Program-made: the position numbers and the translations under genes
In this document: positions 1 to 64,000 of the stretch, one piece after another
Layout of the letters: every line of letters begins with the position of its first letter
How positions within the stretch are numbered: position 1 is the stretch's first letter
Assembly (NCBI GenBank): GCA_020431645.1
Contig: JAGQHW010000001.1
Location: forward strand, 1-64,000
DNA length: 64,000 nt
Direction: 5' to 3'
Origin: Carnobacterium sp.
GTDB taxonomy: Bacteria; Bacillota; Bacilli; Lactobacillales; Carnobacteriaceae
Notes under the pieces: generated by a model
The model's input: only the letters and a program-made list of their open reading frames with translations
Told to the model about the DNA's origin: nothing
Database searches by the model: none

Positions 1-552
1 CCTATAATACTAAGTATTCTACTATACGTTTTTAGTTTTTATAGAGGGGAAAAATGTTTATAAACCAAGATAATAGATATCAAAGAGGAGAGTTGTTTTG
101 AGTAAACGAAACACTGTTGAACTATTCTTATGGGTTAAGTACGTATGATATGCACAATTTAGTAACGAAAAATATAAGAAAAAAAGATTAGTATTCACTA
201 CTAAAATGTACAGTTTTTCCTGTTATGGCAGGCATACTAAAAACAATAGATACGAGTCAATCTTACCTTTGTTTAGATAGGTCACGATCTGCTCTTATTA
301 TTTTTTAAGTACTCAGTAAATATATAAATAAAGAAGTAAGTGAAGAGTATCTAACAGGAGCTTGTAACAAGAGACAGCCAGATCGCTAGTTTAAAAAACT
401 CGATAATAACATAGTCTAAATTAACTACTCTTTTTTAACTTACTACAGAGTATTTAATCTAGACTAGTATTCATTTTAATTTGATTTTTTGTATGAAATG
501 AGTTATTAAATAGATGCTGCTTAATAAAAAAGAAAGCAATTTTTTTTAACAA
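1..552. other. Intergenic region with no supportable gene
   Basis: I see no credible gene in these 552 bases. A TATAAT hexamer lies at the very left edge (3-8). Several very short reading frames follow, for example a 15-codon frame starting near 54 and a TTG-started 16-codon frame after an AAAGAGGAGAG purine tract near 83-93, but each stops quickly and none resembles a family I know. The region may be decayed coding sequence or the leader of something outside the window. Confidence 0.5.
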
Positions 553-1290
553 TTAGTAAAAAACTTTATCCAAAAATAGTCCTTGGGCAGGAACGGTCAT
601 CCCAGCTTCACTTCTAATTCCGATTTCAAAAAGAACATCAATTTGCTCTGGCTTCATTTTACCAATTCCAATTTCTAATAAAGTACCCATAATAATTCTG
701 ACCATCTTGTGTAGAAATCCATCACCTATAAACGTAAAATGAAGTAAATTTCCTTCTTTATGAATCGTAATTGCTTCAATAGTCCTCACTGTAGATTTTT
801 TCGTTTTCTTAAGCGAAGAAAAACCAATAAAGTCATGTGTTCCGACAAGTTTTTTACATGCTTCTTCCATTTTATTTATATCTAGTTTTTCAGGGTGATG
901 GTAGCTATAAGTACGTTCAAATACAGAAGGAACAGTAGTATTCCAAACATAATAGCTATATTGTTTTCCGCTGGCATTATATCGAGCATGGAACCTTTCA
1001 GGCACTTCTTCTAATTTTTTTACTACGATATCACGTGGAAGATAGGTGTTTAAATAATCTCTCATAGCAAATAGCTCCATTTTAGATGTCGTTTTGAAGT
1101 TAGCTATCTGTTCTCTAGCATGTGTTCCTGCATCTGTACGACCTGAGCCACTAATTTCAATAGTTGCTTTGGTCATTTCAGATAAGATGTTTTCTATTTT
1201 ACCTTGGATAGTCTTATCTGAATCTCCGAGTTTTTGCCATCCTAGATATCGGGCACCATCGTATTCAATAGTTAGTTTAATATTTCTCAT
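553..1290 (-). CDS. truA: tRNA pseudouridine synthase A
   Basis: TruA isomerises uridine to pseudouridine at positions 38-40 in the anticodon stem-loop of tRNAs; it is cytosolic and needs no cofactor. The 245-residue product has the usual bacterial length. It shows the N-terminal IEYDG motif and the GRTDAGTHA block, in which Asp53 is the expected catalytic aspartate. The C-terminal block with HKMVRIIMGTLLEIG is also typical. The ATG at 1290 is preceded on the minus strand by a GGAG-type ribosome-binding site. It lies 45 bp downstream of the SOUL gene on the same strand, so the two may be co-transcribed, but there is no functional link I can argue. Confidence 0.95.
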   Translation of the reverse strand: MRNIKLTIEYDGARYLGWQKLGDSDKTIQGKIENILSEMTKATIEISGSGRTDAGTHAREQIANFKTTSKMELFAMRDYLNTYLPRDIVVKKLEEVPERFHARYNASGKQYSYYVWNTTVPSVFERTYSYHHPEKLDINKMEEACKKLVGTHDFIGFSSLKKTKKSTVRTIEAITIHKEGNLLHFTFIGDGFLHKMVRIIMGTLLEIGIGKMKPEQIDVLFEIGIRSEAGMTVPAQGLFLDKVFY

Positions 1291-1335
1291 TTTAACTTTC
1301 TTAGTCTCCTCAAGTAGCTTTATTTTCTTGGATGT

Positions 1336-1848
1336 TCACTCGGCGAGTAGAATTCTAACTAAAATTTCATTTCTTCTAAGCATAGGTGGTACAAGTGGCG
1401 CATTATAAGAGGCAATCATGAAATTTGATTGCTTTTGATATCCCTTTTCAAGCAACCATTTTTCAAGTTTATTTTTCATCTTTACCTCTTTTGTTGTACT
1501 TGAAAAACCTGAATACCGAATTGAACCAAATAATCCTTCTTCGAACTTTTTGATTCTTAGATTTGAGTTGTTTGGCTCGGGAATCTTATCGCTATATTTT
1601 CCTGGAACAACAAAGGCCATTTTTTTATTTTGTTCTGTTTCTTCTCGGATAACAGGGACAGTCATTGATATTTTTTCATTCTTTTCATTGTCGTTGGAGA
1701 TATACTTGAACAAAGAACCGAATCCGTTTTCGACTTCAGGATCACTTTCATTTTCATATTCAATAATAAAAAAATTAGCATATTTTCTTATTTCAAATTC
1801 TTCTTCTTTTAGTACTATATCATAATTAGGTGTTTCATATTTACTCAC
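1336..1848 (-). CDS. SOUL-family haem-binding protein
   Basis: The product resembles the SOUL/HBP (YfgJ-type) haem-binding family. Diagnostic features are an N-terminal segment ending in EIRKY, a central KISMTVPV block, and a C-terminal half ending in the RRNEILVRILL segment typical of these proteins. Family members bind haem or other tetrapyrroles; the physiological role in bacteria is unsettled. I place the start at the GTG at 1848 because a GGAG lies 7 nt upstream of it. The longer frame to 1872 would need a TTG with no ribosome-binding site. With this start the protein has 170 residues. No signal peptide or membrane segment is visible, so it should be cytosolic. No haem genes lie nearby. 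Confidence 0.8.
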   Translation of the reverse strand: MSKYETPNYDIVLKEEEFEIRKYANFFIIEYENESDPEVENGFGSLFKYISNDNEKNEKISMTVPVIREETEQNKKMAFVVPGKYSDKIPEPNNSNLRIKKFEEGLFGSIRYSGFSSTTKEVKMKNKLEKWLLEKGYQKQSNFMIASYNAPLVPPMLRRNEILVRILLAE

Positions 1849-1968
1849 AGAATCACTCCATTCATAATCCAATTGTTATTTTTATACTAATTTAATAATT
1901 TCACTATAGATATCTGTTTGTTTTTCAGCTATTAAAAAATAAATAGTCATGCAATTAAAAATAGCTGT

Positions 1969-1997
1969 TGCCTTTTTTTAATGGTAACAGCATAAGG
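1969..1997. other. Short hairpin between glpK1 and the SOUL gene
   Basis: The sequence GCTGTTGCC, a T-rich loop, then GGTAACAGC forms a small hairpin in the 200-bp gap. It may be a weak terminator for the leftward glpK1 transcript, but the downstream T tract is poor, so the role is uncertain. Confidence 0.3.
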
Positions 1998-2075
1998 AAC
2001 TACTTACAAATGTAACCCCTTTTGCCTAAATAAGCACTAGTTTCTTCGTGGCTATTTATTTAACTAGAATCTTTT

Positions 2076-3590
2076 TTAAAATGATGATTGCTGCACTAAT
2101 TTAGTATAGTAGCGAATAGCTTTAACAGCACTATGCCAACCATGAAGTCGTTCTTGGCGCTCTTTATCGTCCATGTGTGGTTCAAATTGCTCATTTTCAG
2201 ATACCAGAGCAGCTAACTCGCTTTGATCACGCCAATAACCAATAGCCAGTCCAGCAAGATAAGCCGCTCCTAATCCCGTGGTCTCTAAACGTTCGATACG
2301 TTTAACGGTTTTTTTTAAAATATCTGCTTGAAATTGAATCAAAAGATTATTTTGTGCAGCTCCACCATCAACATGAAGAAGATCGACTGAAATACCCGTA
2401 TCTGATTCCATTAATTCAATAATATCGCTAACTTGGTAAGCAATAGATTCTAGGGTTGCTCGAACTAGTTCTCGTCGACTGGTAGATTCATTAATACCTA
2501 AGAAAGCTCCTCGTGCATTTGAATTCCAATATGGAGCGCCAATTCCCCTAAAAGTTGGAATAACATAAACTCCAGAATTTTTTTCTGCTCTAAGAGCCAA
2601 TAATTCTGAGTCTTCGATTGATTCAAATAAATGTAAACTATCTTTTAGCCAGTCAATAGCACTGCCTGAAATGAGCGCTGAACCCTCAAGGGCATAAGTT
2701 ATTTTATTATCAATAGAATAGCCGATTGTAGTGAGTAGTTTATGTTTAGAAAGTTTGGGTTTAGAGCCTGTATTCATAACAATGAAAGTCCCTTGGCCGT
2801 AAGTACTTTTTACTTGGCCTGGTTGAAAAGCTAACTGACCAAATAATGCAGCTTGTTGATTTCCAGCAACGCCACTAATAGGAATAGCTACCCCATCAAA
2901 GATAGCTGCATCGGTTAAGCCATATATATGAGAACTAGGAAAGACTTTTGGCAACAGACTTTTTGGAAGATTGAAAAGATTCAATAGGTAGTCATCCCAT
3001 TCTAGTCTATGAATATCAAAAAGCATCGTTCTTGAAGCATTTGTATGATCTGTGCAATGCAGTTTACCATTGGTAAGATTCCAAATAAGCCAACTATCGA
3101 CAGTCCCAAAAGCTAGTTCACCACGCTCCGCCTGTTCTTGTGAACCAGGGTGGTGATCAAGGATCCAACGGATTTTACTAGCAGAAAAATAAGGGCTCAA
3201 AACTAGACCAGTCTTCTCATGGACATAGGTCTCAATTTCTTCGTTTTCAAGTTGTTTAACAATAGCAAGTGATTGGTTTGAACTCCAGACAATAGCGTTG
3301 TGTATCGGTTTTCCAGTTTTACGATCCCAGACGATAGTAGTTTCACGTTGGTTTGTTATTCCAAGAGCTTTAATCTGGTTGAATGAAACACCAGAGTGCT
3401 TGATTACCTTCTGGATGACTTCACAGACCGATTGCCAAATAATAGTAGGGTCTTGCTCTACCCAACCAGGTTGTGGAATTTGTTGCTCAAAACGTTGAGC
3501 TGCTGTAGCGATGTAATTTCCTTGGCGATCGATAATAATCGCACGTGTAGTTGTTGTTCCTTGGTCAATGGCTAAAACATATTCTGCCAT
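2076..3590 (-). CDS. glpK: Glycerol kinase 1 (activation-loop His absent)
   Basis: Phosphorylates glycerol to glycerol-3-phosphate with ATP in the cytosol. It is a FGGY-family kinase of normal length (504 residues from the ATG at 3590; a TTG at 3596 is an alternative start and sits closer to the AAGGA). Family motifs are present: DQGTTTTRA near residue 10, the GITNQRETT block, VDGGAAQNN and the C-terminal ETTGLGAAYLAGLAIG. In enterococcal-type GlpK the PTS protein HPr phosphorylates His232 in the motif SFHFYG; here the same place reads AAIFDG, with Ile230 at the histidine position. The enzyme is therefore probably not activated by HPr. It lies 86 bp downstream of dhaS on the same strand, so it may be expressed with the dihydroxyacetone locus. 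A second, regulated glycerol kinase is at 17.6 kb. Confidence 0.95.
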   Translation of the reverse strand: MAEYVLAIDQGTTTTRAIIIDRQGNYIATAAQRFEQQIPQPGWVEQDPTIIWQSVCEVIQKVIKHSGVSFNQIKALGITNQRETTIVWDRKTGKPIHNAIVWSSNQSLAIVKQLENEEIETYVHEKTGLVLSPYFSASKIRWILDHHPGSQEQAERGELAFGTVDSWLIWNLTNGKLHCTDHTNASRTMLFDIHRLEWDDYLLNLFNLPKSLLPKVFPSSHIYGLTDAAIFDGVAIPISGVAGNQQAALFGQLAFQPGQVKSTYGQGTFIVMNTGSKPKLSKHKLLTTIGYSIDNKITYALEGSALISGSAIDWLKDSLHLFESIEDSELLALRAEKNSGVYVIPTFRGIGAPYWNSNARGAFLGINESTSRRELVRATLESIAYQVSDIIELMESDTGISVDLLHVDGGAAQNNLLIQFQADILKKTVKRIERLETTGLGAAYLAGLAIGYWRDQSELAALVSENEQFEPHMDDKERQERLHGWHSAVKAIRYYTKLVQQSSF

Positions 3591-3676
3591 AAGCAATCAC
3601 GTCCTTAAATAGGTTGTGTGTTAAATGAATCTTTTTGAACTATTAAAAATCACACTCTTTTTTATGACTCTTATTT

Positions 3677-4219
3677 TTAAATTTCAAAGTAAATAACTTT
3701 GCTGAGAAGCTCATGATAGTCAGCAGTATTTGGCTCACAATCTTCTAGTATCCAATGATAGAGCATTTCAGATAAGCCATATGCACAAAAATCGATTTTT
3801 GTTTTTACTAGAACAGAGTGACTATCAGAAATAAGACGTGTTTTAAGGTAGTCATCCGTAAGAGTTTGGATACTTTGTTTGATATAATAAATAAAATAAT
3901 CTTTGAAAGAATCCAATTTTATAGTTGAAATGATTTTTTTATAATACCCTTTATTTTCTTTAAGGTAGTTTACTAGCTGGAACAATACTTCCTCCCATTT
4001 TTCCCACTTCATAATATATTGGATGAGTTCAGTAACATCATACGAAAAAATCCAAGTAACTAAATCATATTTATCATCAAAATGATCATAAAAAGTTTGG
4101 CGACGATAATTAGTCTGACTCATGATATCGGTTATAGATATTTTATCCATCTCTTTTTCGTTAGCCAGATTTTTGAAAGAGCAAGAAATAATTTTCTTCG
4201 TTGTATTTTGTTGGTTCAT
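3677..4219 (-). CDS. dhaS: TetR-type transcriptional regulator DhaS
   Basis: A 180-residue TetR-family DNA-binding protein. The helix-turn-helix covers roughly residues 20-60, with the segment SITDIMSQTNYRRQTFYDHF. Sequence type and place next to gldA-dhaKLM match DhaS of Lactococcus lactis, which is a TetR member that activates, rather than represses, the dha operon together with the DhaK paralogue DhaQ. No DhaQ gene is in this window. The divergent gldA promoter region holds a DhaS-like operator at 4302-4323. The ATG at 4219 has a GGGG ribosome-binding site 8 nt upstream. Confidence 0.85.
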   Translation of the reverse strand: MNQQNTTKKIISCSFKNLANEKEMDKISITDIMSQTNYRRQTFYDHFDDKYDLVTWIFSYDVTELIQYIMKWEKWEEVLFQLVNYLKENKGYYKKIISTIKLDSFKDYFIYYIKQSIQTLTDDYLKTRLISDSHSVLVKTKIDFCAYGLSEMLYHWILEDCEPNTADYHELLSKVIYFEI

Positions 4220-4301
4220 ACTTGGGACCCCTTCGACAACTTATTAACTACCCTATTCTATTCTATTTTCATTATACGTTATCCTTCAAAATAATTGAAG
4301 C

Positions 4302-4323
4302 GGACAAAGAGGATCTTTTGTCT
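4302..4323. promoter_or_regulatory. DhaS-type operator (8-6-8 inverted repeat)
   Basis: GGACAAAG, six bases, then TTTTGTCT form an inverted repeat with the 8-6-8 geometry and the GGACA...TTGTC core described for the L. lactis DhaS box. It lies between the divergent dhaS and gldA genes. The binding role is inferred from that similarity. Confidence 0.65.
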
Positions 4324-4330
4324 GTTGAAA

Positions 4331-4344
4331 TGATACCGCTTTCT
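4331..4344 (+). promoter_or_regulatory. cre-like site upstream of gldA
   Basis: TGATACCGCTTTCT matches 12 of 14 positions of the CcpA consensus TGWAANCGNTNWCA. It is adjacent to the DhaS operator and about 80 bp before gldA, so carbon catabolite repression of the gldA-dhaKLM operon is likely. Confidence 0.55.
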
Positions 4345-4424
4345 TATTAAAGTTAGTTTAGATTTAAAAGAAGCCATTCATTATTTCAAGAGTGACTTTA
4401 GTATAAAAAATAGGGGGAATAGAA

Positions 4425-5564
4425 ATGAGAAAAGCATTTATTAGTCCATCAAAATATGTCCAAGGTGAAAACGAGTTAGTAAATTTAGGTTTCTATATTA
4501 AGTCATTAGGCGAATCAGCATTAGTTATCGGGAATCCAGATGATATCAATCGTGTTCAAGATAAGTTGGATCAAACAGCTAAACAGTTCGGAGTCACTTT
4601 ACACTTAGCTGACTTCGGTGGGGAAGCAACACGAGAAGAAGTTGACCGTCTTAAAAAGTTAGCAAAAGAAAAAGGAACAGATGTCATCGTTGGTTTAGGT
4701 GGAGGCAAGGCAATTGATACATCTAAAACAGTTGCGAACGGGCACAACTTAATTGTTTGTCCAACTATTGCAGCCACAGATGCACCAACTAGTCATTCAG
4801 CTGTGTTGTATACAAAGGATCATCACTTTGATGATTATGCTTACTTTATTCAAAATCCTAGTGTAGTACTGATGGATACTACTGTAATTGCTCAAGCTCC
4901 GACTCGATTCTTAATTTCTGGTATGGGTGATGCTTTAGCTACTTATTATGAGGCACGTGCAACACGTCGTTCAAATTCAAATGTAAATGCCGGATTGCCA
5001 AATGGTTTCTATTCAGGAGATACAGAGCCTGCTAAAGGAACAATTGCTTCTATCACATTAGCTAGAGTTTGTTATGAAACGGTATTAGAAAGTGGCTACA
5101 ATGCCAAAATTGCCTGTGATAATAACGTTGTTACACCAGCTTTAGAAAATATTATTGAAGCCAATACCTTATTATCTGGACTTGGTTTCGAATCAGGTGG
5201 ACTGGCTGCAGCGCATGCTATTTACAATGGTTTGACTGTTTTAAAGGGTCCTCATAATTACTTCCATGGAGAACAAGTGGCCTTTACAACCTTTGTTCAA
5301 CTTATTCTTGAAGATGCACCAACAAAAGAAGTGGAAGAGTTATTAGATTTCAGTTTATCAGTTGGTTTACCTGTGTCTCTAGCAGATTTAGATGTGGAAG
5401 AAGTAAACTATGAAGAAATTTTTAAAGTAGCACAAAAAGCTTGTATACCTGAAGAATCTATTCATGCTATGCCTTTCAAAGTAACTCCTGAAAGTGTTGC
5501 TCAAGCGATTATTGCAGCTGATGCTCTCGGACGTGATTACAAAAAACGTAAGACAATAAAATAA
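4425..5564 (+). CDS. gldA: Glycerol dehydrogenase (NAD+)
   Basis: Oxidises glycerol to dihydroxyacetone with NAD+; first step of the oxidative branch that feeds the downstream DhaKLM kinase. The 379-residue product is an iron/zinc-type (group III) alcohol dehydrogenase. The dinucleotide site GLGGGKAIDTSK lies near residue 90. The expected metal ligands are visible: Asp in GMGDALATYYEARA, His in AAAHAIYNG and His in GPHNYFHGEQVAF. The ATG follows a GGGGGAAT ribosome-binding site. It is the first gene of a rightward operon with dhaK 36 bp downstream, under the DhaS box and cre site. Confidence 0.93.
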   Translation: MRKAFISPSKYVQGENELVNLGFYIKSLGESALVIGNPDDINRVQDKLDQTAKQFGVTLHLADFGGEATREEVDRLKKLAKEKGTDVIVGLGGGKAIDTSKTVANGHNLIVCPTIAATDAPTSHSAVLYTKDHHFDDYAYFIQNPSVVLMDTTVIAQAPTRFLISGMGDALATYYEARATRRSNSNVNAGLPNGFYSGDTEPAKGTIASITLARVCYETVLESGYNAKIACDNNVVTPALENIIEANTLLSGLGFESGGLAAAHAIYNGLTVLKGPHNYFHGEQVAFTTFVQLILEDAPTKEVEELLDFSLSVGLPVSLADLDVEEVNYEEIFKVAQKACIPEESIHAMPFKVTPESVAQAIIAADALGRDYKKRKTIK

Positions 5565-5600
5565 TAACTAGTTAAAATACAATAAAAAGGGTGGAAATAG

Positions 5601-6584
5601 ATGAAAAAAATTATGAATGACCCAAATGAAATCGTTGATGAAATGATTGAAGGCATGATTATCGCACACTCTCAATTGATTCAAAGAGTACCTGAAACAG
5701 GTATTATTCAACGAAAAGCAGAAAAAACTGGTAAAGTAGGAATCGTTTCTGGTGGGGGTAGTGGCCATGAACCAGCTCATGCTGGATTTGTTGGAGAAGG
5801 AATGCTATCTGCAGCCGTTTGTGGCGCAGTCTTTACCTCACCAACTCCGGATCAAATCTTAGAAGCTATCAAGGTAGCGGATGAAGGTGCTGGTGTTTTC
5901 TTAATTATTAAAAACTATTCTGGGGATATTATGAACTTCGAAATGGCTCAAGAGCTGGCCGAGATGGAAGATATAAAAGTAGAAAGCATTGTCGTAGATG
6001 ATGATATTGCTGTTGAGGACAGCTTATTTACCCAAGGAAAACGTGGAGTAGCAGGAACGATACTTGTTCATAAAATACTCGGTTATGCTGCTCAACAAGG
6101 AAAATCGATTAAAGAAATAAAAAAATTAGCTAAAGAATTAATGCCTAACATTAAATCAATTGGACTTGCTCTTACCGGAGTAACAACACCAGGAGCGAGT
6201 CAAGCAAGCTTTACTTTAGGCGAAGATGAGATTGAATATGGAGTGGGTATACATGGAGAACCTGGTTATCGCAGAGAAAAGTTGCAGCCTTCTTACGATC
6301 TTGCTGATGAATTACTGACAAAGTTAGCCGGAGAATTCGGAGCAACGAAACGATTTGCAGTGATAATCAATGGACTCGGTGGGACACCCTTAATGGAACA
6401 ATACGTTTTTACAAATGATGTAAAAAAACTGATGGATAAACGTAAATGGTCTATCGATTTTTATAAGGTGGGAAACTTTATGACTTCACTTGAAATGCAA
6501 GGATTATCACTAACGCTACTTTGTTTAGAAAATGATTTTTATATGGAAGCATTAAATGCACCGGTTGAAACGATTAGCTGGTAA
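5601..6584 (+). CDS. dhaK: Dihydroxyacetone kinase subunit DhaK
   Basis: Binds dihydroxyacetone covalently and receives phosphate from DhaL-ADP, giving dihydroxyacetone phosphate. The 327-residue length is typical. GGGSGHEPAHAG at residues 51-62 is the substrate site. His218, in GIHGEPG, is the residue that forms the hemiaminal with the substrate, so this is the catalytic subunit and not the sensory paralogue DhaQ. It is the second gene of gldA-dhaK-dhaL-dhaM, preceded by an AAGGGTGG ribosome-binding site. Confidence 0.95.
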   Translation: MKKIMNDPNEIVDEMIEGMIIAHSQLIQRVPETGIIQRKAEKTGKVGIVSGGGSGHEPAHAGFVGEGMLSAAVCGAVFTSPTPDQILEAIKVADEGAGVFLIIKNYSGDIMNFEMAQELAEMEDIKVESIVVDDDIAVEDSLFTQGKRGVAGTILVHKILGYAAQQGKSIKEIKKLAKELMPNIKSIGLALTGVTTPGASQASFTLGEDEIEYGVGIHGEPGYRREKLQPSYDLADELLTKLAGEFGATKRFAVIINGLGGTPLMEQYVFTNDVKKLMDKRKWSIDFYKVGNFMTSLEMQGLSLTLLCLENDFYMEALNAPVETISW

Positions 6585-6624
6585 AAAACAAACTAAATGA
6601 TAAATGAGGGGACTTCAAATAAAT

Positions 6625-7209
6625 ATGGACTTACAAACAGGCATACGTTGGATGGAATTATTTAATGAAGAAATTCAACAAGAAAAAGACTATTTAACTC
6701 AGCTTGATACACCAATTGGAGATAGCGATCATGGCAATAATATGTCACGAGGTATGGTTCATGTTGTTCAAGCGATTGAAAAAGAATCTCCTGATTCACT
6801 AGAGGCACTATTGAAACTAGTTACATCAACCTTACTAAGTAAAGTTGGTGGAGCTTCAGGCCCTTTATATGGGTCGGCATTTATGGGTATGTTGAAAACA
6901 GTTAAAGAAGATTATACTTCATCTTGGGATAAAGTACTCCACGGTGGATTAGAGAGCATTCAAAAACGAGGCAAAGCCGTAGTTGGCGATAAAACGATGG
7001 TTGATGTATGGGCACCAGTTGTTCAAGCATTAGAAAACAATCAATTAACTCATGTAGTTATTGAAGAAGCAGTAGAAGCAACAAAACCATTAAAAGCTAA
7101 AAAAGGTCGCGCTTCTTATGTAGGGGATCGCTCTATTGGACATATTGATCCAGGTGCTTATTCGTCTGCTTTATTATTTAAAACGATGCTGAAATCGGAG
7201 GGGAAATAA
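6625..7209 (+). CDS. dhaL: Dihydroxyacetone kinase ADP-binding subunit DhaL
   Basis: DhaL carries a tightly bound ADP that is re-phosphorylated by DhaM and passes phosphate to dihydroxyacetone on DhaK. The motif IGDSDHGNN at residues 31-39 supplies the Mg-ADP aspartates, and KVGGASGPLYGSAF follows further in. I use the ATG at 6625 (194 residues), which has AGGGG 13 nt upstream; the in-frame ATG at 6604 lies inside that ribosome-binding site and would add seven atypical residues. Its stop overlaps the dhaM start by one base, so the two are translationally coupled. Confidence 0.93.
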   Translation: MDLQTGIRWMELFNEEIQQEKDYLTQLDTPIGDSDHGNNMSRGMVHVVQAIEKESPDSLEALLKLVTSTLLSKVGGASGPLYGSAFMGMLKTVKEDYTSSWDKVLHGGLESIQKRGKAVVGDKTMVDVWAPVVQALENNQLTHVVIEEAVEATKPLKAKKGRASYVGDRSIGHIDPGAYSSALLFKTMLKSEGK

Positions 7210-7583
7210 TGGAGAAACCAGGAATAATTATTATCTCTCACGTGTATGAAATTGCAAAAGGGATTGAACGATTGCTTCAAGAGGTCGCTAGCGATGTTCC
7301 TATTAAAGTAATTGGAGGAGTAGATAAAACGGATATTGGTACCAGTTTTGATACGATTCTTGAATTGGTTAATAGTCATCCTTCTACCAACTTATTAGCT
7401 TTTTATGATTTAGGTAGTGCAAAAATGAATTTAGAAATGGTGGAAGAGCTTAGCGATAAAACGATTATAATTTACGACGTTCCAATTGTTGAAGGTTCGT
7501 ATACTGCAGCGGCTCTTTTACAAGCCGATGTCGCACAAGAGGCGGTTGAACAGCAGTTGAAAGAATTAAAAATAGATAAATAA
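7209..7583 (+). CDS. dhaM: PTS-dependent dihydroxyacetone kinase phosphotransferase subunit DhaM
   Basis: A 124-residue EIIA-mannose-like domain that takes phosphate from HPr and re-phosphorylates the ADP on DhaL, making the kinase PEP-dependent. The active-site histidine is His11 in ISHVYEIAKG. Only the EIIA-Man domain is present; the HPr and enzyme-I-like extensions of the E. coli protein are absent, as in L. lactis. It is the last gene of the operon and is followed at once by a strong terminator. Confidence 0.92.
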   Translation: MEKPGIIIISHVYEIAKGIERLLQEVASDVPIKVIGGVDKTDIGTSFDTILELVNSHPSTNLLAFYDLGSAKMNLEMVEELSDKTIIIYDVPIVEGSYTAAALLQADVAQEAVEQQLKELKIDK

Positions 7584-7591
7584 ACTTAGTA

Positions 7592-7638
7592 TAAGCAGAT
7601 AGACTACCCTATTAATAGAGTCTATCTGCTTATTTTTT
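7592..7638. terminator. Bidirectional terminator between dhaM and pyrD
   Basis: A 15-bp perfect stem (ATAAGCAGATAGACT and its complement) is followed by T6 on the plus strand. It ends gldA-dhaKLM and could also serve the convergent pyr operon. Confidence 0.85.
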
Positions 7639-7682
7639 ATATGAAAACTGTTAGAGTCGTAAATAGAACTTTTAATGAAGTC

Positions 7683-8606
7683 TTAGTTGAAAAAAGATTC
7701 TTTTCCAAGGCACCCTTTTATTTCATCTAACTGTTTAATTCCTTGTTCATTCATGAACATTTCTATTCCATCTATTACATCTAAACTTAAAGTAGGATTT
7801 ATAAAATTGCCACTCCCAATTTGAATTAAGTCACTTCCAGCCATAATAAATTCTATCGCATCACGATAGTCCATGATTCCACCCATTCCTATGATAGGAA
7901 CCGTCACAGATTTTGATACTTCATGGACCATTCTAAGTGCAATTGGTTTTATACAAGGTCCTGAAAGACCCGCAATGGTATTATTAAAGACAGGCTTTCT
8001 CTTTAAAATATCGATAGCCATTCCACTAAATGTATTCACTAAAGAAAGGGCATCAGCTCCTGATTTAACACAAGACTCTGCCATTTGAACGATGTTTTCA
8101 GCGTTAGGAGATAATTTAACAATTAGTGGTTTGGTACAAATTGCTTTAACTTCTTTGACAATTTTTTCTGCATCTAAGCAGCGTATCCCAAAAGCCATCC
8201 CTCCAGAAGATACATTCGGACAAGAAATATTTAGTTCAATCATATCGACATTTGTATGATTCAGTTTTTCAATCGCTTTTAAGTAATCATCTAAAGTTCC
8301 ACCACCGACATTTGCTAGTATAACAGTACCTTGATCTTTCATAAATGGGAGTTCATCTTCGATAAACGCATCTACTCCCGGATTTTGTAGGCCAATGGAG
8401 TTTAGTAGCCCGGAAGCTGTTTCATGGAGTCTAATCCCTGTATTGCCATCTTTTTTGTGCAAGGTAAGGCCTTTTGAACTGATTCCCCCAAGACGAGAAA
8501 GATCAAAAAAATCTGCATGTTCTCTACCGAAGCCAAATGTTCCTGAAGCAGTGATGACAGGATTTTTGAAAGAAGTACCTAGAATGTTAACGGACATATT
8601 AGCCAT
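7683..8606 (-). CDS. pyrD: Dihydroorotate dehydrogenase B, catalytic subunit
   Basis: Oxidises dihydroorotate to orotate on FMN, passing electrons to PyrK and then NAD+. The 307-residue product is class 1B: the catalytic base is Cys129 in LNISCPN rather than Ser, and the FMN-binding C-terminus with IGMGGI and [12 protein letters not shown] is present. The start is firm because the pyrK stop and this ATG overlap as TAATG, and an AGGT lies upstream. It is the last gene of the pyrB-I-K-D operon; pyrC, pyrE, pyrF and carAB are not in the window. Confidence 0.95.
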
Positions 8607-9340
8607 TACAATAAGACCTCTTTTCCTTTAAAAACAGGTCCCTCTTTACAAACTCTTTTTATCCCATCAGCTGTTTCTATCGTACACCCAAGACAGGCGC
8701 CAATGCCACAAGCCATTCGACTTTCCATTGAAACCTGAACGGGTACGATGCCCTCACATATCTCGAGTACTCTTTTCATCATAGGGACTGGACCGCAAGT
8801 CAAGACAAGATCATAGTCACGAGGATTAAATTGATCAATAGAAAAGCCTTTATGGCCAGCACTACCATCTTCGGTGGCTAGATATAAGTTAGTAACCTGA
8901 CTTTCTATCTTATCCATCCAATAAACAGCGCTTCTAAAACCTGCATAAAAATCCACTGGTGCATCTAAGTTTTTTAGCAGATAAAACATAGGAGCAATCC
9001 CGATTCCTCCTGAGATAAGAGCTATTTTTTTGTCTGTTTCTAAGGTAAATCCATTTCCAAGAGGCCCTAGTACTTCAAGAGTATCTCCAACTTGTAGTTT
9101 TGATATTAAGTGTGTACCTTGGCCTTTAACTTCATATAAAAAAGTTAAATAATTGTCTTCGACATCAGCAATACTAAGTGGTCTGGGTAGAAAAGGATCA
9201 GTTGCTTCCCATCCTCTTATCATAAAAAATTGTCCAGGTTTTATATCTTTTTCATACTTCGCTTGAAGTTTTATTTCAAATATTCCAGTAGAAATTTCAA
9301 GATTTGATTTAATTTTGAGTGATTTGAATCCTTCTCTCAT
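8606..9340 (-). CDS. pyrK: Dihydroorotate dehydrogenase electron-transfer subunit
   Basis: FAD- and 2Fe-2S-containing partner of PyrD that passes electrons to NAD+. The 244-residue product has the FAD motif RPLSI at 53-57, an NAD-binding GGIGIAP at 111-117, and the four cluster cysteines Cys211, Cys216, Cys219 and Cys231 in the usual C-x4-C-x2-C-x11-C spacing. The ATG at 9340 follows GGAGG. It is coupled to pyrD through a TAATG overlap and lies 69 bp after pyrI. Confidence 0.95.
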
Positions 9341-9409
9341 ACAAGCGTTCCTCCCTTTATTTTATCATTTTGGTAGAGTGATATTATTTTATAAAGTTAG
9401 GATGAACGA

Positions 9410-9838
9410 TTACATTTCCCAATTATAGATGTGGTCACAATAGTCACATTTATAGCTAAGTTCTTTTTTATCTAAGAGGCTAAAAGTCTGAGTAACATTA
9501 TCTTCTGTTGAAGTCACGCATCTAGGGTTTTTACATTGAATAACGCCCTCAACTTTTTGTGGAGGAGAAAGTTGGATTTTTTCTACAATTTTTTCATTTC
9601 GTATGATATTAATCGTCACATCGGGATCAATAATTCCAATAATTCTTAAGTCTAAATCAGTATGCTTTTCAATTTTTATCACATCTTTTTTGCCTTTTCT
9701 TTTGCTAGGTGCATTTATAATCAAAGCAACTGTATAGTCAGATTTTTCTAATTTTAAGTATTGAAATATTCTGAAACCAAGACCTGGACTGATATGATCT
9801 ATAACAATTCCTTTAGATATACTATCAATATAAAGCAT
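9410..9838 (-). CDS. pyrI: Aspartate carbamoyltransferase regulatory chain
   Basis: PyrI assembles with PyrB trimers into an allosteric holoenzyme that senses CTP and ATP. The 142-residue product has the N-terminal nucleotide-binding segment NGIVIDHI-like (KGIVIDHISPGLGFRI) and a C-terminal zinc domain. The zinc cysteines Cys102, Cys107, Cys131 and Cys134 have the same 5-24-3 spacing as in E. coli PyrI. It overlaps pyrB by one base (TAATG), which supports 1:1 expression. PyrI is common in enterics, archaea and clostridia but, to my knowledge, unusual in lactic acid bacteria, which normally use an unregulated PyrB trimer. Confidence 0.93.
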   Translation of the reverse strand: MLYIDSISKGIVIDHISPGLGFRIFQYLKLEKSDYTVALIINAPSKRKGKKDVIKIEKHTDLDLRIIGIIDPDVTINIIRNEKIVEKIQLSPPQKVEGVIQCKNPRCVTSTEDNVTQTFSLLDKKELSYKCDYCDHIYNWEM

Positions 9839-10752
9839 TAAATCGCCCCCAACATTTTTATGATAAGTGCCATTCTTACGTACATCCCGTATTTAGCTTG
9901 TTTAAAATAAACAGCTCTAGGATCAGAGTCAACTTCTGGACTAATTTCATTGACTCTAGGTAGAGGATGGAGAATAGCCAAGTCTTTTTTAGCAGAGATT
10001 AGTTTCTTATTATCTAAGATGTACGTATCTTTTAATCTGACGTAGTCTGCTTCGTTAAAGAATCGTTCTTTTTGGACTCTAGTCATATATAGGACATCAA
10101 TGTCGCCCATAACTTCTTCTAACGTTTCAACTTCTATAAATGGAATAGATTCTTTTAACAAAATTTCTTTTTTTATATACTCTGGTATTTTTAATTCAGG
10201 TGGTGAAATAAGAATGAAATTTATCCCTTCATATTTTGAAAGAGATTTAATAAGAGAATGAACGGTTCGTCCAAATTTTAAATCACCACATAGTCCAATA
10301 GTTTGGTTTTCTATTTTACCTTTGATTTCAATAATTGTTAATAGATCTGTGAGGGTTTGAGTGGGGTGTTGGTGTCCGCCGTCTCCAGCATTTATGATAG
10401 GAACATCTGAAGTCAAAGAAGCATACCTTGGAGCACCTTCTTTTGGGTGTCTCATAACGATTAAATCAACATATGAGCCCACTGTGCGAATGGTATCAGG
10501 AAGACTCTCGCCTTTAGAAGCAGAACTCGTACTTGCTTCAGAAAAGCCAATAACCTTCCCACCAAGTCTTAACATAGCAGCCTCAAAACTGAATCTTGTA
10601 CGTGTACTTGGCTCGTAGAACAATGTGCTCATAAGTTTTTTTTCACATGAAAATCTGTACTTATCTTCATCTTTCATAATTTCTTTTGAAAGCGTGAATA
10701 GTTCTTCTAATTCTTCAATAGATAAATCCATTGAATCTATTAAGTGTTTCAT
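9838..10752 (-). CDS. pyrB: Aspartate carbamoyltransferase catalytic chain
   Basis: Condenses carbamoyl phosphate with aspartate, the committed step of pyrimidine synthesis. I place the start at the ATG at 10752, which follows a perfect AGGAGG; the frame continues to 10776 but without a ribosome-binding site. The 304-residue protein has the carbamoyl-phosphate loop [12 protein letters not shown] (residues 49-60) and [11 protein letters not shown] for the second domain. The type matches PyrI-associated chains of clostridial and enteric holoenzymes. It is the first gene of pyrB-I-K-D, behind an attenuator leader. Confidence 0.95.
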
Positions 10753-10805
10753 AGTATTCCTCCTTTTTTGTCTCACAGAACATAGTTAAAAGAGAGCAGA
10801 CTGCA

Positions 10806-10840
10806 TAAAAAAATACACCTTTCCCTAAAGGAAGGCGTAA
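10806..10840 (-). terminator. Leader attenuator terminator of the pyr operon
   Basis: On the minus strand, ACGCCTTCC, a short loop and GGGAAAGGTGT form a hairpin followed by T7, about 55 bp before pyrB. Its place in the leader and the hairpin upstream (10861-10890) argue for transcription attenuation rather than an end of a transcript. Confidence 0.75.
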
Positions 10841-10860
10841 AAACAATCAAATTTGCGCAT

Positions 10861-10890
10861 CCTTTTTAAACTCTCGGTTTAAGTTAAAGG
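10861..10890 (-). promoter_or_regulatory. PyrR-type binding hairpin in the pyr leader
   Basis: On the minus strand CCTTTAA...TTTAAAAAGG encloses the loop CCGAGAG. This fits the CNGNGAG core of the PyrR consensus. The flanking C and G of the consensus are replaced by A and U, which still pair. I infer a UMP/PyrR-controlled anti-antiterminator; pyrR itself is not in the window. Confidence 0.55.
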
Positions 10891-10906
10891 TTATTGGTAT
10901 AAAACT

Positions 10907-10935
10907 ATCATATTACTGATGAGTCGTCAATCTAA
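10907..10935 (-). promoter_or_regulatory. Candidate pyr operon promoter
   Basis: On the minus strand TATGAT (10907-10912) is a good -10; 17 bp upstream lies TTAGAT, inside the left target duplication of the insertion sequence. A TTGACG at 10925-10930 is an alternative -35. Either way the insertion sequence sits immediately upstream, and the duplication preserves the promoter. Confidence 0.4.
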
Positions 10936-10956
10936 TTCACATTTTATTTTAAAGAT
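10932..10956. repeat. Left target-site duplication (25 bp)
   Basis: The 25 bases starting CTAATTCACA and ending TTAAAGAT are repeated exactly at 12540-12564. They flank the insertion sequence directly. Confidence 0.9.
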
Positions 10957-11048
10957 GTATCGTTCGAACGTGATAATGTCCTAAGTAAGTCGAAGCATAA
11001 AATGTCCCAAAATGATAAAATAAACTCATGAAAAGGATCCTACTAACG

Positions 11049-12434
11049 ATGAATGAAGATAAGAAATATAAAGTAATAAAAGCTGTGGCAGAAAAAAGAA
11101 AGGAAAAAAAGAGAGCTAGTATTGAACTTGGGCTCTCGATGAGGCAAGTCAACAGATTAATTCAAGACTATCAAGAAGGAGGAAAGGCTACTTTTTCACA
11201 CGGTAACAGAGGAAAATTAGCTAAACACGCCGTGCCAAAAGAAACAAAAACACAAGTGATTGAGCTCTATCAACGTTTTAAAATAAAACCTAATGTGAAG
11301 CACTTTACTGAAATTTTGAAGGAGGACCATGACATCTGTTACACCGATACGACTATTCGTCGTATTTTATATCAAGCTTATATTCTATCACCTAAAACTC
11401 AAAGAAAAACACGTAAGAAAATAAAAGCTCAAATTAAAGCTAAATCAATGAAAGGAAAAAAAGAGGTTGGGAACCCACTGGTTCCAAGAGCAGAAAATCA
11501 AATGGAGGTACCCGAAAAAAGCCACCCTAGCCGTCCTAGAAAGAAATATCAGGGGGAGCTTATTCAAATGGATGCCAGCTCCTATAACTGGTTTGGTGAA
11601 GATGTGACAAACCTTCATTTAGCTATTGATGACGCTTCTGGTAATATCGTCGGGGCTTATTTCGATACGCAAGAAACACTTAAGGGCTACTATCATGTAC
11701 TTAATCAGATCCTAACGAAACAAGGCATCCCTTTAGCTTTTTTAACAGATAAACGAACTGTTTTTGAATACACATCAAAAGCCATGAGAGCGATTGAAGA
11801 AGATACCTTTACCCAGTTTGGTTTTGCCTGTCATCAACTTGGTATTGAGATTAGAACCTCGTCTATTCCACAAGCTAAAGGTCGTGTAGAGCGCTTAAAC
11901 GGGACTGTTCAATCGCGACTTCCTGTAGATTTAGAATTAGCTGGAATACAGTCTATGGAGGAAGCCAATCACTTTTTAACGAAATGGGTTAGAACTTTCA
12001 ATAAGAAGTTTGGTAATAAAACGAAGGAATCCATCTATGAACATGCACCAACTAAATCAGAAATCAATTTATTATTAGCACGAGTAGCTAATAGAAAAGT
12101 AGATAGTGGGCATCATATTCGTTATAAAAATAACTATTACCTGCCTACGGAAGGTAGTGAAGATAAATACTTTACGCGAAGATCAAAGGTGCTGATTATC
12201 GAAGCGTTTAACGGAGGTATCTACGTAAATATAGCTGAAAAAATATACACAACAAGGAGACTGATAGAACATGACTACTACTCACAAGAATTTGATTCGA
12301 TTCCAGAGCAAAAAAAAGAAAGACACCAGTATATCCCCCCACAATCTCACCCGTGGAAACTAGAGTCTTTCAAAAGATATCTTCGTAGTGTCGGAAAAAC
12401 ACTCGAAGAGTACGAAGCTGAACAAACAGCTTAA
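11049..12434 (+). CDS. IS1202-family DDE transposase
   Basis: Catalyses excision and insertion of the element. From the ATG at 11049 (AAGGA 11 nt upstream) the product has 461 residues; an in-frame ATG at 11028 would add seven. An N-terminal helix-turn-helix (LGLSMRQVNRLI) is followed by a second DNA-binding region and an RNase H-like core. The DDE triad can be read as Asp175 (IQMDAS), Asp234 (FLTDKRT) and Glu281 (GRVERLNG). No frameshift is seen. Confidence 0.92.
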   Translation: MNEDKKYKVIKAVAEKRKEKKRASIELGLSMRQVNRLIQDYQEGGKATFSHGNRGKLAKHAVPKETKTQVIELYQRFKIKPNVKHFTEILKEDHDICYTDTTIRRILYQAYILSPKTQRKTRKKIKAQIKAKSMKGKKEVGNPLVPRAENQMEVPEKSHPSRPRKKYQGELIQMDASSYNWFGEDVTNLHLAIDDASGNIVGAYFDTQETLKGYYHVLNQILTKQGIPLAFLTDKRTVFEYTSKAMRAIEEDTFTQFGFACHQLGIEIRTSSIPQAKGRVERLNGTVQSRLPVDLELAGIQSMEEANHFLTKWVRTFNKKFGNKTKESIYEHAPTKSEINLLLARVANRKVDSGHHIRYKNNYYLPTEGSEDKYFTRRSKVLIIEAFNGGIYVNIAEKIYTTRRLIEHDYYSQEFDSIPEQKKERHQYIPPQSHPWKLESFKRYLRSVGKTLEEYEAEQTA

Positions 12435-12453
12435 GATTAATTTTAACAAATAC

Positions 12454-12503
12454 GGTCACATTAATGCAAGCTTTTGTGAAGTAAAAGCCTGCATTAATGT
12501 GAG
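12454..12503. terminator. Long hairpin at the right end of the insertion sequence
   Basis: TCACATTAATGCA and GCTTTT pair with AAAAGC and TGCATTAATGTGA around a 7-nt loop, 20 bp after the transposase stop. It probably ends the transposase transcript or blocks read-through between element and host, although there is no T tract. Confidence 0.6.
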
Positions 12504-12539
12504 CCTTGGTTTTAGGACATTTTAACTTTCGCTTGACAC

Positions 12540-12564
12540 CTAATTCACATTTTATTTTAAAGAT
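12540..12564. repeat. Right target-site duplication (25 bp)
   Basis: Exact copy of 10932-10956 immediately outside the right inverted repeat. Confidence 0.9.
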
Positions 12565-12623
12565 GGGTCATAAATCCCTTTGCCTAACTAATGGTAAAAA
12601 TAATAAAAAGAACCCAGGGAATA

Positions 12624-12673
12624 AATAAAATCAGTAACCAGAATTGTTTTTTATCCCAGTTACTGATTTTATT
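12624..12673. terminator. Hairpin downstream of the marR operon (first)
   Basis: A 15-bp perfect stem (AATAAAATCAGTAAC with its complement) around a 20-nt loop. It lies beyond the monooxygenase gene and next to a second long hairpin; the pair may terminate the leftward marR operon. Confidence 0.5.
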
Positions 12674-12708
12674 TTAGTACATCAAAAAATAGTCTGATGT
12701 ACTAAAAT
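12671..12708. terminator. Hairpin downstream of the marR operon (second)
   Basis: ATTTTAGTACATCA pairs perfectly over 14 bp with TGATGTACTAAAAT around a 10-nt loop. On the minus strand the stem is followed by an A/T-rich stretch. It is the nearest terminator-like structure to the end of the monooxygenase gene. Confidence 0.55.
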
Positions 12709-12745
12709 GTTAAAGAATTGATTTTTGGTTAAAAAAACAGTGAAG

Positions 12746-13036
12746 TTATTTTTCTTCTAAAGTAGAGACAGTAAGGATCGGTTGTTTTGAACTATAGGAA
12801 GGAATGTTGTTAAATAAATCAAGCAACAACGGATTTTCATTATGAGCATGAATAGCTGCTTGATTTTTCCAATTTTCAATCATAACAAATCGATTTGGTT
12901 CTTCAAAAGATTCGTAAAAATCGTAGCTTATGCAACCTTCTTCTAATAATGTAGCTGCAATTAAAGGTTTAATACTAGCTAAAAATTCATCTCTTTTATT
13001 TTCTTTTATAAAAAAAGTAGCATTAATAATTTTCAT
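12746..13036 (-). CDS. Antibiotic biosynthesis monooxygenase-fold protein (putative quinol monooxygenase)
   Basis: A 96-residue ABM-domain (YgiN-like) dimeric alpha/beta barrel protein. It shows the typical pattern of INATFFIKENKRDEF at the start, EEGCISYDFYESFEEP in the middle and RFVMIENWKNQAAIHAH before the C-terminus. Relatives are cofactor-free oxygenases acting on quinols or unknown substrates. It is the third gene of a marR-nitroreductase-ABM operon, which fits a quinone or electrophile stress response. The ATG follows AAGGAGA. Confidence 0.8.
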   Translation of the reverse strand: MKIINATFFIKENKRDEFLASIKPLIAATLLEEGCISYDFYESFEEPNRFVMIENWKNQAAIHAHNENPLLLDLFNNIPSYSSKQPILTVSTLEEK

Positions 13037-13051
13037 AAATAATATCTCCTT

Positions 13052-13690
13052 TTACTTAAATGTTGTTAAAGCAGCTGCATTTAGACGGACAGATTGGTAC
13101 CCAGTATCTATTGATTCGCCAATAGATAAAATTAAGACAGGCACGTAACGTTCTTTGTCTAAATCAAAAGCTTCTGCTAGTAAATCGGACTCGAATCCAC
13201 CAATAGCATTCGTATCGTATCCATGACTACGAGCAACTAGCATCAATTGCATAGCTGCTAGGCTGGAATCAATTTTTACAATATCGTTCATTTCTTGTTT
13301 TGTTAGATTCTTGTAATAAGGGATAATTGCCTCTAACTGCTGGTCTCTTACTTCAGAAGACATTTTATTTTCTCGAACAGCTTGATCGTAGATTTCTTCT
13401 CCATATTCGTAACATTCCATATCACCAAAGATTAAAATCATCGCAGATGAGCTATCATTTTGAGCAGTGTTAAAACGAATAAGTGGTTTCAGTTTTTGTT
13501 TTTCTTCCTCACTTTCAACGACAATGAAGCGCCATGGTTGCATATTTACTGAAGAGGGTGCAGCTGTTGCTTCTTGAATCATTTCTAACATTTCTTCCTG
13601 GGAAATTTTAACATCTTTATTGTATAGTCGAATAGATTTTCTTTCGAAGACGATATCTGAAAAATCATTATTTTTTATTTTATTTTGCAT
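13052..13690 (-). CDS. Nitroreductase-family oxidoreductase
   Basis: A 212-residue FMN-dependent NAD(P)H oxidoreductase. The N-terminal RKSIRLYN motif and the APSSVNMQPWRF segment bind the FMN phosphate and ring; the DAIGGFESDLL-type segment (NAIGGFESDLLAEAF) is near the C-terminus. Such enzymes reduce nitroaromatics, quinones or flavins. It overlaps marR by 11 bp, with its GAGG ribosome-binding site inside that gene, so expression is coupled to the regulator. Confidence 0.88.
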   Translation of the reverse strand: MQNKIKNNDFSDIVFERKSIRLYNKDVKISQEEMLEMIQEATAAPSSVNMQPWRFIVVESEEEKQKLKPLIRFNTAQNDSSSAMILIFGDMECYEYGEEIYDQAVRENKMSSEVRDQQLEAIIPYYKNLTKQEMNDIVKIDSSLAAMQLMLVARSHGYDTNAIGGFESDLLAEAFDLDKERYVPVLILSIGESIDTGYQSVRLNAAALTTFK

Positions 13691-14123
13691 CGTTAGAACC
13701 TCTTTCTGTTTCTGTCTGATTGAGTAGTTTAGTTAATAAATAGGATAATTGTTCTGCTTCTTCAGTATTAAGTGAGATATTTAGCGGTTGTTGCAGAGCA
13801 TTATGCTTTTTCTCGCAACAATCCAAATCAGAATGGGCTTTGTCTGTTAGGTAAACAAAAATCTCTCTGTTATTTATTTCATTTCGTTCTCTTGTAACAT
13901 AGTTTTTTTCTTCTAATACCTTCAGATGTCTTGTAACAGCAGAACGATCTATTTTTAATTCTGATTGTATTTGAGATTGAAGGCATTTACCATTCTCTTT
14001 AAGAAAAAGCATCATTTGGTATCTTGTTAAACTAAAACCTGTTTCTTTTTCAAAAAAAGAAGTGGTTTCTTGGTTTGAAATCTTTATTTTATAAAAAAGC
14101 TGACTAATTTCTCTTATTTCCAC
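13680..14123 (-). CDS. MarR-family transcriptional regulator
   Basis: A 147-residue winged-helix regulator. The DNA-binding segment is SQIQSELKIDRSAVTRHLKVLEEKNYV-like around residues 54-80, followed by the NREIFVYLTDKA wing. It heads the operon with the nitroreductase and ABM genes and probably represses itself through the palindrome at 14184-14197, with release by phenolics, quinones or oxidants. There is no obvious conserved N-terminal sensor cysteine like that of OhrR; a CC pair sits near residue 109. Confidence 0.88.
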   Translation of the reverse strand: MEIREISQLFYKIKISNQETTSFFEKETGFSLTRYQMMLFLKENGKCLQSQIQSELKIDRSAVTRHLKVLEEKNYVTRERNEINNREIFVYLTDKAHSDLDCCEKKHNALQQPLNISLNTEEAEQLSYLLTKLLNQTETERGSNDAK

Positions 14124-14183
14124 CTAGATTATTCCTTTCCAATAAATTAAGGACTGTATTAAATTGTTATTGACCAGTCCATC

Positions 14184-14224
14184 GTTGACTAAACAACTAT
14201 AATATATTTTATTGAAATTGTAAA
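14184..14224 (-). promoter_or_regulatory. marR operon promoter and operator
   Basis: On the minus strand TTTACA (14219-14224) and TATAGT (14196-14201) are separated by 17 bp. A perfect dyad, GTTGTTTAGTCAAC on that strand (14184-14197), overlaps the -10, and a nearby TGGTCAAT repeats its half-site. This is where an autoregulating MarR protein would bind. Confidence 0.65.
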
Positions 14225-14507
14225 CAATTTTTGCTTTTTTATCCTTTTTTCAATTCAACTATTGATTATATAACAATCACTTAAGAATAAAAAATATAAA
14301 AAATGATAAAAGTAATTACTCTAAAGTCTTATTTTTTATTTAAATTGAAGCTGAATGTTCAATAATAGAGTACCTGATAAAATAATTAGGAATAATAAGT
14401 GCTAATAATTTAACAATAAATGGTAGAATAGAATCAATTATATGGTTATACGCTAATTAAGATAGGAGAGTTTTCTAGATATATAGTTAGTTTAAAGGAG
14501 GAATACT
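14225..14507. other. Intergenic leader before the FAD oxidoreductase
   Basis: About 280 bp of very AT-rich DNA without a gene. The rightward promoter of the next gene should be here, but I cannot pick a convincing -35/-10 pair. A purine-rich AAAGGAGGAA precedes the start codon. Confidence 0.4.
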
Positions 14508-15821
14508 GTGAGAATTATCATTATAGGAGGTTCGTTTGCTGGAATAACTGCAGCATTAACAGCTCGTAAAAAATATAAGGAAGCTGCAATTATCTTATTA
14601 GAGAAAGAAGAGAAAATTGGATTTATACCTGGAACACTTTATTCTTTATTAAATGGTGAGATAGATAGTTTAGAAGAGGGTTATTTTATTACAGTAGAAG
14701 AACTTGAACGGCTAGCTATTCAAGTTCAGCTAAATGCAACAGTTGAAAGCATGGATACAAATAGTCAAAAAGTAACCTATAACATCTTTCATCAGTCAGT
14801 AACTATTCCTTACGATAAGCTAATTTTAGCGACAGGATCTGTTCAGGATTCTTATCAAGTTAAGGGAATGGAATCCAATAAAATAGTAAAGTATAAAACA
14901 ATTGAAAAAACAAGAGTGGCTTTAGAATTAGTGGAAAAAAATCAAGTCTTTACAATAGTTGGTGGTGGACAAATTGGACTTGAAATGGCAGACGCTTTGA
15001 TTAATCAAAAAAAGCACGTCCAACTAATTGAAAGCATGAACGGGCTAGTAGCGAAGTATTTTGATCAAGAAATGATAGCGCCGCTTTTAAAAGAAATGGA
15101 AAACCAAGGTGTCACGTTTTATTTTGATGAAACAGTAAAAGAAATTGAGGAAATAGAAGAAACAGTAATTCTCAAGACACAAAACCATGTTATTGAAAGC
15201 GATTGCGCGGTATTTGCGTTAAGTGTAAAACCAAATATCCCCTATTTGGACCCTAAAGTTCGCCGTCATGAAGATGGTTCTGTCCTTGTTGATAAGTACT
15301 TGAAGACCTCAATAGAAAATGTTTTCGCAATAGGAGATACGATTCAGATGCAGTCAAGTTTATCCAATGAGACTTTCTATATTTCCTTAGTAAATAATGC
15401 CGTTCGAACAGGTATCGTTGTTGCGGATAATTTAGTGCATTCTCAAACACCTTTTATCGGGTCAGCTCGAACGATTGGAACTAAGGTTTTTGGCTATTAT
15501 ATTGCAAGCACAGGAATGACAGAAGCTGAAAGTATCTTTTTTGACCAAAAAATTGCAGTTCGCCATGTTTCACAACCTATTTCTTTATTCAACAAGCAAC
15601 AAACAATCAATGGCAAATTGATTTATAATGCTGTCTCGGGGAAAATATTAGGAGCACAATTTATTTCTAAAACGAATATTTTAGAAAAAATCAATACTTT
15701 ATCTCTAAGCATTCAAATGGGGCTGACAGTATCCGAACTTGCTCAAAAAGATTATTTTTTTCATCCCGCATGGAGCACGGTTTATGATATAACAAATCAA
15801 CTTGGCTTAATGAAAGATTAG
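14508..15821 (+). CDS. FAD/NAD(P)-dependent oxidoreductase, NADH oxidase-like but lacking the redox cysteine
   Basis: A 437-residue flavoprotein of the NADH oxidase / NADH peroxidase / CoA-disulfide reductase group. Motifs are the N-terminal GGSFAGITAA FAD site, a second nucleotide site IVGGGQIGLEMAD near residue 150, and FAIGDTI in the FAD-binding C-terminal part. Canonical members carry a catalytic cysteine in ISFLSCG; the aligned stretch here is IGFIPGT, so the cysteine-sulfenic chemistry of Nox and Npr is not available. The start is a GTG after AAAGGAGG. It is followed 9 bp later by a Mga-like regulator and then the glpK2-glpO-glpF operon, so a role linked to glycerol or aerobic redox balance is possible. 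Confidence 0.8.
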   Translation: MRIIIIGGSFAGITAALTARKKYKEAAIILLEKEEKIGFIPGTLYSLLNGEIDSLEEGYFITVEELERLAIQVQLNATVESMDTNSQKVTYNIFHQSVTIPYDKLILATGSVQDSYQVKGMESNKIVKYKTIEKTRVALELVEKNQVFTIVGGGQIGLEMADALINQKKHVQLIESMNGLVAKYFDQEMIAPLLKEMENQGVTFYFDETVKEIEEIEETVILKTQNHVIESDCAVFALSVKPNIPYLDPKVRRHEDGSVLVDKYLKTSIENVFAIGDTIQMQSSLSNETFYISLVNNAVRTGIVVADNLVHSQTPFIGSARTIGTKVFGYYIASTGMTEAESIFFDQKIAVRHVSQPISLFNKQQTINGKLIYNAVSGKILGAQFISKTNILEKINTLSLSIQMGLTVSELAQKDYFFHPAWSTVYDITNQLGLMKD

Positions 15822-15830
15822 GTAAAATAG

Positions 15831-17297
15831 ATGAGAATAGAAGATTTTTTAGAAAAAAGAGAAGCATTTCAAGTGGCTATCTTAAAAAAATTGATTCTTG
15901 AAGGAGGCAGAGTATCTTATGAAAAACTGCGTAAAGATCTCAATATAACTAAAGCCTCATTAGCAAATTATTTAGAAGATATAACTATTTATTTAGAAGA
16001 ATACCAAGGAGATTGCCAAGTTGATTCAGATGGAGTCTTTGTGGAGCTTTTCTTGACTCCCCATTTTTCGATTATGACTGTTTATATAAATTATGTGAAA
16101 CGCTCATTGAAATACCAGTTGATTGACTATATTTTCAATTACCAAGAGTTTACAGTTATTGAGATTAGTAACGATCTCTCAATTAGTGAATCTTCCTTAT
16201 TTCGAAAGATAAAAGAGCTGAATAGTTTACTCAAAGAATTTAATATCAAGATAAAAAATGGACGAATTTATGGAGAAGAATTGCAAATCCGCTATTTTTA
16301 TTTTCAAGTTTTTTGGTTTTTAACAACTTATGAAGAATACCAAGAAGTGTTATTAACGAATCAAAATCAAAGTTTAATCAATGGTTTTGAAAAAGAATTA
16401 GATATTAAATTGAATGATCTTAGTCGAAGACGCATTAGCTTATGGTTTATGATTAGTAAAAAAAGAGCCTCGGTTTCAAAAAAAGCTTATAAAAATATAG
16501 TTCAAAAGATGATACCTTATAAAGAGGACTATTTAAATAAACAAGTTAGAAAACTGATTCTTCTTTATTTTAGTCGATACTCTATTGAAGTAGAGGAAGA
16601 AGAAAGTATGATTCACTTTATCTTCTTAACAACTCAATCAGTTTTATCAGAAAAAGCTTTTATTGAGTATGATTTAGTTCGTAGTCGTAGAACACCTACA
16701 GCTTTAGTAGATACGCTTTTAAGGGAAACAATTCTATTGTATTATTTGCCAACGAAACCCAGTATCGCATTAGAAAGAAAACTTACTTTTTATCTTTCAC
16801 AAATTAATGGCACATTGTATTTTTTTGAGGGAGCGCTTGAACTGAAAGATTCACAAGAATTTATGGCAAAAGAAAGCAAGACTTGGGGCGAAAATCTACA
16901 AGCCCTGTCTGAACAGTTATTAAAGACAGCATTAGAAACAATTAATGAAAGCAATTCCTCACGGAGCTCCTTAGAAAAATTAACGTTAGTAGAGTATTCA
17001 ACCGTATTATCTATTGTTGACTTTACTATTTCAAAAGAATTAATAATTGGAATTGATTTAGATTTAATGGAAATGCATGCAGAAATTTTAACACAAACGC
17101 TGATGTTAAACTTAAAAAACGTTATTGGCATTACTGTCGAAAAGTACCGTGAACATCATACCTATGATTTAGTCATTACAACAAACCTATCTTCTCGTTT
17201 TTATACGAGAGCAACAGAAACGTATATTGTTTCAGAACAATTTTCGAAATTTGATTTGAATCAGATTAAAACTCGTATTAATGAATTGAAAATATAG
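15831..17297 (+). CDS. Mga-like helix-turn-helix transcriptional regulator
   Basis: A 488-residue regulator of the Mga/AtxA type. An N-terminal helix-turn-helix is visible near residues 27-55 (VSYEKLRKDLNITKASLANYLEDI-like) and a second near 115-140 (IEISNDLSISESSLFRKI). The large C-terminal part would hold PRD-like and EIIB-like domains, which in relatives are phosphorylated by the PTS. It starts 9 bp after the FAD oxidoreductase, so the two are co-transcribed, and it ends at a terminator just before glpK2. Control of the glp operon is a reasonable inference from position only. Confidence 0.75.
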   Translation: MRIEDFLEKREAFQVAILKKLILEGGRVSYEKLRKDLNITKASLANYLEDITIYLEEYQGDCQVDSDGVFVELFLTPHFSIMTVYINYVKRSLKYQLIDYIFNYQEFTVIEISNDLSISESSLFRKIKELNSLLKEFNIKIKNGRIYGEELQIRYFYFQVFWFLTTYEEYQEVLLTNQNQSLINGFEKELDIKLNDLSRRRISLWFMISKKRASVSKKAYKNIVQKMIPYKEDYLNKQVRKLILLYFSRYSIEVEEEESMIHFIFLTTQSVLSEKAFIEYDLVRSRRTPTALVDTLLRETILLYYLPTKPSIALERKLTFYLSQINGTLYFFEGALELKDSQEFMAKESKTWGENLQALSEQLLKTALETINESNSSRSSLEKLTLVEYSTVLSIVDFTISKELIIGIDLDLMEMHAEILTQTLMLNLKNVIGITVEKYREHHTYDLVITTNLSSRFYTRATETYIVSEQFSKFDLNQIKTRINELKI

Positions 17298-17334
17298 TAT
17301 TCTATTGAGTAGCACAAAATAAAATAGTATTTTT

Positions 17335-17371
17335 AAAAGTCCATTCAAAAAATAATGAATGGACTTTTTTT
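17335..17371 (+). terminator. Terminator after the Mga-like regulator
   Basis: AAAAGTCCATTC and its complement form a perfect stem around a 10-nt loop, followed by T7. Confidence 0.85.
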
Positions 17372-17549
17372 CCAAATAAATACGAGAAAAATAGATAAAA
17401 ACAACTTTCATTTATAAAATTTTCTTCTTTTAAAGTCAGTTAATCGCCTGGTGCAATAATCTTATGAGTAAAAACTTTCAAAAAAGTTAGAAAAAAGCAA
17501 AAAACTTGGGAGGATTTAAAAGAGAAAAAAGATTACTATAGGTTTATAG

Positions 17550-19094
<1,545 letters not shown>

Positions 19095-19122
19095 CGTTAA
19101 GACAAAAGGAGGAAAAAAGATT

Positions 19123-20955
19123 ATGAGTTTTTCAAATGAAACAAGAAAGAAAACAATTGAAAAGGTTAAAGCAAACCAATTGGATGTTTTAATTATTGGA
19201 GGAGGGATTACCGGAGCTGGTGTCGCAATTCAAGCCAGCGCAGCAGGCATGAAAACGGGGCTTATTGAGATGCAAGATTTTGCTGAAGGAACCTCTTCTC
19301 GATCAACAAAATTAGTTCATGGTGGTATTCGTTATTTAAAGACTTTCGATGTTGAAGTAGTCGCTGATACCGTAACAGAGCGAGCAGTTGTACAAGGAAT
19401 AGCCCCGCATATTCCCAAACCTGCTCCAATGCTTTTACCAATCTATGATGAAAAAAATTCTACTTTTAATATGTTTTCAGTTAAAGTTGCAATGGATTTA
19501 TATGATCAACTCGCCAATGTTACGGGTAGTAAATATGCAAACTATACGTTAACGACTCAAGAAGTTCTAGAAAGAGAGCCTTATTTGAAAAAAGACGGTT
19601 TGCTCGGTGGGGGCGTTTATCTCGATTATAAAAATAATGATGCAAGGCTAGTTATTGAGAATATTAAACAAGCGGTAGCTGATGGTGGACATATGCTTAG
19701 TCGAGTTAAAGCAATTGGGTTTATTTATAATGAAGATGGCCAAATAGCAGGCGTGAATGCTCAAGATCTAGTAACGAATGAGACATTTGATATTAAAGCT
19801 AACCTTGTTATCAATACAGGTGGACCTTGGGTAGATCAAATTCGCCAATTAGATAAATCAAAAGAGGTTATTCCTCAAATGAGGCCCACGAAAGGCATTC
19901 ATTTAGTTGTCAAAAGTAGTAAATTACCGGTTCCTCAACCAACGTATTTAGATACCGGTAAAAACGATGGCCGTATGTTCTTTGTTGTTCCTAGAGAAGA
20001 TAAAACGTACTTTGGAACAACGGACACAGACTACCAAGGCGATTATTTGAATCCAATGGTTGAAAAAGAAGATGTTGATTATCTATTAGAATGTGTCAAC
20101 TACCGTTACCCAGAAGCTAATATTACACTAGCAGATGTCGAATCTAGCTGGGTTGGATTGCGACCATTGATTTCAACAAATGGTGGTTCAGACTATAACG
20201 GTGGCGATAATGGCAAGATTACAGACGATAGTTTTACCAAAGTTGTTGATGTCATTACAAAATACAAAGAAAAAACGGTTGACCGACTTGCAGTAGAAGA
20301 GGTTTTAAGAAGTTTAGAAAGCGAATTATCAGAAGGTGGAGATAATCCCTCAGCTGTTTCTCGTGGAAGTGACTTAACTCGTGAAGAAGATGGCTTAATT
20401 ACACTATCTGGTGGAAAAATTACAGATTACCGTAAAATGGCAGAAGGCGCTCTAATTTTAATTCAAAAGCTATTGAAATCAGGATTTCAAAAAGAATACA
20501 CATTAGTCGATTCTAAAACGTACCAAGTTTCAGGTGGGAAAATGGATCCACAAAAAGTTGAAGAAACGTTAGCTGAATTAGTTAAAGCGGGAATAGATAA
20601 AGGTTTAACAGAAAAAGAAGCCACTTATTTAGCTGATTTATATGGTACAAATGCGCCGTTAGTTTTCAGTAGAGCTAAAGAAATGAAAGCTTTCCCAGGA
20701 TTAGGATTAGGTGAAAGTTTGAGTTTAGATTATGCCATGAATGAAGAGATGACGTTGACACCTGCTGACTTTTTAGCTCGTCGTACGAATCATATATTGT
20801 TTATGCGTGATAGCTTAGACGCAGTGAAAGAGCCAGTTATTGAAGCTATGGCGGATAGACTTAAATGGACTCAAGAAGAAAAATCTAATTATACTGCTGA
20901 GTTAAACAAAGCCATTAACGACTCAGACTTAACTGAATTGAAAGAGGAGAGATAA
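19123..20955 (+). CDS. glpO: Alpha-glycerophosphate oxidase (H2O2-forming)
   Basis: FAD enzyme that oxidises glycerol-3-phosphate to dihydroxyacetone phosphate, reducing O2 to H2O2. The frame is open from 18979, but the ATG at 19123 after AAAGGAGGAAAAAAG is the true start; it gives 610 residues, the length of streptococcal and enterococcal GlpO. Motifs: the N-terminal IIGGGITGAGVAIQASAAG Rossmann site, then GTSSRSTKLVHGGIRYL, the block PTKGIHLV, and ALSGGKITDYRKMA-type C-terminal sequence. It lacks quinone-dehydrogenase context, and peroxide production would be a by-product of aerobic glycerol use. Confidence 0.95.
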   Translation: MSFSNETRKKTIEKVKANQLDVLIIGGGITGAGVAIQASAAGMKTGLIEMQDFAEGTSSRSTKLVHGGIRYLKTFDVEVVADTVTERAVVQGIAPHIPKPAPMLLPIYDEKNSTFNMFSVKVAMDLYDQLANVTGSKYANYTLTTQEVLEREPYLKKDGLLGGGVYLDYKNNDARLVIENIKQAVADGGHMLSRVKAIGFIYNEDGQIAGVNAQDLVTNETFDIKANLVINTGGPWVDQIRQLDKSKEVIPQMRPTKGIHLVVKSSKLPVPQPTYLDTGKNDGRMFFVVPREDKTYFGTTDTDYQGDYLNPMVEKEDVDYLLECVNYRYPEANITLADVESSWVGLRPLISTNGGSDYNGGDNGKITDDSFTKVVDVITKYKEKTVDRLAVEEVLRSLESELSEGGDNPSAVSRGSDLTREEDGLITLSGGKITDYRKMAEGALILIQKLLKSGFQKEYTLVDSKTYQVSGGKMDPQKVEETLAELVKAGIDKGLTEKEATYLADLYGTNAPLVFSRAKEMKAFPGLGLGESLSLDYAMNEEMTLTPADFLARRTNHILFMRDSLDAVKEPVIEAMADRLKWTQEEKSNYTAELNKAINDSDLTELKEER

Positions 20956-20957
20956 AA

Positions 20958-21674
20958 ATGAGTGGAGATACATTACAGATTTTCAGTGAGTTTTTGGGGA
21001 CGTTAATTTTAGTTCTTTTAGGAGACGGAGTATGTGCAGCGGTCAACTTGAAAAAAAGTAAGGCAGAAGCTTCTGGTTGGATTGTTATCGCTTTAGGTTG
21101 GGGTGCAGCAGTAACGATTGCAGTTTATATTTCAGGATTCATGGGACCTGCTCACTTAAACCCAGCAGTTACTCTTGCAATGGCTGTAGCTGGTAACTTC
21201 AGTTGGGCCCTAGTTATTCCTTTTATTATTGCACAAATCATTGGTGGAATAGTTGGAGCTGTTTTAGTGTGGTTGACTTACATGGATCATTTCACAGCAA
21301 CAGAAGATCAAGGGTTTATTTTAGGAACATTCGCAACTGGACCAGCAATAAAAAATCATCCAGCTAATCTTGTTACAGAAATTATCGGCACAATTGTTTT
21401 AATCTTAGGTTTATTGTCTTTCTCTCAATATACCTTTGCAGACGGGATGAACCCAATGGTTGTAGGCGTATTAATCGTTTCAATCGGACTTTCACTAGGT
21501 GGAGCAACGGGGTATGCTATCAACCCAGCTCGTGACTTAGGACCAAGAATTGCTCATCAATTGTTACCAATTAAAAATAAAGGTACTTCTGACTGGGCTT
21601 ACTCATGGGTTCCAATCGTAGGACCGATGATTGGCGCAGTTATAGCAGCAGCACTTTTCTTAGTAATGACTTAA
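20958..21674 (+). CDS. glpF: Glycerol uptake facilitator
   Basis: A 238-residue aquaglyceroporin that lets glycerol enter by facilitated diffusion. The two pore NPA motifs are at residues 68-70 (HLNPAVT) and 189-191 (AINPARD), and the second is followed by the ARDLGPR block typical of glycerol channels. About six membrane segments are evident. It begins 2 bp after the glpO stop behind GAGGAGA and closes the operon. Confidence 0.95.
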   Translation: MSGDTLQIFSEFLGTLILVLLGDGVCAAVNLKKSKAEASGWIVIALGWGAAVTIAVYISGFMGPAHLNPAVTLAMAVAGNFSWALVIPFIIAQIIGGIVGAVLVWLTYMDHFTATEDQGFILGTFATGPAIKNHPANLVTEIIGTIVLILGLLSFSQYTFADGMNPMVVGVLIVSIGLSLGGATGYAINPARDLGPRIAHQLLPIKNKGTSDWAYSWVPIVGPMIGAVIAAALFLVMT

Positions 21675-21685
21675 AAAGCAAATAG

Positions 21686-21732
21686 AAAAAGGATTAAAAA
21701 CTTTGTTAAGAAGTTTTTAATCCTTTTTATTT
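21686..21732. terminator. Bidirectional terminator between glpF and tag
   Basis: An 18-bp stem (AAAAAGGATTAAAAACTT with its complement) around a 7-nt loop. T-rich on both strands, so it can end glpKOF and the convergent tag gene. Confidence 0.85.
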
Positions 21733-21737
21733 TATCC

Positions 21738-22289
21738 TCATATTTTTCTAAAGCAGCTGTCTAAATGGTCGTCTATGATTCCGATAGCTTGAAGATAAGC
21801 ATAAACAGTTACAGAACCTAAAAATTTGAACCCTTTTTTCTTTAAATCAAGACTGATTAAATCAGAAAGCACAGTTTTTGAGGGCACTTCCTTTAGTGCT
21901 TTATACTGGTTGACAACTATCTTTTTATTTGTGAATTGCCAAATGTATTCGTTAAAACTACCATATTCCTTTTGGATTGCTATAAAGGCATTTGCATTGC
22001 TTATAACTGATTCAATTTTCTTTCGATAGCGTATAATCCCTTTATTTTTAAGCAATTCTTCTATTTTTAATTCATCATATTGAGCAATTACATTATAATT
22101 AAATTGATCAAAAGCTGCTCTGAAATTTTCTCTTTTCATTAAAATAGTTTGCCAGCTTAAACCTGATTGCATTGATTCTAAGACTAAGAATTCAAAATGG
22201 ACGAGGTCTTCGTAAACTGGAATACCCCATTCTTTGTCATGGTACTCTATTTGTAAATCATTTCCTTCACACCAGTCGCATCTTTTCAT
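21738..22289 (-). CDS. tag: DNA-3-methyladenine glycosylase I
   Basis: Removes 3-methyladenine from alkylated DNA. The 183-residue product has the family start CDWCEGNDLQIEYHDKEWG, the GLSWQTIL helix-hairpin-helix region, and a C-terminal DDHLDSCF. Zinc-snap ligands expected from E. coli Tag are visible: Cys4, His17 and the late His/Cys pair in DHLDSC. It is a single gene with its own ribosome-binding site. Confidence 0.95.
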   Translation of the reverse strand: MKRCDWCEGNDLQIEYHDKEWGIPVYEDLVHFEFLVLESMQSGLSWQTILMKRENFRAAFDQFNYNVIAQYDELKIEELLKNKGIIRYRKKIESVISNANAFIAIQKEYGSFNEYIWQFTNKKIVVNQYKALKEVPSKTVLSDLISLDLKKKGFKFLGSVTVYAYLQAIGIIDDHLDSCFRKI

Positions 22290-22376
22290 TTTTTAATTTC
22301 TCCTTCTCTAATGTTATAAAATATGGTTACAGTTTATTCTAACATAGACACTATTTGAAGGAATACTTATACAAAT

Positions 22377-22516
22377 GGACAAGTTTAGGTAAATACTCAG
22401 TCAGTTGTCTATTGCCAACTTATTTTGGACAACTAGAACGAACTATTTTAAATAATTGGCTGTTTTTATACAAGGATGGACAAGTCGAGAATGAATTACT
22501 TGAAAGTTGTCTATTC
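22377..22516. repeat. GACAAGT/ACTTGTC intergenic repeat, locus A
   Basis: GGACAAGT (22377), AGTTGTCTATTG (about 22403), TTGGACAACT (about 22425), GGACAAGTCGAG (about 22477) and AGTTGTCTATTCT (about 22505) occur in alternating orientation within 140 bp. Related units lie at 26048-26190. The rest of the 370-bp gap between tag and the cupin gene holds only the cre-like site. Confidence 0.5.
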
Positions 22517-22613
22517 TAAGTAAATAAACGCTATTTTACTAATGAGTACTAGATAAGACTTTAAAAATAAGGTGTATTTCTTGCTTTTCTATTCATTAAG
22601 AATAGAATTAGAT

Positions 22614-22627
22614 TGTAAGCGTTATAA
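22614..22627 (+). promoter_or_regulatory. cre-like site upstream of the cupin gene
   Basis: TGTAAGCGTTATAA matches 13 of 14 positions of the CcpA consensus and lies 35 bp before the start codon. Confidence 0.6.
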
Positions 22628-22662
22628 AAAAACTATTTATTAAAACTAGGAGGAATGAAAAA

Positions 22663-23088
22663 ATGAAACTTAGTGATAAAGAAAACGGAAAGAAACCTTA
22701 TGTAGTAGATATCGAAGAGGCTACAATTAAAAACGATACGTATCGGACAACCATTTGGACAGGTGATAAATTACAAGTAACAGTGATGGCGATTCAACCG
22801 AATGATGATATTGGATTAGAAGTGCATCACGGTATTGATCAATTTATCCGTATTGAAGAAGGACAAGGTGTATGCAAAATGGGTCCAACAGAAGATAACT
22901 TAAACTTTGAACAAAAGGTTAAAGATGATGATGCTGTTTTCGTACCAGCTGATATGTGGCATAATATTATCAATACTGGCGACAAACCATTGAGACTGTA
23001 CACGATTTACGCAGGACCAGATCATGTTGCTGGTACAGTTCATGAAACACATGAGGATGCACGCAACGATCCGAATGAGCAAGATTAG
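22663..23088 (+). CDS. Cupin-domain protein
   Basis: A 141-residue single-cupin protein. The first cupin motif is read in GLEVHHGIDQFIRIEEGQG and the second in VFVPADMWHNIINTGDKPLRLY, giving histidines and a glutamate that could bind a metal. The tail (GTVHETHEDARNDPNEQ) is polar and likely flexible. The function is unknown; the cre-like site suggests that it responds to sugar supply. It is preceded by AGGAGGAAT and followed by a terminator. Confidence 0.8.
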   Translation: MKLSDKENGKKPYVVDIEEATIKNDTYRTTIWTGDKLQVTVMAIQPNDDIGLEVHHGIDQFIRIEEGQGVCKMGPTEDNLNFEQKVKDDDAVFVPADMWHNIINTGDKPLRLYTIYAGPDHVAGTVHETHEDARNDPNEQD

Positions 23089-23141
23089 CGATAGATAGCA
23101 AGTAATCAGTGCTGGTGAATTAAGAAATAAAAAGGAATTAT

Positions 23142-23187
23142 AAAAAAGATAGTAGCTGCTCAATCAAAAAGCTACTATCTTTTTTTT
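23142..23187 (+). terminator. Terminator after the cupin gene
   Basis: AAAAAAGATAGTAGCT pairs with AGCTACTATCTTTTTT around a 12-nt loop and is followed by more T. Confidence 0.85.
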
Positions 23188-23250
23188 ATGATTACATTAA
23201 GATAAGGCATTTAATTTCTTGTTGGATAGATGTTAGTACAGAATAGGTGA

Positions 23251-24105
23251 TTAGTTCTTTTCAATACCAATCATTCCAAATGCTCCAGGTCCACCATGAC
23301 TAGAAATGACGGCACCTGCTGAAAACCAGAGTGGATCTTGATAACCTAATTTATTTAAGGTAGTTTCACCAAGTTGTTTGTATGCTTCGCTTAAACCAGC
23401 AGTTCCTCCAATAGTTAGTGTTTCTGGATCGATAGAATAGTTTGTGACAAAGTCTTTAATAGCATTTTTTAAACAACGTTCGTAAGAACCACGGTATTTT
23501 TTAGAAGCAACTAAGTATCCGTTTTCTAATACAATCGTCGGATGAAGTCTAAGAAGAGATGCTCCAAGGTAAGCAACATTTGAAACTCTTCCTCCTGCTT
23601 TAAGATAAAGAAGAGATTGTGGAAGAAAGACAAAACGTGTGCGTTCTCTGACCTCTTCTACAAAACTTACAATTTCTTCAGGAGTGCTATCGGGATTAGC
23701 TTCAACAAACTTTGCCGTTGCGACAACCACAGCAGTTAATCCGCCTGATACATTTTTACTATCAATTACATGAATATTTTCTAATTCTCTTGCTGCGATG
23801 ACACAAGAATTGTACGAAACAGTTGTTACTGCAGAATAAGCAACGTGAATAATATGAGCTTCAGGATATTCTTCAAAAATGCGTTCGAAAACAGTAGTAA
23901 AGTCTTGTGGAGTTGAGCCAGATGTTTTTGGCAAAGTTCCTGTTTTATCATAAAAGCGATAAACATCTTTGACATCAAAGCTGCCATCGTCGTAGGTTTC
24001 TGATCCCATAGTCACATGCATTGGAACAACGTAGATACCGTAACGTTCAACAAGTTGAGGAGAAATATCGGATCCGCTCTCAGTAGTAATAATGTATTTT
24101 GTCAT
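23251..24105 (-). CDS. DegV-family protein 1
   Basis: A 284-residue DegV/FakB-fold protein. The family binds fatty acids; FakB members present them to FakA kinase for incorporation in phospholipid. Visible marks are the TTESGSDI start, TSGSTPQDF near residue 80 (the loop that contacts the carboxylate), and SSHGGPGAFG at the end. The C-terminal histidine-glycine segment is typical. It is about three-quarters identical, by eye, to the copy at 24955-25809 and shares upstream sequence with it. A GGGAGG ribosome-binding site precedes the ATG. Confidence 0.85.
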   Translation of the reverse strand: MTKYIITTESGSDISPQLVERYGIYVVPMHVTMGSETYDDGSFDVKDVYRFYDKTGTLPKTSGSTPQDFTTVFERIFEEYPEAHIIHVAYSAVTTVSYNSCVIAARELENIHVIDSKNVSGGLTAVVVATAKFVEANPDSTPEEIVSFVEEVRERTRFVFLPQSLLYLKAGGRVSNVAYLGASLLRLHPTIVLENGYLVASKKYRGSYERCLKNAIKDFVTNYSIDPETLTIGGTAGLSEAYKQLGETTLNKLGYQDPLWFSAGAVISSHGGPGAFGMIGIEKN

Positions 24106-24138
24106 AGTGACCTCCCTAACTCAATAATCTAACAAGTG

Positions 24139-24191
24139 GTTTCAATAATCATATCACATGTGGGCGAAGATGTCGTGTAGTGGCTAAGCTT
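24139..24191 (-). repeat. Conserved degV upstream block, copy 1
   Basis: From GTTTC to AAGCTT this stretch is nearly the same as 25843-25895, with scattered transitions. It lies directly upstream of degV1 and holds ATATGAT, a likely -10. It shows that the gene duplication included the promoter. Confidence 0.6.
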
Positions 24192-24193
24192 CC

Positions 24194-24211
24194 CTTGTGA
24201 TTTATCACAAG
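24194..24211. promoter_or_regulatory. CRP/ArcR-like palindrome
   Basis: CTTGTGAT, TT, ATCACAAG is an 18-bp palindrome with TGTGA/TCACA half-sites, similar to sites bound by Crp/Fnr-family proteins. It lies upstream of degV1; a Crp-family gene is 3 kb away. Binding is not shown. Confidence 0.35.
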
Positions 24212-24954
24212 AATATGTAATTCTATCGTTTCTTTTGTAGTAGGTAGCAGTAAAAGAAACAAACGTTAACAAACAGTAAATCTATCAGTTTAATAACAGT
24301 ATTATTCATTAGGAAAATAAAAATCTAAAGACATTTAAAGTATACAATTTTTCTTCTATTAATAAAAAATTATTAAATCAAACGATAGCAAAAAAGCTTA
24401 AGAGCGTGAAATAAATAAGATTATTTCTAAATGATTCATAATTTTTTTCTTTTTTTAGGTGTGCATAGTTTCCACAAAAAAGTAAGGGGTAATGTAAGTC
24501 AATAAGGATACTTTTATGCTTTTTTGAAAAAAATGAACAGTCCGGTCTATCTAACTAAAACTTATTTCTTCAATAAATTAGTTCATTCTTCTGTAATTTT
24601 TACAACGACAAAATAACTGTTTAGACTCTAGCTCTTCTAAACAGTTATGAATTGATTATTTAGATAAAAAAAGTTCGCTAGATTTACTGCTTTTTTGTTA
24701 GCTAACTAACGTTGATAAAAATAATATCTTACTTTTCATTTTACTTGTCCGTTTTGTTTTAGTTGTTGCATTACAATTCCACTGTTATCGTATAAAAAAA
24801 TAACCGCATATGAAGACAGTGGGATTGTATCGAAAACGACTACATTATCTTTAATGTAGATTATGACAAAATAAAGTTCTACCTTTAAAAGCTATCTATA
24901 AATCTACCAAAAGGTACTAAAGAGGCAACGCTTCTTCACAGGAATTAAAAAGGA

Positions 24955-25809
24955 TTAATCCTTCTCAATTCCTATGATTGCAAATGCCCCAGGTCCACCG
25001 TGACTAGAAATAACGGTACCTGCTGTAAACCATTGCGGGTTTTGATAGCCATATTTATTTAAGGTCGCTTCACCAAGTAGTTTGTGAGAATCACTTAAAC
25101 CGACTGTTCCTCCAATAGTAAGTGTTTCTGAATCAATATTAAAACTAGTCACAAAGTCTTTAATTGCATTCTTTAGACACCGTTCAAAAGAGCCTCTGTA
25201 TTTCTTAGAAGCAACTAAATAGCCGTCTTCTAAGATAATAGTTGGATGAAGTCTCAATAGAGATGCACCGAGAAAGGCAGCATTTGAAACTCTTCCTCCA
25301 GCCCTTAAATAGACAAGAGATTTTGGTAGAAAGAGGCAATGAGTTTTTTCTCTAGTGTTTTCCACAAAGGATATTATTTCTGCAGGAGTGACGGTAGAAT
25401 TAGATTCAATAAATTTAGCAGTTGCAACAACAATAGCTGTCAGTCCACCAGATAAACTTTTACTATCGATAATATGGATATTTTCTAGCCCTCTTGCTGC
25501 AATAAGACAAGAATTATAAGAAACAGTTGTGACAGCAGAATAAGCGATATGAATAATATGAGCATTAGGATGCTCACTAAAAACTTGTTCAAAAGCAGTA
25601 GCACAATCTTGTGGAGTGGTGCCTGATGTTTTTGGTAATTTTCCCGTCTCGTGGTAAAAGTCATACAAATCTTTCGCGTCAAAATCGCCATCATCGTATG
25701 TTTTTGAACCCATAGTAACATGCATAGGAATAACAACTATTCCATAGCGTTCAACAAGGTGAGGCGAAATATCAGATCCACTCTCAGTAGTAATAATATA
25801 TTTTGTCAT
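24955..25809 (-). CDS. DegV-family protein 2
   Basis: A 284-residue paralogue of the preceding DegV protein, with the same length and motifs (TTESGSDI, TSGTTPQD, SSHGGPGAFA). Differences are spread over the whole protein, so the duplication is not recent, and both copies look intact. Two such proteins may differ in fatty-acid preference (saturated versus unsaturated), as known for FakB1/FakB2 pairs; that is an inference. It ends without a clear terminator. Confidence 0.85.
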   Translation of the reverse strand: MTKYIITTESGSDISPHLVERYGIVVIPMHVTMGSKTYDDGDFDAKDLYDFYHETGKLPKTSGTTPQDCATAFEQVFSEHPNAHIIHIAYSAVTTVSYNSCLIAARGLENIHIIDSKSLSGGLTAIVVATAKFIESNSTVTPAEIISFVENTREKTHCLFLPKSLVYLRAGGRVSNAAFLGASLLRLHPTIILEDGYLVASKKYRGSFERCLKNAIKDFVTSFNIDSETLTIGGTVGLSDSHKLLGEATLNKYGYQNPQWFTAGTVISSHGGPGAFAIIGIEKD

Positions 25810-25842
25810 AATATTCTCCCTAATTCAAATTGATTAATAGAT

Positions 25843-25895
25843 AGTTTCGTTAATCATATCATATATGGGCAAAGATGTTGTGTAATGGTTAAGCT
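25843..25895 (-). repeat. Conserved degV upstream block, copy 2
   Basis: Counterpart of 24139-24191 in front of degV2. Confidence 0.6.
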
Positions 25896-25913
25896 TATTT
25901 TTTTAGCAAAGAA

Positions 25914-25947
25914 TTAATCCATCCTAGTTACAAATAGGATGGATTAA
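25914..25947. other. Perfect hairpin upstream of degV2
   Basis: TTAATCCATCCTA pairs over 13 bp with TAGGATGGATTAA around an 8-nt loop. No T tract follows on either strand, so it is not an obvious terminator. Confidence 0.4.
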
Positions 25948-26047
25948 AGTGAAAATCAAGTAGGATTCTTACTATAAAAAATCTGTTTTTGAATTCGCAT
26001 AAGTTCTCAAAAATGTGTTCCCTATTTAACTACTCTTTTTGGGAAAT

Positions 26048-26190
26048 AGACAAGTGAAGTGAATTATTTAGTGAACTGGGCTAACTAGGAAGGCTAGCGG
26101 ATAAGTCAAAGACAAAAGCAATCTCACTTGTCTATTCCGGCTTGGAATCTGACAAGTGAAATGACCTTAAAGACTAACTTGTCTATCCAA
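26048..26190. repeat. GACAAGT/ACTTGTC intergenic repeat, locus B
   Basis: TAGACAAGTGAAGTGAATT (26048), TCACTTGTCTATTCC (about 26124), GACAAGTGAAATGA (about 26151) and ACTTGTCTATCC (about 26177) alternate in orientation. TCACTTGTC...GACAAGTGA forms a longer hairpin with an inner ATTCC/GGAAT stem. Units resemble those at 22377-22516. Confidence 0.5.
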
Positions 26191-26221
26191 AGAATAAATT
26201 AGCTAACCAACATTTTTAACT

Positions 26222-26266
26222 AAAAAACCATTGTTTCTATCTAAAGCTAGAAACAATGGTTTTTTA
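26222..26266. terminator. Terminator of deoD (symmetrical)
   Basis: AAAAAACCATTGTTTCTA pairs with its complement around an 8-nt loop, with T tracts on both strands; it lies a few bases beyond the deoD stop. Confidence 0.85.
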
Positions 26267-26271
26267 TACTT

Positions 26272-26976
26272 TTATTTGATTCCAGCTTCTAAAGCAACTT
26301 CAATCATTTCACCAAAGCTTGTTTGACGTTCCTCAGCAGTTGTCTGCTCACCTGTGATTAAGTGGTCACTAACCGTTAGGATGCTAAGAGCACGCACATG
26401 GAATTTAGAAGCTAGGTAATAAAGACCTGCTGTTTCCATATCTACACCAAATACATCTAATTTTGACATGCTATCCATAGTATCTTTTGTGTCATTGTAG
26501 AATGTGTCTGAAGAGAAAATATTCCCAACGTGAACGTTCATATCCTTTTCAACGGCAAGATCAGCCGCACTGCGAATTAAACCATAATCACCGATTGGTG
26601 GGAAATAGATTGGAGCTAAGTCTTTATAAATAAGCGAAGAATCAGTTGCCGCAGCTTGAGCAATGATGACGTCACGGATATGTACGTCTTCTTGGATAGC
26701 GCCACAAGTTCCAACACGGATTAATGTTTTAACACCGTAGTCGTTAATTAATTCATGGATATATAAAACTGCAGAGGGCATGCCCATTCCAGTACCTTGG
26801 ACAGAAACTCTTTTACCTTTATATGTTCCTGTGTAGCCAAGCATATTTCTAACGGTATTGTAACAGACAGCATCTTCTAAAAATGTTTCAGCGATGTATT
26901 TTGCACGAAGTGGATCTCCTGGTAGTAAAACGATATCAGCAATTTGTCCTTCTTTTGTACTAATGTGAAAACTCAT
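26272..26976 (-). CDS. deoD: Purine nucleoside phosphorylase (DeoD type)
   Basis: Splits purine (deoxy)ribonucleosides with phosphate into base and (deoxy)ribose-1-phosphate. The 234-residue product is of the hexameric, high-molecular-mass type: [14 protein letters not shown] phosphate loop near residue 20, [16 protein letters not shown], and [12 protein letters not shown] with the ribose-binding Met-Glu. It lies beside deoB and a nucleoside importer. Two strong cre-like sites lie upstream (27038-27051 and 27101-27114). The ATG follows AGAGGAGGAA. Confidence 0.96.
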
Positions 26977-27037
26977 AATAAATTCCTCCTCTTATGTGGT
27001 TAACACCTATGATAAAGGATAAGAAGGATAAGCGTTA

Positions 27038-27051
27038 TGAAAGCGTTATCC
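27038..27051. promoter_or_regulatory. cre-like site upstream of deoD, proximal
   Basis: TGAAAGCGTTATCC matches 13 of 14 positions of the CcpA consensus. An overlapping direct repeat of GCGTTAT lies just to its left. Confidence 0.65.
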
Positions 27052-27098
27052 AAAAAGAGGTAATCATGTTCACACTAACTGTGTTAGCTAGTTCATCG

Positions 27099-27116
27099 CC
27101 AGAAAGCGCTTTCTGG
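27099..27116. promoter_or_regulatory. cre-like palindrome upstream of deoD, distal
   Basis: CCAGAAAGCGCTTTCTGG is a perfect 18-bp palindrome containing AGAAAGCGCTTTCT, close to an ideal cre. It lies 120 bp before deoD and 30 bp after the end of the Crp-family gene. Confidence 0.7.
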
Positions 27117-27144
27117 TTTAATATAAAGGCAAGGCAGCAGAAGA

Positions 27145-27804
27145 TTAATCAAAATTTGCATATTCTTCTAACTTATCTCTATTGAGAACAGTAATTGTTT
27201 TTGGTTGTAATGAGAGGATGTGCTCATCTTGCAAATCTTTAAAAGCTTTCGAGACAGATTCACGTGTTACACCAATCATACTAGCAATCGTGCTTTGATT
27301 GATATTTTTTATCGTTAAATCGTTGGATGTGTCATTATTTTCAAGAAAATCCAATAGCACACGACAAACGCGAGTATGAACACTATAGAAAGTCAAATTT
27401 CTTATTTGTTTATTCAACGTTTCAAAACGCTGATGATGAATACGAAAAATATTTTTTAGTATTGTTTTATTTTTATAGATCAAGGCAATAAAAGCAGCCT
27501 GAGAAAGATGATAAATTTCGGCATCTTCAGTGACTTCAACAGAAGACAAAGCAGGACTTTTGGAAAAAAGTTCAACTTCCCCTATAACTTCATGTTTTCT
27601 GACAAAGTCAAGGATGATTTCTTTGTCTTCATATGTTCGATAAATTTTTAATGCACCACTTTTAATAATATAGACACGATCGATGGGATCTTCTTCAAAA
27701 ACAAGAATATGATTTTTTTTATATTTTCTAAAAGGAATGGAGGTTAGGATATCTTTAACTTGGTTGTCTGAAAGACCGTCAAATAACTGAACATTTTTAC
27801 TCAT
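27145..27804 (-). CDS. Crp/Fnr-family transcriptional regulator
   Basis: A 219-residue regulator with an N-terminal cyclic-nucleotide-binding-like barrel (residues about 10-120, with the segment GEVELFSKSPALSSVEV) and a C-terminal winged helix (IASMIGVTRESVSKAFKDL near 167-185). No N-terminal cysteine cluster is present, so it is not an oxygen-sensing Fnr. It lies between deoD and the divergent deoB operon with only 64 bp to deoB, so control of the nucleoside genes is plausible. The effector is unknown. Confidence 0.85.
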   Translation of the reverse strand: MSKNVQLFDGLSDNQVKDILTSIPFRKYKKNHILVFEEDPIDRVYIIKSGALKIYRTYEDKEIILDFVRKHEVIGEVELFSKSPALSSVEVTEDAEIYHLSQAAFIALIYKNKTILKNIFRIHHQRFETLNKQIRNLTFYSVHTRVCRVLLDFLENNDTSNDLTIKNINQSTIASMIGVTRESVSKAFKDLQDEHILSLQPKTITVLNRDKLEEYANFD

Positions 27805-27868
27805 GTTTTCACCTCAATAAAATTTTAATAGTAACAAGAGTGTACCATTAATAGAGAGGAAAGGTAAT

Positions 27869-29041
27869 ATGAAAAGCAAACGAATACATTTAATTGTGTT
27901 AGATTCAGTCGGAATAGGTGAAGCAGCAGATGCGGCAGCATTTAATGATACAGGCTCTCACACCTTAGGACACATCGCTGAATCGATGAAATTAGTTTTA
28001 CCAAACCTAGCAAAAATGGGATTAGGTAACATTGAAAAGTTGAAAGGTATTGAAAAAGTTACGACAAGTGAAGCCTATTGGACAAAATTAGCTGAAAAAA
28101 GTGTTGGAAAAGACACTATGACGGGACATTGGGAAATAGCTGGGTTACAGATTGACACTCCCTTTAGAGTTTTTCCAAATGGCTTCCCAGATGAGTTGCT
28201 AGAAAAAATTACAGCGTATTCAGGAAGAAAAATTATTGGCAATAAACCAGCTTCTGGAACGGGTATCCTTGATGAGTTAGGTGAGGAACAAATGAAATCG
28301 GGTGCTTTAATTGTTTACACATCTGCAGATCCTGTTCTTCAAATTGCAGCTCATGAAGAAGTTATTCCATTAGAAGAGTTATACGATATCTGTGCATATG
28401 TTCGAGAGATTACGAAAGACGACCCTTATATGATAGGAAGAATCATTGCTCGTCCTTATCTTGGAGAGCCTGGTGCATTTAAACGTACGGCTAATCGTCA
28501 CGACTATGCTTTAAGCCCATTCGGTGAAACAATATTAGATAAATTAAAGGACAGTGGCAAAGACGTTATTGCAGTTGGAAAGATTAGTGATATTTTTAAT
28601 GGACATGGTATTACCAAAGCCGTTCGAACAAAAAGCAATATGGACGGCGTAGATCAATTACTGAAAGTGATGGAACTACCTTTTGAAGGGCTATCTTTCA
28701 CGAACTTAGTTGACTTTGATGCTCTTTATGGTCATCGCAGAGATACAAAGGGATACGGCGAGGCGTTGATGGATTTTGATAAACGCTTACCAGAAATTTT
28801 AGAAAGATTAAAAGAAGATGATTTGTTAATGATTACAGCAGATCATGGCAATGATCCAACTGCTCCAGGAACAGACCATACTAGAGAGTACGTTCCATTA
28901 TTAGTCTATTCAAAACAATTCAAACAACCACAAGAATTAAAAACAGCCAAACACTTTGCAGATATTGGTGCAACGATAGGTGCAAATTTTGATTTAACAG
29001 CAATTGAAAATGGTGAAAGTTTCTTAACAGAATTAAATTAA
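27869..29041 (+). CDS. deoB: Phosphopentomutase
   Basis: Converts (deoxy)ribose-1-phosphate, made by DeoD, to the 5-phosphate for central metabolism. The 390-residue alkaline-phosphatase-fold enzyme has [14 protein letters not shown] and [10 protein letters not shown] at the N-terminus, the [10 protein letters not shown] segment with the phosphorylated threonine, and [19 protein letters not shown] for the metal site. It heads a rightward operon with the BMP lipoprotein 35 bp downstream. Confidence 0.96.
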
Positions 29042-29076
29042 AAAAATAAAACAAATAAACTACAGGAGTGATACAA

Positions 29077-30105
29077 ATGAAAAAATCAACTATCAAAACT
29101 ATTGGGTTCGCTTTACTTTCTATGACGGTACTAGCAGCTTGCGGAAATGACGATACAGCGACAGAAGGCAGTGATAAAGGCGATAAAAAAGAATTTAAAT
29201 TAGGAATGGTAACAGACTTAGGAAGCGTAAATGATAAATCATTTAACCAAAGTGCTTGGGAAGGGTTACAAAAATTAGAAAAAGATAAAGGCTATGAAGT
29301 GAAATACCTTGAGCCTAAAGCAGATTCAGAAGTAGAACCAAGTATATTGCAATTTGTTAACAGTAAAACAGATTTAACTTGGGCTACTGCGGCGACATTA
29401 GCTGATGCGGTTACAACAATTGCTAAAAGTAACCCAGACGCAAAACTAGGAATCGTAGATGCAGATATTGAAGGCATTGATAATATCGTTTCTGTCTCAT
29501 TTAAAGAAAATGAAGGAGCATTTTTAGCAGGAGTTGTTGCTGCTAGCATGACTGAAACAGATAAGATTGGTTTTGTTGGTGGAATGGAAATCCCAGTTAT
29601 TCAACGTTTCCATGCAGGATTTGAAGCAGGAGTTAAAGCGGTTAACCCAGATGCACAAGTTGTTGTAAACTATGTTGGTGTCTTTAACCGTGTAGATATG
29701 GGTAAATCAGCTGCGTCAACAATGTATAACGATGGCGTAGATATTATTTTCCATGCAGCAGGTGGTACTGGTAACGGTGTTTTCAATGAAGCACAAGAGC
29801 GTTTTGACAATGGTGAGAAAGTTTGGGTTATCGGTGTAGATAAAGATCAATCACTAGAATTTGGTGATGACGTTACATTAACATCTATGATGAAATATGT
29901 AGATAATGCTGTCTATGAAATCTCTGAGAAAACGGCTCAAGGAAACTTTCCTGGTGGCGAAGTTGTTCGTTTAGGTTTGGCTGAAGATAGTGTTGGTCTA
30001 GCTACAACATCAGATAAAAATGTACCAAAAGACATATTAGATCTTGTAGAAGACTATAAAGCAAAAATTGTTTCTGGAGATATTACAGTTCCTGAAAAAC
30101 CATAA
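29077..30105 (+). CDS. BMP-family nucleoside-binding lipoprotein
   Basis: Extracellular substrate-binding subunit of the following ABC importer, related to BmpA/TmpC/NupN. I use the ATG at 29077 (AGGAG 8 nt upstream) instead of the GTG at 29068. The 342-residue product begins with a lipoprotein signal; the lipobox LAAC places the lipidated cysteine at Cys22. The mature protein has the family segment MVTDLGSVNDKSFNQSAWEG and GVFNRVDMGKSAAS. Purine or pyrimidine nucleoside specificity is inferred from operon partners deoB and deoD. Confidence 0.92.
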   Translation: MKKSTIKTIGFALLSMTVLAACGNDDTATEGSDKGDKKEFKLGMVTDLGSVNDKSFNQSAWEGLQKLEKDKGYEVKYLEPKADSEVEPSILQFVNSKTDLTWATAATLADAVTTIAKSNPDAKLGIVDADIEGIDNIVSVSFKENEGAFLAGVVAASMTETDKIGFVGGMEIPVIQRFHAGFEAGVKAVNPDAQVVVNYVGVFNRVDMGKSAASTMYNDGVDIIFHAAGGTGNGVFNEAQERFDNGEKVWVIGVDKDQSLEFGDDVTLTSMMKYVDNAVYEISEKTAQGNFPGGEVVRLGLAEDSVGLATTSDKNVPKDILDLVEDYKAKIVSGDITVPEKP

Positions 30106-30119
30106 AGGAGAGTCATAGT

Positions 30120-31652
30120 ATGGAACAAAAACGAGTTGAAAAAGTACTAGAATTAAAACATATTACAAAAAAATTCGGAAATTTTGTTGCTAATGATGAC
30201 GTTTCGTTGACAGTAAGACGTGGAGAAATCCACGCCTTACTCGGCGAAAATGGCGCAGGGAAATCGACTTTAATGAATGTTGTTTTTGGAATGTATCAAC
30301 CTGAAGAAGGCAGTATTTCAGTTTACGAAAATGAAACAAAAATCGAGAACCCAAACCACGCGATACATTTAGGAATTGGGATGGTTCATCAACATTTCAA
30401 ATTAATTGAAAACTTTACTGTGACAGAAAATATCATTATTGGTATGGAACCAAAAGATGGTATCCGCTTAAACATGAAAGCAGCGGTTAAAGAAGTTCAA
30501 AATATTTCTGAAAAATATGGTTTAAAAGTAGATCCAAATAGTAAAATTGAAGACCTACCAGTAGGGATGCAGCAAAAAGTTGAAATTTTAAAATGCTTGT
30601 ATCGTGGAGCGAACTTGTTAATCTTTGATGAGCCGACAGCAGTACTAACACCAGATGAAATTGGTGAATTATTGCAAGTGATGCAAAAATTAGTAGCAGA
30701 AGGCAAGTCCATTATTTTAATTACACATAAGTTAAATGAAATCATGAAAGTAGCAGATAAATGTACTATTATTCGTAAAGGAAAATACATTGCTACGGTT
30801 GATATAAAGGATTCAAATAAAGAAGAACTTGCAGAAATGATGATTGGTAAAAATATTTCACGCGAAATTGATAAAGAAGCCTATAATCCTAAACAAAATG
30901 TATTAGAAATCAAAAATTTAACGATGTTAAGTTCAAGTAAAAAGAAAGTCTTAAATAACATTAATTTGACCGTTGCCGCTGGTGAAATCGTTGGAATTGC
31001 TGGTGTAGATGGAAACGGACAGATGGAACTAGCAGAAGCTATTATAAAAATGCGTGATTTTGAAGAAGGCGATATCCTAATTAACGGTGTATCTCAAAAA
31101 GATAAATCAACTCGTGAAATTTATGAATCTGGGGTTAGTTATGTTCCAGCAGATAGACATAAGCATGGTTTAGTATTAGAAAATGATATTGCAGAAAATT
31201 TAATTTTAATTGAATATTACAAAGAAAAATACAATCAAGGAATTAAACTAAATAAAGCATTGATGTACGAAGAAGCAAGAGCAGCAATGAAAAATTACGA
31301 TGTTCGTGCTGAAAATGAGTACACAATTGTACGCGGTATGTCTGGTGGAAACCAACAAAAAGTTATCTTATCAAGAGAAATCAGTCGTGATCCAGAACTT
31401 TTAATTATTGTTCAGCCAACACGAGGACTAGATATTGGGGCTATTGATTTTATTCATCGCCAAGTTGTTCGTTTACGAGATAAAGGTGTTGCTGTGTTGC
31501 TGATTTCTTTCGAATTAGAAGAAATACTAACATTATCAGACAGAATTGATATTATTTTTGATGGTCAAATCGTTGGACAAACAAAGCCAACTGAAACAAA
31601 CGATAGAGAATTAGGTCTAATGATGGCTGGTAAAGGATCGGGTGATGAATAA
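30120..31652 (+). CDS. Nucleoside ABC importer ATP-binding protein (NupO-like)
   Basis: A 510-residue protein with two fused ATP-binding cassettes, as in RbsA and NupO. The first has Walker A GENGAGKST near residue 43 and LIFDEPTAVLTPDEI; the second has a degenerate Walker A (GVDGNGQME) and SGGNQQKVILSREI with LIIVQPTRGLD, where the catalytic glutamate is Gln. The degenerate second site is normal in this family. It sits 14 bp after the lipoprotein and overlaps the next permease by 11 bp. Confidence 0.94.
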   Translation: MEQKRVEKVLELKHITKKFGNFVANDDVSLTVRRGEIHALLGENGAGKSTLMNVVFGMYQPEEGSISVYENETKIENPNHAIHLGIGMVHQHFKLIENFTVTENIIIGMEPKDGIRLNMKAAVKEVQNISEKYGLKVDPNSKIEDLPVGMQQKVEILKCLYRGANLLIFDEPTAVLTPDEIGELLQVMQKLVAEGKSIILITHKLNEIMKVADKCTIIRKGKYIATVDIKDSNKEELAEMMIGKNISREIDKEAYNPKQNVLEIKNLTMLSSSKKKVLNNINLTVAAGEIVGIAGVDGNGQMELAEAIIKMRDFEEGDILINGVSQKDKSTREIYESGVSYVPADRHKHGLVLENDIAENLILIEYYKEKYNQGIKLNKALMYEEARAAMKNYDVRAENEYTIVRGMSGGNQQKVILSREISRDPELLIIVQPTRGLDIGAIDFIHRQVVRLRDKGVAVLLISFELEEILTLSDRIDIIFDGQIVGQTKPTETNDRELGLMMAGKGSGDE

Positions 31653-32727
31653 GACTATGGAAAAAATAAGAAAAAATTTAAAGAGTAGTCAAGCTACTAT
31701 ACCGCTAGTCGCTATTCTCATTGCGCTTTTTATTGGAGCAATCGTCATGTTGATTGGTGGTTATAATCCAATAGTAGCTTATGAATCATTAGTCTTAAAG
31801 ATATTTGGTTCTGTCTATGATATGGGTGAAACGGTTCGTGCGATTATTCCGCTTATTTTAAGTGGATTTGCAGTCGCAGTAGCTAGTAAAGCTGGTATTT
31901 TTAACATCGGGGTTGACGGGCAAATTATTATGGGAGCTGTTAGTTCTCTTTTAGTTGGTACGTTAATTGATTTACCTCCTATTATACATGGTATCGTCGC
32001 TATCGTAGTCGGTATTATAGCTGGAGGTTTATGGGGAGTTCTGATTGCTAGTCTTAAGACTAAATTCGGAATTAATGAGGTTATTAGTTCGATCATGTTG
32101 AACTATATTGCATTGTATCTGAGTCATATGTTAATTAAGAGTTTTGCGGCCCAAGAAGGAACAGCTCGTTCTTCTTTGATTAAAGAGTCTGCGAGCATTG
32201 GTTTTCCTTCACTAAATACATTATTTGGTGGTGCACGTATTCACTGGGGTTTCATTATTCTTCCGTTTATTGTCTTTGCATTTTATTATTTCTTTGAAAA
32301 GACACGTTGGGGTTACGAAACAAAAACAGTTGGATTAAATCCTGATGCAGCAAACTATTCAGGTATGAAGGTAAATGGGATTTTAATTCGAACAATGTTT
32401 ATCTCTGGTGCACTGGGCGGCTTGATTGGTGCGTTAGATACACTAGGTGTTTATGGCTATGTGGCTATTGTATCTTCTACAAGTGGCATTGGATTTGACG
32501 GGATTGCGATTGCTCTATTAGGTGGCAATTCAACATTAGGAACAACCTTATCAGGTATCTTAATCGGAGCGCTAGATTATGGTTCACAAGGGATGCAATT
32601 TGGTGCAGGAGTACCAAGTGAAATTATCGGAATTGTTATTTCACTCATTATCTTCTTTGTAGCAGCTCCTGGAATTGTTAAAGCGTTATTGCCTAAAAAA
32701 AAGGCGCCTAAAAAGGAGGTAGAGTAA
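31642..32727 (+). CDS. Nucleoside ABC importer permease (NupP-like)
   Basis: A 361-residue inner-membrane permease of the BPD_transp_2 (ribose/nucleoside) family with about ten hydrophobic segments. The family segment GKAGIFNIGVDGQI-like (KAGIFNIGVDGQIIMGA) near residue 85 and GGLIGALDTLGVYG are recognisable. It overlaps the ATPase gene by 11 bp and is followed 1 bp later by the partner permease. Confidence 0.93.
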   Translation: MMNKTMEKIRKNLKSSQATIPLVAILIALFIGAIVMLIGGYNPIVAYESLVLKIFGSVYDMGETVRAIIPLILSGFAVAVASKAGIFNIGVDGQIIMGAVSSLLVGTLIDLPPIIHGIVAIVVGIIAGGLWGVLIASLKTKFGINEVISSIMLNYIALYLSHMLIKSFAAQEGTARSSLIKESASIGFPSLNTLFGGARIHWGFIILPFIVFAFYYFFEKTRWGYETKTVGLNPDAANYSGMKVNGILIRTMFISGALGGLIGALDTLGVYGYVAIVSSTSGIGFDGIAIALLGGNSTLGTTLSGILIGALDYGSQGMQFGAGVPSEIIGIVISLIIFFVAAPGIVKALLPKKKAPKKEVE

Positions 32728-32728
32728 A

Positions 32729-33676
32729 ATGACGGCTAATATTATAAGTGGAAGTTTGATTTTTGCAGCAGCCTTACTATTTGGTGGCTTAGGCGGTATG
32801 TTGAGTGAAAGAGCAGGTGTAATCAATCTAGGTATTGAAGGTTTCATGATTTCTGGAGCATTCTTTTCAGCAGTTGGAGCTTACTATGCTGAATCAGCTG
32901 GATTGGGAGGATTAAGTCCTTTTATTGGATTGTTAACAGCGTTTATCTGCACGGCAATCTTTTCAGGGATGCATGCTTTAGCAACGCTAAAATATAAAGC
33001 AGATCATGTTATTAGTGGGGTTGTTATTAACTTATTAGCAGCTAACGTTACATTTTTCTTGGTTAAGCTCCTTTTTGATGGAGCAGCAGAAACACCACGG
33101 TTAACTAATATGTTTTCAAAAATTTCTATTCCTTTTTTATCAGATGTCCCAATAATTGGTAAAGCTCTTTTTAGATCTTATCCTACAACCTATATTGCTT
33201 TTGCAGCTGTCCTTTTAATAGGCTTTGTTTTCTTCAAAACGTCATTAGGTTTGCGTTTAAGAGGGGTTGGAGAAAACCCTGGTTCAATTGATACTGCAGG
33301 AATTAATGTAATGAAGATTAAGTTTTGGGCTGTTATGATGAGTGGCTCAATTGCCTCATTGGGTGGAGCAACAATTGTTTTGACAACAAACGGGAACTTC
33401 TCTTTTAACACGATTGCTGGACAAGGTTATATTGCAATTGCAGCAGTTATCTTAGGACGTTGGAATCCATATGGTGTCTTATCCGGAGCATTATTATTTG
33501 GATTTGCACAAGCAATTAAAGATCAAATTCAGATCCTAGACTTTGCAAGTTCTATTCCAACTGAAGTATTCTACATGTTGCCATACCTTGTTACTCTATT
33601 AGCTCTGATCTTTACTGGTAGAAAAACTCGTGCACCAAAAGCACTAGGAATTCACTATGATGCGAGTGTGAGATAA
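32729..33676 (+). CDS. Nucleoside ABC importer permease (NupQ-like)
   Basis: A 315-residue membrane protein, second permease half of the importer. It carries RAGVINLGIEGFMISGAF near residue 30, the family signature, and ASLGGATIVLTTNGNFSFN. Its stop overlaps the start of the NCS2 permease by one base, tying nucleoside and nucleobase transport together. Confidence 0.93.
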   Translation: MTANIISGSLIFAAALLFGGLGGMLSERAGVINLGIEGFMISGAFFSAVGAYYAESAGLGGLSPFIGLLTAFICTAIFSGMHALATLKYKADHVISGVVINLLAANVTFFLVKLLFDGAAETPRLTNMFSKISIPFLSDVPIIGKALFRSYPTTYIAFAAVLLIGFVFFKTSLGLRLRGVGENPGSIDTAGINVMKIKFWAVMMSGSIASLGGATIVLTTNGNFSFNTIAGQGYIAIAAVILGRWNPYGVLSGALLFGFAQAIKDQIQILDFASSIPTEVFYMLPYLVTLLALIFTGRKTRAPKALGIHYDASVR

Positions 33677-34968
33677 TGACTATAGTGCAACAATTTTTCA
33701 AAGTAAAAGAAAATGGCAGTACCTTACAAACGGAAGTAGAAGCCAGTATTACTTCCTTTGTTTCTATTGTTTATATAGTAGCAGTGAATGCGTTAATTTT
33801 ATCTCAGACAGGGATGAATTATAATGCGGTTATGATTGCAACCATTTTGACAACGGCTTTTAGTAACATATTAATGGGATTGTATGCTAAATCTCCATTA
33901 ATATTAGCTCCAGGAATGAGCGATAATGCATTCTTTACTTATATCTTAGTAGGAGCTTTTGCCTTTACTTGGCAAGAAAGTTTATCGATTGTTTTTATTG
34001 TAGGGATGATTTTTTTCCTATTGACGTATTTTAAAGTAACAGGTCTGCTTTTACGTGCGATACCAGCAACGATGATTAAAGGTATGAGTGCTGGGGTTGG
34101 TTTCTTCTTGATCTTCCTAGGTTTGAAAAATAGTGAGATAATTATTTCTTCGCCAGATACGATTGTAGCGTTAAATAATATTTTTCAACCGATTCCTTTA
34201 ACGATGTTGCTTACTTTATTAATGGGATTATTCTTATTTGTTAAAAATGTAAGAGGAAACTTTTTATTAACGATTATATTTGGAGTAATTGTTTCTATCT
34301 TTTTAGGTGTCACAGATATCAGTTCTTTTTCTTATTCATTGATTGATACTCAATCACTCGAACCGTTTATTTTACAGTTTGATTTTTCTAGTATTCTTTC
34401 TGTGAATTACTGGATTGCAGTCTTTTCATTATTAATTCTAGTAGTTTTTCAAAATTTAGGAACACAGATTAGTTTCTTGAATTCTGAAGATCCAACCGTT
34501 TTGAAAAAAACATTAGAAGCAAATGGCTTATCTGTCGTTATGGCTAGTGTTTTGGGTTGTAGTTCTACCTGTACAAGTGCAGAAGGAGCAACAGGGATAG
34601 CTGTAGGAGCAAAGACAGGATTAACCTCATTTTTAGTTGGAATTTATTTCCTTTTTACAATTTTTCTAATTCCTTTTATTGCTCTTATTCCTCTAGCTGT
34701 TATCTCTGCTTTACTTGTAATCGTAGGTTCACTGCTAGTAGCAGGTAATTTGAAAGATATTGATTTTATGGATTTCACAGAATATTTTCCAGCTATCTTG
34801 ATGGTTTTAATGATGGTTTTAACATTTAATATCGCTGATGGAATTGGATGGGGTTTTTCTTTCTATACATTCCTTAAAGTAAGCACTGGAAAATATAAAT
34901 CAGTCTCTAAAATGATGTATATTTTAACAGGAATTTTTCTTTTGTATTTTGTTTTGAAATTTATGTAG
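33676..34968 (+). CDS. NCS2-family purine nucleobase permease (AzgA/PbuG-like)
   Basis: A 430-residue permease with about 12 membrane segments. The sequence EVEASITSFVSIVYIVAVNAL and APGMSDNAFFTY place it in the AzgA-like branch (adenine, guanine, hypoxanthine). As the last gene of deoB-bmp-nupOPQ it could export or recover the free bases released by DeoD while the sugar is used. Specificity cannot be read from the sequence alone. Confidence 0.88.
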   Translation: MTIVQQFFKVKENGSTLQTEVEASITSFVSIVYIVAVNALILSQTGMNYNAVMIATILTTAFSNILMGLYAKSPLILAPGMSDNAFFTYILVGAFAFTWQESLSIVFIVGMIFFLLTYFKVTGLLLRAIPATMIKGMSAGVGFFLIFLGLKNSEIIISSPDTIVALNNIFQPIPLTMLLTLLMGLFLFVKNVRGNFLLTIIFGVIVSIFLGVTDISSFSYSLIDTQSLEPFILQFDFSSILSVNYWIAVFSLLILVVFQNLGTQISFLNSEDPTVLKKTLEANGLSVVMASVLGCSSTCTSAEGATGIAVGAKTGLTSFLVGIYFLFTIFLIPFIALIPLAVISALLVIVGSLLVAGNLKDIDFMDFTEYFPAILMVLMMVLTFNIADGIGWGFSFYTFLKVSTGKYKSVSKMMYILTGIFLLYFVLKFM

Positions 34969-34973
34969 TAAAT

Positions 34974-35064
34974 AAAAAGGGTTAAACGTTAGTATGCTTC
35001 TCCAATTGAAGTCAGTAAATAGACTCTAGGAGGAACGTAACTTCGTTTAACCCTTTTTTAATTG
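34974..35064 (+). terminator. Large-loop terminator of the nucleoside operon
   Basis: A 15-bp perfect stem (AAAAAGGGTTAAACG with CGTTTAACCCTTTTT) encloses 55 nt and is followed by T. The loop contains a smaller CTTC...GAAG hairpin and an AGGAGG. It is an unusually large loop for a terminator. Confidence 0.6.
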
Positions 35065-35357
35065 CATCATTTTAAAAAAATAAACAGAATAAGCTTCTTG
35101 AAGTAAAATCAAATCACTAGGTATTCGGATAAAAAAATAATAGGTCAATTTAGCTATCCCATATTCACCAACTTTGCCGCTTATGGGATCTTCCATCGAG
35201 ACGAATTGAGCTTGTTTAAGATGACTTGCTTTAAAAAAGCCTCGATCCTTTAAAATCATCGGCTAGTTCTGCACGAGCATCTAGTATGAGTAAGTCGCCA
35301 GTATCAAAAAAACTGTTCAATCCGTTCTGTTTGTGAGATGAACGATTTCATAGACAT
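35047..35357 (-). pseudogene. Frameshifted remnant of a rhodanese/sulfurtransferase
   Basis: On the minus strand an ATG at 35357 behind AAGGATG starts a frame reading SFISQTERIEQFF. It stops in a run of seven T. One base shift continues as DTGDLLILDARAELADDF, the rhodanese-domain entry of 3-mercaptopyruvate sulfurtransferases. A second T-run shift leads to KASHLKQAQFVSMEDPISG, again typical. After that the similarity fades and the frame stops at 35047, so only about a third of a normal gene remains. Both breaks are in homopolymers, so one may be a sequencing error, but the missing C-terminal two-thirds argues for a true pseudogene. Confidence 0.65.
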
Positions 35358-35384
35358 CCTTCTAGATAGCGTAATATCAATTAG

Positions 35385-35789
35385 TTAAGTCTTTTTAATA
35401 AATTTTTCTTTACAATGCGGGCAAGTAATTTTTATTTTTCCTTTTTTTCGCGGAACACGTAGTTTCTTTTTACAATTAGGACACGCCATATATTTGTATT
35501 GTTTATGTTGGTAAAATTTATTGCGCATTTGATTAAACTTTTGCTTCCACCGACGACTAAGGGTTAGATATTTTTGATTTTCGATGTAGCGTTTTGGGCG
35601 ATTTTTAGATAAGGCACGAAGATAACTGATTAAAATCGCCACCCACCCAATTAATCCACCAAAGGATAAGTTAAATAGATTAGATAGAAAAACAAATGCT
35701 AATCCTACATACAATAAAAAAGTTGAAAGTTTATCCATGCCGTATCTTCCAACCATGAATTTCTGGAATTTCAATCGAATATTTCTCAT
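35385..35789 (-). CDS. Small membrane protein with C-terminal zinc ribbon
   Basis: A 134-residue protein of unknown function. Residues about 21-39 and 43-59 form two hydrophobic segments. A basic linker follows, and then a zinc ribbon with Cys103, Cys106, Cys123 and Cys126 (CPNCKKKL and CPHCKEKF). The basic, zinc-binding tail would face the cytosol and could bind nucleic acid. The ribosome-binding site is GAAAGAGG. It is a single gene, convergent with the nucleoside operon and divergent from frmA. Confidence 0.75.
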   Translation of the reverse strand: MRNIRLKFQKFMVGRYGMDKLSTFLLYVGLAFVFLSNLFNLSFGGLIGWVAILISYLRALSKNRPKRYIENQKYLTLSRRWKQKFNQMRNKFYQHKQYKYMACPNCKKKLRVPRKKGKIKITCPHCKEKFIKKT

Positions 35790-35907
35790 TTTTTTCGCCT
35801 CTTTCTTTCTTTTATTCTTTGTCGTATCGGTAAACAGTATACCATTTATACATAGATTTTCTACCGGCTTTAGTCTGATTTTAATCAGTTAATAAAAAGC
35901 AATCAAG

Positions 35908-37121
<1,214 letters not shown>

Positions 37122-37157
37122 TTCGTTTAGTGAGATAAATTTAAGGAGGAATAAAAT

Positions 37158-38006
37158 ATGCACGAATTAGAAAAGCTTGAAGAGCACGTTAGTTTTGATG
37201 GAGTACAATATAAGTACCGTCATGAGTCAACAACACTAGACTGCTCAATGACATTCAGTATATATTTGCCAAATAAAGAGAAGTTTCCTAAACCACCTCT
37301 ATTTTGGTGGTTGTCAGGATTAACGTGTACAGATGATAACTTTACACATAAAGCTGGTGCACAAAAAGCAGCTGCAAAATTAGGAATAGCCATGATCATG
37401 CCAGATACAAGTCCGCGCGGAAAAGATATCGCTGATTCACCAGATTATGATTTAGGACAAGGAGCAGGTTTTTATATTAACGCTACTCAAGAACCTTGGG
37501 CCAAACACTATAAAATGTATGATTACATTACTAAAGAACTATCATTGCTTGTTCAGGACCAATTTGAATTAACTGGAAAAGAGTTCATCTCTGGCCATTC
37601 AATGGGAGGGCATGGAGCGTTAGTCATTGGACTACGTAATCCAGAACGTTTCCAATCGATTTCAGCATTTGCGCCAATTGTTAACCCCAGCCAAGTTCCA
37701 TGGGGGATTAAGGCTTTTGGAGAGTATTTAGGTGAGGATAAACAGGATTGGCTTAAATGGGATGCATTAGAGTTACTAAAAAAACATAAAGGCAAGAACG
37801 TTCCTATCTTAATCGACCAAGGAGAGGCGGATAATTTTTATGAAAAACAATTGCAACCGTCTAAGATAGAGTCCATCGCAAAAGAAAAGGACTATCCCTT
37901 GACCCTTCGAATGCAAAAAGGCCATGATCATAGTTACTATACGATAGCGACGTTTATCGAAGACCATTTAAACTTTCATTTAAATCAATCAACTAGTAAT
38001 AGTTAA
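37158..38006 (+). CDS. fghA: S-formylglutathione hydrolase
   Basis: Hydrolyses S-formylglutathione to formate and glutathione. The 282-residue alpha/beta hydrolase has the nucleophile elbow GHSMGGHGAL (Ser near residue 147), LFWWLSGLTCTDDNF near residue 50 for the oxyanion hole, and the late Asp and His (DQGEADNF and KGHDHSYY). It is co-transcribed with frmA behind AAGGAGGA and closed by a terminator. Confidence 0.94.
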   Translation: MHELEKLEEHVSFDGVQYKYRHESTTLDCSMTFSIYLPNKEKFPKPPLFWWLSGLTCTDDNFTHKAGAQKAAAKLGIAMIMPDTSPRGKDIADSPDYDLGQGAGFYINATQEPWAKHYKMYDYITKELSLLVQDQFELTGKEFISGHSMGGHGALVIGLRNPERFQSISAFAPIVNPSQVPWGIKAFGEYLGEDKQDWLKWDALELLKKHKGKNVPILIDQGEADNFYEKQLQPSKIESIAKEKDYPLTLRMQKGHDHSYYTIATFIEDHLNFHLNQSTSNS

Positions 38007-38018
38007 ATTATACGCACT

Positions 38019-38064
38019 AAAAAACAGTCCATACAACCAAACGGAAGTATAGACTGTTTTTTTA
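38019..38064 (+). terminator. Terminator of frmA-fghA
   Basis: AAAAAACAGTC...ATAC pairs with GTAT...GACTGTTTTTT around a 12-nt loop, followed by T. Confidence 0.8.
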
Positions 38065-38448
38065 TTCTTTTATCTTAATAATCTTACAACCGATAGGAGA
38101 ATAGACTGAGTGCATTCTTTTTCAATAAACAATAAAAGTGAGTAACGTCTATTTGCGCGTAAACTTTGAGAGAATAGGAGTTTAGAAATATACAACTATA
38201 AAAAGCTATTTTCTAAAAGAGGAGCATCAGAAAAAATAAAAAGATTCTTTTGATTAAATTTAAAGAGTAGTAGAAAAAATGGTAAAATAGACATCTACTA
38301 ACTAAATAAAGTTGGTACTTAGCTCTATAATCATTATACAGATTATAGAATAAAAAACTGAAAATAGATCTTTTAATGAATACATAGGATTTTAAGTAAA
38401 AATAAAGTTAAGCTTGTACTAAAAAAACTAAAAGGAGACGAATAAGTA
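38065..38448. other. Intergenic region before topB
   Basis: About 380 bp with no gene. The only clear signal is an extended -10 promoter, TGGTAAAAT at 38280-38288, 160 bp before topB. A matching GGTAAAATAGAC stretch is found in front of the ArsR gene at 40635. The long leader shows no structure that I recognise. Confidence 0.45.
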
Positions 38449-40581
38449 ATGGGAATGACACTAATTCTTGCAGAGAAACCTTCTCAGGCAAAAGCCTATG
38501 CTGAATCCTTTGGGAAGTTTTTACAAAAAAACGGCTACATCATGTTAAACTCGTCTAATACAATCATTACTTGGGGGTTTGGCCATTTGGTTGAACTAGC
38601 TTCACCAGAAGATTACAAAGAAGAATGGAAAAAATGGAGTATGAAAGAATTACCGATTCTTCCAGAAACGTTTAAATTTAAAGTGGGATCAGGAAAAGCA
38701 AAACAATTTAATGTAATAAAAAAATTATTGAGAGAAGCTGATCGGATTATTATCGCTACTGATAGTGATCGAGAAGGCGAAAGCATAGCCCGTTCGATTA
38801 TTAATCAGGCAAAAGTTGGCAATAAAGAGATCAAGCGTTTATGGATTAACTCACTCGAATCAGAGGAAATACAAAAAGGGTTCTCTAATTTAAGAGATGG
38901 AAAAGAATTCTATTCTACTTATATTGAAGCCCAAACGAGACAAATTAGCGACTGGCTAGTTGGGATTAATTTATCCCGTATGTACACCCTTTCCTTGCAG
39001 AAGAAAGGTATTGATGAAGGTGTATTCAGTGTGGGCCGTGTTCAAACACCGACACTTTACATGATTTATAGTCGACAAAAAGAAAGAGAGAACTTTGTTC
39101 CCGAAGTGTTTTTTGAAATGTATGCGAATATAAAAGCTGAAAATGGAACGTTTAAAGCTAAGTATACTAAAAGGTTCTCTACAAAAAAAGATTTACAAGA
39201 GCTAATAAAAAAGCATAACTTACTCCCTAGTAATCCTGGAGTGATTTCCAGTGTTGAGATGAAGCATATTTCGCAACCCTCCCCACCGCTATTTTCATTG
39301 AGTGATTTACAAAGTTTAATAAATAAAAAATATAAAATAAGTCCAGCGGATACATTAAAACACGTTCAGGCCCTTTATGAAGCTAAATTAGTAAGTTATC
39401 CACGAAGTGATTGTCGTCATATTACTGACTCAGAGTTTCATTACCTTGTCGAAAGAATAGCAGACTATCAAAGCGTCTTGGACTACACAATTAAAGAACC
39501 GAATATAAGTAAACGAAAACGTTACGTTGATGGATCAAAAGTCCAAGAACATTACGCGCTTATCCCGACTAAAAAAATAGCAACGCAAAAAGAACTAGCT
39601 AAGCTGACCAGTAGTCAAAAAAATATCTATTTTACTATTTTAAAGCGAACGTTAGCCATGTTTGAAACAGACTTCAAGTATGATGAAACAACTATCCTAG
39701 TTGACATTAAAGGGCTGCCCTTTACGAGTAAAGGTAGAACCATCATCGATAAAGGCTGGCGTAAGTTAGAATATACAATTAGCAAAAGTTCAGAAAAAAA
39801 AGAATCAACTGAGTTGCCTATAGTCCAAAAAAATGAAGTGGTTGAAGCAGATTTATCCACTGCAGAAGGGTTAACTACACCTCCAAAGCTTTATACAGAA
39901 GGAACGTTGATTACTGCAATGAAAACTTGTGGCAGAGAATTAGAAAACAAAGAAGAAAAAGAAATATTAAAAACAACAGAAGGCATAGGAACAGAAGCAA
40001 CTAGAGCAAATATCATCGAAACACTTAAGAAGCAGCACTATATTAATAGTCAAAAAAATGAAGTGAGTGTCACTCAAAAAGGTACCATACTTTGTCAAGC
40101 AGTAGCAGATACGTTACTCAGTAGCCCCGAAATGACGGCTAAGTGGGAGACCTATTTAAAGAAAATAAAAAATGAAGAAGGTACTCAAGAAGCTTTCTTA
40201 GCGATCATTCAAAAATTTATTCGCCACACACTCAGTTCAAGTACCCAAGTAATTGAACAGAAGAATTGGTCGACGTATGACACGACTACCAATCAAACGA
40301 AGCCAATGATTGCCAACTGTCCGATGTGTGGACAATCGATATTAGATAAAGGTAAATTGTATGGCTGTAGTGGGTATAGTAATGGGTGCACCTTTACCCT
40401 TCCAAAACGGTATGTTGGAAAAGAATTATCTGAATCAATGATTAAAAACTTAATTCAGACAAAAGAAACACGCGTATTGAAAGGCTTCAAGAAAAAAGAT
40501 GGACAAACATTTTCGGCGGCACTACAGTTAACACAAGATTATAAGTTGTCGTTTAAGCCGTATGAAAAAAATAAACTATAG
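38449..40581 (+). CDS. topB: DNA topoisomerase III
   Basis: Type IA topoisomerase that decatenates and relaxes DNA. The 710-residue product has the toprim domain start (LILAEKPSQAKAYAE) and its DxDREGE motif (ATDSDREGESIAR). The active-site tyrosine is in LVSYPRSDCRH. A C-terminal zinc ribbon follows, with CPMCGQ and CSGYSNGC. Length is typical for Firmicute chromosomal TopB. The start could be the ATG at 38449 or the one at 38455; AAAGGAGACG is upstream. Confidence 0.95.
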   Translation: MGMTLILAEKPSQAKAYAESFGKFLQKNGYIMLNSSNTIITWGFGHLVELASPEDYKEEWKKWSMKELPILPETFKFKVGSGKAKQFNVIKKLLREADRIIIATDSDREGESIARSIINQAKVGNKEIKRLWINSLESEEIQKGFSNLRDGKEFYSTYIEAQTRQISDWLVGINLSRMYTLSLQKKGIDEGVFSVGRVQTPTLYMIYSRQKERENFVPEVFFEMYANIKAENGTFKAKYTKRFSTKKDLQELIKKHNLLPSNPGVISSVEMKHISQPSPPLFSLSDLQSLINKKYKISPADTLKHVQALYEAKLVSYPRSDCRHITDSEFHYLVERIADYQSVLDYTIKEPNISKRKRYVDGSKVQEHYALIPTKKIATQKELAKLTSSQKNIYFTILKRTLAMFETDFKYDETTILVDIKGLPFTSKGRTIIDKGWRKLEYTISKSSEKKESTELPIVQKNEVVEADLSTAEGLTTPPKLYTEGTLITAMKTCGRELENKEEKEILKTTEGIGTEATRANIIETLKKQHYINSQKNEVSVTQKGTILCQAVADTLLSSPEMTAKWETYLKKIKNEEGTQEAFLAIIQKFIRHTLSSSTQVIEQKNWSTYDTTTNQTKPMIANCPMCGQSILDKGKLYGCSGYSNGCTFTLPKRYVGKELSESMIKNLIQTKETRVLKGFKKKDGQTFSAALQLTQDYKLSFKPYEKNKL

Positions 40582-40636
40582 AATTAGTTAAAAAAAGTTG
40601 CAGATAGATAGAATATCATCTATATTAGAATAATGG

Positions 40637-40642
40637 TAAAAT
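40637..40642 (+). promoter_or_regulatory. Extended -10 of the arsR gene
   Basis: TGGTAAAAT (extended -10) lies 22 bp before the gene. Upstream an AGAT...ATCT dyad near 40606-40622 may be the operator; no good -35 is seen. Confidence 0.4.
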
Positions 40643-40663
40643 AGACTGGAAAGAGGGATAAGT

Positions 40664-40954
40664 ATGGATTATGAAGCTTATGCAAAAGTTATGAAGGCCT
40701 TATCTGATCCGAAACGTGTCAAAATAATAGACATGCTTTCTTATGGATCACTGTGCGCTTGCGATATTCTGGAGCAATTTGACTTCACACAGCCAACTTT
40801 ATCTCATCATATAAAAGTTTTAGTCGACATGGGTTTAGTGACTGTAGAAAAAACAGGAACGTGGCATTACTATTCTCTAAATGAAATAAAAATGGATCAA
40901 TTAGTAACCGATACAATTAAAATTGCCTCAGCAAGAACTACAGCTGTTGGCTAA
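40664..40954 (+). CDS. ArsR/SmtB-family metal-responsive repressor
   Basis: A 96-residue winged-helix regulator. The recognition region is QPTLSHHIKVLVDMGLV near residues 43-59. Cys31, Cys33 and Asp34 in SLCACD match the alpha-3 metal site (ELCVCDL) of ArsR/CadC, so As(III), Sb(III), Cd or Pb could be the inducer. It precedes a heterodimeric ABC exporter, but a terminator lies between them. Confidence 0.88.
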   Translation: MDYEAYAKVMKALSDPKRVKIIDMLSYGSLCACDILEQFDFTQPTLSHHIKVLVDMGLVTVEKTGTWHYYSLNEIKMDQLVTDTIKIASARTTAVG

Positions 40955-40982
40955 AAAGACAATGCAATGAACTCTTATTGAA

Positions 40983-41018
40983 GCAAATAGGAAGTTTTTA
41001 TTCTATTTGTTTTTTTTA
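40983..41018 (+). terminator. Terminator between arsR and the ABC exporter
   Basis: GCAAATAG pairs with CTATTTG around a 12-nt loop and is followed by T8. It should limit read-through from arsR into the exporter genes. Confidence 0.65.
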
Positions 41019-41073
41019 TGGGAAAAAAATCCTATATGCTTTTATGAAGGATAAATTGAAAGGAATGAAATAC

Positions 41074-42828
41074 ATGTTTGATACGTTTAAGAAATACGGT
41101 TGGTTTTTTAAGCTACGCTGGAAAAGTTATACGTTTGGTGTAGTTGCTTTAATTATTTGTGCTATTTTACAAGTCCTAAATCCTATTATTATTGGCAATA
41201 TTATTGACCATTTTATAGCAGGAACGTTAAATTGGAAGATATTACTTTTTTTTGTCTCTCTTATTCTAGTTTTCTCGCTCGTGATGTATGCTTTGCGATA
41301 CGGTTGGAGGATGGCATTATTTGGTAACTCGACATTGATTGAGTCTTTGCTGCGTAATCGTTTATTTACATTTTTCACTCGTATGGATGCAGAATTTTAT
41401 CAAAAATACCGTACTGGAGATTTGATGGCTCATGCTACTAATGATTTAGCAGCCATTCGTTTTGTTGCAGCTGATGGTGTTTTAACTTTGACAGACGCTT
41501 TATCATTAGGTGGAATCACACTTTTTTCAATGTTTGTTTTCATTGACTGGAAATTAACTCTCTTTTCTATCTTACCCTTACCGATTTTGGTTATTGTTTC
41601 AACGTACTTAGGGAAAATGATTCATGCCCGTTACCGTGGCGCATTGCAAGCTTTTTCTTCAATGAATAATCATGTCCAAGAAAGTGTTACGGGGATGAAA
41701 GTCCTTAAGACCTTTGGTGAAGAAAAAGAAGATTTTGTAGCATTCAAAGAAGAAACAAAAAAGGTAGTGGATAAAAATCAACGCGTTTATAAATTAAAAG
41801 CGGCTTTGAGTCCAAGTATTGAAATGATTATGGGATTAACGTATGTGATTGCTTTATTAGTTGGCGGAAATTTCGTGCAAACTGGTCGCATTTCTATTGG
41901 TGATTTAGTCGCTTTTATCAGTTATATTGGTATGATGCAGTGGCCTTTATTAGCTGTAGGCGGCCTCATCAATACACTAGAACGCGGCAGTGCTGCTTAT
42001 GATCGAGTAGAAGATTTATTAGCTTATACTCCTTCTATCGTAGAAACGACAAATGCTTATGATCAATCGTTAGACGGAGATATTGACTTTGCTATTCAGT
42101 CATTTACTTACCCAGATGATAGACATCCCGCTTTGACAGATATTTCTTTTCAACTAGAAAAAGGGAAAATGTTAGGAGTCGTTGGTCGAACAGGTTCTGG
42201 AAAAAGCACGTTGTATAAATTGTTGTTGCGTGATTATGATCAGTATGAAGGGAATATTTTATACAATGGTATTAATATAAAAGATTATACCTTAGAGTCA
42301 TTAAAAAAAGGTATCGCTATTGTGCCACAAGAAAACTTCTTATTTTCAACAACGATTCGCGAGAATATTCGATTCGGTAATCCAACACTATCTCAAAAAG
42401 AAGTTGAAAAGTATGCAATACTAGCCAATATTCATGAAGATATTCTAGAATTTCCTGAAGGATACGATACAAAAGTTGGTGAACGAGGTGTCTCTTTATC
42501 TGGTGGACAAAAACAACGCATTGCTATTGCTAGAGCACTGGCTGTCGAACCAGAATGTCTAATTTTAGACGATTCTCTTTCAGCAGTAGATGCACAAACA
42601 GAAGAAACGATTTTGAGTTTACTGAAACAGGAAAGAAAAAACAAAACAACCATTATTTCTGCTCATCGAATCAGTTCTATTATGCATGCAGATGAAATAA
42701 TCGTGATGGAAAAAGGTAAGATGAGTGAACGGGGTACTCATCAACAACTCATCGGAATAAATGGTTGGTACAATGATATGTATCAAAAACAACAGCTCGA
42801 GAAAAAATTAGACGGGGAGGGAATGTAA
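41074..42828 (+). CDS. Heterodimeric ABC exporter subunit A (degenerate-site NBD)
   Basis: A 584-residue half-transporter: six membrane segments, then an ATP-binding cassette. I use the ATG at 41074 (AAAGGA 9 nt upstream); the frame is open from 40978. Walker A is GRTGSGKST, the signature is canonical LSGGQ, and Walker B reads LILDDSLSAVD, with Asp in place of the catalytic Glu. This is the pattern of the degenerate-site subunit in LmrCD/BmrCD/TM287-288-like multidrug exporters. It overlaps subunit B by one base. Confidence 0.92.
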   Translation: MFDTFKKYGWFFKLRWKSYTFGVVALIICAILQVLNPIIIGNIIDHFIAGTLNWKILLFFVSLILVFSLVMYALRYGWRMALFGNSTLIESLLRNRLFTFFTRMDAEFYQKYRTGDLMAHATNDLAAIRFVAADGVLTLTDALSLGGITLFSMFVFIDWKLTLFSILPLPILVIVSTYLGKMIHARYRGALQAFSSMNNHVQESVTGMKVLKTFGEEKEDFVAFKEETKKVVDKNQRVYKLKAALSPSIEMIMGLTYVIALLVGGNFVQTGRISIGDLVAFISYIGMMQWPLLAVGGLINTLERGSAAYDRVEDLLAYTPSIVETTNAYDQSLDGDIDFAIQSFTYPDDRHPALTDISFQLEKGKMLGVVGRTGSGKSTLYKLLLRDYDQYEGNILYNGINIKDYTLESLKKGIAIVPQENFLFSTTIRENIRFGNPTLSQKEVEKYAILANIHEDILEFPEGYDTKVGERGVSLSGGQKQRIAIARALAVEPECLILDDSLSAVDAQTEETILSLLKQERKNKTTIISAHRISSIMHADEIIVMEKGKMSERGTHQQLIGINGWYNDMYQKQQLEKKLDGEGM

Positions 42829-44618
42829 TGGCCAAAAAACAACAAAAAGCCTTTTCGACTAAAGAATCAGGCCAGGTTTTACTTACCCTCATGCGTTTTG
42901 CAAAACCACATAAGTTTCTTTTTATCGTTTCATTTATCTTTTTAGCCTTAAGTTCTTCGGTTGCTGCGTATTTGCCAATCATTATTCAGCGCTACATTGA
43001 TACCTATTTATCAAAAGGAACAGCAACGATGGAGATTACGATTCGTGTGGTTATTTTCTATGGTGTATTAACACTGGTTAAAGCCGCCTCTTCTTATGGA
43101 AAAGACTTTCTTTTTAATACTGCTTCAGAAAGAACAGTAGGAAATATCCGAAACAGTTTATATGAAAAAGTTGGTTCATTGGGTATGCGGTATTTTGATC
43201 AAACACCTGCTGGTACAGTTGTTTCTAGAGTAACAAATGACACAGAAACAATTAAAGAATTTTGGACAGTCTTTTTAAATATTTCTAATGGATTATTCAG
43301 TGTTATTGCTATAACGGTTGCGATGTTTGCGTTGAATTGGCGGATGGCGTTGGTTTTCCTTTTATTTATTCCTTTTATTATTTGGATGGCTGGTGTTTAC
43401 CGCAAAAAAAGTACCCTTGTTTATAGTCAAATGAGACTGGTATTGGGTCAGTTAAATGCTAGCTTAAGCGAATCGATTAGTGGCATGAGTATCATTCAAA
43501 AATACCATCAAGAAAAGAATTTCATAGCAGAATTTGATGAAATTAATCAAGAGTATGTCGCTTCTCGCCGCTCGATGTACAGCATGAACGCTCTATTATT
43601 AGCGCCAGCAATTCATGTAATTGAAGCAGTTGCTTTAGTGATTGTCTTGCTTATTTTTGGGTATCAAGATTTCAACTCAAATGCTGTTGATATTGGATTA
43701 GTGTATGCATTTACAGCTTATTCTCGTTCATTCTTTCAACCGATTAGCCAAATGATGAATAGCTTAAGTTCTCTACAAGATGGAATTGTCGCTGGCCATC
43801 GTGTCCAAGAATTACTGGAAAGTGATGAGCTTGCACCTCAGTCCATACAAGAAAAAAATGAATGGATTACCGATGGACATATTCAAGTTAAAAATTTGAG
43901 TTTTTCATATGACGGTAAAAAACAGGTTTTGCGTAACATTAGTTTCGAAGTAAAACCTGGTCAAACAGTCGCTTTAGTTGGTCAAACAGGATCAGGAAAA
44001 AGTTCAATCATCAACGTATTAATGCGTTTTTATGAATACAATCAAGGTGAAATTACTATTGATGGTCATTCTTTGAAGGATTTATCGATAGAGGGACTAA
44101 GAAGTGAAATGGGATTAGTCTTACAAGATAGTTTCTTGTTTTATGGAACTATCGCAGATAATATTCGGATGTACGATGCTTCATACACAGATGAAGAAGT
44201 TAAACATGCAGCAGAATTTGTTTATGCAGATGACTTTATTTCTGAGATGGAAGAGGGCTATGCATCAAAAGTGATCGAACGAGGAGCAAGTTTATCTGCT
44301 GGTGAAAAACAGTTGGTTAGTTTTGCTAGAACAATTTTACGTTCGCCGCGGATTCTAATTTTAGATGAAGCAACAGCAAATATTGATACAGAAACAGAAG
44401 GAAAGATTCAAAAAGGTCTAGCCAATATGCGTAAAAACCGGACATCATTGATTATCGCTCATCGCTTGTCTACGATTAAAGACGCAGATAAAATTTTAGT
44501 TTTAAATAATGGTGAAATTGTTGAACAAGGTAGCCATGATGAATTGATTGATAAAAAAGGAGCCTACTTTGATATGTATGAGCTACAGACTTATCAAGAA
44601 AAAACAGGGGATTTCTAA
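42828..44618 (+). CDS. Heterodimeric ABC exporter subunit B (canonical Walker B)
   Basis: A 596-residue partner half-transporter. Walker A is GQTGSGKSS and Walker B LILDEATANID keeps the catalytic glutamate, but its signature motif is LSAGE rather than LSGGQ. Together with the Asp in subunit A this places both deviations in the same nucleotide site, as expected for a heterodimer with one active and one degenerate site. The likely role is export of drugs or amphiphiles; the ArsR neighbour leaves metal-thiol export possible. Confidence 0.92.
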   Translation: MAKKQQKAFSTKESGQVLLTLMRFAKPHKFLFIVSFIFLALSSSVAAYLPIIIQRYIDTYLSKGTATMEITIRVVIFYGVLTLVKAASSYGKDFLFNTASERTVGNIRNSLYEKVGSLGMRYFDQTPAGTVVSRVTNDTETIKEFWTVFLNISNGLFSVIAITVAMFALNWRMALVFLLFIPFIIWMAGVYRKKSTLVYSQMRLVLGQLNASLSESISGMSIIQKYHQEKNFIAEFDEINQEYVASRRSMYSMNALLLAPAIHVIEAVALVIVLLIFGYQDFNSNAVDIGLVYAFTAYSRSFFQPISQMMNSLSSLQDGIVAGHRVQELLESDELAPQSIQEKNEWITDGHIQVKNLSFSYDGKKQVLRNISFEVKPGQTVALVGQTGSGKSSIINVLMRFYEYNQGEITIDGHSLKDLSIEGLRSEMGLVLQDSFLFYGTIADNIRMYDASYTDEEVKHAAEFVYADDFISEMEEGYASKVIERGASLSAGEKQLVSFARTILRSPRILILDEATANIDTETEGKIQKGLANMRKNRTSLIIAHRLSTIKDADKILVLNNGEIVEQGSHDELIDKKGAYFDMYELQTYQEKTGDF

Positions 44619-44633
44619 CAGATGTTAACTAAG

Positions 44634-44678
44634 AAAATCGTATCGTCTCTATCAGTAGAGGGGGTATGATTTTTTTAT
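44634..44678 (+). terminator. Terminator after the ABC exporter
   Basis: AAAATCGTATC...TCTCT pairs imperfectly with AGAG...GGTATGATT around ATCAGT, then T7. Confidence 0.65.
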
Positions 44679-44749
44679 TGCTTCTTGCTACACCAAAAAA
44701 TTATAAAAAAAGTCAAGAGAATGTAAGACTAGCTTGATAAATGAAAGAG

Positions 44750-44778
44750 TTGGGGAAAGTGAGTGGTTATGCTATATT
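44750..44778 (+). promoter_or_regulatory. purH-purD promoter
   Basis: TTGGGG and TATATT are separated by 17 bp, 119 bp before purH. No PurR box pair (CGAA...TTCG) was recognised. Confidence 0.5.
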
Positions 44779-44897
44779 AAGGATAAATATAAAATAGAGG
44801 AATACTATTCTGACAGTCAAAGTAGTTAAGTAAAAAGTATCTTTTTACAAAAAAACTATCTCTATAGGATAGAATGAAAAAGGAGGAGTGTTGAACA

Positions 44898-46439
44898 ATG
44901 GTAAGAGCATTGATCAGTGTTTCAGATAAAACAGGTATCGTAAAATTTGCAAAAGAGTTAGTTGCGAAAGGTATTGAAATTATTTCAACTGGAGGGACCA
45001 AAAAAGTACTAGCAGCAGCAGGCGTTCCAACTATTTCAGTTGAAGATGTAACAGGGTTTCCAGAAATGATGGATGGTCGCGTTAAAACGTTGCATCCGCT
45101 TATTCATGGTGCCTTGCTAGGTAGACGAGATGTACCTGAACACATCTTCGCTATGAACGAACACGCTATTGTACCCATCGATTTTGTTGTTGTAAATCTT
45201 TATCCTTTTAAGGAAACGATTAGTAAAAAGGACGTAACTTTAACGGAAGCTATCGAAAACATTGATATTGGCGGACCAAGTATGTTGCGTAGTGCAGCTA
45301 AAAACTATGCTAGTGTCACGGTAATTACTGACCCTGCTGATTACCCTAGTGTAAGTAGTGAGCTGGAGGAATCAGGAGCAACTACTTTTGAAACAAGACA
45401 AGCTTTAGCTGCAAAAGTGTTCCGTCACACAGCGAGTTATGATGCATTAATTGCTCAATACTTAACCGATATTGTTGGCGAAACAGAACCAGAAAAACTT
45501 ACACTAACTTATGATTTAAAACAACCGTTACGCTATGGGGAAAATGCACATCAAACAGCTCTCTTCTACCAAGAACCATTAGTGATTCCTTTCTCGATTC
45601 CCAACGCTAGTCAATTATACGGAAAAGATTTATCTTACAACAATATTAAAGATGCAGATGCGGCCATTCGCATCGCTCGTGAGTTTGATGAACCGGCAGT
45701 CGTTGCGGTTAAACACATGAATCCTTGTGGTGTTGGCATAGCGGACACGATTACAGAAGCTTTCGATCGTTGCTATGCAGCGGATCCAGTATCCATATTT
45801 GGTGGTATTGTAGTTGCCAATAGACCTTTGGATGAGACAACAGCAGAAAAATTAACTAGCCTATTCTTAGAAATCGTTCTTGCACCAAGCTATTCAAAAG
45901 AAGCTCTATCTATCTTGACTAAGAAAAAGAATCTTCGTATCATGACATTGGATTTCTCAACTGCAAAAGCAGGAAAAAAAGAATTTGTATCTGTGTTGGG
46001 CGGTATGCTAGAGCAGACACAAGATAGCTGTATACAAGACATACCAGCTAACTGGGAAGTAATGACAGATCGTCAACCAACCGAAGACGAAATGAAAGCT
46101 ATGGAATTTGCGTGGAAGGTTGTCAAACATGTGAAAAGCAATGCCATCGTTTTAGCAACTAGCAAACAAACAGTTGGAATTGGAGCTGGCCAAATGAACC
46201 GTGTCGGATCGGTTAAAATTGCAATCAATCAGGCCAAAGAAAATCGTGCTATCGAAGGAGCTGTATTAGCCAGTGATGCTTTCTTTCCAATGAACGATAG
46301 TGTCGAATACGCAGCCCAACAAGGTATCAAAGCAATCATTCAACCGGGTGGGAGTATTAAAGATCAAGACTCTATCAACATGGCAAATAAATATGGCATC
46401 ACCATGCTTAAAACAACTATCCGTCACTTTAGACACTAA
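44898..46439 (+). CDS. purH: Bifunctional AICAR transformylase/IMP cyclohydrolase
   Basis: Catalyses the last two steps to IMP; the transformylase half uses 10-formyl-tetrahydrofolate, the product of the one-carbon genes 5-14 kb downstream. The 513-residue protein has the N-terminal cyclohydrolase ([18 protein letters not shown]) and the C-terminal transformylase with RYGENAHQ and KHMNPCGVG. It is followed by purD after 104 bp. The other pur genes are not in the window. Confidence 0.97.
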
Positions 46440-46543
46440 AGATAAGAGGACTGATTTAAAGCTAAATAGTCAGTATAAAATGAATAGAATGAATAAGAGA
46501 TAAAAAACAAATAAGTTTATAAAAAAGTTGAGAGATTTTATAA

Positions 46544-47851
46544 ATGAAACTTCTTGTTATCGGCAGTGGTGGACGGGAACACGCCATTGCAAAGAAATTT
46601 ACTGAAAGCCCGTTAGTGAAAACCGTTTTTTGTGCTAAAGGAAATATTGGAATGATACAAGATGGCATTCAACTGGTTGATATTGCAGAAAATGATCATG
46701 ACTCGTTGATTCAATTTGTAAAAGCTGAACAAATCGCGTGGACTTTTGTCGGACCAGAGCTTTCTTTATTTGAAGGGATAACCGATGCCTTTGAGACAGC
46801 CGGACTAAAAATATTTGGACCAAGTAAAAAAGCAGCAGATCTAGAATGCTCTAAGCAGTTTGCAAAAGATTTGATGAAAAAATATGCTATCCCAACTGCA
46901 TCATACAAAACATTCGAAGAGTATAAGCTGGCTGTATCTTATGTGGAATCAAAAGGCGTTCCAATCGTTATTAAAGCAGATGGATTAGCTGCTGGTAAAG
47001 GTGTTATTATTGCCGTGACGATGAAAGAAGCGACTGATGCTTTGCGTCATATGTTACTAGAGGGGAAATACGCAACGGGTAAACCAAAAGTAGTTATTGA
47101 GGAATATCTTGAAGGGGAAGAATTTTCCTTATTTGCTCTAGTGAATGGGTCGAACTATTATTATGCTGGAGTTGCCCAAGACCATAAGCGTGCTTATGAT
47201 GGAGACGAAGGTCCAAATACAGGCGGTATGGGCGCTTATTCTCCAGTACCGCAAGTTTCAAAAGAGAGGATTCAAGAAGTTATGGAAACAGTCATTAAGC
47301 CAACCGTGAATGCAATGGTTGCTGAAGGCTGTCCTTTTAAAGGAGTTATTTATGCAGGCTTGATGATGACAAATAAGGGTTTGAAAGTCATTGAATACAA
47401 CGCTCGCTTTGGTGATCCTGAAACGCAAGTGTTGATGCATCAATTGGCTTCAGATCTAGCTCAAATAATTGACGATATCTTAAATGAAAAAACCCCACTA
47501 ATTAAAATGCATACAGATCGCTACACATTGGGTATCGTTGTTTCAGCTGAGGGGTACCCTGAATTTCCAATGAGCAATATTTCGATACCACAAATGACAA
47601 CTAAAGGAACCGGCTGCAATATTTATGTTGCTGGGATGAAGAAAGTTGAAACCAATCTTGTTTCTAGTGGAGGTCGTATTTTATTGGTTGAAGCACAAGG
47701 GACAACGCTGCAAGAGGCTCAAAAAAAAGCTTACCGTTACTTAGAGGATAATCCTATTTGCCACACTTACTATCGTATGGACATTGGAGAAAAAGCGATT
47801 CAATTTGGGGAAAATAAAAAGGACCCAAAAAATAAGGTTCTTTTTAACTAA
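46544..47851 (+). CDS. purD: Phosphoribosylamine-glycine ligase
   Basis: ATP-grasp enzyme forming glycinamide ribonucleotide. The 435-residue product is slightly longer than the usual 420 because of a C-terminal extension (QFGENKKDPKN). Motifs: GSGGREHAIA at the start, IKADGLAAGKGVI near residue 147, and VIEYNARFGDPETQ for the metal site. It is second in purH-purD and followed by a terminator. The gap from purH holds no separate promoter that I can identify. Confidence 0.96.
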   Translation: MKLLVIGSGGREHAIAKKFTESPLVKTVFCAKGNIGMIQDGIQLVDIAENDHDSLIQFVKAEQIAWTFVGPELSLFEGITDAFETAGLKIFGPSKKAADLECSKQFAKDLMKKYAIPTASYKTFEEYKLAVSYVESKGVPIVIKADGLAAGKGVIIAVTMKEATDALRHMLLEGKYATGKPKVVIEEYLEGEEFSLFALVNGSNYYYAGVAQDHKRAYDGDEGPNTGGMGAYSPVPQVSKERIQEVMETVIKPTVNAMVAEGCPFKGVIYAGLMMTNKGLKVIEYNARFGDPETQVLMHQLASDLAQIIDDILNEKTPLIKMHTDRYTLGIVVSAEGYPEFPMSNISIPQMTTKGTGCNIYVAGMKKVETNLVSSGGRILLVEAQGTTLQEAQKKAYRYLEDNPICHTYYRMDIGEKAIQFGENKKDPKNKVLFN

Positions 47852-47955
47852 AATAGGAACTTAAAAACCAATGACTTAATAAAATGACTAATTTTACTTA
47901 TAAGATGAATAAGAGAATGACGCGTTTGTCTGCGATGAAATAAAGTTAATGAATT

Positions 47956-48014
47956 AAAAAATAGGGTCAAACAATCGACACGCATGAGTATCGATTGTCT
48001 GGCTCTATTTTATT
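47956..48014 (+). terminator. Terminator of purH-purD
   Basis: A stem of AAAATAG, GGTCAAACAATCGA with a near-perfect partner TCGATTGTCTGGCTCTATTTT around a 12-nt loop, followed by a T-rich stretch. Confidence 0.8.
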
Positions 48015-48109
48015 ATTTATCTAATAAAATAGATGAATTCACAAAAAAATTCGGATGTACAGCGCTATGAAAAGCATTATTTGTGCTAGTTTTTATTCTT
48101 TATTTTCTT

Positions 48110-48141
48110 TATACTAAAGATAATGATTAATAGCGCTTTCA
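48110..48141 (+). promoter_or_regulatory. -10 and cre-like site of the BTAD regulator gene
   Basis: TATACT (48110-48115) is a -10 without a strong -35. Thirteen bases downstream lies a cre-like site (48128-48141, reverse strand TGAAAGCGCTATTA) with 13 of 14 consensus matches. CcpA bound here would block the regulator gene, and so indirectly the one-carbon island. Confidence 0.6.
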
Positions 48142-48161
48142 TTCGAAAGGTGGGAAATAAG

Positions 48162-51152
48162 ATGAAAGTCATTACGGTTCAACTCTTTGGTAATTTTCGC
48201 ACGACAATCGATGGTGAAGTTGTGTTGTTTCCATACGGAAAAATACAAGCACTTTTCTCTTACTTAGTTGTAAATAAACGAGCAACTAGGGATGAATTGT
48301 CCTTATTATTATGGGCAAATATGGAAGATCGAATTGCAAAGAAAAACTTACGAAATGCTTTGTACACACTGAAAAAACTCTTTCATGCTTATGACTTGTT
48401 AACTTACGATGGACTTTCTAGTGTTTCGATTCAAGCAGATGCCCAACTAGTGTGTGATTATGATAGCTTTATAAAAAATCCTGATGACTGTGCGACTTAT
48501 GGTGGAGAATTCCTAAAAGGTTGCTCAGTAAAAGGAGCTGAAAATTTCGATTTTTGGATAGATCAACTTAGAGAAGAAACAAAGGGTATCTATTTAGAAA
48601 GAGTGAGATCTAATAGACAAAAAAGCAAAGAAAATAAGGACTACGAAAAATTAGAAATGTATTGCAAATTAATGATTAAAGCAGATGAATTTGATGAAGA
48701 AGCTTATAATGAATTGATGATTTGCTATAAAGATCAGCAGAAATATTCCAGTGCGATTCAAATATACAATGAATTAGCTGATTTTTTGAGCAAGGAACTT
48801 TCCATTATTCCAGATGAAGAGGCAGAGAGCATTTATTTAGATGTATTAGATTTAATGAACCAAAGAGAAGAGAAAGTTTCTTCAGAACGTTTTTTCTTTG
48901 GTAGAGAGAGCGAAGTTCGTTTGTTACAAAAAAACTACTATGAGTTCATTGAAAAAAATATCCAACACTCTTTTTTAATCAGAGGTGAAATGGGCGTCGG
49001 TAAAACAAGATTAAAAGACTATTTTTTGAAAGACAACATCAATCAAGAAAGTCGTATTGTAGAAGTAAGTTGTTATCAATTTGAAAGCAGTTATTCGTTA
49101 AAATCTTGGAAAATGGCCATACTTGAAATAGTAAGAGTAGCTCATGAAGAAAAAATAACTGTTCCATTGTTTTTGATGAATGCCTTATCTGAATTCATCC
49201 CTGATGTTAAAGGGGAATGGATAGTTGAACAGACCAATAAAAAAACATCTCAACCGTATCAAAAACTATTTGGTTTTGAAGAAACGATTACTGAAATCAT
49301 TAAATATATCACAGCCAAGAAAAAAATGATTGTTGTTTTTGAAGATATTCACTGGATGGATGCAGCAAGTTTAGCCCTGTTGACAAGTCTTTTAATAAAC
49401 AATGATTTACCATCTTGTTTATTTGTTGTGTTAAGTAGGAACGAAAAAAATGCGGATTTAGAAAAATTTATTATAAATACGAACTATCATCCAAATATGC
49501 ATCATATTCAGCTAAGTTCCTTTACAAAAGATGAAAATAAACGTTTTATTAACCGCACTTTACCAGATAATCAATTTACTGAAAAACTACACGAAAAAAT
49601 ATATACTGAAACCAATGGCAATGCCTTTTTTCTAACAGAATACTTGCAGTTAGTAGCAAATCACGAAGATCCAGATGAGATGTCTGCAAAAATGATAGAT
49701 GTTCTGCAAAAACGTTTTTTAGATATGACAGAAAATGAAAAACGAATGATAGAGGTAAGCTCATTGTTTTATGATGAAGTACCGTTGCGAATGTTAAAAG
49801 AATTTATCCAATTAGATGAATTGGAAATCATTTATCAAACGGAAAATTTAGTTAAAAAAAAATTACTAGTAGAAACGACAAATGGAAAAGAAATTAGTTA
49901 CGCATTTAACCATCAAAAATTACGTGATTTTGTTTATACATCACTATCTCCTGCCAAAAAAACGATTTTGCATAACCGTGTAGGAAAAAGATATGAAAAA
50001 GAATTAAAAAATAATTTAAGTGATTTAACGATTTATTTTAAACTAATTTATCATTTTGAAAAAGCGGAAAATCATATGGATACTTTGCGCTATCAAGTAA
50101 AAAGAATGGATATGTTGTTAAATTTTGTGCATGAGCGTTTTCCAGTCATCCATTACGATGAAGATTATTTTCGTAAGTTATACATCAATGAAGCAGACGT
50201 AGATCGGATGTTGAGTGAATTAAGGGATAGATTAATTCTAGTCAAAAAAGAAGAAATTTTTTCAAAAGAGATCGCTCTATTAGAAGCAGATATTTTATTT
50301 TTATGTAGCCGCAATCTAATTCGTAAAGGCGACTATTCAAAAGGGTTAAAAGATATCCAGCAGTTGCTAAATTTAGCAGAAAAATACGATATGAAAAAAT
50401 ATCTTTTGGGCGGGTATGAACAGATGATGTGTTATTGTATCCAAACTGAGAATGCAGAAATAATGGCGATTTATCTAAAGAAAATGGGAGAAGTTTTAAA
50501 GAGTGAATTTAAAGAGGAGCAAGGATTAATTTATCGTTACCAAGGATTATATGAAATATTGATCAAAAATTATAAGAATGCAGAAAAATATCTTCAACAG
50601 GGGATTTCTTATTTTGTTCAAAGCGAAGAGCTGTTTGAAAAATACTGTTTGATAATTGCGGCATGCTACAATAACATAGGTGATAGTAAGTTTATATTGG
50701 GTGAACATGAAGAAGCCATTCGTTATTATAAAAAAGCTATTCATCTTTGTGAAGAAAAGAAAAGTTGGATTAGTATTTCTTTATTTGAAACCAATCTTGG
50801 AAGAGTCCTCTTTGAAACAGGAGATTACAAACAGGCTAAAGTCTTTTTAAAAAGAGCAATGAAAACGTATGAGAAAATAGAATACAATATGAGTCAGTCT
50901 ATGGCAGAAGTCTATATGTCATATATGATGATAGAAGAGCACAACTATTCAAAAGCGTTAGAATATATAAAGGATGCGAGCAAACACGCTAAAATACTAA
51001 ACGTTCCAAAGGAAAAAGTCTCTATTAATGAATGGAAAGAAAAAATAAGTCATTTATCTCAAAATGATAAAAAAATAGCGCAAGCATTTGAACCGTATTT
51101 AAAACGACACCCTATAAATATAGACTATAAACAGACTAGTCACGTGAATTAG
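48162..51152 (+). CDS. BTAD/SARP-type transcriptional activator with AAA ATPase and TPR domains
   Basis: A 996-residue regulator. Residues 1-90 form an OmpR-like winged helix (KVITVQLFGNFRTTIDG; DELSLLLWANM); 95-235 a bacterial transcriptional activation domain; then an AAA/STAND ATPase with Walker A GEMGVGKT at 275-282 and Walker B VVFEDIHW near 391-398; the C-terminal third is TPR-like helices. This is the layout of large SARPs such as AfsR. I use the ATG at 48162, with AAAGGTGGG upstream; the frame is open from 48123. Its likely targets are folD and ftcD, whose promoters carry SARP-type direct repeats. The signal bound by the TPR or ATPase part is unknown. Confidence 0.88.
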   Translation: MKVITVQLFGNFRTTIDGEVVLFPYGKIQALFSYLVVNKRATRDELSLLLWANMEDRIAKKNLRNALYTLKKLFHAYDLLTYDGLSSVSIQADAQLVCDYDSFIKNPDDCATYGGEFLKGCSVKGAENFDFWIDQLREETKGIYLERVRSNRQKSKENKDYEKLEMYCKLMIKADEFDEEAYNELMICYKDQQKYSSAIQIYNELADFLSKELSIIPDEEAESIYLDVLDLMNQREEKVSSERFFFGRESEVRLLQKNYYEFIEKNIQHSFLIRGEMGVGKTRLKDYFLKDNINQESRIVEVSCYQFESSYSLKSWKMAILEIVRVAHEEKITVPLFLMNALSEFIPDVKGEWIVEQTNKKTSQPYQKLFGFEETITEIIKYITAKKKMIVVFEDIHWMDAASLALLTSLLINNDLPSCLFVVLSRNEKNADLEKFIINTNYHPNMHHIQLSSFTKDENKRFINRTLPDNQFTEKLHEKIYTETNGNAFFLTEYLQLVANHEDPDEMSAKMIDVLQKRFLDMTENEKRMIEVSSLFYDEVPLRMLKEFIQLDELEIIYQTENLVKKKLLVETTNGKEISYAFNHQKLRDFVYTSLSPAKKTILHNRVGKRYEKELKNNLSDLTIYFKLIYHFEKAENHMDTLRYQVKRMDMLLNFVHERFPVIHYDEDYFRKLYINEADVDRMLSELRDRLILVKKEEIFSKEIALLEADILFLCSRNLIRKGDYSKGLKDIQQLLNLAEKYDMKKYLLGGYEQMMCYCIQTENAEIMAIYLKKMGEVLKSEFKEEQGLIYRYQGLYEILIKNYKNAEKYLQQGISYFVQSEELFEKYCLIIAACYNNIGDSKFILGEHEEAIRYYKKAIHLCEEKKSWISISLFETNLGRVLFETGDYKQAKVFLKRAMKTYEKIEYNMSQSMAEVYMSYMMIEEHNYSKALEYIKDASKHAKILNVPKEKVSINEWKEKISHLSQNDKKIAQAFEPYLKRHPINIDYKQTSHVN

Positions 51153-51170
51153 ATTTTAAAAAATTTATAT

Positions 51171-51208
51171 AAGAAAGAATCAGGCTATTATTCCTGATTC
51201 TTTTTTAT
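51171..51208 (+). terminator. Terminator of the BTAD regulator gene
   Basis: AAAGAATCAGG pairs with CCTGATTCTTT around an 8-nt loop, then T. It separates the regulator from folD. Confidence 0.8.
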
Positions 51209-51240
51209 TTTGCAGAATAATAAAATGAATACGCTATCTT

Positions 51241-51272
51241 TTGACGTTTTGTAGATGTCCATTGGATAGAAT
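51241..51272 (+). promoter_or_regulatory. folD promoter with SARP-type direct repeats
   Basis: TTGACGT (51241-51247), TTTG, TAGATGT (51252-51258), then 8 bp to TAGAAT (-10, 51267-51272). Heptamer repeats on an 11-bp period, with the second repeat 8 bp from the -10, reproduce the known SARP operator rule. The start codon lies 38 bp after the -10. Confidence 0.7.
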
Positions 51273-51310
51273 GAGGGTAACAAATGAATCAATGAAAGAA
51301 GGTAGATAAA

Positions 51311-52174
51311 ATGGCTATCATTATGGATGGAGAAGTTGTTTCAACCTTATTAATTAAAGCGATGCTAGCTGATCGAGATTGTTTGAGAATGAGAAAAATT
51401 AGACCAACAGTAGAAATAATGAGAGTTGGTAACAAAAAAGATGCACTTGCTTATGAAGCAGCGGTAAAAAAAATGTTTAAAAAAATAGAGATTCGTTGTT
51501 TGGTCTCAGCTTATCCGGATGATGTTTCACAGAAAAAATTAGTTATGGAAATTAAAAGGAAAAACAAAGACAATCGAATTCATGGCATCTTAATTTTACG
51601 ACCATTGCCAGAACAATTAGATGAATGTTTGATAGGTAAATGCCTTGATCCAACTAAAGACAGTGACGGGATGACGCCTTATAACTTAGGAAATATTATT
51701 CTTGAAAACAATTCCTCGCATCTTCCTTGTACACCAATCGCGGTTTTAGAAATGCTTTCTTATTATCAGATAAAATTAGTCGGACAAAGAGTGCTAGTGA
51801 TAGGGCAAAGTGCAGCGGTAGGAAAGCCGTTGACTGTCTTATTATTAAATCGAGGAGCAACAGTAACGACTGCCAATATCTATACAAAAGATTTGAAAAA
51901 AAGTTGCTTAGAAGCAGATGTGATCATTTCTGCTACTGGAAAAAAAGGATTAATTAAAAAAGAATACGTTCCTAAAGGATGTGTTGTGATTGACGTGGGT
52001 ATCTCTGTAGATGCACAAGGTAATGTCAGTGGAGATGTTTGTTTTGATGAAGTCAAAGAACAATGCAGTTATATCACACCAGTACCTGGAGGAATAGGAT
52101 TAATAACGACAACGGTGCTAGCAAGAAATGTCTTATCTACCGCGTTAAATGAAAGCAACGAACAAGTAGTATGA
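51311..52174 (+). CDS. folD: Methylenetetrahydrofolate dehydrogenase/methenyltetrahydrofolate cyclohydrolase (divergent FolD)
   Basis: FolD interconverts 5,10-methylene-, 5,10-methenyl- and 10-formyl-tetrahydrofolate. The 287-residue product has RPLPEQLDE, PTKDSDGM, PCTPIAVLEML, the cofactor loop GQSAAVGKPL, DVGI and TPVPGGIGLITT. The usual YxxxK active-site pair is altered: after the conserved Tyr the sequence is EAAVKK, so the lysine position holds Val and lysines follow one and two residues later. It may thus be a specialised paralogue, resembling a clostridial FolD branch. First gene of the one-carbon island; its stop overlaps the upstream extension of the channel gene. Confidence 0.9.
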   Translation: MAIIMDGEVVSTLLIKAMLADRDCLRMRKIRPTVEIMRVGNKKDALAYEAAVKKMFKKIEIRCLVSAYPDDVSQKKLVMEIKRKNKDNRIHGILILRPLPEQLDECLIGKCLDPTKDSDGMTPYNLGNIILENNSSHLPCTPIAVLEMLSYYQIKLVGQRVLVIGQSAAVGKPLTVLLLNRGATVTTANIYTKDLKKSCLEADVIISATGKKGLIKKEYVPKGCVVIDVGISVDAQGNVSGDVCFDEVKEQCSYITPVPGGIGLITTTVLARNVLSTALNESNEQVV

Positions 52175-52200
52175 CTGGAAAAAAAGGAGGAAGCAAAAAA

Positions 52201-53040
52201 ATGAGTGATTTTAACCCGCAAGAAATTGCACAAATAACAATAGATAAGGGACTAGCTAAAACAAAAACACCAGTAGGAAAAGAAAGTTTGTTAGCCTTTG
52301 TAGGAGGAGCATTTATTTCTATCGGTTACTTAGCGTATATCCGTATTACAGGTACAATGCCGGCTGAATGGGGTGGGTTGAGTACCTTTATCGGGGCTTC
52401 GGTCTTCCCAATAGGTCTGATTCTTATTTTATTAGGAGGAGGAGAGTTGCTAACGGGTAATATGATGGTTGTAAGTATGGCTTACATCAATAAAAAAATT
52501 TCTTTTTTCGATATGATGAAGAACTGGGGAATCGTAGCCTTTTTTAATTTATGTGGTGCCCTTTTTGTTGCTTACTTTTTCGGTCATGTACTTGGTTTGA
52601 CAGAGGGAGTTGTCTTAGAAAAAACTATCGCCGTGGCACAAGCTAAAGTCGGAGATTCATTTTTTGTTGCGTTTGTTTCGGGAATAGGCTGTAATTGGTT
52701 GGTTGGGATGTCTGTTTGGTTGTGTTATGGAACGAAAAATTTTTCAGGTAAAATCCTGGCTATCTGGTTTCCTGTAATGGTTTTTGTTTTAATTGGTTTT
52801 CAACACGTCGTAGCTAATTTCTTTATCATTCCAGCAGCAATTTTTGCTGGTTCGCTATCATGGATTGAATTTATCCGAAATGTTATCCCTGTATTTTTAG
52901 GAAATGCGGTAGGTGGAAGTGTCTTTGTTAGCTTATTCTATTCAATAGCTTATATGAAGAAAACAGTAAAAGTAAAAGAAAAAAGGTATTCAAAAGAGTT
53001 AGCTGTTCAATCGATTTTATCTTCTAAATTAGAAAAATAA
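52201..53040 (+). CDS. Formate/nitrite transporter-family channel
   Basis: A 279-residue FNT-family channel with about six membrane segments. I use the ATG at 52201, behind AAAGGAGGAAG; an in-frame ATG at 52171 overlaps the folD stop (ATGA) and is upstream of that ribosome-binding site. Signature parts are the LLTGNMM segment, GIGCNWLVGMSVW and the gating-histidine segment GFQHVVANFF. In the company of fhs, folD and fchA, formate is the most likely substrate, exported when Fhs runs toward ATP. Confidence 0.9.
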   Translation: MSDFNPQEIAQITIDKGLAKTKTPVGKESLLAFVGGAFISIGYLAYIRITGTMPAEWGGLSTFIGASVFPIGLILILLGGGELLTGNMMVVSMAYINKKISFFDMMKNWGIVAFFNLCGALFVAYFFGHVLGLTEGVVLEKTIAVAQAKVGDSFFVAFVSGIGCNWLVGMSVWLCYGTKNFSGKILAIWFPVMVFVLIGFQHVVANFFIIPAAIFAGSLSWIEFIRNVIPVFLGNAVGGSVFVSLFYSIAYMKKTVKVKEKRYSKELAVQSILSSKLEK

Positions 53041-53074
53041 ACTAAAAAATTAACTAACGAAAAGGGGTAGCATC

Positions 53075-53614
53075 ATGATCACGCAAAAAGATTTAATCAA
53101 ACAAAATGAGAGACCGTATTCTTCTACACAAAAATTAACGATGACCGCTATGTTCATTGCTTTAAATATTGTCTTGAATCAAATAACTATTCCAATAGGA
53201 ACAACCATTGAAATAGGTTTTGCATTTTTACCTATAGCTATAATGGCTTATCTATTCGGGCCTGTACGTGCAGGAGGCGCAGCGATATTTGCGGATATTT
53301 TCGGTTTTTTCTTGAGACCAAATGGCTTTTTCTTCCCAGGTTTCACATTGAATATGGGAATAGCTGCTGCAATTTACGGAATCTTCTTATACAAGAAGCC
53401 TGTTACCCTTAAACGTGTCGCGATCACTGTATTGGTTGTCGACATTATCGTTAGTTTAATTTTAACACCTATCTGGTTAAATATTATGTACCAAACCAAC
53501 CTATTTGCTATTCCACGTGTGATTAAAACCATTATTCTTTATCCAATTAATGTTGGGTTATTGTATTCAAACTTAACATTTGTTCATCAATTTTTTGGTA
53601 AAAAGAACAGATAA
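53075..53614 (+). CDS. folT: ECF transporter S component, folate-specific (FolT-like)
   Basis: A 179-residue, six-segment substrate-binding membrane subunit of an energy-coupling-factor importer. The sequence TMTAMFIALNIVLNQITIPIG and the ADIFGFFLRPNGFFFPGFTL region match folate-type S components. The shared EcfA/EcfA'/EcfT module must come from elsewhere. Placement between folD and folC supports folate as the substrate. Confidence 0.87.
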   Translation: MITQKDLIKQNERPYSSTQKLTMTAMFIALNIVLNQITIPIGTTIEIGFAFLPIAIMAYLFGPVRAGGAAIFADIFGFFLRPNGFFFPGFTLNMGIAAAIYGIFLYKKPVTLKRVAITVLVVDIIVSLILTPIWLNIMYQTNLFAIPRVIKTIILYPINVGLLYSNLTFVHQFFGKKNR

Positions 53615-53656
53615 TTTGTTCATCGTAAATAATTGGATAAAAAGGAGAGAAAGAAA

Positions 53657-55018
53657 ATGGTAGAGACTTATACCGAAGCATTGGATTGGATCCATGGACG
53701 TACTCATTTTGGTGTCCGACCTGGTCTATCACGCGTAAACTATTTATTGAAGCAACTAGGTAATCCGCAAGATCAATTAAAAATAATTCATGTTGCAGGT
53801 ACAAATGGAAAAGGATCGACTGTAACGTATTTGCAAGAATTATTTTTAGCTAAAAAAATGAAAGTAGGGACGTATACCTCCCCATATATTGTGATGTTTA
53901 ATGAACGCATCAGCATTAATGGTAAACCTATTTCAAATGAAGAATTGATTCAACTAGTCAATAAAGTTCAGCCGATTGTTCAGAGAATGGATGAAACAAC
54001 AACAGAGTTACAGGGTATAACCGAGTTTGAAGTGATTACGGCGATGATGTTTGATTACTTTTTAGCAGAAAATGTAGAAGTAGCAGTAATTGAAGTTGGT
54101 TTGGGAGGTTTATTGGATTGTACGAATGTCATTCATACACCTGTTGTCTCCGGTATAACAACGATTGGGTTAGATCATATAGATATTTTAGGAAATACAC
54201 TAGAAGAAATTGCTAGACAAAAAGCAGGAATTATAAAAAAAAATTGCCCTGTCGTAACTGGTAATATTTCTCCAGCAGCGATGACTGTCATTCAAAAAAT
54301 CGCAAAAGAAAAAAAAGCGACTCTTTATCGTTTTAATGAGGAATACCATGTTCAAGGAGAGAATCGTTTTGGTGATTTTATTTTTAGAAATCAACTAGCT
54401 TCATTAGATTCGCTTCATACCCCTTTAATGGGAAAACATCAAATAGACAACGCAGCTCTTGCTATTCAACTTTTCCAGGTTTATATGATTCAAGAGAAAT
54501 TAACGTACACTAAGGAGCTTATTCAAGAAGGGCTAGAAAGAGCTTTTATTGCAGGAAGAATGGAAACGATATCAGACAATCCACTCATTATTATAGATGG
54601 AGCACATAATGTTCCAGCTGTTCACAAATTAAAAGAGACTATTCACTCAACAGTGATTGAAAATAATGTTGATATAAAAAAAATAAACATACTTTTTGCA
54701 GCAATTGATACGAAAGATAGTCTAGGCATGATTAGTATTCTAGAAGATATTCCAAATAGTGAACTTATTTTGACTTCTTTTCAAAATGATAAGGCTTGTT
54801 CCGTTGACGAACTAATGACCTTATCTGGTTTAACCCATAAAGTCTACCTTGATTGGCAAGAAGCAATGACGCATATAGTAGTTGGAATGAAGGCAGACGA
54901 AGCTTTATTGATTACTGGATCATTGTACTTTATTTCTGATGTACGTAAAAAACTAATTGAAACGCCAATCGTATCTATAGAAAAAAAGATAAAAGAATTA
55001 GCAATAGACGTTTTGTAG
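53657..55018 (+). CDS. folC: Folylpolyglutamate synthase
   Basis: Adds glutamates to tetrahydrofolate, trapping folates in the cell and improving binding to folate enzymes. I use the ATG at 53657 (AAAGGAGAG 7 nt upstream), giving 453 residues; the frame is open from 53633. The Mur-ligase fold shows the N-terminal RTHFGVRPGL, the P-loop VAGTNGKGST, GLDHIDILGNTLEEIA and IDGAHN. Its last codons overlap the SARP-type repeats of the ftcD promoter. Confidence 0.92.
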   Translation: MVETYTEALDWIHGRTHFGVRPGLSRVNYLLKQLGNPQDQLKIIHVAGTNGKGSTVTYLQELFLAKKMKVGTYTSPYIVMFNERISINGKPISNEELIQLVNKVQPIVQRMDETTTELQGITEFEVITAMMFDYFLAENVEVAVIEVGLGGLLDCTNVIHTPVVSGITTIGLDHIDILGNTLEEIARQKAGIIKKNCPVVTGNISPAAMTVIQKIAKEKKATLYRFNEEYHVQGENRFGDFIFRNQLASLDSLHTPLMGKHQIDNAALAIQLFQVYMIQEKLTYTKELIQEGLERAFIAGRMETISDNPLIIIDGAHNVPAVHKLKETIHSTVIENNVDIKKINILFAAIDTKDSLGMISILEDIPNSELILTSFQNDKACSVDELMTLSGLTHKVYLDWQEAMTHIVVGMKADEALLITGSLYFISDVRKKLIETPIVSIEKKIKELAIDVL

Positions 55019-55036
55019 ACGCTTACATTATATAGT
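55005..55036 (+). promoter_or_regulatory. ftcD promoter with SARP-type direct repeats
   Basis: TAGACGT (55005-55011), TTTG, TAGACGC (55016-55022), then 8 bp to TATAGT (-10, 55031-55036). The geometry is identical to the folD promoter, and the 13-mer GACGTTTTGTAGA is shared exactly. The start codon lies 39 bp after the -10. Confidence 0.75.
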
Positions 55037-55075
55037 TAGGGCAGTAAAAAAATAGAACTTTAGGAGGAAATAATA

Positions 55076-56053
55076 ATGAGTAAGAAACATGTATTGTGCG
55101 TACCAAACTTTAGTGATGGTAAAAATATGGAAGGAATCAACGCAGCAGTAGAAGCAGTGAAAAATGTACCAACTGTCAAAATTGTAGCTGTTGAACCAGA
55201 AGCAAACTTCAATAGAACTGTATTAACATATATCTGTGATCCAGAATATTGTGAAGAGTCTATGTTAAAATTAGCTGAGCAATTATACAAATTTATTAAT
55301 ATGGAAACTCAAAAAGGCGACCATCCTCGTATTGGTGCACTAGATACAATGCCAGTCTTTCCATTAGGAGAAATGACATTAGAAGAAACAACTGAACTAG
55401 CAGAAAAATTAGGCCAGTCCTTACATGATCATTTCAGCGTTCCTGTTTATTTTTCTGGTCAAAATGCACGAACTGAATATAAAAAATCAAATACAAACAT
55501 TCGCCGTGGACAATATGAAGGTTTGAAAGCTATTTTAGAAGACAAGGAAAATGAAAAATATGACGAAAGAAAACCAGATCTAAGTGTTAATGGAGAATTA
55601 GATGCTAAGATGGGCGCATGTACGGTTAGTTCAGATCTTGAAGGATTAACAGCCTACAACGTCTATGTGGAGTCAGAAGATGTCAGTATTTCTAAGAAAA
55701 TTGCTAAACGAGTGAAGAGTGACGAACATGGCTGGGCTTCTATCAAGAGTGTTGGCTTCAAAGATGAAGGACATCCAGGAACAGCTGTCTCAATGAATGT
55801 ATTTGATGCTAGCGAAACACCATTGGCTATGTTAAGTGAATGGGTAAATGTTGAAGCTGAAAAAGATGGAACAAAAGTAATCAGCACTGGTTTAGTTGGA
55901 CCAGTTAAATTGAAGTATATTGTAGAAGCTGCTCAACACTATGGTCACGAGTTTGATGGCAAAGATTACGACGGTATGATTAAAGTGTTAGAAGATAAAA
56001 TGGGCTTAGAAGGATTCAAAAAAGAATCGATTATTGAATATCACTTAGATTAG
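55076..56053 (+). CDS. ftcD: Glutamate formimidoyltransferase (single-domain FtcD)
   Basis: Transfers the formimino group from N-formimino-L-glutamate to tetrahydrofolate. The 325-residue protein is the transferase domain only; the cyclodeaminase is encoded separately by fchA. The start CVPNFSDGKN and the active-site block GDHPRIGALDTMP are conserved, with His83 as the expected catalytic base. No hutH, hutU or hutI is nearby, so the formimino donor must come from elsewhere or from another substrate such as formiminoglycine. Followed by a terminator before the TSUP gene. Confidence 0.93.
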   Translation: MSKKHVLCVPNFSDGKNMEGINAAVEAVKNVPTVKIVAVEPEANFNRTVLTYICDPEYCEESMLKLAEQLYKFINMETQKGDHPRIGALDTMPVFPLGEMTLEETTELAEKLGQSLHDHFSVPVYFSGQNARTEYKKSNTNIRRGQYEGLKAILEDKENEKYDERKPDLSVNGELDAKMGACTVSSDLEGLTAYNVYVESEDVSISKKIAKRVKSDEHGWASIKSVGFKDEGHPGTAVSMNVFDASETPLAMLSEWVNVEAEKDGTKVISTGLVGPVKLKYIVEAAQHYGHEFDGKDYDGMIKVLEDKMGLEGFKKESIIEYHLD

Positions 56054-56061
56054 ACGTTCTC

Positions 56062-56096
56062 AAAAGGGCGGTAAAAAAATCCGCCCTTTATTTTTT
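56062..56096 (+). terminator. Intra-cluster terminator after ftcD
   Basis: AAAGGGCGG pairs with CCGCCCTTT around a 9-nt loop and is followed by T6. It lies inside the island, with only about 30 bp before the next gene and no room for a standard promoter. Confidence 0.85.
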
Positions 56097-56128
56097 AAAA
56101 ATACTCTTTTCAGAGAGGAATGAAGACA

Positions 56129-57043
56129 ATGGAAATAAAAATTATATTGGGCTTATTGGTTCTTTTAACCATTTACTTCTTAATCATTTTTATCCAGGAT
56201 TACAGAAAAGCTAAAAAAGAAGGCAAATTAGAAGAAGGAAGCAACTTTGTTACTTTTTCTGTACTAGGATTTATTGCAAACTTTTTTGATACATTAGGTA
56301 TTGGTAGTTTTGCAACATCAACATCCGCATTCAAAATTGGTAAGTTGATGCCTGATAAGATGATACCAGGAACACTAAACGTTGCAACAACCACTTCAGT
56401 TGTAATGGAAGCACTTATATTCATGACGCTTGTTAAAGTAGATATCTTAACGTTAGTTTTAATGATTGGTTTTTCAATGTTAGGTGCTTATTTTGGAGCA
56501 AGTATTGTTTCAAAATTACCAGAAGTAAAAATCCAATTTGCGATGGGTGTTGCTCTAGTCATTGTAGCCTTTTTAATGCTAGCTGGATTCTTAAATATCT
56601 TCCCGATGGGAGGAGCTGCAATTGGATTAAGAGGTATTAAATTAGTTATCGGCTGTACAGTTTGTTTTATCTTAGGAATTACAAACTGTGTTGGTATAGG
56701 GATGTACGCACCAATTATGGCTTTAGCATTCGCTATCGGGTTATCTCCATTAGTTGCTTTTCCACTAATGATGGGTTCAACAGCATTCTTGCAGCCAGTT
56801 GCTTCTGCTAAATTTATTAAAGAAGGTATGTATCACCGTAAAGCTTCACTAGCTTATAGTATCTTTGGAGTGCTAGGTGTCTTAGTAGCCGCCTTTATTG
56901 TGAAATCATTGCCTATTAACGTTTTGAAAATATTAGTATTCGTTGTTGTTATCTATACAGCTCTTATGATGTTTAGATCAGCTATTAAGAACATGAAAGA
57001 GAAAGCTAATTCAAAAAATCAAGAAGCTAGTGTAACAGAATAA
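56129..57043 (+). CDS. TSUP-family membrane permease (TauE/SafE type)
   Basis: A 304-residue protein with about eight hydrophobic segments and the TSUP pattern of two repeated halves (GFIANFFDTLGIGSFATSTS near residue 50 and GITNCVGIGMYAPIMALAFA in the second half). I use the ATG at 56129, 10 nt after AGAGG; an ATG at 56120 is too close. Family members carry sulfonates, sulfite or other small organic anions. A membrane gene of this kind also accompanies ftcD-fchA-fhs in some streptococcal hut operons, so uptake of the formimino substrate or export of a product is possible. Confidence 0.85.
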   Translation: MEIKIILGLLVLLTIYFLIIFIQDYRKAKKEGKLEEGSNFVTFSVLGFIANFFDTLGIGSFATSTSAFKIGKLMPDKMIPGTLNVATTTSVVMEALIFMTLVKVDILTLVLMIGFSMLGAYFGASIVSKLPEVKIQFAMGVALVIVAFLMLAGFLNIFPMGGAAIGLRGIKLVIGCTVCFILGITNCVGIGMYAPIMALAFAIGLSPLVAFPLMMGSTAFLQPVASAKFIKEGMYHRKASLAYSIFGVLGVLVAAFIVKSLPINVLKILVFVVVIYTALMMFRSAIKNMKEKANSKNQEASVTE

Positions 57044-57094
57044 AAACGATAAATAAATAAGCTAAAAATAAAAACAAACTATAGGAGGATTATC

Positions 57095-57721
57095 ATGCAA
57101 CTTGTCGACTTAACCATTACAGAATTTATTGGAAAATTAGGATCAAATGAACCAGCTCCAGGAGGTGGCTCAGCATCTGCATTAGTAGCAGGCGTCGGAG
57201 CAGCACTAACTCGTATGGTGGCAGAATTAACAATTGGCAAACCAAAGTATGCAGAGTATAATGATGAAATGGAACTTGTTCTTGAAGAAATGAAAGTTGT
57301 TAACACAAATCTATTAGAATGCATTGATCGAGATACTGAAGCATTTAACCAAGTATCTGCGGTATTCGACCTACCAAAACAAACAGATGAAGATAAGCAA
57401 AAGCGTCGTGAAGCAATGCAGGCAGCTTTAAAATATGCAACAGAGATTCCTTTTGAAACAATGGAATTCATTTTAGAAGGGATTCATTTAACAGCTAAAG
57501 CAGTTGGTAAATCAAATACAAATGCAGCTAGTGACTTAGGCGTAGCAGCTTTAACAATGAAAGCAGGCTTATGTGGTGCATGGTTAAATGTTTGTATTAA
57601 CTTGAGTGGTGTAAAAGATGAAGAATTTAAAAATGATTACACAACTAGAGGAAAAGCTATTTTAGCAGAAGGCATCAAGATAGCAGACGATATCTATGAG
57701 GAAATTGAAAAATCACTCTAA
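57095..57721 (+). CDS. fchA: Formimidoyltetrahydrofolate cyclodeaminase
   Basis: Releases ammonia from 5-formimino-tetrahydrofolate to give 5,10-methenyl-tetrahydrofolate. The 208-residue helical protein has the family start EPAPGGGSASALVAGVGAALT near residue 17 and SDLGVAALTMKAG late in the chain. Some family members act as methenyl-tetrahydrofolate cyclohydrolases, which would matter if the local FolD has lost that activity. AGGAGG precedes the ATG, and fhs follows 39 bp later. Confidence 0.92.
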   Translation: MQLVDLTITEFIGKLGSNEPAPGGGSASALVAGVGAALTRMVAELTIGKPKYAEYNDEMELVLEEMKVVNTNLLECIDRDTEAFNQVSAVFDLPKQTDEDKQKRREAMQAALKYATEIPFETMEFILEGIHLTAKAVGKSNTNAASDLGVAALTMKAGLCGAWLNVCINLSGVKDEEFKNDYTTRGKAILAEGIKIADDIYEEIEKSL

Positions 57722-57760
57722 TTGATTAAAAGACACACTATTCTATAGGGGGCAGTATAA

Positions 57761-59437
57761 ATGACTTTTTTAACAGATATTGAAATTGCAAAAAAAAATA
57801 CAATGAAGCCAATCACTGAAGTGGCAGAAAAATTAGGTATCCAAGCAGATTCATTGGATATGTATGGAAAATATAAAGCAAAACTAGATATCAGTGAGTT
57901 AGAGAGACTAAAAGATCAGCCAAATGGTAAATTGATCTTAGTGACAGCAATCACACCGACTGCAGCTGGAGAAGGCAAAACAACCACGTCTGTTGGACTA
58001 GCGGATGCTTTGAATAAACAAGGAGAAAAAGTAATGGTTGCTTTAAGAGAACCCTCACTTGGACCTGTATTTGGCGTAAAAGGTGGAGCTGCTGGTGGTG
58101 GTTATGCACAGGTTGTACCAATGGAAGACATCAACTTACACTTTACTGGCGATTTTCATGCTATTGGAGCAGCTAATAATTTACTTGCTGCGTTAATAGA
58201 TAATCATATTTTTCATGGTAATGTATTAGATATTGATAGCAGACGAATCACGTGGAAGCGCGTTGTTGATATGAATGACCGCCAATTGCGTCATGTTGTT
58301 GACGGTCTAAACGGTAAAATGAATGGGGTTCCAAGAGAAGATGGTTACGATATTACTGTAGCTTCAGAAATTATGGCGATTCTTTGTTTAGCGGATAGTT
58401 TAGATGATTTGAAAACTAGAATTAAGCGAGTAGTTATTGGCTATTCAAGAACAGGCAAACAAGTTACCGCTGGTGAGTTGAAAGCTGAAGGCGCAATGAC
58501 AGCTTTATTGAAAGATGCTATTCGTCCTAATATCGTCCAAACGCTAGAGCATACACCGGCTATTATTCACGGTGGACCATTTGCGAATATTGCTCATGGG
58601 TGTAACAGTGTTATTGCAACGAGAACAGCTTTAAAATATGCTGATTATGTTGTGACCGAAGCAGGATTTGGTGCTGATTTAGGCGCTGAAAAATTTATCG
58701 ATATTAAATGTAGAAATGCTAATTTAAAACCAGATGCTGTAGTGTTAGTTGCAACAATTCGTGCATTGAAGATGCATGGCGGCGTAAAAAAACAACAACT
58801 ATCAGAAGAAAATATCCAAGCAGTTGAAGCTGGATTACCAAATATGTTAAAACATATCAGTAATATGCGTGATGTATTTGGCTTGCCACTAGTTGTTTCA
58901 ATCAATAAATTCCCAACAGATACACAAGCAGAAGTCGATGTTGTTATGAAAGCTTGCCAAGAAATCAATGTACCAGCAGTCTTATCTGATGTGTGGGCAA
59001 AAGGTGGAGAAGGCGGTTTAGAAATGGCTGACGCTGTTAAGAAATTAGTGAACGAAGAAAATAACTTCAAATTTGCTTATGAGTCAGAAGATACAATCGA
59101 AGAAAAATTACACAAACTGGTTACAAAAGTTTATGGTGGCGTTGGAGTAGAGTACTCACCAGAAGCTAAAAAAGAGATGAAAGTATTAACTGAAAATGGC
59201 TACGGTCACTTACCTTTATGTGTAGCTAAGACACAATATTCTTTCTCAGATAATAAAAACTTATTGGGTAGTCCAGAAGGATTTATAATTACCATTAAGA
59301 ATTTAAAAGTATCTGCTGGTGCCGGATTTATCGTAGCATTGACAGGTGCTATAATGACAATGCCTGGTTTACCAAAAGTTCCTGCCTCTGAAAATATTGA
59401 CGTAGACGAAGCTGGTGAGATCACAGGACTTTTCTAA
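57761..59437 (+). CDS. fhs: Formate-tetrahydrofolate ligase
   Basis: Interconverts formate + ATP + tetrahydrofolate with 10-formyl-tetrahydrofolate + ADP + phosphate. The 558-residue protein has the ATP loop [12 protein letters not shown] at residues 65-76, [20 protein letters not shown], and [14 protein letters not shown]. In this island it is best read as running toward formate and ATP. It is the last gene and is followed by a strong terminator. Confidence 0.97.
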
Positions 59438-59448
59438 ACAAATTCATA

Positions 59449-59495
59449 AAAATAAGATGATAAGGGAGTTCGTTCCTTTTATCATCTTATTTTTT
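59449..59495 (+). terminator. Terminator of the one-carbon island
   Basis: AAAATAAGATGATAA and GGA pair with their complements around a short GTTCG loop, followed by T6. Confidence 0.9.
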
Positions 59496-59717
59496 ATGTG
59501 ATATCAGGCTAACCAATTTCATATGACAATATCCTACTTTAGGCCGATTAATTAGTTGTATTTATTTATTATACTTAAGCTAGTAAAAAGAAAAATTGAC
59601 TGCTATAAAAACTAAGAAATACAGTTTACGACCTCTATCCTTATAGAAGAATCTGTTTCTAAAATAAGAAAAGTTTTATACTTGATCTCTTAAACTAACG
59701 AATAAAGGATGATGAAA

Positions 59718-59999
59718 ATGCAAACGAATCAAAAACAAAAGAAAAATCCCGTACTCCAAATAAAACAAGTGATTCTTTCTTTTTTTAATAAGGAAATAAG
59801 TAAAAAAAACAAAGTAATGGCAGCAGCAATAGTGATTTATATCATTAGTCCCTTTGATTTCATTCCAGACTTTATTCCTTTAGCCGGCTATGCTGATGAT
59901 GTCATTCTCCCTATTTTACTACTAATTGTGGATAAGTTACTTTTAGAAAAAAATAAGTCAGCGAAAAACCAACTAATGAAGCAAGCAGAGAAAATATAA
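59718..59999 (+). CDS. YkvA-family (DUF1232) small membrane protein
   Basis: A 93-residue protein with the DUF1232 core VIYIISPFDFIPDFIPLAGYADDV, in which the FDFIPD and ADD segments are conserved, plus one hydrophobic segment (ILPILLLIVDKLL). The ATG at 59718 has AAAGGA 8 nt upstream and is preferred to those at 59709 and 59712. The function of the family is unknown. It is a single gene with about 280 bp of upstream sequence that, apart from the fhs terminator, shows nothing clear. Confidence 0.8.
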   Translation: MQTNQKQKKNPVLQIKQVILSFFNKEISKKNKVMAAAIVIYIISPFDFIPDFIPLAGYADDVILPILLLIVDKLLLEKNKSAKNQLMKQAEKI

Positions 60000-60204
60000 C
60001 GATACAAAGAAGGGGATGCTCTAAGTCTATTTCCTTCAAATTTAAAAAACTGCTTTTAAGTATAGATAATGAATAGTGAATTGAAATTGAAAGATAGATC
60101 CAAGAATAAGCAATGTATTCAGCTAACAGACCAAAATAAACAAGTTCTAAAGTAGAAAAAATATAAAAAAATTTTTTATTAATGAATAGAATCCATTATT
60201 TCTC

Positions 60205-60233
60205 TTTACAATCAATAAGAAAACGCTTAACAT
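60205..60233 (+). promoter_or_regulatory. mupG promoter with overlapping cre-like sequence
   Basis: TTTACA and TAACAT are separated by 17 bp. The spacer and -10 contain AGAAAACGCTTAAC (60218-60231), which matches 11 of 14 cre positions, in a place where CcpA would block RNA polymerase. Confidence 0.5.
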
Positions 60234-60267
60234 TGCTTAGTAGAAGAATGAATAATGGAGGATTAAA

Positions 60268-61353
60268 ATGAAAAATATAGGCATTTCTATTTATCCAGCA
60301 AAAAGTACATTTGAAAGCGATAAGAACTATTTAGACTTAGCAAGTAAACACGGTTTTACACGTGTTTTTATGAGCCTTTTAGAGATTGAAGGCGACACAA
60401 CAGAAGTCGTTGAAAAGTTCAAGAAAGTAATAGATTACGCCTATTCAGTTGGTATCGAGACTGTTTTAGACATTAATCCTAATTTATTTGGTCAACTTGG
60501 TGTTAGTTACACAGACTTAAGTTTTTTTAAACAACTCGGTGCAGGTGTTATTCGCTTAGATTTAGGTTTCACTGGAGCAGAAGAAGCAACGATGACAGAG
60601 AACTCAGAAAAATTAAAAATAGAAGTAAATATGAGTGGTGGGACAAATTATATCGATAACGTGATGAGCAATCGTCCAAACCGAGACTATCTAACAGCCT
60701 CTCATAACTTTTATCCACAACTTTATTCAGGTTTATCTCAAGAACATTTTGAACGAACAACGGCACAATTTAATCAGTACCGTTTGCATACTGCTGCATT
60801 CGTAACAGCTGAAAACGGTCAACTTGGTCCTTGGCCCGTACAACAAGGCCTATGTACATTGGAAGAACACCGGTATTTATCAATTCATGCACAAGCAACG
60901 CATTATAAATTGATGGATTCTATTGATGATTTACTAATTGGTAATGCATATGCAACGGAAGAAGAATTGAAAACATTGGCAGAAGCTTATTTAGGATCAT
61001 ATCCACAATTAAAAATGGTCTTTAATGAACATGCAACGGATTTAGAAAAGAAAGTTATTTTGGAAGAAGTTCATTCTTATCGTGGGGATATCTCTGCATA
61101 TATGATTCGTTCATCTATGACAAGAGTTCACTATAAAGATGAAAACTTTCCAGCACATCAAACAAACGCTATTAAAAAAGGTGATATTTTAATTTGTAAT
61201 AATGATTTTGGACAATACAAAGGAGAAACGCAAATTGCTTTAAAAGATATGAAAAATGATGGAACGCGTAATATTATTGGCCATATTCAAGAAGAAGCAC
61301 TTTTCCTGTTGGATTATCTAATGCCTTCCGCTAACTTCACATTTTTATTATAG
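60268..61353 (+). CDS. mupG: MupG-type (DUF871) 6-phospho-N-acetylmuramidase
   Basis: A 361-residue TIM-barrel plus C-terminal domain protein. Known relatives in Staphylococcus hydrolyse MurNAc-6P-GlcNAc taken up by the PTS during cell-wall recycling. The start GISIYPAKSTFESDKNYLDLA, FMSLLEIEGD, the central ASHNFYPQLYSGLS and NAYATEEEL mark the family. It stands alone here, without murP, murQ or murR neighbours, so the substrate could differ. The ATG follows ATGGAGG. Confidence 0.85.
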   Translation: MKNIGISIYPAKSTFESDKNYLDLASKHGFTRVFMSLLEIEGDTTEVVEKFKKVIDYAYSVGIETVLDINPNLFGQLGVSYTDLSFFKQLGAGVIRLDLGFTGAEEATMTENSEKLKIEVNMSGGTNYIDNVMSNRPNRDYLTASHNFYPQLYSGLSQEHFERTTAQFNQYRLHTAAFVTAENGQLGPWPVQQGLCTLEEHRYLSIHAQATHYKLMDSIDDLLIGNAYATEEELKTLAEAYLGSYPQLKMVFNEHATDLEKKVILEEVHSYRGDISAYMIRSSMTRVHYKDENFPAHQTNAIKKGDILICNNDFGQYKGETQIALKDMKNDGTRNIIGHIQEEALFLLDYLMPSANFTFLL

Positions 61354-61572
61354 AAAGAATGGTAGCAGTAATAAAATTAAGAAACAGGGCAACAGGAAAT
61401 TAAATAAACATAAACTATCCTTTCTTAACGCCTAAAAAACGAGAAGAAGGGATTTTTATTTTATTAGAACGTATGAAACAGCTTATCGTTTTTACAATAA
61501 GTAGAGATAACGTATACTAAGGGTAGTGAAGTAAAGAAATTAATTTATAACTAACGTAAAAGAGGTGAAGAT

Positions 61573-62466
61573 ATGTTTACCGATAAACGCCTAACAAACG
61601 CTTACAAAAATGCTAGAGTAGAATATTTTGATGAAACATCGAAATACATCTTTTTTAGTGATGTTCATAGAGGAAATGGAAGTATGTCAGATGAATTTGC
61701 TCGAAATAGAAATATTTATCATCATGCATTAAACTATTATTATAAGAATGGGTTTACTTATGTCGAAGCAGGTGATGGTGATGAATTGCTAGAGTACTCA
61801 GACTTTAAGTACACAAAAAATGCCCATCGTGAAGTATTCGATGTGATTAAAGATTTTTTTGATGAAGGGCGACTGATACGGTTATATGGTAACCATGATC
61901 TATTATTAAAGAATAAAAAGTATGTTGAAGAAAATTATTATACGAACTATGATGAGTATAATGAAGTTTTTTTTGACTTTCTTAAGGGTCTAAAACCGAT
62001 AGAAGCCTTAGTTTTAAGAAATTTAGAAACAGGACAAGAAATTTTTACAGTGCATGGCCACCAAGGAGATGCACCCAATGATCAATTTGCATTTTTTACA
62101 AAACTGTCTATCAGGTATTTTTGGAAATTTTTACATGGATTCGGAATAAGAAATCCATCAAGTCCTGTAAAGAATGTGACAAAGCGACATAAAATTGAAA
62201 AAAATTTTAATAAGTGGATTAAAAAAAATAAAATAGCACTAATTTGTGGACACACACACAGATTTAAGTTTCCTAAAAGCGAAGATCTTCCTTATTTTAA
62301 TTCAGGTTGTTGTGTTTATCCTACGATTATCACATGTATTGAATTAACCGAAGGGCAAATTCAATTGGTTAGATGGAAAATTAAAGTGAATTCTGAAGGA
62401 GTGCTAGCAATAGGAAGAGATATCATGCGTGGACCTGAGCCAATTGAATCGTTTGACATTAGGTAA
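61573..62466 (+). CDS. Calcineurin-like metallophosphoesterase
   Basis: A 297-residue cytosolic two-metal phosphoesterase. The motifs run in order: FSDVHRGNGS (Asp, His), GDGDELLE (Asp), LYGNHDLL (Asn-His-Asp), VHGHQGD (His) and CGHTHRFKFP (His). The arrangement resembles LpxH-like pyrophosphatases, but the organism has no lipid A, so the substrate is unknown. It is a single gene with AAAGAGGTG before the ATG, ending at a terminator. Confidence 0.85.
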   Translation: MFTDKRLTNAYKNARVEYFDETSKYIFFSDVHRGNGSMSDEFARNRNIYHHALNYYYKNGFTYVEAGDGDELLEYSDFKYTKNAHREVFDVIKDFFDEGRLIRLYGNHDLLLKNKKYVEENYYTNYDEYNEVFFDFLKGLKPIEALVLRNLETGQEIFTVHGHQGDAPNDQFAFFTKLSIRYFWKFLHGFGIRNPSSPVKNVTKRHKIEKNFNKWIKKNKIALICGHTHRFKFPKSEDLPYFNSGCCVYPTIITCIELTEGQIQLVRWKIKVNSEGVLAIGRDIMRGPEPIESFDIR

Positions 62467-62506
62467 AGAAAAGTTATCTGACTAAGAAGAATAAAGATAG
62501 GATTAT

Positions 62507-62540
62507 AAACAACATGAAATTTTTTCATGTTGTTTTTTCA
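62507..62540 (+). terminator. Terminator after the phosphoesterase
   Basis: AAACAACATGAAA pairs with its complement around a short T loop, followed by T6. Confidence 0.85.
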
Positions 62541-62574
62541 ATAACGGCTATCTAATTTAGCCTAAGCTTTATTC

Positions 62575-62603
62575 TTGACATCATTATTTGACGTCTTTAT
62601 ACT
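62575..62603 (+). promoter_or_regulatory. Strong promoter of the DrrA-like ABC operon
   Basis: TTGACA and TATACT are separated by 17 bp, a near-consensus vegetative promoter. A second TTGACGT lies in the spacer. The 90-nt leader contains an AGATAGCT...AGCTATCT hairpin (about 62637-62666). Confidence 0.8.
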
Positions 62604-62706
62604 AATGCTTAAAGTTACACATAAGTAACATTAACTAGATAGCTTTTTCTCCAACTAGCTATCTGATTTACTCTCTTTGTTAAAGAGAATAAAAGGAGGA
62701 AAAAAG

Positions 62707-63639
62707 ATGAAATCTATTATAGAAGTTAGAAATTATACGAAAAAATACGGTGATTTTACGGCAGTTGACGACGTTTCCTTTAGTGTGAAAGAAGGAAGTA
62801 TTTTCGCATTTCTCGGACCCAATGGAGCTGGGAAAAGTACAACAATCAATACGCTAGTTACCATGATGGAAAAAACATCAGGTACGTTAATAATCGATGG
62901 AAAAGATGTTTCAACTGAAAAAGATGAAGTAAGGAAAGCAATAGGTGTCGTTTTTCAAACTCAAACACTAGATGAAAAAATGACAGTTACCGAAAATTTA
63001 AATATGCATTGTGTTTTTTATGGCGTTCCTAAAAATGAAGTGAAGGATCGGATTCATTTTGTATTAGACTTAGTTGATTTATTGGATTGGAAAGACAAAA
63101 GTGTTTCGAATCTATCTGGTGGAATGAAAAGACGGGTAGAAATTGCTCGTGCACTTTTGCATTACCCGAAAGTGTTATTCTTAGATGAGCCAACAAGCGG
63201 CCTAGATCCTCAGACTCGAAATAAGATGTGGGAGTACATTACAAGACTACAAAAAGAAAAAAATATTACAATCTTTCTGACAACACATTACATGGATGAA
63301 GCAGAAATCTGTGACCATGTCGCAATTATGGATAATGGAAAAATTATGGTAGACGATACACCTGCAAACTTAAAGCGTCGTTATACGAAAGATAAAGCAA
63401 CTGTACAAGTCAAAAATCCAGCTCTATTTGAAGAAACATTAATAAAAGAAAATTTTTCATTTAAAAAAGAGAAAAATATCTTTCATGTAGTTGTTGATAT
63501 AGATGATATTCAACAGTTCTTAGATTTGATTCAACTATTTAAAAATGAAGTGAAAGATTTAGAAATTAAAAAAGGAACATTGAATGATGTCTTTTTAGAA
63601 ATTACAGGTAAAGAGATAAGAGAGGAGGCGTCAGAATGA
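62707..63639 (+). CDS. ABC transporter ATP-binding protein (DrrA-like)
   Basis: A 310-residue ATPase with Walker A GPNGAGKST near residue 39, signature LSGGM and Walker B LFLDEPTSGLDPQT, followed by the C-terminal domain typical of DrrA/daunorubicin-type exporters. I use the ATG at 62707 behind AAAGGAGGAA; the frame is open from 62677. The stop overlaps the permease start (ATGA). Likely exports a drug or antimicrobial compound. Confidence 0.93.
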   Translation: MKSIIEVRNYTKKYGDFTAVDDVSFSVKEGSIFAFLGPNGAGKSTTINTLVTMMEKTSGTLIIDGKDVSTEKDEVRKAIGVVFQTQTLDEKMTVTENLNMHCVFYGVPKNEVKDRIHFVLDLVDLLDWKDKSVSNLSGGMKRRVEIARALLHYPKVLFLDEPTSGLDPQTRNKMWEYITRLQKEKNITIFLTTHYMDEAEICDHVAIMDNGKIMVDDTPANLKRRYTKDKATVQVKNPALFEETLIKENFSFKKEKNIFHVVVDIDDIQQFLDLIQLFKNEVKDLEIKKGTLNDVFLEITGKEIREEASE

Positions 63640-64000
63640 GAACCATTTCAGCACTTTGGTTAAGAAACATACGTGGTTTTGTAAGAGATAGAGTCAAGTT
63701 AGTTACCTCGTTGGTTATTCCATTTTTCTTCCTATATGTTTTTAGTTCTATTTTTAAAACAGATCAAGTGGAAGATCCTACAGCCTTTTTACTAGCTGGT
63801 ATTATTGTTGCAACAGTTTTTCAAACGTCATTAAATATCGCTACATCTACAATTGATGATACTGTTTCAGGTTTTATGAAAGAGATATTAGTCAGTCCGA
63901 CTAGTCGTTTTAAAGTAGCTCTAGGACAAATATTGTCAGCTGCTACAATTGCAACGGCTCAAGGGATTCTCATTCTAATTATCGGTTTTTTCACAGGGTT
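63636..64000 (+). CDS. ABC-2 type permease (DrrB-like), cut by the window end
   Basis: The first 121 codons of a membrane permease. The start TISALWLRNIRGFVRDRVKL and the later segment GFMKEILVSPTSRFKVALGQ are typical of ABC-2 (DrrB) permeases, with hydrophobic segments at about 23-38 and 55-75. The ATG overlaps the ATPase stop, so the two form one transporter. The rest lies beyond 64000. Confidence 0.88.
   Translation, partial: MRTISALWLRNIRGFVRDRVKLVTSLVIPFFFLYVFSSIFKTDQVEDPTAFLLAGIIVATVFQTSLNIATSTIDDTVSGFMKEILVSPTSRFKVALGQILSAATIATAQGILILIIGFFTG

Follow-up and report, generated by a model that had tools for sequence, protein, structure and literature searches.

The folate island in this stretch of Carnobacterium DNA (the window, 64,000 nucleotides in all) contains two promoters, in front of folD and ftcD, that carry similar direct repeats at the same distance from a predicted -10 box, and this raises the question of which regulator reads them. 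On the basis of sequence comparison we hold it to be highly probable (roughly 0.88) that both sites are operators of the large SARP-type activator encoded just upstream, a member of a group that normally accompanies histidine utilisation in Bacillota. The features concerned are the following:

48162..51152, + strand: large SARP-like regulator of 996 aa, with wHTH, BTAD, AAA/STAND-like ATPase and TPRs (Pfam and predicted fold)
51241..51258, + strand: predicted SARP-type folD operator; TTGACGT (51241), spacer TTTG (51248), TAGATGT (51252); 11-bp period
51267..51272, + strand: predicted folD -10, TAGAAT, 8 bp past the operator
51311..52174, + strand: folD paralogue, methylene-THF dehydrogenase/cyclohydrolase (Pfam; NCBIfam below cut-off)
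52201..53040, + strand: FocA-like transporter of the formate/nitrite type (Pfam)
53075..53614, + strand: FolT, folate ECF transporter S component (TIGR04518, 126 bits against a cut-off of 60)
53657..55018, + strand: folC-like folylpolyglutamate synthase, Mur-ligase family (Pfam); its 3' end overlaps the ftcD operator
55005..55022, + strand: predicted SARP-type ftcD operator; TAGACGT (55005), spacer TTTG (55012), TAGACGC (55016); 11-bp period
55031..55036, + strand: predicted ftcD -10, TATAGT, 8 bp past the operator
55076..56053, + strand: FtcD-type glutamate formimidoyltransferase, 325 aa (TIGR02024, just above cut-off)
56120..57043, + strand: TauE/SafE-family permease (Pfam)
57095..57721, + strand: FchA-type cyclodeaminase/cyclohydrolase (Pfam; below the cut-off of the NCBIfam FchA model)
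57761..59437, + strand: fhs, formate-THF ligase (Pfam)

The geometry described in an earlier note on this DNA, namely a heptamer pair with a 4-bp spacer, a gap of 8 bp to the -10 and an ATG 38-39 bp further on, proved exact at both promoters when the sequence was re-read: 38 bp separate the -10 from the folD ATG at 51311 and 39 bp separate it from the ftcD ATG at 55076. The 13-mer GACGTTTTGTAGA, said to be common to both promoters, indeed has exactly two copies in the window. Across the 2.5-Mb genome, TNGANGTTTTGTAGANG was found at the folD and ftcD sites and nowhere else, versus not once in the reversed control. A looser pattern yielded 10 matches in the same genome versus 5 in the reversed control, and only the folD and ftcD matches lie directly upstream of a complete ORF in the same direction; those examined among the other eight lie inside or antisense to genes, face away from them or are near contig ends, and after reviewing them we claim no additional targets in this genome. 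Since the loose geometry occurs in coding DNA of related loci at a rate of only about 1.5 per Mb and strand, two correctly placed sites are not to be attributed to chance. The ftcD operator overlaps the 3' end of folC, a detail absent from the earlier note: its second heptamer opens with the folC stop codon TAG (55016-55018). No -35-like hexamer was found 16-18 bp from the folD -10, and an Rfam scan of the region and four loci returned no RNA element.

Alignment of promoters located beside BTAD genes, as had been proposed at the outset, revealed that Neobacillus paridis preserves the folD and ftcD operators in register. The Neobacillus island has a gene order identical to that in the window and encodes a BTAD protein that is 47% identical; its folD promoter reads TTGACGT-N4-TGGATGG-N8-TAAACT (position 6012 of locus L109) and its ftcD promoter TAGACGT-N4-TTGACGC-N8-TAGACT (position 9930). 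The FtcD of the window is 71% identical to that of Neobacillus and 28-34% identical to the FtcDs of hut clusters. We read the two islands as an offshoot of a hut-linked regulator system.

That system becomes apparent from the distribution of the regulator. A clear homologue is present in 34 of 395 Lactobacillales genomes, 33 of which also encode urocanase (Fisher 1e-12 for co-occurrence at the genus level); the sole exception is the genome of the window, in which no match to urocanase, a mark of hut loci, was found (assembly 92% complete, 290 contigs). A search of 399 genomes sampled from the class, of which those listed were mostly Lactobacillales, added no new member. The regulator group has what looks like the role of a common histidine-utilisation regulator, normally found with hutU, hutI and their neighbours in Bacillota. 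The initial reading of the sites as operators that go with the adjacent BTAD gene is supported by comparison, but the operator is not special to the folate island: it accompanies the hut regulator.

The same geometry recurs throughout the related loci. In 38 BTAD loci, the combination of period 11 with a gap of 8 bp to a predicted -10 gave 54 intergenic matches, versus 0-9 for every other combination of period and gap, and the repeat pair alone was found 101 times at period 11 versus 2-12 times at periods 7-10 and 12-29. Of the 78 hutU/hutI promoters in the 39 genomes taken as BTAD-positive, 71 have the pair in front of them (shuffles: 0.6), and hutU and hutI show this geometry upstream in BTAD-homologue genomes of other families as well. 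Streptococcus-like hut loci combine a diverged regulator homologue with the same sites, and one clostridial BTAD homologue is located close to hutH-hutU, where the repeat pair stands upstream of hutH. As the comparison of loci shows, the candidate operators consist of direct repeats with a TWGAY core and an 11-bp period that end 8 bp before the predicted -10, track the BTAD gene and appear at promoters where a usable -35 is absent at the normal distance. The strict motif is rare outside the studied loci and its genome-wide matches fall mostly within BTAD/hut loci. Against the proposed reading, the strict site is missing from separate ftcD operons of the scanned hut genomes, unless ftcD comes after hutU. 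Matches outside the locus in genomes G394, G210 and G261 led no clear gene, bar one ABC-type gene in G210, and near matches to the 13-mer in other genomes lie in short loci without a match to the island proteins of the window.

Direct-repeat boxes of the PhoP and WalR type exist in Bacillus. The repeats could in principle be boxes of such an OmpR-family response regulator, a kind of protein that in Firmicutes too binds direct repeats of about 11 bp, with the BTAD gene a mere neighbour, all the more as AfsR and PhoP have common sites in Streptomyces (PMC10972967). We consider this improbable in view of the rarity of the strict motif and of the fact that the sites follow the BTAD gene: the pair was found at none of 7 hutU/hutI promoters in four genomes, all of one genus, in which no BTAD gene was detected and whose HutU/HutI are 71-81% identical (Fisher 7e-7 against the 71 of 78, for promoters that are not independent). 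Because PhoP and WalR are present in most of these bacteria, their boxes would be expected in the BTAD-negative controls too.

Still less probable is that these are ordinary sigma-A promoters with a TTGAC-like -35 doubled by accident, even though the promoters have good predicted -10s and a heptamer core that resembles a -35 box. Read as -35 boxes, the two repeats, which start 26 and 15 bp ahead of the -10, would stand at spacer lengths of 20 and 9 bp. The hexamers at 16-18 bp agree with TTGACA at a mean of 0.7-1.4 of 6 positions, and the mean is 5.0 at 20 bp, the position of the first repeat; the same hut genes without BTAD have no pair. A chance likeness between the two promoters, both part of a single AT-rich locus, for which one might cite the mere two copies in the window and the occurrence of random loose 13-mer matches, has a negligible probability and is already contradicted by the comparisons, with both sites preserved in Neobacillus and dozens of such promoters elsewhere.

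Operators of the upstream SARP-type regulator would also fit the protein itself. Its identification as a BTAD regulator was confirmed by Pfam (BTAD 31.8 bits against a cut-off of 22.1, plus AAA_16 and TPR), and a P-loop-like motif, GEMGVGKT, lies at residues 275-282, so that the C-terminal nucleotide-binding and TPR domains typical of large, AfsR-type SARPs are present. In the structural model a predicted OmpR-type winged helix at the N terminus leads into BTAD, which is the layout of the SARP family: the predicted fold of residues 1-263 matches AfsR (8k60, Z 16.7) and EmbR (2ff4, Z 15.4), with an alignment to 8k60 over residues 2-234 at a Z value clearly above those of unrelated entries. AfsR and EmbR were recovered by profile search and fold search, whereas PDB comparison with the single sequence gave TPR proteins only. 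Within the putative recognition helix (residues 59-72), K61, N62, L63, R64 and N65 are invariant among 17 homologues. When the DNA-contact residues of the AfsR helix are placed by a weak sequence match (E 0.09), R87 would correspond to the invariant R64 and K95 to the nearly invariant K72, while T88 and R92 are substituted. The sigma-contact residues known in AfsR are only partially conserved, which counts against the SARP reading. No operator was found upstream of BTAD genes, the regulator's own promoter included, that would point to autoregulation.

SARPs have mainly been described from actinomycetes and antibiotic clusters, and the spacing rule invoked for the window is indeed stated for them: the repeats follow each other at 11 or 22 bp, and 8 bp separate the final one from the -10 (PMC10936776). 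The target promoters studied here have both the 11-bp direct repeats and the 3' repeat 8 bp from the predicted -10. The closest parallel is AfsR with its afs box in Streptomyces coelicolor (PMC10936776; PDB 8hvr, 8k60), which shares the wHTH-BTAD fold, the ATPase and the TPR tail, as well as two direct repeats of 11-bp period between the -10 and a weak or absent -35. Nevertheless, identity to AfsR is only about 16-17%, the host here is low-GC, the operator core is TWGAY instead of the afs repeat, and the targets lie in histidine/folate catabolism instead of antibiotic regulation. ActII-ORF4, DnrI, PimR and other small and large antibiotic-cluster SARPs likewise bind heptameric direct repeats near the -35 region, classically in 11-bp units and in some cases with three repeats (PMC10972967), but differ in host phylum, target pathway and heptamer sequence. 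EmbR of Mycobacterium tuberculosis (PDB 2fez, 2ff4) shares the wHTH-BTAD fold and differs in its FHA tail and its target. Among Firmicutes, BrpL (SSA_0427) of Streptococcus sanguinis is a BTAD-TPR regulator with a SARP-like annotation. It occurs in S. pyogenes, S. gordonii and other species but not in S. mutans and S. pneumoniae; it was studied for biofilm, and the main text of that paper does not mention hut, urocanate or an operon (PMC5987052). BrpL may be the streptococcal hut-linked regulator.

By analogy with AfsR, two SARP domains would sit side by side on the repeats, substituting for the -35, and would recruit sigma-A RNA polymerase via sigma region 4, the beta flap and the alpha-CTD; the AAA-TPR half would keep the regulator inactive until released by ATP and an inducer. 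In hut clusters the inducer, guessed from context, is probably histidine, urocanate or formiminoglutamate. In the window the switch would drive folD-focA-folT-folC and ftcD-tauE-fchA-fhs, the products of which would load tetrahydrofolate with a formimino group and in the process regain ammonia, ATP and formate. At a broader level, we think it likely that in Bacillota a phylum-wide SARP branch, spanning Bacillaceae and Clostridia as well as streptococci and enterococcus-like families, controls the catabolism of histidine and formimino-folate via -35-less promoters with tandem TWGAY heptamers, the window and Neobacillus islands forming an offshoot with another formimino donor and inducer.

In line with the earlier note's claim of novelty, we found no published description of a SARP-type operator in a low-GC Gram-positive bacterium, and no described regulator for histidine breakdown in streptococci or enterococcus-like bacteria, in open-access papers; a survey of lactic acid bacteria regulons mentions neither hut nor SARP (PMC3616900). 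The combination of SARP fold, operator and exact spacing in low-GC bacteria suggests that replacement of the -35 works with the RNA polymerase of Bacillota, and that SARP-type control has a role in primary metabolism there. For streptococci and enterococcus-like bacteria it predicts a SARP-type regulator of histidine breakdown. The recurrence of the same putative switch before folate genes and, in many lactic acid bacteria and streptococci, before histidine-degradation genes, in every case alongside an activator gene of this type elsewhere or nearby in the genome, suggests a widespread mode of control.

The candidate operators upstream of folD (51241) and ftcD (55005), i.e. heptamer direct repeats with an 11-bp period that stand 8 bp before a predicted -10, were re-read from the sequence, and the values put forward in the earlier note (coordinates, heptamers, spacers, distances to the start codons) proved exact. 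The 13-mer common to both promoters occurs twice in the window, and an extended 17-base pattern recovers no sites in the 2.5-Mb genome other than those of folD and ftcD. The genes flanking the operators are folD, a formate-type transporter, folT, folC (its 3' end overlapped by the ftcD operator), ftcD, a TauE permease, fchA and fhs, and the gene upstream of this island (48162-51152) indeed has the matches of a BTAD regulator (BTAD, AAA_16 and TPR).

A genome-collection scan yielded one relative of the island FtcD (55076-56053; 71% identity), in Neobacillus paridis, where eight genes in an order identical to that of the window lie behind a BTAD gene that is 47% identical to the window's. Both operators are kept there (folD, TTGACGT-TCTA-TGGATGG-8 bp-TAAACT; ftcD, TAGACGT-TTTG-TTGACGC-8 bp-TAGACT), so that the repeats withstand the comparison that had been proposed for them, namely conservation in a relative that keeps the BTAD gene: 12/14 (folD) and 13/14 (ftcD) heptamer bases are retained, as against 15 and 7 bases in the 40 bp upstream of the respective operators.

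At a threshold of E <= 1e-60, homologues of the regulator were recovered in 34 of 395 Lactobacillales genomes, 33 of which also encode urocanase, an enzyme of histidine utilisation (hut); the exception is the window's own genome, in which urocanase has no match. The regulator lies near ftcD-fchA-fhs in most of these loci, and example loci further contain urocanase, imidazolonepropionase-like, HutD, permease and histidine-lyase genes. The families carry labels only (f1-f9); in f3, which we infer to be Streptococcus, a more diverged homologue adjoins a full hut operon. Enzymes of the island's type convert formimino-THF to ammonia, formate and ATP; presumably the FocA-like channel serves as the formate exit and FolT and FolC provide the folate supply. 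Since no urocanase was found in the genome and the island FtcD is unlike the hut FtcDs (28-34% identity), the window's island may work on a different formimino donor. Regulator and FtcD are both absent from four genomes of the same genus, and the island was therefore probably either gained horizontally by the window's genome or lost in these relatives.

The pattern TWGAY...TWGAY...TANNNT was then counted for all periods from 7 to 15 and all gaps from 4 to 12 in 38 loci, including the window. Period 11 with gap 8 gave 54 intergenic matches and each other combination 0-9, while coding DNA of nine times the intergenic length held 2 matches at that setting. Nearly all intergenic matches are on the correct strand, upstream of divergent hutU/hutI (urocanase/imidazolonepropionase) or a MutL/GlmL-like gene. 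In 39 genomes, many of them so closely related that the promoter counts are not independent, the exact repeat pair is present in 71 of 78 hutU/hutI upstream regions (0.6 in shuffles), and in 69 (0.1 in shuffles) a -10-like hexamer follows 7-9 bp on; several of the seven failing promoters are one base off. One f3 genome (L117) was scored as BTAD-positive, its BTAD gene lying beyond the stretch fetched. Spacer sequences vary among genera and information is concentrated in T-W-G-A-C and the -10; in an ungapped alignment that combines the sites of the window and Neobacillus with those of four Lactobacillales families and one clostridium, the invariant columns are the same throughout.

Four f7 genomes served as a control: their HutU/HutI are 71-81% identical to those of a BTAD-type cluster, and a BTAD homologue was found neither in their hut loci nor genome-wide at threshold (in one of them, G043, nor at a laxer genome-wide threshold). 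The repeat pair occurs in 0 of their 7 usable hut promoters, which argues, for a control that is a single genus, that the sites follow the regulator and not the hut genes. In scans of whole genomes, a stricter version of the motif turned up in 20 of 29 genomes with a BTAD gene, for the most part within the BTAD/hut loci; 4 of the 31 remaining genomes also had it.

The clostridium, Acetoanaerobium noterae, carries a regulator homologue (31%) about 7 kb from hutH-hutU (hutH, histidine lyase), and upstream of hutH reads TAGACTA-N4-TTGACGG, 8 bp before TATCCT. The sequence record is labelled a plasmid, yet is 2.6 Mb long.

L135 (A. noterae, NZ_CP154629.1), 2816 and 3036: two repeat pairs upstream of hutH

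For residues 1-263 of the regulator (predicted structure, mean pLDDT 89) the best fold matches are AfsR, the large Streptomyces SARP, as resolved in a transcription complex (Z 16.7, rmsd 5.2, 223 residues), and EmbR of Mycobacterium tuberculosis (Z 15.4, rmsd 5.0, 224 residues). By sequence, the regulator and AfsR are weakly related. Both matches span the winged helix and BTAD, against a TPR-protein background near Z 12. The window's regulator, that of Neobacillus and 15 homologues of the hut type share an unchanged K61-N62-L63-R64-N65 as putative recognition helix, which fits a common heptamer core.

SARP promoters are reported to have the same arrangement: their repeats are spaced by 11 or 22 bp, and the last one lies 8 bp from the -10 (PMC10936776). 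Here the repeats begin 26 and 15 bp ahead of the predicted -10; if they were read as a -35, the spacer would be 20 bp for the first and 9 bp for the second. Over the usable range of 16-18 bp, the mean match to TTGACA is 0.7-1.4 of 6. Regulator, operator, spacing, targets and co-occurrence are established from sequence, and the repeat positions and poor -35 match suggest that the regulator acts as an activator. By analogy with AfsR (PMC10936776), two SARP domains would bind the repeats, the bound regulator would recruit sigma-A polymerase, and ATP together with an inducer would release the AAA-TPR block.

Some hutI promoters (L092, 15028; L094, 15055) continue the 11-bp series with a third repeat, which overlaps the predicted -10. 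In several loci, the DNA that separates the ftcD operon from a divergent MutL/GlmL-like gene contains two SARP-like repeat pairs, 200-300 bp from each other and both directed away from ftcD:

L072, 6647 and 6882, + strand: double repeat-pair region (also in L076, L085, L019, L082, L071 and L078)

The first of these pairs, which is also present in L082 where a glmL match was not found, leaves a leader of ~250-375 nt before glmL; this region may be a long leader or encode a small RNA or a short ORF.

Reviews and structural studies of SARPs deal with actinomycetes, and BrpL (SSA_0427), a BTAD regulator of Streptococcus sanguinis, carries a SARP-like annotation in a biofilm study. In the open-access literature we found no description of a SARP operator in Firmicutes, nor of a regulator of streptococcal hut genes. 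The SARP-type reading of the earlier note is thus supported by conservation, geometry and tracking with BTAD, but it is not particular to the folate island, which appears to be one branch of a widespread SARP circuit for histidine and one-carbon metabolism.
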